A stretch of 14,973 nt of DNA from Candidatus Bathyarchaeota archaeon (GTDB lineage Archaea > Thermoproteota > Bathyarchaeia > TCS64), in the NCBI GenBank assembly GCA_030601645.1, contig JAUWBQ010000020.1, positions 1 through 14,973 of the forward strand. Direction: 5' to 3'. The notes under the pieces were generated by a model that was not told where the DNA came from, did not search any database, and worked only from the letters and a program-made list of their open reading frames with translations. The position numbers were made by a program, and so were the translations under genes. Shown one piece after another: positions 1 to 14,973 of the stretch (positions within the stretch are counted from its first letter, which is position 1; every line of letters starts with the position of its first letter).

Positions 1-189
1 GCCGCAGGACACCACACCGGATATCAGGGCTTTCTCGAGCATCTCGCCGGAGTGCCTCGTGTCCCGGCCGATGAGGATCGCGCCTCCCTCGAACTGGGTG
101 GCGATGGCCGCTCCGACCTTCTGGGCGAGGAGGGGGGTCACCTCTACGTTTGCGAGGCCTCTGATGCCTGAAGAGCCGAAGAGCCTCAT
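1..189 (-). CDS. Phosphoglucosamine/phosphomannomutase family protein, N-terminal part (runs off left edge)
   Basis: Alpha-D-phosphohexomutase family, which interconverts the 1- and 6-phosphates of a hexose or hexosamine; archaeal members serve as phosphoglucosamine or phosphomannomutases for glycan precursors. Only the first 63 residues are present. The reading frame opens MRLFGSSGIRGLAN, the classic N-terminal signature of the family (FGTSGIRG in most members), and continues to IGRDTRHSGEML, the second conserved block. The catalytic phosphoserine loop lies beyond the window, so the exact substrate cannot be assigned. The ATG overlaps the stop of the upstream nucleotidyltransferase gene as ATGA, which implies translational coupling and one transcript. 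The family is certain; the substrate is not. Confidence 0.9.
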   Translation of the reverse strand, partial: MRLFGSSGIRGLANVEVTPLLAQKVGAAIATQFEGGAILIGRDTRHSGEMLEKALISGVVSCG

Positions 190-797
190 TTATACCGCCT
201 TCCGGGGACGAACTTTCGGAGGGGGTCGGTCTTCATAAGCTTTTCCAAGTCGTTGAGGGTCAGGCCCCTCTTCGCGTCTCCGTAGATCTCGCAGCGCTCC
301 GCCTTGTCTCTCTCCTCTGGGGGTCTGACCACCACTTCTCCCTGGATCCCGTTGAGCGTGATGTAGATGTGGGTGGATCGGAGGGTCCGGCCTCCATGGA
401 CCGCCACTTCCCCCCGGGAGTCTTCCACGGAGTAACCTGCGGACCTCAGCTCGGACTCCACCTCATCCGGCCGATGCGAGTACACGTTGATGTCCACGTC
501 GCTTCCCCTTCTCGCCGTGCCGCGCCAGACGCTGCCCGTCAAAACCGGATCATACTCGGCCAGAAACCGCATCAAGTCCAGAGCATGGCCCCTCATCCTG
601 ACGAGGAGCATTCGACGATCCTCTCCCTCCATCTGGTCCGATAGATGGTCGAGCTCCACGGCGACCTCGTGGTTGCTAGGCTTGGCGTTGATCCCGAGGC
701 TGCGTGCGGCTCGCTCCTTTGCATGCATGTACTCCTCGGCGGCCCCTGTGTAGAGCAGACGGGCCGCTTCCCTGGCGACTTCCCTCCGGGGATCCAT
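186..797 (-). CDS. Predicted archaeal nucleotidyltransferase (COG2413-like)
   Basis: A 203-residue protein of the DNA polymerase beta nucleotidyltransferase superfamily. The fold signature is GSVWRGTARRGSDVDINV at about residues 88-105: the GS pair plus the metal-binding Asp pair D100/D102. The helical N-terminal half (AARLLYTGAAEEY, then SNHEVAVELD) matches my recollection of the archaeal COG2413 family. The substrate is unknown; tRNA, nucleotides or proteins are all possible for this superfamily. A TATA box lies 36-44 bases before the ATG, and the gene ends in a 4-base overlap with the phosphohexomutase start, so the two should be co-transcribed. It is the first of three nucleotidyltransferase-fold genes in the window but is only distantly related to the other two. 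Confidence 0.88.
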   Translation of the reverse strand: MDPRREVAREAARLLYTGAAEEYMHAKERAARSLGINAKPSNHEVAVELDHLSDQMEGEDRRMLLVRMRGHALDLMRFLAEYDPVLTGSVWRGTARRGSDVDINVYSHRPDEVESELRSAGYSVEDSRGEVAVHGGRTLRSTHIYITLNGIQGEVVVRPPEERDKAERCEIYGDAKRGLTLNDLEKLMKTDPLRKFVPGRRYK

Positions 798-832
798 GGC
801 ACGAACTCCGGGATAGAAAGAGCGTTCGCCCT

Positions 833-841
833 CTATAAATT
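833..841 (-). promoter_or_regulatory. TATA box for the nucleotidyltransferase - phosphohexomutase operon
   Basis: On the minus strand the bases read AATTTATAG, a good archaeal TATA element, just past the stop of rps3ae. Predicted transcription start is near 811, giving a short leader before the ATG at 797. This separates the operon from rps3ae. Confidence 0.6.
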
Positions 842-846
842 GGGGG

Positions 847-1422
847 CTAGTTGGGCATCGCGAGGAGCTCTGACTTGCGGACCCCGACGTGCCTGAGGGC
901 GGTGATCTTCCTGGCCTCGTTGTAGACGTCGGACGCCAGCTTCCCCAGGACCATCTCGTGGACTATCTGGCCGAACTCCAGGGTCTGGGCCTTCTCATCC
1001 ACCACCGCCTTCATGATGTCCCGGATCGCCTTCTCCTGGGAGGTCTTGATCCTGGTGGCGGTGAGGGCGGTGACCACGATCTTCAGCTTGTAGCCGTCGG
1101 TGGTGGTGATCCTGAAGAAGCCGTCCACCTTGGTGCTCCTCCTTCTGACGAGGCTGCGCAGGTAGTCCCTGAGGTACTCGTGGCCCTTGAAGACGGTCTG
1201 GGCCGTGTTCTCATCGATCCCCGTGACCTGGAAGTACATCTTCAGGTACTCCTGGGAGAAGTCGCCGGTGATCTGGGCGAGGGTCGTGGCGTAGACGCGG
1301 CCCATGATTTTCGATGGGTCCTCGGCGGGGGTCTCTCCCACCTTGGTCTCGCCGAAGTACCGGGGAAGGTAGATGTCGTACCAGTCCTTCCTCCGCCACT
1401 TGTCCCTGATGGCCCTAGACAA
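847..1422 (-). CDS. rps3ae: Small-subunit ribosomal protein S3Ae (eS1)
   Basis: Archaeal/eukaryotic 40S-type ribosomal protein eS1 (S3Ae), a component of the small-subunit platform. The frame reads DKWRRKDWYDIYLPRYFGE near the N-terminus, the typical family opening, followed by VGETPAEDP and GRVYATTLAQITGDFSQ. An upstream in-frame ATG exists at 1473 and would add 17 residues unlike the family. I prefer the TTG at 1422 for three reasons: the family normally begins only a few residues before the DKW block; a GGAGAG ribosome binding site lies at 1434-1439; and a TATA box directly abuts the 1473 ATG, so the predicted transcript would begin after that ATG. The result is 191 residues, close to the usual ~200. 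It sits downstream of pcc1 in the common archaeal neighbourhood but is separated by a long gap holding an RNA candidate. Identity is certain; the start is probable. Confidence 0.95.
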   Translation of the reverse strand: MSRAIRDKWRRKDWYDIYLPRYFGETKVGETPAEDPSKIMGRVYATTLAQITGDFSQEYLKMYFQVTGIDENTAQTVFKGHEYLRDYLRSLVRRRSTKVDGFFRITTTDGYKLKIVVTALTATRIKTSQEKAIRDIMKAVVDEKAQTLEFGQIVHEMVLGKLASDVYNEARKITALRHVGVRKSELLAMPN

Positions 1423-1473
1423 GCTACCAATTACTCTCCTTGACTCGATGTCCAAGGAAGGGCGCCCGCTCAT

Positions 1474-1482
1474 TTATATCTT
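1474..1482 (-). promoter_or_regulatory. TATA box of rps3ae
   Basis: On the minus strand GATATAAAT runs straight into the ATG at 1473. A TATA element here would place the transcription start near 1450, inside the longest open frame, which supports the TTG start at 1422. Confidence 0.5.
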
Positions 1483-1538
1483 TCTCCGAAGCCAGGCGTT
1501 CACTATATTCGATGTGGGGGGAGACTAACGAGTCATAT

Positions 1539-1706
1539 ATGATAAAATCACTACCGTTCATCGTCGTGTTTTTGCCTTCCCGCGACAACAAAACATTAGT
1601 CTCAAAAATTAGGGACATTCTTAACAAGCATGAGGCAAAAAACGCATCGAAAACAAGCATTACCAATATTCTTTTGGATCTTCCACGAAACATAAGCGTC
1701 ATATAA
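1539..1706 (+). CDS. Possible 55-residue small protein, unrecognised
   Basis: An AT-rich plus-strand frame beginning MIKSLPFIVVFLPSRDN, with a protein-like mix of hydrophobic and basic residues, ending at a TAA embedded in the TATA box of the downstream RNA candidate. No convincing ribosome binding site: a GGGGGGAG stretch lies about 18 bases upstream, which is too far. The gap is otherwise non-coding. I do not recognise it. It may be a chance frame or the relic of a larger gene. A longer minus-strand frame over the same bases looks no better. Confidence 0.2.
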   Translation: MIKSLPFIVVFLPSRDNKTLVSKIRDILNKHEAKNASKTSITNILLDLPRNISVI

Positions 1707-1709
1707 AAT
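1702..1709 (+). promoter_or_regulatory. TATA box of the structured RNA candidate
   Basis: TATAAAAT on the plus strand, 18 bases upstream of the first base of the terminal helix of the RNA candidate. The expected transcription start (about 25 bases downstream of the box centre) falls at roughly 1727-1732, at that helix. No coding frame follows, consistent with a non-coding transcript. Confidence 0.55.
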
Positions 1710-1726
1710 GGGAGCGAAGTATTTCC

Positions 1727-1947
1727 TGTAGCACGGATAAAAACGCATCCGGAAAAGCATGAGGCGGAAACCTCCGAAAGGAGGAGGAAGCGCATGAACG
1801 GACTCGGGTTAGCCTGGGACCTACGGATGGGTGCAAAGGCGAGGCGTTCGCGGCAGGGAGAACCGAGGTACACGTGCTCCAGGTCGCAGTCGACAGACGG
1901 ATGCCGCACTCGGGGACGCTCGAGAGAGACCGGAGCTCCGTGCTACA
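1727..1947 (+). ncRNA. Candidate structured non-coding RNA with closed terminal helix
   Basis: A GC-rich block between pcc1 and rps3ae with no credible coding frame. Its ends are perfectly complementary: TGTAGCACGGA at 1727-1737 pairs with TCCGTGCTACA at 1937-1947 (11 bp). Just inside, TCCGG (1748-1752) can pair with CCGGA (1930-1934). A GNRA-capped hairpin, CCTCC-GAAA-GGAGG, lies at about 1771-1784. CTCGG (1803-1807) can pair with CCGAG (1863-1867). A TATA box lies at the right distance upstream, and a T-rich stretch (TTCTTTT, 1974-1980) follows. The end-to-end helix resembles the layout of RNase P or SRP RNA. However, I find neither the RNase P conserved core (GAGGAAAGUCC, ACAGAA..GGCUUA) nor the SRP helix 8 motif, so I leave it unassigned. 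Confidence 0.55.
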
Positions 1948-1983
1948 CCTTCTAACAATTAAACTTTGGTAGCTTCTTTTCGA

Positions 1984-2253
1984 TCATTCGACGACATTGA
2001 AGATCGCCCGCTCCGCCGCCTGCACACACGAGAGCAGGTCGTCGACGGTCGCGATCAGGCTCTTCAATCCACCTGTGCACGAGACCGTCAATCGCAGCCG
2101 GGGTCCCACTGTCCGAGCCTCCACGGTCACCCCCGGCGGGGCTCGGATGTTGTCTGGGGAGACCGCCTCCATGATGGAACGGGCTGCATCGGCGTCCCCG
2201 TATAGGATGCTTATCGTTGCGGATGCCTCAGTCTCCGAGCTGCTCCCCGACAA
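1984..2253 (-). CDS. pcc1: KEOPS complex subunit Pcc1
   Basis: A small dimerising subunit of KEOPS, the complex that makes N6-threonylcarbamoyladenosine at position 37 of ANN-decoding tRNAs. The 89-residue product shows the Pcc1 pattern: an opening strand (ATISILYGD), a helix with AARSIMEAVSPDN, two further strands (VTVEARTVG, LRLTVSCTG) and a closing helix (LIATVDDLLSCVQAAERAI). It starts at a TTG preceded by GGTGGA six bases upstream; no other start is possible because an in-frame TAG lies two codons before. The first 26 bases overlap the end of the DHH nuclease gene, indicating coupled translation. Other KEOPS genes (kae1, bud32) lie upstream on the same strand. Confidence 0.88.
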   Translation of the reverse strand: MSGSSSETEASATISILYGDADAARSIMEAVSPDNIRAPPGVTVEARTVGPRLRLTVSCTGGLKSLIATVDDLLSCVQAAERAIFNVVE

Positions 2254-3604
2254 GTCTATCCACCGTCACAAGGAAGTCTTCCCTCTTCTCCGCGGGCAGG
2301 AAGGCGCCGGCCGCGATGTCGTGGCCTCCCCCCCTCCCCCCGAAGGGTTCGGCGGCCTTCATCATCACGTCCCCGAGGTCGAGGCCTGCCTTGGCCATGG
2401 CCTCCGTCGCCCTCGCTGAGATCTTGATCAGCCCCTCGTCCGCCGGGGCGGAGGCGACGATGGGCTTGTGATGCTTCAAAATACCCGTTGACAGCAGGAT
2501 GGAGGCGACGACGCCTATTATTCGTTCGTCTATGTCGCCGTGGGTCACCAGGGTGTAGATTCTCTCCAGCTCCTGGATGTGGTCCCCCGCCCTCACCCAG
2601 TCCAAGTACTCCCCTATCTTCCTCCGGTAGCCTTCGAGGGTCTCCGAGGCCTCCTTCATGGCCTCGTCCCTGTCCCCCATGCAGATGCTCAAGCCAAGGC
2701 TGGGCCGCCCCATCCTGGCGCAGGCGTTCAGGAGGGAGGCGAACTCCCGCCCGTCCCTCAACGGGGTCCAGGACTCCTCCCCCTTCAGGGTGTAGATGGT
2801 GCCCACGAGGTCGTGGACGGCCTCGGGCTCGCATCCCTCGTAGATCATGTGATTCGAGAGGGCGGAGAAGAGGGTCCGCTTCTCCTCCTCCGTGAGGTCC
2901 CTGAGGGCCCTCCACCTCTCCTCGTTCTTCAGCTCTATTCCGGCCTCCTTCAGGAAGGCTAGGCAGAGGTCCTCCCTGCCGCTGAGGCCGGGTATGAAGG
3001 GCACGGTGGTGTAGGCGCACGCCCGGGCTATCGGCCTAGTCTCGTATCCGTAGAAGATGAGGTCGACGCTCGTCTCCAGGAGGCCCGCCTCCTTGGCGTC
3101 TGCCTCGATGAGCCTGTTCAGGCCGAGCATGGATTTCTTCTCCCCCTTGTCCTGCTGGTCGGCGAGGGCTCCCACGACTCCGAGGGAGCTCAGGTCGACG
3201 TTGGTCTCGTCCACCGCCTTTGCGAAGAAGTAGGAGACCCCTGCTCCGCTTATGCCCCGGGCGCCGTCCAAGTCGTGGAGGAGGGGGTTTACGTGGACGA
3301 TGTTCGGGGTCTCGACCTCCAAGGGGAGGTGGTGGTCGAGGACGATGACATCGGATTCGGAGAGATGCTCCTTGAACATGTCGAGGTAGCCGCTTCCCAT
3401 GTCCGCGAAGATGACCAGGGGGGGCCGCCCCTCGGCGACGGCTCGCACCATCTTCTCGTCCACCCGTTTCTCGCAGGTCGTCTTGAATGGGGCTCCCAGC
3501 CTTCTTACAGTCTGGCTGAGGATGCCCCCTGCGGCCACGCCGTCCGCGTCGTTGTGGGTGACTATGCGGATGGTGTTACCTTCATCGACGTGCCTTCTGA
3601 GCAT
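2228..3604 (-). CDS. DHH-family phosphoesterase / archaeal RecJ-like single-strand nuclease
   Basis: A DHH/DHHA1 protein of the archaeal RecJ-like group; characterised relatives include GAN, a 5'-3' exonuclease bound to the replicative GINS complex. Motifs in order, numbered from the ATG: HNDADG (17-22), FADMGSG (66-72), LDHH (89-92), ADQQDKG (about 148), and the DHHA1 substrate motif GGGHDIAAGA near residue 425. All metal ligands appear present. The 458-residue frame is open further upstream, and the segment before this ATG (SEEAFFRSITPAVD) looks like the helix that normally precedes the first motif. The real start is therefore probably at about 3652-3661, at a CTG or ATA codon. It lies directly after rps15 and overlaps pcc1. 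Whether it is a replication nuclease or an oligonucleotide phosphodiesterase is not settled by sequence. Confidence 0.9.
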   Translation of the reverse strand: MLRRHVDEGNTIRIVTHNDADGVAAGGILSQTVRRLGAPFKTTCEKRVDEKMVRAVAEGRPPLVIFADMGSGYLDMFKEHLSESDVIVLDHHLPLEVETPNIVHVNPLLHDLDGARGISGAGVSYFFAKAVDETNVDLSSLGVVGALADQQDKGEKKSMLGLNRLIEADAKEAGLLETSVDLIFYGYETRPIARACAYTTVPFIPGLSGREDLCLAFLKEAGIELKNEERWRALRDLTEEEKRTLFSALSNHMIYEGCEPEAVHDLVGTIYTLKGEESWTPLRDGREFASLLNACARMGRPSLGLSICMGDRDEAMKEASETLEGYRRKIGEYLDWVRAGDHIQELERIYTLVTHGDIDERIIGVVASILLSTGILKHHKPIVASAPADEGLIKISARATEAMAKAGLDLGDVMMKAAEPFGGRGGGHDIAAGAFLPAEKREDFLVTVDRLVGEQLGD

Positions 3605-3663
3605 GTCGACGGCAGGGGTTATGGATCTGAAAAAGGCCTCCTCGGAAGTTATGGGTTTCAGCC

Positions 3664-4098
3664 TCAGATGGTGACGATCTCGTCCCTGTGGCGCCAGTCC
3701 TGCGGCAGCAGTCCCTTCTTCTTGTAGTAGCGTGTGAGGGCGTAGATCTTGGACTCCGTCAGCTGGAGGCTCCGCTTGTTGTGAAAGTCCTTGTGGTTCC
3801 TCTCCAGGTGCCTCCTGAGGCTCGTCGCCCTGACCATGAGGTTGTATATGTCCTCGGGGATCCTCGGGGCGAGGCCCGCCTCGTCAAGGACCTTGTAGAT
3901 GCCGTATCCGACGATGTGCTTCACCAGGGGTATGCCGTGCTCGTCTCTGAGGATGTTGCCTATCAAGCTCTGGGGCTTGCCCTCCCTGGCAAGGTTTATG
4001 ATGAGGGCCTTCACCTCGTCCGGCTGGTATATCACCCAGTTAGGAGGCCTCTTGGATATGGGCCTCGTGGAGCGGCTGCGCCCCCTCATCAACGCCAT
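3664..4098 (-). CDS. rps15: Small-subunit ribosomal protein S15 (uS15, S13e type)
   Basis: Archaeal uS15, which binds the central domain of 16S rRNA. The product opens MALMRGRSRSTRPISKR, the archaeal form with the STRP element, and ends in the helical region RRHLERNHKDFHNKRSLQL...RYYKKKG..P. I chose the ATG at 4098 because archaeal S15 starts at this MA-M-R position and an AGGA lies 4 bases upstream. An in-frame ATG at 4116 would add six residues (MALVGK) and has no binding site. It is first in the rps15 - DHH nuclease - pcc1 transcript and has its own TATA box overlapping the end of rdgB. Confidence 0.95.
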   Translation of the reverse strand: MALMRGRSRSTRPISKRPPNWVIYQPDEVKALIINLAREGKPQSLIGNILRDEHGIPLVKHIVGYGIYKVLDEAGLAPRIPEDIYNLMVRATSLRRHLERNHKDFHNKRSLQLTESKIYALTRYYKKKGLLPQDWRHRDEIVTI

Positions 4099-4167
4099 CT
4101 TTCCTACCAAAGCCATCAACTGTTTCTGAGACTTTTCCGATTGCTCTAGCTACAATGGGTCCTCTCT

Positions 4168-4175
4168 TTAAAAAC
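4168..4175 (-). promoter_or_regulatory. TATA box for rps15 - DHH nuclease - pcc1
   Basis: GTTTTTAAAG on the minus strand gives a strong TATA element that contains the TAA stop of rdgB. Predicted start of transcription is near 4146, giving a leader of about 48 bases to the ATG at 4098. Confidence 0.6.
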
Positions 4176-4740
4176 CTTCCTCGGAGCCTGTCAGCCACGC
4201 CCCCAGGCTCCTGAAGGCCCTGGCCCTGTGGGAGATGGCGTTCTTCTCCTCCTCGGACATCTCCCCGAAGGTCCTTCCGTCCCCCTCGTCTGGGATGAAG
4301 ATCGGATCGTAGCCGAATCCCCCGGTTCCCTTGATGCTTTGTGAGATCTTGCCCCACACGAACCCGCGGAAGACCTCTATATCCTCCCCTGTCCTGATGG
4401 CCACGGCGGATTGATAGGATGCCCTCCTGTCCTCCACGCCTTCCATGAGCTTGAGTATGCCGGGATTATCCAACTTCTCAAGCGCGTACGATGAATAGGG
4501 CCCAGGGAAGCCCCCGTATCGCTCTAGGAATAGGCCGGCATCCTCCATCACCATCGGCCTGCCGTCATCATCGAGCTGCCGGAGGCTGTACACCACGATG
4601 TCGGCCGGATCGTCGGATTGTATCTCTATTCGGTTGATTTGAATCCTCTCCAGTTGTACGCCGAAATCGGCGAGGATGTCCCTGGCCTCAGCGTACTTAT
4701 GCTGACTGCTGGTGGCCATCCAGATCTTACTCTCTCTCAA
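4168..4740 (-). CDS. rdgB: XTP/dITP diphosphatase (Ham1/RdgB family)
   Basis: Hydrolyses non-canonical purine triphosphates (XTP, ITP, dITP) to monophosphates, keeping deaminated bases out of nucleic acids. The 190-residue product contains the family blocks: ATSSQHKYAEA near residue 9, MEDAGLFLERYGGFPGPYSS, GGFGYDPIF and ISHRARA. The usual Asn of the first loop (TSN..K) is Ser here, a mild oddity. I choose the TTG at 4740 because GGGGGAG sits 5 bases upstream and the family begins a few residues before the first loop. The longest frame opens at an ATG at 4767, deep inside bud32, without a binding site. The gene overlaps the end of bud32 by 14 bases and belongs to the kae1 - bud32 - rdgB transcript. 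Confidence 0.92.
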   Translation of the reverse strand: MRESKIWMATSSQHKYAEARDILADFGVQLERIQINRIEIQSDDPADIVVYSLRQLDDDGRPMVMEDAGLFLERYGGFPGPYSSYALEKLDNPGILKLMEGVEDRRASYQSAVAIRTGEDIEVFRGFVWGKISQSIKGTGGFGYDPIFIPDEGDGRTFGEMSEEEKNAISHRARAFRSLGAWLTGSEEGF

Positions 4741-5365
4741 CGTATCTCCCCCGCTTTGCGATCTCATTCATCCGCTCCAAGGCCTCGTCGGCCTCCTCCA
4801 GGGTGGCTCTATAGCCCCCCCTGAAGGCTTCGAAAAGCTCCTCGGTGTGCTGGAAGTGGGTGCTCGTGAGCATCCTGTACATGAGGTTGAGGTCCACCCC
4901 CCTCTTCTCTGTTTCCGTGGACATCTCGCCGAGGCCGAAGTCGATGAACACGACCCTCCCAGACGAGTGGATGATGTTGGAGGTGGTCAGGTCCCCGTGG
5001 ACTATTCCCGCTCCGTGGAGGAGCCCCGCCTTCTCGCCTATGGTTCTGAAGAGATTCGTCCTCTCCCCTTCGCCCAGGAGGTCCACGATGTCCCTCACCT
5101 TATCTCCTTCCACCAGCTCCATGACGATGGTGGCTTCCTCGGGGGAGACCTGATATATGAGGGGTGTGGGTACGCCGGCTTCTTTTGCCCTGTGGATCAG
5201 GGAGGCCTCGCGGATGGTCCTCGATCTGCGTATCTCCCTGTCCAGCTCGGGGACCCGGTATCTCTTCTCGCCCCGCCTCTTGATGATGGCCTCGACGCCG
5301 TTCCAGTCCTGGTCGAACAGGATGTCGGCCTCGGCGCCCTTGGCGACGAGTCTCAGGCCCGCCAT
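4727..5365 (-). CDS. bud32: KEOPS complex kinase/ATPase Bud32
   Basis: Small RIO-like kinase of KEOPS that acts as an ATPase supporting t6A synthesis by Kae1. The 212-residue product starts MAGLRLVAKGAEAD; K29 fits the ATP-binding lysine, followed by the Bud32-specific EKRYRVPELD and the RT-REA segment. The catalytic loop is HGDLTTSN (123-130) and the metal-binding motif is IDFGL (D142). The C-terminus is basic (AKRGRYVERE), as usual in the family. The ATG at 5365 has GGTGGAGGT just upstream and overlaps the end of kae1 by 13 bases. In many archaea the two genes are fused; here they are separate but tightly coupled. Confidence 0.95.
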   Translation of the reverse strand: MAGLRLVAKGAEADILFDQDWNGVEAIIKRRGEKRYRVPELDREIRRSRTIREASLIHRAKEAGVPTPLIYQVSPEEATIVMELVEGDKVRDIVDLLGEGERTNLFRTIGEKAGLLHGAGIVHGDLTTSNIIHSSGRVVFIDFGLGEMSTETEKRGVDLNLMYRMLTSTHFQHTEELFEAFRGGYRATLEEADEALERMNEIAKRGRYVERE

Positions 5366-6363
5366 GGTACCTCCACCTTGTCCAGCCTCCATCTGCTGTC
5401 TATGTGGCTCGTCTCGATGGGGGTCCTGACCCCGCTGAGGTAGGCGATTACCCCGGTCCATGCGATCATGGCACCGTTGTCTGTGGCGTATCCTATGGGC
5501 ACGAAGCTCGGGGAGGCCCCGTGCTCCTCGGCGATGGAGGAGACTATCGACTTGAGGCGCTTGTTGGCGCCCACCCCACCGGTGAGTAGCAGCTCCCGCT
5601 TCCCTGTGTGGGCGAGGGCCCGCTCTGTCACCTCCCCCAGCATGCTGTACGCGACCTCTTGGAGGCTGTAGCACAGGTCTTCGAGGCGCCATTTCCCAGT
5701 CCGGTACTCCCGGACGACGGCGGTCAGGAGGCCGCTGAAGCTCAGGTCCATCCCCTTCACCACGTAGGGGAGGGGGACGAGCTCCTTGCCCTCCAGTGCG
5801 AGCTCCTCCACGGCCGGGCCCCCAGGGTAGGGGAGACCGGCCTCCCGGGCGAACGTGTCGAGGCAGTTGCCGATGGCGATGTCGAGGGTCTCCCCGAATA
5901 TCCTGTATCTCCCGGCCTCGAATCCCGTCACAAGGGTGTTCCCGCCTGAGACGTAGAGGGAGAGGGGGTCCTCCGCGCCGGTGACGAGCCTCCCAATCTC
6001 GATGTGGGCGACGCAGTGGTTCACCCCCACAAGGGGCACCCTCAGGTAGGATGCGAGGGCTCTGGCGGCGGTGGCCCCTGTCCTGAGGGAGGGACCGAGG
6101 CCGGGCCCCTGGGAGAAGGCGATGATGTCCATCTCCCTGGCGGTGACCTCCGCCTTTTTCAGGGCTCTGGATATGGTGTTACCCATCTGGTCGGCGTGGT
6201 GTCGTGCCGCCTCCCTGGGGTGGATGCCCCCCTCCTCCGGGATGTGGGTGGAGATCTCGTTGGCCAGGATGGCGCCGTCTGAGGTCGCTATGCCGACCCC
6301 CAGGTTGTCGGCGGTGGACTCGATGCCGAGGCAGATGAGGCGCTGCGTCTTCGCCACCTTCAA
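5353..6363 (-). CDS. kae1: KEOPS complex catalytic subunit Kae1 (t6A synthase)
   Basis: Kae1/TsaD/Qri7 family ASKHA-fold enzyme that transfers the threonylcarbamoyl group to A37 of tRNA. The 336-residue product has IESTADN (14-20), the NHCVAHIE metal motif (H116, H120), the YVSGGNT loop (137-143), GGVGAN near the C-terminal lobe and GYATDNGAM with the last metal ligand D295. The frame opens at TTG 6363, with a GTG two codons later at 6357. A TATA box at 6382-6389 predicts a transcription start near 6360, so translation is probably leaderless or nearly so and either codon could be used. Bud32 follows with a 13-base overlap. Confidence 0.96.
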   Translation of the reverse strand: MKVAKTQRLICLGIESTADNLGVGIATSDGAILANEISTHIPEEGGIHPREAARHHADQMGNTISRALKKAEVTAREMDIIAFSQGPGLGPSLRTGATAARALASYLRVPLVGVNHCVAHIEIGRLVTGAEDPLSLYVSGGNTLVTGFEAGRYRIFGETLDIAIGNCLDTFAREAGLPYPGGPAVEELALEGKELVPLPYVVKGMDLSFSGLLTAVVREYRTGKWRLEDLCYSLQEVAYSMLGEVTERALAHTGKRELLLTGGVGANKRLKSIVSSIAEEHGASPSFVPIGYATDNGAMIAWTGVIAYLSGVRTPIETSHIDSRWRLDKVEVPWRA

Positions 6364-6381
6364 GCAGTAGTGATGGTAGAC

Positions 6382-6389
6382 GATAAAAA
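6382..6389 (-). promoter_or_regulatory. TATA box of kae1 - bud32 - rdgB
   Basis: GGTTTTTATC on the minus strand, centred about 26 bases before the kae1 start codon, the geometry of an archaeal leaderless transcript. Confidence 0.6.
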
Positions 6390-6503
6390 CCTATAGGGGG
6401 GAGCCCGCCGTCCATTTTCCTGCGCACCTGATTGAGCGGGTGGAATTCGAAGCCTTTTGGTGCTCGAACTGGGGGTCAAGGATTGCGGGGAGGTCTCTCG
6501 GGA

Positions 6504-6872
6504 CTATGGTTGACCTAGCGTCTCTTTGATTATCGTGATGAGCTTGTCCGGCTGTATGGGTTTGTAAAGGCACTCCACGGCTCCCAATGCGAGGATCTCC
6601 TCCCGGTCGACGTCCGCTGGATACCCGGTGAGGATGATCTTCAGAATCCCGGGGAACCTTCGGTTAAGGATCTTGAGAAGCTCGGCGCCGGTGGTGTCGG
6701 GAAGCTTGTAATCCAGGATCGCCAGGTCGGGGGGGGCTTTTTCTATCTTTTCCATGGCTTCGCCCCCCGTCTCGGCGGTCTCCACGATGTAGCCCTCTAA
6801 CCTGAGGATCTGTCCGAGGCTCCTGAGGATTAGCTCGTCATCGTCCACCAGGATTATCCGTTCGTTTGCCAT
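6504..6872 (-). CDS. Single-domain response regulator (CheY-like receiver)
   Basis: A stand-alone receiver domain of 122 residues, the phospho-acceptor of a two-component pathway. Numbered from the chosen ATG it shows the acidic pocket D10-D12 (LVDDDE), phospho-acceptor D54 (ILDYKLPD), switch Thr T82 (ILTG) and the conserved lysine K104 (YKP). No output domain follows, so it must act through protein partners. I chose the ATG at 6872, which has GAGGAG 8-9 bases upstream and starts the usual distance before the first strand. The longest frame starts at a TTG at 6950 without a binding site. No histidine kinase, chemotaxis or motility gene is in the window. The leader region is long, AT-rich and rich in TCACGT motifs. 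Confidence 0.93.
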   Translation of the reverse strand: MANERIILVDDDELILRSLGQILRLEGYIVETAETGGEAMEKIEKAPPDLAILDYKLPDTTGAELLKILNRRFPGILKIILTGYPADVDREEILALGAVECLYKPIQPDKLITIIKETLGQP

Positions 6873-6986
6873 CACCCTCGTCTCCTCGCTCGAAGAATAA
6901 TGTACTATTTGCGCGAATTCTTCTGCGTGTTTTGTTAAGAGGCGATACAAGGGTGATAAAGCCCTTATGGATGCAAACTAAATAAA

Positions 6987-7057
6987 ACGTGAATTTAATC
7001 ATAATATAAATAATCCAGCCTTTTCCCGAATATCACGTGTTTTTAAAAAAATCACGT
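6987..7057. promoter_or_regulatory. AT-rich promoter region of the response regulator with TCACGT elements
   Basis: A minus-strand TATA box (ATTTATAT, 7004-7011) would start transcription near 6982, leaving a leader of about 110 bases. ATCACGT occurs twice in direct orientation at 7032-7038 and 7051-7057, flanking a T5A7 tract, and once inverted (ACGTGA) at 6987-6992 between TATA box and start. The arrangement suggests an operator; the regulator is unknown. Confidence 0.4.
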
Positions 7058-7079
7058 AGAAAACCGTCAATGAGACGGT
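7057..7079 (-). terminator. Terminator-like hairpin after the first nucleotidyltransferase paralogue
   Basis: On the minus strand ACCGTC (7074-7079), a 5-base loop TCATT and GACGGT (7063-7068) form a 6-bp hairpin followed by TTTTCT. It lies 23 bases past the stop codon. A second T run (7 T) follows at about 7045-7051. T-rich signals like these terminate archaeal RNA polymerase. Confidence 0.45.
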
Positions 7080-7101
7080 CCCAGCGTCGGCAGTCTCCCA
7101 A

Positions 7102-8118
7102 TCATGCGGTCTTGATGAAGTCTCTGCGGGATCCGGCTCCTCCGACCAAGACCCGGTGATGGTCTGCGACTCCCTGCACCAGTTCGAGGGCTCCCCTGAA
7201 CTTGATCCTTTCCCCTGGTTCGAACATGTCGCAGTACAGCCCCTCGTAGGAGACCACATCGGTGATCTCGGCGTCCGTGTCTGTCTCCACGTCGCCCAGC
7301 GCGTATCTTGCCGGCATGTAGATCGATTCGGGGCTGTCCTCGATGCGGGCCTCTCCTTCGATCTCTCCAAGGCGGAGGTAGGTGTTGTCCCCGTAGGACT
7401 CCGTTATCTCTCCGTCGGTCCTGGTGGGGTGGATGGAGAAGTAGGTGCCCTCGAACACGCCGTAGTTCCATCTCCTCTCCGCGAAGCCCATTAGATCTTC
7501 GTACGTCAGGGGGAGCCTCCTCGACCTGCTCCGGCTCCACTCTTCTTTCTTCTCGGCGTCGAAGGGCTTGATGTCTTCTCCTCTCCCGAGGATGAGGGTC
7601 TGCTTCAGCCTCCTAGAGGCGGTCTGGCCGTATACGGTGAGGTCGATGTCGGAGAACTCGGGGTTATGGCTCCGGGTAAGAATGGAACCCGTGACGCCGA
7701 TGTCCCCCGTTTCTATCCCTGAGGGCTCCGTGAGGCGGGCCACGAGGTCCGCGAGTCTCTGTTCCAGGTCGTCTCTTGGGCCTCCGGTTAGGATGGATCG
7801 GAGCCTCTCCCTGGGGCGGTGGTAGGTTCTTACGCTGTCGCAGGGAACCGATGAGACGGTGATGTTCCTCACCGGGCAGGAGTGGAGGTACCGGGGGTAT
7901 CGTTCTCTGAGGAGGCTGTAGGTGATCTCCACCTGGGAGACGTGGTAGTATGGCAGGGTCCTGGCGTATCTCGTTCTCCCCCGGCTCCATCTGCCCTCCG
8001 GGTCGGGGAGGTATTTGAGGTAAGCAGTGTACCTGTCCGGGGGGTGCAGGTACCCCACGACGCAGAATATGAGCCCCTCATGGGTCTCGACGAAGTCCCG
8101 GTCCTTGGGTTTCTCCAT
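7102..8118 (-). CDS. Predicted archaeal nucleotidyltransferase, paralogue A
   Basis: A 338-residue protein with a conserved N-terminal domain (GYLHPPDRYTAYLKYLPD, residues 22-39) and a polymerase-beta-type nucleotidyltransferase domain: GS at 144-145 and SDIDLTVYG with D157/D159. The C-terminal part is shared with paralogue B (RWNYGVFEGTYFS, ESIYMPARY, DVVSYEGLYCDM). I believe this is the archaeal family filed as COG1665, of unknown substrate, but cannot confirm the number. It diverges from the TGS GTPase gene across a gap of about 100 bases. The minus-strand TTATC at 8149-8154 may be its TATA element, giving a nearly leaderless transcript. No ribosome binding site is visible. Confidence 0.85.
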   Translation of the reverse strand: MEKPKDRDFVETHEGLIFCVVGYLHPPDRYTAYLKYLPDPEGRWSRGRTRYARTLPYYHVSQVEITYSLLRERYPRYLHSCPVRNITVSSVPCDSVRTYHRPRERLRSILTGGPRDDLEQRLADLVARLTEPSGIETGDIGVTGSILTRSHNPEFSDIDLTVYGQTASRRLKQTLILGRGEDIKPFDAEKKEEWSRSRSRRLPLTYEDLMGFAERRWNYGVFEGTYFSIHPTRTDGEITESYGDNTYLRLGEIEGEARIEDSPESIYMPARYALGDVETDTDAEITDVVSYEGLYCDMFEPGERIKFRGALELVQGVADHHRVLVGGAGSRRDFIKTA

Positions 8119-8222
8119 GTCTCGGACTAGGATCGCCCCGGGTTCCGATAAGGGTATTGCTGGGGGTGAAGCCCCGAAGCCATTTTATGGTCCGTCTCCA
8201 TGATCTTCTGTGGGAGTCCCGG
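8119..8222. promoter_or_regulatory. Divergent promoter between nucleotidyltransferase A and the TGS GTPase
   Basis: Plus strand: TTTTATGG at 8183-8190 predicts a start near 8211, and GGGAG at 8212-8216 sits six bases before the GTPase ATG at 8223. Minus strand: CTTATC at about 8149-8154 predicts a start a few bases before the ATG at 8118. A small GGGG-TGAAG-CCCC hairpin at 8162-8174 lies between the two. Confidence 0.45.
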
Positions 8223-9389
8223 ATGGTCACAAACCTGCCGCAGGAGGCGAAGGCGAAGTGGAACGAGGTCACCCAGACCCGGAACCCTGAGGAGCGCCTC
8301 CGCCTGATGGGGGAGTTCATGTCTCTGGTGCCGAAGCATAAGGGGACGGACAGGATGTGTGCCCAGGTCAAGCGGCAGATGGCCCAGCTCAGGCAGGAGA
8401 TCGAGGATAAGAAGAAGGCGGCGAAGCGCAGGAGCGCTCCCTCCTACTTCATCGAGAAGGCTGGGGCGGCCCAGGTGGCGGTGGTAGGGCTCACGAACGC
8501 GGGGCGGAGCAGCCTGTTGAGGGCGGTGACCAACTCTCAGGTGGAGGTGGCGCCGTGGCCTTTCGCGACTCGGGTTCCGACGCCTGGGATGCTGCCGTAC
8601 AAAGATATCCAGTTCCAGCTGGTGGAGGCGCCGCCGGTCGTGGAGGGGTCGTCGGTGGGGAGGGCGGACGGCTTCCAGGTGCTGAGCCTGGCCCGAAACG
8701 CGGACGGGATCATCGTCGTGGTCGATCTGGCAGATGATCCGGGGGGGAGCCTGCTGGCGGTGCTCCGGGAGCTGGAGGCTTCTAGGATACTGACGGTGGA
8801 GCCCGAGGGGGAGGTGGAGCTCACCCGGAGGGGGCACGGCTCGGACATCCAGTTCATCTGGGACGGGACCTTGGAGGAGTGCACACCGGACGATGTGATC
8901 AAGCTCCTCAGGGAGTACAAGATAAGGTCGGCTCTGTTAAGGATACGGGGGAAGGTGACACTGAACGTGGTGGAGGACGCGATCTTCGGAAACGCCGTCT
9001 ACAGGCCCACGCTGGTGGTGGCCAACAAGCTGGACCTTGCCGTGGAGGGGGCTGTGGAGAGCGTACGGGCGTCTGCTGGGGGGCTCGAGGTGCTGGTGTT
9101 GTCCATGGAGGGGTGTGAAGGGCTCCGGGAGCTCCTGGGGGCGAGGCTCTTCGAGCTTCTGGGGGTAGTCCGGGTCTACACGAAGCAGCCGGGGAAGAAG
9201 GCGGCGGTGGAGCCCATCGTGGCGAGGCAGGGGCTGACGGTCGGGGATCTCGCGAAGACGATCCACAGCGACTTCTACAAGCGGTTCAAGTATGCGAAGG
9301 TCTGGGGGCCCAGTGCGAAGTTCGAGAGCGAGAGGGTGGGCCTCGACCACGTTCTGGCCGACGGGGATGTAGTGCAGCTCCACGCCTAG
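8223..9389 (+). CDS. TGS-domain GTPase (DRG/OBG-related, HSR1-like) with degenerate P-loop
   Basis: A 388-residue member of the archaeal/bacterial TGS GTPase group related to DRG and OBG, thought to bind ribosomes. The N-terminal helical region includes the typical NPEERL and VPKHKGTD (36-43). The G domain follows: G1 is GLTNAGRSS (89-97), with Arg95 where Lys is expected; the threonine region is WPFATRVPTPGMLPY; G3 is VEAPP (134-138), where relatives have VDTPP; G4 NKLD (268-271) is intact. A TGS domain occupies about 315-388 (VYTKQPG to the end). The start at 8223 has GGGAG six bases upstream and matches the family N-terminus; the frame itself stays open from 8157. Loss of the P-loop Lys predicts weakened nucleotide binding or hydrolysis. 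Its stop shares a CTAG with that of paralogue B. Confidence 0.9.
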   Translation: MVTNLPQEAKAKWNEVTQTRNPEERLRLMGEFMSLVPKHKGTDRMCAQVKRQMAQLRQEIEDKKKAAKRRSAPSYFIEKAGAAQVAVVGLTNAGRSSLLRAVTNSQVEVAPWPFATRVPTPGMLPYKDIQFQLVEAPPVVEGSSVGRADGFQVLSLARNADGIIVVVDLADDPGGSLLAVLRELEASRILTVEPEGEVELTRRGHGSDIQFIWDGTLEECTPDDVIKLLREYKIRSALLRIRGKVTLNVVEDAIFGNAVYRPTLVVANKLDLAVEGAVESVRASAGGLEVLVLSMEGCEGLRELLGARLFELLGVVRVYTKQPGKKAAVEPIVARQGLTVGDLAKTIHSDFYKRFKYAKVWGPSAKFESERVGLDHVLADGDVVQLHA

Positions 9390-10384
9390 GGTGTCCAGTG
9401 GAGGTATTCGCCGGGCTGGGCGGCTCCGACCACGACTCTGAGCCATCCTTTCCCTGGTTCCTCGACCTCTTCCAGCACGCCCCGGGCGCGGATTCCCTCT
9501 CCTTCGGCCGCCACGTCTCTGTACATCCCGATCATGGAGACTACCTCTTTGACATCGTCGAGGTCTCTGTCTCCACCGATCTCGCGGCATCCATCCACCT
9601 CGTAGACGGCCGGCCTGAAGACGGACTCCCGGGCGGAGGCGCAGCGGCACTCGACCTCGACGGGGCCCAGGGGGCGATAGGTCCTGGGTCGGGTGTGTAT
9701 CTCCGAGTACAGCCTGGTGGCGTTCACCACGAAGTCCTCGTCCTGGTAAACCCCTCGGTTGAGCCTCTTCGCGTCGATCCTGTCTCCTCTTTTCAGGGTG
9801 AGGGCTCCTTTGCTCTCCAGTTGGGTGAGGGCGGCTTTCGCCTTCCTGAAGCTGGAGGCGCCGTACACGGCGAGGTCTATGTCGCTCCCCTCGTGGTGGG
9901 TGCCGAGGTTGATGGAGCCGTGGACCCCGAGGTGCGCGTGGGATATCCCTGCCGTTCTGGAGAGGAGGTCCGTGAGGGCTAGGGCTTTCTCCTCGAGGGG
10001 GTCTGAGGCTCCCCTCCTCTTGAGGCGCATGAGCTGCCTGGAAGGGCGGTGCACCCTGGCGATGAGCCTCCGGGGGATGGTGATCATCCACCTGTCCAAC
10101 TGCTCTGAGTGGATCGCATATTCACGGTAGTGATTTCTGAATGCCTCCACCAGCCTGGGGTAGCCTTGGGGGCTGTAGAGCTCCGTGGGCCTGAGGAGGG
10201 TGGTGCCCTGCATCTGCCAGGTGACGGGGAGCCACTGGAGGTCGAAGTTGGGTGCGTGGTCCTCGGGGACGTACTTGAGGAATCCGTGGTATCTGTCTCG
10301 TGGGTGTTCGTATCCGAATACGTAGAACACGAAGCCGTGGGTTGTGACGACGGCGTCTCCGTCCCTGAGGTTGTGGTGGGCCAT
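9386..10384 (-). CDS. Predicted archaeal nucleotidyltransferase, paralogue B
   Basis: A 332-residue paralogue of the 7102-8118 gene. Shared landmarks: GYEHPRDRYHGFLKYVP (24-40), HRPSRQL (112-118), the nucleotidyltransferase core GSINLGTHHEGSDIDLAVYG (G156/S157, D168/D170) and the C-terminal ESVFRPAVYEVDG and VVSMIGMYRDV. It keeps more of the standard core spacing than paralogue A, so it may be the more conventional enzyme. The ATG at 10384 has AAGGAAAG a few bases upstream. It faces the TGS GTPase tail to tail with a 4-base overlap. Both active-site carboxylates are present; the substrate is unknown. Confidence 0.85.
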   Translation of the reverse strand: MAHHNLRDGDAVVTTHGFVFYVFGYEHPRDRYHGFLKYVPEDHAPNFDLQWLPVTWQMQGTTLLRPTELYSPQGYPRLVEAFRNHYREYAIHSEQLDRWMITIPRRLIARVHRPSRQLMRLKRRGASDPLEEKALALTDLLSRTAGISHAHLGVHGSINLGTHHEGSDIDLAVYGASSFRKAKAALTQLESKGALTLKRGDRIDAKRLNRGVYQDEDFVVNATRLYSEIHTRPRTYRPLGPVEVECRCASARESVFRPAVYEVDGCREIGGDRDLDDVKEVVSMIGMYRDVAAEGEGIRARGVLEEVEEPGKGWLRVVVGAAQPGEYLHWTP

Positions 10385-10428
10385 GGGGCTTTCCTTCTGG
10401 GGGTTGTGTCTCGTGGGTTATGAATTTT

Positions 10429-10466
10429 GGGTGGCGTGCAGTCAATGCATTAACCACCCTTTTTTA
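10429..10466. promoter_or_regulatory. Nested inverted repeat with T6 run overlapping a TATA box
   Basis: GGGTGG (10429-10434) pairs with CCACCC (10454-10459), and TGCA (10437-10440) with TGCA (10446-10449) inside, followed by TTTTTTA (10460-10466). Read on the plus strand the hairpin plus T run is terminator-like. The same T run is correctly placed to be the TATA box of the YdeI-like frame at 10493. On the minus strand it lies in the promoter of paralogue B. It could be an operator, a terminator or both. Confidence 0.4.
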
Positions 10467-10492
10467 GGTTCTTCCCATGTGTTTTCCATATT

Positions 10493-10732
10493 ATGACCGA
10501 ATCACTGGGCCTTGTACTCGGGGATAGGAGAGATTGGCGTGGATGGCTTGAGGACAATCATTCTCAGGAGAGGGAGGCTTGGGTAGTCATTCAGAAGAAG
10601 AGATCGACGAGGGAGGGATTGAAGTACGAGGAGGCCGTCGGTGAAGCGATCTGTTTCGGCTGGATAGACAGCAAGATGCAGAGCATCGATGAGGTTGTGA
10701 GGAGAGCTGCTGAGAACATCAAACCCTCATAA
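10493..10732 (+). pseudogene. Internally deleted YdeI/OmpD-associated-family remnant
   Basis: The 79-residue frame matches the N-terminal part of the YdeI family: WRGWLEDNHSQEREAWVVIQKK, then LKYEEAVGEAICFGWIDSKMQSID, where the family has YEEAVEEALCFGWID. After this the product jumps to EVVRRAAENIKPS, which resembles the last residues of full-length members (around 190 residues). The middle block of roughly 100 residues, with the RFSPR..S.WS region, is missing while the reading frame is kept. The function of the family is poorly known; it is linked to stress and bacteriocin protection in bacteria. A T-run TATA box 27 bases upstream suggests it may still be transcribed, without a leader. A functional mini-protein is possible but I favour a decayed gene. 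Confidence 0.7.
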
Positions 10733-10894
10733 ATCTTGGTAAACGTTTACGTTCAGTTTTGCTCGAGCGTGTTTCGTATATCCTTTTTCTACAGCGTTTG
10801 CACGACTTCAGTTTGTGTATATACTGGTGTGCGAGGGCAAATATGGTCCAAGAAAACATAATATGCAAGATCATCTCTTACAGGTTTACACATC
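10733..10894. other. Intergenic gap before the MFS gene
   Basis: No credible gene. It holds a perfect 12-base palindrome, GTAAACGTTTAC, at 10739-10750 just after the YdeI-like stop. A TATATA stretch near 10819 may be a TATA element for the transporter gene. Confidence 0.4.
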
Positions 10895-10908
10895 GGTGAT
10901 CCAAAATA
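10895..10908 (+). promoter_or_regulatory. Ribosome binding site followed by an ATA codon (probable MFS start)
   Basis: GGTGATC at 10895-10901 is fully complementary to the anti-Shine-Dalgarno GAUCACC of archaeal 16S rRNA. Four bases later, at 10906, is ATA, in frame with the MFS gene and followed by EEDAAQERKSLISYSLL, which completes the first membrane helix. No ATG, GTG or TTG exists in this frame between the preceding stop (10897) and the ATG at 10963. Confidence 0.5.
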
Positions 10909-10962
10909 GAAGAGGATGCTGCGCAAGAAAGGAAGAGCCTAATCAGCTACAGCCTTCTCATA

Positions 10963-12099
10963 ATGGTCCTCATCCACGCACTGGTGCACGCCGCCGGAAA
11001 CATACGCTCCACGATCTTCCCGATCCTCAAGGAGGAGTTCAGCCTCTCCTACCAGCAGGTGGGCCTCATCGTGGCCATCCCTTCCCTCTGTCAGTTCCTC
11101 TTCTCCGTCCCGGCGGGGGTCCTCTCGGACAGGTTCGGGGCGAAGAAGCTGATAACCCTGAGCATCATATTGGCCACGGCGGGGGCCTTCCTCGGGAGCG
11201 TGTCGATGACCCCCTGGATGTACATAGTCGCAACAACTCTGTTGACGCTCAACTCCACCTTGTACCACCCCCCCTCCCAGAGTTACGTCACGAATATTAC
11301 TAGGCCCAAAGATAGATCCAGAGCCCTCGGCATCTGGCATGCCGGGGGGACGACCGGGATGTCTCTCGGCCCGCTCTCCATCACCATCCTTATGGGGATC
11401 TTCGCGTTCCAGTGGAGGCAGATATACGGGTTCTGGGTGCTTCCGATCCTCTTCGGGCTTGTGGCCCTATACTTCGTCAAGCCTCCAGCCGAGATGGTGA
11501 AGAAGGAGGTCAAGGAGGAGTGGGAGGAGGGAGACACGGTCGAGACGCTTCTCAATACGAACATGATGTTCTTGCTGCTGTCCGGAACGATCAGAAGGTT
11601 CGGGGGAGGCCTGACGACGGGTTTCCTCATGATCTGGCTGTCGGAGTCCCAGGGATGGACGATCTCCCAGATAGGCATCATGCTAGGCGTCAGCTCGTTG
11701 ATGGGAATAATCGCATCGCCCCTCGGAGGAGAGCTGGCCTCCCGATTCGGCGAGAAGAGATGGTTGGTGGGGACATTGTTCGCGTCATACACCTGTTTCA
11801 TGCTTGCCATAGTTTTGAAGGGCTTCTGGCCTTTCATGCTATTCTACCTCGCACAACGATTCTTCGGCATACTGGGTATGCCAGCCAACATGACCTTGAC
11901 GTCCAGACTCTCACCTCCCAAGCAGAGGGGCATGGGTTTCGCTCTATCGTCCATACCTGAGAACGTGATCAGGCCTCTCGCGTCGATAATCGCGGCCTAC
12001 ATAGCGGACTATTATGGGCTCTACCCGATATTCATCGTAACAGTCGTGATATACTACCTAGGGTTGGGAGTCCTCCAGTTAGGGGTGAAAATGGACTAG
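10963..12099 (+). CDS. Major facilitator superfamily transporter
   Basis: A 12-helix-type secondary transporter of the inner membrane. From the ATG the product has 378 residues. MFS motif A appears between helices 2 and 3 (GVLSDRFGAKK, about residues 52-62) and again in the second half (GGELASRFGEKRW). A charged central loop (KKEVKEEWEEGDTVE) separates the two six-helix bundles. The opening HALVHAAGNIRSTIFP resembles transporters of the fosmidomycin-resistance and related drug-exporter groups, but the substrate cannot be assigned. The ATG given here would cut the first helix in half and lacks a binding site. Translation more likely begins at the ATA at 10906, giving 397 residues. No regulatory or partner gene adjoins it. 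Confidence 0.88.
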   Translation: MVLIHALVHAAGNIRSTIFPILKEEFSLSYQQVGLIVAIPSLCQFLFSVPAGVLSDRFGAKKLITLSIILATAGAFLGSVSMTPWMYIVATTLLTLNSTLYHPPSQSYVTNITRPKDRSRALGIWHAGGTTGMSLGPLSITILMGIFAFQWRQIYGFWVLPILFGLVALYFVKPPAEMVKKEVKEEWEEGDTVETLLNTNMMFLLLSGTIRRFGGGLTTGFLMIWLSESQGWTISQIGIMLGVSSLMGIIASPLGGELASRFGEKRWLVGTLFASYTCFMLAIVLKGFWPFMLFYLAQRFFGILGMPANMTLTSRLSPPKQRGMGFALSSIPENVIRPLASIIAAYIADYYGLYPIFIVTVVIYYLGLGVLQLGVKMD

Positions 12100-12503
12100 C
12101 TCGCAGAATCAGTATCGTGCGTTGGCTCTTTCATTATTTTAACTCTATTTCATTCTTGCATCTTCGTTACAGTGAGTTTTGAGTTTATAGTCATTTGATG
12201 TTTCGATGTAAAGTCAACCAATTCTCATTCGCGCCTCAACCGTGCTAAGCCTGAGATACCTATTCACTTACAGCTCTTCCCACGCGAGAAAATGAAAATA
12301 GAAAGCGAAGATAGAATTGTTGGGCTTCCTGAACCCTTGCGAAAAGTGCCTTATAAGATACGAGAAGCCTTTGTGCACCGACCTCGGTAACTGCGTCTTC
12401 GAAGGATCTAAAGAGATTCCTTAACACTCCCTTTTTTATGCTGAACGCATACGCTGGAAACGTTCAATCACCTTTTAGTGTAGATTATCCATGTATTTTT
12501 GAT
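12100..12503. other. Intergenic gap of about 400 bases
   Basis: T-rich bases just after the transporter stop (about 12128-12160) may terminate it. A 32-codon frame at 12292-12390 (MKIESEDRIVGLPEPL...) is protein-like but too short to support. TATA-like CTTTTTTATG (12430-12438) and TTTTAG (12472-12477) precede the next gene; the second is correctly spaced for a leaderless start at 12504. Confidence 0.35.
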
Positions 12504-12872
12504 ATGGCGCCGCAAGACCCTTTTTTAGACATATTGAGAAGCTTAGCGGTCCTTTCAGTTGGTACGGTAGCTGGATATTTTTTAGGCGTGAGGTTGTTTA
12601 GAATAAAGCTACGAGAGGATGAGGATGCCAAGAAGCTTGAGATGATTGAATCCATAATACTCGAACTTAAGCGCCACGAGAGCAGCCTTGAGGCGCATCC
12701 AAAGTACGAGTATGTTCATCCCGATGAGGTGAGGGCACAATCTTTCGCCGTCTACCGCGATGACGCTTTTAAAGGTTCAATCAAGAGCGGCTTTTTCCGC
12801 CTTCTGTCGATGGGGCTTCAGAGGATGCTGGTTGAACATTATCATTACTGCGATATGATCAACACCTTCTAG
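12504..12872 (+). CDS. Small membrane-anchored protein ending at an in-frame TAG
   Basis: I do not recognise a named family. The 122-residue product has one N-terminal membrane helix (about residues 8-28, with VLSVGTVAGYFLG) followed by a charged, mostly helical cytoplasmic part (KLEMIESIILELKRHESSLEA). It then has the pattern SFAVYRDDAFKGSIKSG and VEHYHYCDMINTF, reminiscent of archaeal hypothetical proteins in which such a Y..I..IN helix continues further. Here it stops at TAG (12870-12872), but the same frame runs on for 41 sense codons to a TAA at 12996. I take the ATG at 12504, since the earlier ATG at 12438 adds residues lacking protein character. It may be a nonsense-mutated gene, or the TAG may be read through. 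Confidence 0.6.
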   Translation: MAPQDPFLDILRSLAVLSVGTVAGYFLGVRLFRIKLREDEDAKKLEMIESIILELKRHESSLEAHPKYEYVHPDEVRAQSFAVYRDDAFKGSIKSGFFRLLSMGLQRMLVEHYHYCDMINTF

Positions 12873-12998
12873 CGAGAAGGAATATCCTCGCTGGGCCAGA
12901 GGGAAGCCAATTATCATATTTCCATGATCAACAGGTATCTGGGGTTACTGAGGACCGATGGGGTAATAATCGCATTAGAAAGAGAACTGGAGAGTTAA
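12873..12998 (+). other. In-frame continuation beyond the TAG of the membrane protein
   Basis: Forty-one sense codons in the same frame as the preceding gene, ending at TAA 12996-12998. The translation (REGISSLGQREANYHIS, then MINRYLGLLRTDGVII and ALERELES) is amphipathic and protein-like, as expected for the missing C-terminal helices. No new ribosome binding site or start codon marks an independent gene. Confidence 0.5.
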
Positions 12999-13078
12999 GT
13001 ACGCGCGGCGTGTGTTCGAACATTGGGAGACAGACAGTTAGTAGTCACTCAACAGTATGATATCATTAATTAAAATTA

Positions 13079-13114
13079 AATTATAAGGGTCTGAGATCCA
13101 TTATGTTTATAATT
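13079..13114. repeat. Nested AT-rich inverted repeat
   Basis: AATTATAA (13079-13086) pairs with TTATAATT (13107-13114). Between them GGGTCTGAGATCC (13087-13099) is itself nearly palindromic. The layout suits a dimeric DNA-binding protein. Confidence 0.35.
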
Positions 13115-13134
13115 AAATTTCCTTAAAATAGCAA

Positions 13135-13184
13135 TTGCTCTCGCGGTATGCTTGAATTCCTTACCCCAACTGTTGCGAGAGCAA
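13135..13184. repeat. Perfect 10-base inverted repeat, GC-rich arms
   Basis: TTGCTCTCGC (13135-13144) and GCGAGAGCAA (13175-13184) are exact reverse complements separated by 30 bases. Transcribed on either strand they would form a stable stem with a large loop. The arms are far more GC-rich than the surrounding AT-rich DNA. Confidence 0.5.
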
Positions 13185-13359
13185 AACTTCATAGCACTCG
13201 ATCCGACTCGCCGATTGTCAGGGGTTTGGCGATACAAAAAGCATCAATGCTAATGTACCATGTTGATGTGTCGCGCGCAGTCAGCACCGGGAGACGGGGA
13301 TGCAGTAACTCTTTCTACTGATCGGGTCATAAGTACATCCGAGTAAGAGAGGTTCTGAG

Positions 13360-14490
13360 ATGAGCAGGAGTTACAAGGTTCTCGCCCTTGTGGGGGACGG
13401 CATAGCCAAGGAGATCGTCCCCGAGGCCATCAATGTGCTGGAGGCCGCCCAAAGGATCTACGGCTTCGACTTGGAGCTAATCGGCCCCTACGAGTTCGGG
13501 GCCAATTACTACGTCGACCACGACATGGAGGTCGGGTGGGACCCTGCAATAACCCGGGAGCTGCTCCACGACGTGGACTGCTGGTTCAAGGGCCCCGTGG
13601 GGCTTCCGGAGTGGTTGGGGAGACTACCCGGCCCCTACCTTCCTATCAACCAGAGGCTCGACCTCGATCTCTACGCGAACATTAGGCCCTGTCGGCTGAG
13701 GGCTGGTGTGGACAGCGTCCTCGCTGGACGCAAGGCCGGGGACATAGACTACATCGTCCTCCGGGAGAACACGGAGCACATGTACGTCAAGATCGGGGGC
13801 CGGCTCAGAAGGGGAGGGGAGACGGAGCTCGCAGTGGACAACTACATCCAGACAAGGAAGGGGTGTGAGAGGATCATCCGGTTCGGCTTCGAGCTCGCCA
13901 GGTCCGGAGACTACAAGGGGAGGCCGGGCGCCCCCTCGGACGGCGTGAGGCGGCTCACCTGCAGCGCCAAGTGGGGGATCTGCAAGGGAGACGACCTGTT
14001 CAAGGCGACCTTCGAGGAGCTGGAGCCTGAGTACCCCGATGTCGAGGCCGACTACGCCTGGATCGACGCTTGGAGCTACTGGGCGATCATGAGGCCCGAC
14101 TTTTACGATGTCGTCGTGATGCCGAACCAGTACGGGGACATAATGTCAGACATGTCCGGCGCCATCCAGGGAAGCATGGGCCTCGCGGGGAGCATCAACG
14201 CCGGCGACCGGCACTGCTACGCCGAGCCCACCCACGGTTCGGCTCCGGACATCGCGGGAAGTGGGATCGCCAACCCCACGTCGATCATTCTCTCGGTGGG
14301 GATGATGCTCAACTGGCTGGGGGAGAAGAGAAGCGACGAGAGGCTCAAGAGGGCGTGGAAGGGGATCGACAGGGCCGTGGACAAGGTCCTCGTCGGGAGG
14401 AAGGTTAGGACCCCCGATCTCAAGGGGACGAACAGCACCAGGCAGTTCGGCGACGCGGTAGCAGAAGCCCTCTCGGAGTTTGGATCCTAG
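13360..14490 (+). CDS. Isocitrate/isopropylmalate dehydrogenase family enzyme, substrate unassigned
   Basis: A 376-residue, probably NAD-dependent, beta-decarboxylating dehydrogenase. Substrate-carboxylate arginines are R99 and R109 (LYANIRP) and R135 (LRENTEHMY, with Y142). K204 and metal ligands D236, D260 and D264 have exactly the spacing of Thermus isopropylmalate dehydrogenase (K185, D217, D241, D245). HGSAPDIAG near the C-terminus carries the Asp-Ile pair typical of NAD rather than NADP use. The substrate-recognition loop before R99 is PYLPINQ, lacking the Glu and Leu-Leu of true LeuB and the Ser/Asn of isocitrate dehydrogenase, so neither label is safe. Tartrate/malate or another 2-hydroxyacid is possible. 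No leucine, lysine or TCA gene adjoins it. The ATG at 13360 follows GAGAGGT. Confidence 0.9.
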   Translation: MSRSYKVLALVGDGIAKEIVPEAINVLEAAQRIYGFDLELIGPYEFGANYYVDHDMEVGWDPAITRELLHDVDCWFKGPVGLPEWLGRLPGPYLPINQRLDLDLYANIRPCRLRAGVDSVLAGRKAGDIDYIVLRENTEHMYVKIGGRLRRGGETELAVDNYIQTRKGCERIIRFGFELARSGDYKGRPGAPSDGVRRLTCSAKWGICKGDDLFKATFEELEPEYPDVEADYAWIDAWSYWAIMRPDFYDVVVMPNQYGDIMSDMSGAIQGSMGLAGSINAGDRHCYAEPTHGSAPDIAGSGIANPTSIILSVGMMLNWLGEKRSDERLKRAWKGIDRAVDKVLVGRKVRTPDLKGTNSTRQFGDAVAEALSEFGS

Positions 14491-14651
14491 CCAGTGGGGG
14501 CGTCCTCGTCTCCCGGGTCAGGAAGGAAAGGGAAGATTAGCGCGCGATAATAAATGGTCCCAAATCTATATTGAAGCCCACCACTAGGGCTTACTCGTGG
14601 TTCGTCATCCACTGTTAAGACATGTATTGTCCACGGGTGGAATCAATCTTC

Positions 14652-14973
14652 ATGGGCGGGGTGAAGATCCTAGTCGTGTACGACAGCCTGACTGGAAATG
14701 TGGGGTCGATGGCCGAGGCCGTCGCCGAGGGTTGCAGGGAAGCTGGGGCGTCAGTAGACTTGAGGAAGGTGGATGACGTGGATATCGATTCAATTCCGGC
14801 TTATGACGGCTTCGCCTTTGGTTCGCCCACGCACTGCGGCACGATGAGTGTGAAGATGAATGAGTTCTTCAACCGCAGGATGCACCCGAAATACTGGGGC
14901 AGACTCGGGTACAAAGTGGCCGTGGCGTTCACGTCCTCGGGGGGGTTGGGCGGCGGGAATGAGATGGCTCTGT
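14652..14973 (+). CDS. WrbA-like flavodoxin-fold NAD(P)H:quinone oxidoreductase, N-terminal part
   Basis: The first 107 residues of a flavodoxin-fold protein cut by the right edge. The FMN phosphate-binding loop reads VVYDSLTGNVGSMAEAV. The segment FGSPTHCGTMSVKMNEFFNR corresponds to WrbA's GTPTRFGNM...MK.F, and AFTSSGGLGGGNEMAL corresponds to its FTSTGTQHGGQET. These match NAD(P)H:quinone oxidoreductases of the WrbA type more than plain flavodoxins. The start is ATG 14652 or, three codons later, GTG 14661, which has GGCGGG directly before it. A TTAAGA near 14617 is suitably placed as a TATA element, so it is probably transcribed separately from the dehydrogenase. Confidence 0.85.
   Translation, partial: MGGVKILVVYDSLTGNVGSMAEAVAEGCREAGASVDLRKVDDVDIDSIPAYDGFAFGSPTHCGTMSVKMNEFFNRRMHPKYWGRLGYKVAVAFTSSGGLGGGNEMAL

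Follow-up and report, generated by a model that had tools for sequence, protein, structure and literature searches.

A candidate noncoding RNA gene with a promoter-like module of its own in one lineage of Bathyarchaeia

In the 14,973-nucleotide stretch of Bathyarchaeota DNA analysed here (hereafter, the window), the plus strand from position 1727 to 1947 is, on the comparative evidence, a structured RNA gene. Comparison of homologous sequences establishes a conserved fold that is unaccompanied by a shared reading frame and, before the gene at two unrelated loci, a promoter-like module at fixed spacing. We consider it likely that these sequences represent a stand-alone noncoding RNA gene with its own promoter, which belongs to a family undescribed in the sources searched, is confined to one lineage of Bathyarchaeia, acts in trans and originated at a second locus, that of a PAC2 gene.

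The RNA gene and its conserved fold

The RNA gene lies between rps3ae (847-1473, minus strand) and pcc1 (1984-2253, minus strand), as the earlier note on this DNA had placed it, divergent from the former and convergent to the latter, with RecJ-like and S15 genes (S15 being named from gene context) beyond these neighbours. Two sets of homologs are used below, namely, 13 rps3ae-side copies (from 12 genomes and the window) and 24 copies, in which these 13 are joined by 11 copies from the PAC2 locus. The features of the gene and its promoter are as follows.

1599-1638, plus strand: distal promoter element, GTCTCA-N7-GRGACATTCTTAAC-N4-ATGAGKCAA, beginning 128 bases upstream of the RNA
1680-1696, plus strand: proximal promoter element, by-eye consensus TTYCNTGYAACARAAG, here CTTCCACGAAACATAAG
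1700-1708, plus strand: TATA-like box CATATAAAA
1727-1947, plus strand: structured RNA gene (rps3ae-side copy), from P1 to P1, delineated by covariance models R1 and R2, 12 relatives, fold z of -4.78 and covariation counts
1727-1737, plus strand: helix P1, 5' strand, pairing with 1937-1947; compensatory pair types at positions 3, 7, 8 and 9 across the 24 copies
1743-1753, plus strand: helices P2 and P3, 5' strands, pairing with 1823-1832; 8 of 9 pairs change on both sides
1757-1797, plus strand: stem P4 with a GAAA-capped hairpin (1771-1784); two helices, with 88% and 96% of cells paired
1803-1818, plus strand: hairpin P5, CUCGGG-UUAG-CCUGGG, with the core GGGU-NN-GCC found in 23 of 24 copies at the two loci
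1823-1832, plus strand: helices P3 and P2, 3' strands, from the structure alignment
1833-1936, plus strand: second domain, helices P6-P9, variable and different in PAC2-side copies
1909-1924, plus strand: hairpin P9 with a GGGACGC loop region, from the structure alignment
1937-1947, plus strand: helix P1, 3' strand, from complementarity, the structure alignment and the 24-copy comparison
1948-1953, plus strand: 3' tail CCTTCT, retained in many rps3ae-side copies and possibly the 3' end or a terminator

The T-rich stretch that had been described after the gene turned out to be weak and not conserved; only the short CUUCU-like tail is kept, in many copies. With respect to the neighboring genes, the true start of rps3ae is probably some 50 bases inside the listed reading frame (many homologs are 191 amino acids long), and the upstream start is immediately preceded by a conserved TATA-like site. 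Elsewhere in the window, two long minus-strand reading frames (7102-8118 and 9386-10384) contain similar motifs (DIDLTVYG / DIDLAVYG); the first of these has no Pfam match.

The plus strand of the block folds at -96 kcal/mol (z = -4.78), with none of 200 shuffled sequences as stable, and the opposite strand has a z of -2.05, with 4 of 200 shuffles as stable. The two ends, which had been reported as complementary over 11 bp, indeed pair at 11 of 11 bases, and the CCTCC-GAAA-GGAGG hairpin noticed at the same time is present and caps stem P4. In the consensus structure, the 11-bp helix P1 encloses a first domain, in which P2 and P3 surround P4 with its tetraloop and P5, and a second domain composed of P6-P9. 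A natural variant of 192 bases (L061:1501-1692) has lost most of the second domain and keeps P1-P5.

Two other pairings proposed in the earlier note gave way on comparison. The inner helix TCCGG/CCGGA (1748-1752/1930-1934) occurs in the minimum-energy fold of the window sequence alone but is not a conserved pairing; relatives pair the place of TCCGG with bases near 1823-1827, forming helix P3 (by eye, ACAUGAGA/UCUCAUGU in L026 and UUAUAG/CUAUAA in L019). The long-range pairing CTCGG/CCGAG (1803-1807/1863-1867) has a probability of 0 in the window-only ensemble, where CTCGGG pairs with 1909-1914, and is absent from the consensus, too. Comparison favours the local hairpin CTCGGG/CCTGGG (P5), which rests on that comparison given that its probability in the window-only ensemble is 0.002. 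The window-only minimum-energy structure as a whole was rejected, with none of its 72 pairs significant and 8 compensatory events compared to 1-2 in slid controls.

P1 and P5 covary across both loci. Over the 24 copies, at least 8 of the 11 positions of P1 pair, and the core of P5 is missing only from G254, so that the hairpin is kept in 10 of the 11 PAC2-side copies along with the terminal helix. The third pair of P5, counted from the loop, is G-U in 22 of 23 copies; the fourth fails in 3 of 23, and pairs 5-8 covary.

The main covariation count was made on a structure-fitted alignment of 13 sequences with 63 base pairs, and the structure and most of the counts come from the same or fitted alignments: 36 of the 63 pairs change on both sides (3-12 in slid controls), and 93.9% of the cells pair (32-43% in slid controls). 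Of five measures, four exceeded every one of 500 shuffles; the number of further pair types was the weak one (65 vs 61.2, with 46 of the 500 reaching the observed value). When substitutions were mapped onto a tree, 24 compensatory double events were counted vs 0-3 in slid controls; newly broken pairs, 37 in number, do not separate from the controls (33-53). A raw p below 0.05 was obtained for 21 of the 63 pairs vs 3.15 expected, and 3 of the 63 were significant in a structure-restricted test. A MAFFT alignment of 9 sequences, from which the structure was itself predicted, showed double changes in 19 of 63 pairs. Thus, the covariation that the earlier note had suggested looking for was found in part: compensatory changes exceed the controls, but an all-pairs test (home-made and R-scape-like, not R-scape) detected no significant pair inside the structure, probably, because the 12 sequences are too few. 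On the fitted alignment, this test returned one column pair at E 0.05, located outside the structure, and on the MAFFT alignment, none.

Cells inside the structure include 65 G-U and 18 A-C combinations, an excess that favours the plus strand. Individual copies fold on the RNA strand at z from -1.74 to -10.3 (24 copies), and the opposite strand scores better in three of them (G003, G248 and G255). Given the fold z, the G-U counts and the side on which the promoter lies, an RNA on the opposite strand was rejected.

The 13 rps3ae-side copies share no frame that stays open across the block, so the earlier claim that nothing codes here holds as far as shared frames are concerned, but the window itself does contain one minus-strand frame open across the block (ORF 1424-1909), which has no Pfam match. 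The plus-strand ORF just upstream of the RNA (1440-1706) has no Pfam match either. In the absence of Pfam matches and of a frame shared by the 13 homologs, protein coding was rejected.

Assignment to a known RNA family was rejected as well. The Rfam models that had been proposed for comparison (RNase P, SRP, snoRNA) were run and do not match the RNA: no Rfam 15 family does so at gathering scores in a search of the whole window, and extending the search of 1440-2010 to E 10 yielded only two chance hits (E 1.2 and 4.5), both outside the RNA and neither to RNase P. The homologs at both loci match no Rfam family, either up to E 0.5 or at gathering scores. In particular, the models of archaeal RNase P RNA (RF00373) and archaeal SRP RNA (RF01857) match neither the window RNA nor its homologs, curated C/D or H/ACA guide RNA families in Rfam do not match, and ARAGORN reports no tRNA or tmRNA gene in the window or in 11 relative loci. 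By eye, no RUGAUGA/CUGA pair of guide RNA boxes stands out; the 3' ACA of the RNA falls inside P1 and reads CUACG in some PAC2-side copies. Among seven carrier genomes, a separate RNase P RNA gene scores over the cut-off in five (G001, G004, G005, G006 and G007; none over the cut-off was found in G002 and G003), and a separate SRP RNA, in three (G003, G006 and G007), with one below the cut-off in G001 and none found in G002, G004 and G005. The earlier view that this is not RNase P RNA, SRP RNA or a tRNA thus stands, no test having filed it there, and of the two options left at that time, a new RNA or a strongly diverged known one, the evidence favours the new RNA. A survey of the literature on Bathyarchaeia noncoding RNA, archaeal structured RNAs and RNA near rps3ae, with subscription journals mostly outside its reach, turned up no description of it. 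As a separate observation, the 1.5-Mb chromosome of G002 (the record of L002) yields no RNase P or SRP RNA at the Rfam cut-off, although such RNAs occur in relatives; they may be diverged in this genome.

Phyletic distribution, promoter module and the second locus

An Rps3ae alignment scanned against genome contigs identified 27 loci, all labelled Bathyarchaeota except for one labelled 'uncultured archaeon'. The block matches by DNA in 8 of these, at 69-77% identity (over only 94 bases in L026), and in all 8, it is flanked by pcc1 and rps3ae, both of them on the other strand. Two covariance models, R1, built from 9 sequences, and R2, built from 12 (rps3ae-side copies only), each find the RNA in 12 of 256 genomes examined from the class, at E 7e-32 or better, so that the conservation in relatives that the earlier note had proposed to examine is borne out. 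Each carrier genome has one copy except for G006, which has two. The same 12 genomes match among 41 relatives of G242, and a phylum-wide sample of 398 genomes yielded two known carriers plus one marginal match (E 0.005), which we took as chance for a sample of this size. The searches over more than 40 genomes used strict filters (5-8 candidates per genome were scored) and may therefore have passed over weak members; R2 indeed missed most PAC2-side copies in these searches. Seventeen rps3ae loci without the RNA gave no model match better than E 5.9, and the L020 gap, searched without filters, none better than E 0.38. Among viral contigs, 56 stretches match a P1 pattern; the best R2 match, truncated where the stretch ends, scored 19.4 bits (E 0.003) and by eye reads as coding DNA, and three weaker R2 matches (E 0.07-0.9) were rejected as well. 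The RNA is found here only in one lineage of Bathyarchaeia, and on an S3Ae tree of 29 rows, it requires at least two gains or losses.

The RNA is divergent from rps3ae in 13 of 13 rps3ae-side copies; the other neighbor is pcc1 in 10 of the 13 (in G239, identified by eye) and an Fe-ADH gene in three close relatives. An inverted rps3ae fragment lies between the RNA and rps3ae in G007. In L026 (2437-3576), an inverted partial rps3ae directly precedes the intact gene, with shared upstream DNA, which could be an assembly artefact or a real palindrome.

Upstream of the RNA, a module common to both loci consists of a distal element near -129, a proximal element near -41 and a TATA box near -25. With the two element patterns (regular expressions) written after seeing the data, the distal element was found at -128 to -130 in 19 of the 24 copies, across the two loci, compared to a mean of 0.18 and a maximum of 2 of 24 in shuffled upstream DNA, and the proximal core, at -41 to -43 in 22 of the 24, compared to a shuffled mean of 0.08 and a maximum of 1. 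The distal element is missing or degenerate in L026, L019, L022 and L063. The plus-strand TATA box of the earlier note was recovered as CATATAAAA, 19-27 bases before the helix, with a TATA-like stretch in the same place in relatives by eye; likewise by eye, AACRNAA followed by a TATA-like stretch, at a constant distance from P1, is seen upstream of 14 copies. Because the distal element also precedes the second copy of G006, at another locus, it belongs with the RNA gene rather than with rps3ae. Direct repeats (AAGCATGAGGC, AAAAACGCATC) are common to the region of the distal element (1626-1648) and the 5' part of the RNA (1739-1770).

By eye, the promoter was not seen before 6 RNase P and 5 SRP RNA genes, so a general promoter of stable RNAs was rejected. 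The distal pattern, with one mismatch allowed, gave 67 hits in 12 genomes vs 31 in the control; 11 of these are the two known loci, and the remaining 56, not read individually, might include a wider regulon. The proximal pattern gave 22 hits in 16 genomes vs 5 in the control, 14 of them at the two loci and the other 8 in what reads as coding or unrelated sequence. Class-wide, it gave 68 hits in 60 of 256 genomes (21 in the control): 20 were read, with 7 at the PAC2/HTH locus and 13 elsewhere, 12 were already known or read, and 36 are unread.

In G006, the second copy is flanked on one side by a PAC2 gene and on the other by an ORF with an HTH (GcrA/Myb-like, below Pfam cut-offs) and a zinc ribbon. 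This PAC2/HTH locus was recognised via the distal-element pattern and a PAC2 protein search, and other genomes carry the same promoter there. P1 is present in 11 PAC2-side copies (G006, G244-G250, G254, G255 and G256), in part by choice, as the copies were picked by the promoter pattern together with a P1-like motif (G254, through its HTH gene). Their RNAs are 141 to 259 bases long. R2 recognises the G006 copy (E 9e-28) and matches 6 of the other 10 (E 2e-6, 5e-4, 1.5e-3, 0.03, 0.06 and 0.35), missing G244, G245, G248 and G250. One genome, G006, thus has recognisable copies at both loci. In G002, G003, G005, G007 and G237, the promoter is retained at the PAC2 locus, and P1 and the family signature are lost; R2 finds nothing beyond short fragments in these five loci, although four of them fold better than shuffles (z of +1.55, -3.12, -2.16, -3.60 and -3.94, respectively). 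These diverged loci, a remnant in G251 and a contig-end copy in G239 are outside the 24-copy counts. In G240-G242, no promoter was seen at the PAC2 locus by eye.

Possible function and alternative explanations

The RNA might be no more than an mRNA leader at the PAC2 locus. One alternative explanation treats it as a leader that acts in cis (as an attenuator or in the manner of a riboswitch) on the HTH/zinc-ribbon gene there, with the rps3ae-side copy a by-product of duplication. A same-strand gene does follow the RNA at this locus: in the copies read, the RNA ends shortly before the HTH start codon, with no clear second TATA between them by eye. Furthermore, HTH matches at E < 1e-11, found in 23 of 40 genomes (with weak matches only in 2 more), are confined to the lineage (23 of 32 lineage genomes and 0 of 8 others). 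Against this, no same-strand gene was recognised after the RNA in 13 of 13 rps3ae-side copies, the next recognised gene being convergent (pcc1 or Fe-ADH), and yet this is the better conserved copy; in G234 and G236, the HTH gene is present, but the space in front of it is, by eye, too small for the RNA; and the HTH gene was not found in G001, G004 and G238, all with the rps3ae-side RNA, although G004 and G238 may be incomplete. In G001, a chromosome record, neither the HTH gene nor a close PAC2 orthologue (best identity 25%) was found, and because the RNA persists in it, the RNA is unlikely to be only a leader. On balance, we regard the leader explanation as rather unlikely. Still less probable is a role in regulating or titrating S3Ae, as an rRNA mimic or through a shared divergent promoter, which would account for the place of the RNA beside rps3ae. 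The orientation relative to rps3ae is invariant even where pcc1 is replaced by the Fe-ADH gene, and in L026 an inverted rps3ae fragment lies between; however, that replacement amounts to a single event among three closely related genomes, by eye rps3ae possesses a separate TATA-like site, and the PAC2-side copies have the same RNA and promoter away from rps3ae. A leader of the S3Ae gene proper was rejected because the RNA is on the opposite strand, divergent from rps3ae and outside its leader.

That a known RNA, such as RNase P RNA, SRP RNA or a guide RNA, has diverged here beyond recognition by Rfam would fit the size and the closing helix, which are in the range of such RNAs, but sits poorly with the separate RNase P and SRP RNA genes of the carriers and with the lack of Rfam hits at either locus, and appears highly improbable. 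We give hardly any credence to the notion that the block is an element acting at the DNA level (a replication, attachment or regulatory site) rather than an RNA: the distal element is, by eye, partly palindromic, like a DNA-binding site, but the compensatory changes, the prevalence of G-U over A-C cells and the presence of promoter elements at one end only all speak against it.

Under the preferred explanation, that of a stand-alone RNA gene, RNA polymerase would start near P1, and the transcript of about 220 bases would fold up as a stable particle. Hairpin P5, with its GGGU-NN-GCC core and the nearly invariant G-U pair, would be recognised by a partner (most likely, a protein and, less likely, another RNA); P5 is accordingly predicted to be the natural recognition site. 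The RNA probably acts in trans, given the lack of any recognised gene that the rps3ae-side copy could lead and the survival of the RNA in genomes where no HTH gene was found. A DNA-binding regulator bound to the distal element might control the level of the RNA. Of the two loci, PAC2/HTH, where the RNA directly precedes the HTH/zinc-ribbon ORF, probably holds the older copy; the rps3ae-side copy would then be a duplicate of the whole module, promoter and RNA, that took over in the lineage of the window, with the older copy subsequently diverging or being lost. A bolder proposal, possible but doubtful, is that the module exemplifies a dedicated class of archaeal RNA-gene promoters with a specific activator, that it is mobile together with the RNA, and that the RNA is the core of a lineage-specific ribonucleoprotein.

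Comparison with known RNAs and promoters

To our knowledge, few noncoding RNA families have been described from Bathyarchaeia, a very large group of uncultured archaea, and none came up in the literature survey. We read the RNA described here as a new, lineage-restricted family with its own promoter. The family offers a consensus fold, a conserved hairpin usable as bait, mostly single-copy loci and an elaborate archaeal promoter. Moreover, a whole RNA gene module, promoter and RNA, is documented at two loci, with one copy diverging or lost, so that the promoter and the RNA can be studied apart.

Archaeal RNase P RNA (RF00373) is a stable structured RNA of 200-300 bases, the two ends of which pair. 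The present RNA is similar in its paired ends but has no RF00373 match, and most of the carriers examined have a separate RNase P RNA gene. The ends of archaeal SRP RNA (RF01857) also pair; again, the RNA lacks a match to this family, and some carriers have an SRP RNA elsewhere. In eukaryotic promoters of the snRNA/7SK type, a distal element, a proximal element and a TATA box stand at fixed distances before a noncoding RNA. The layout of the module described here is alike, whereas the sequences, the distances and the polymerase differ, so the likeness is offered as an analogy only. Finally, archaeal S15 ribosomal leaders are located before rpsO in Halobacteria and Methanomicrobia (PMC7247131). 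The RNA gene described here likewise lies near the rpsO-recJ-rps3ae gene group, but, unlike those leaders, it is predicted to be transcribed away from rps3ae and convergently to pcc1.
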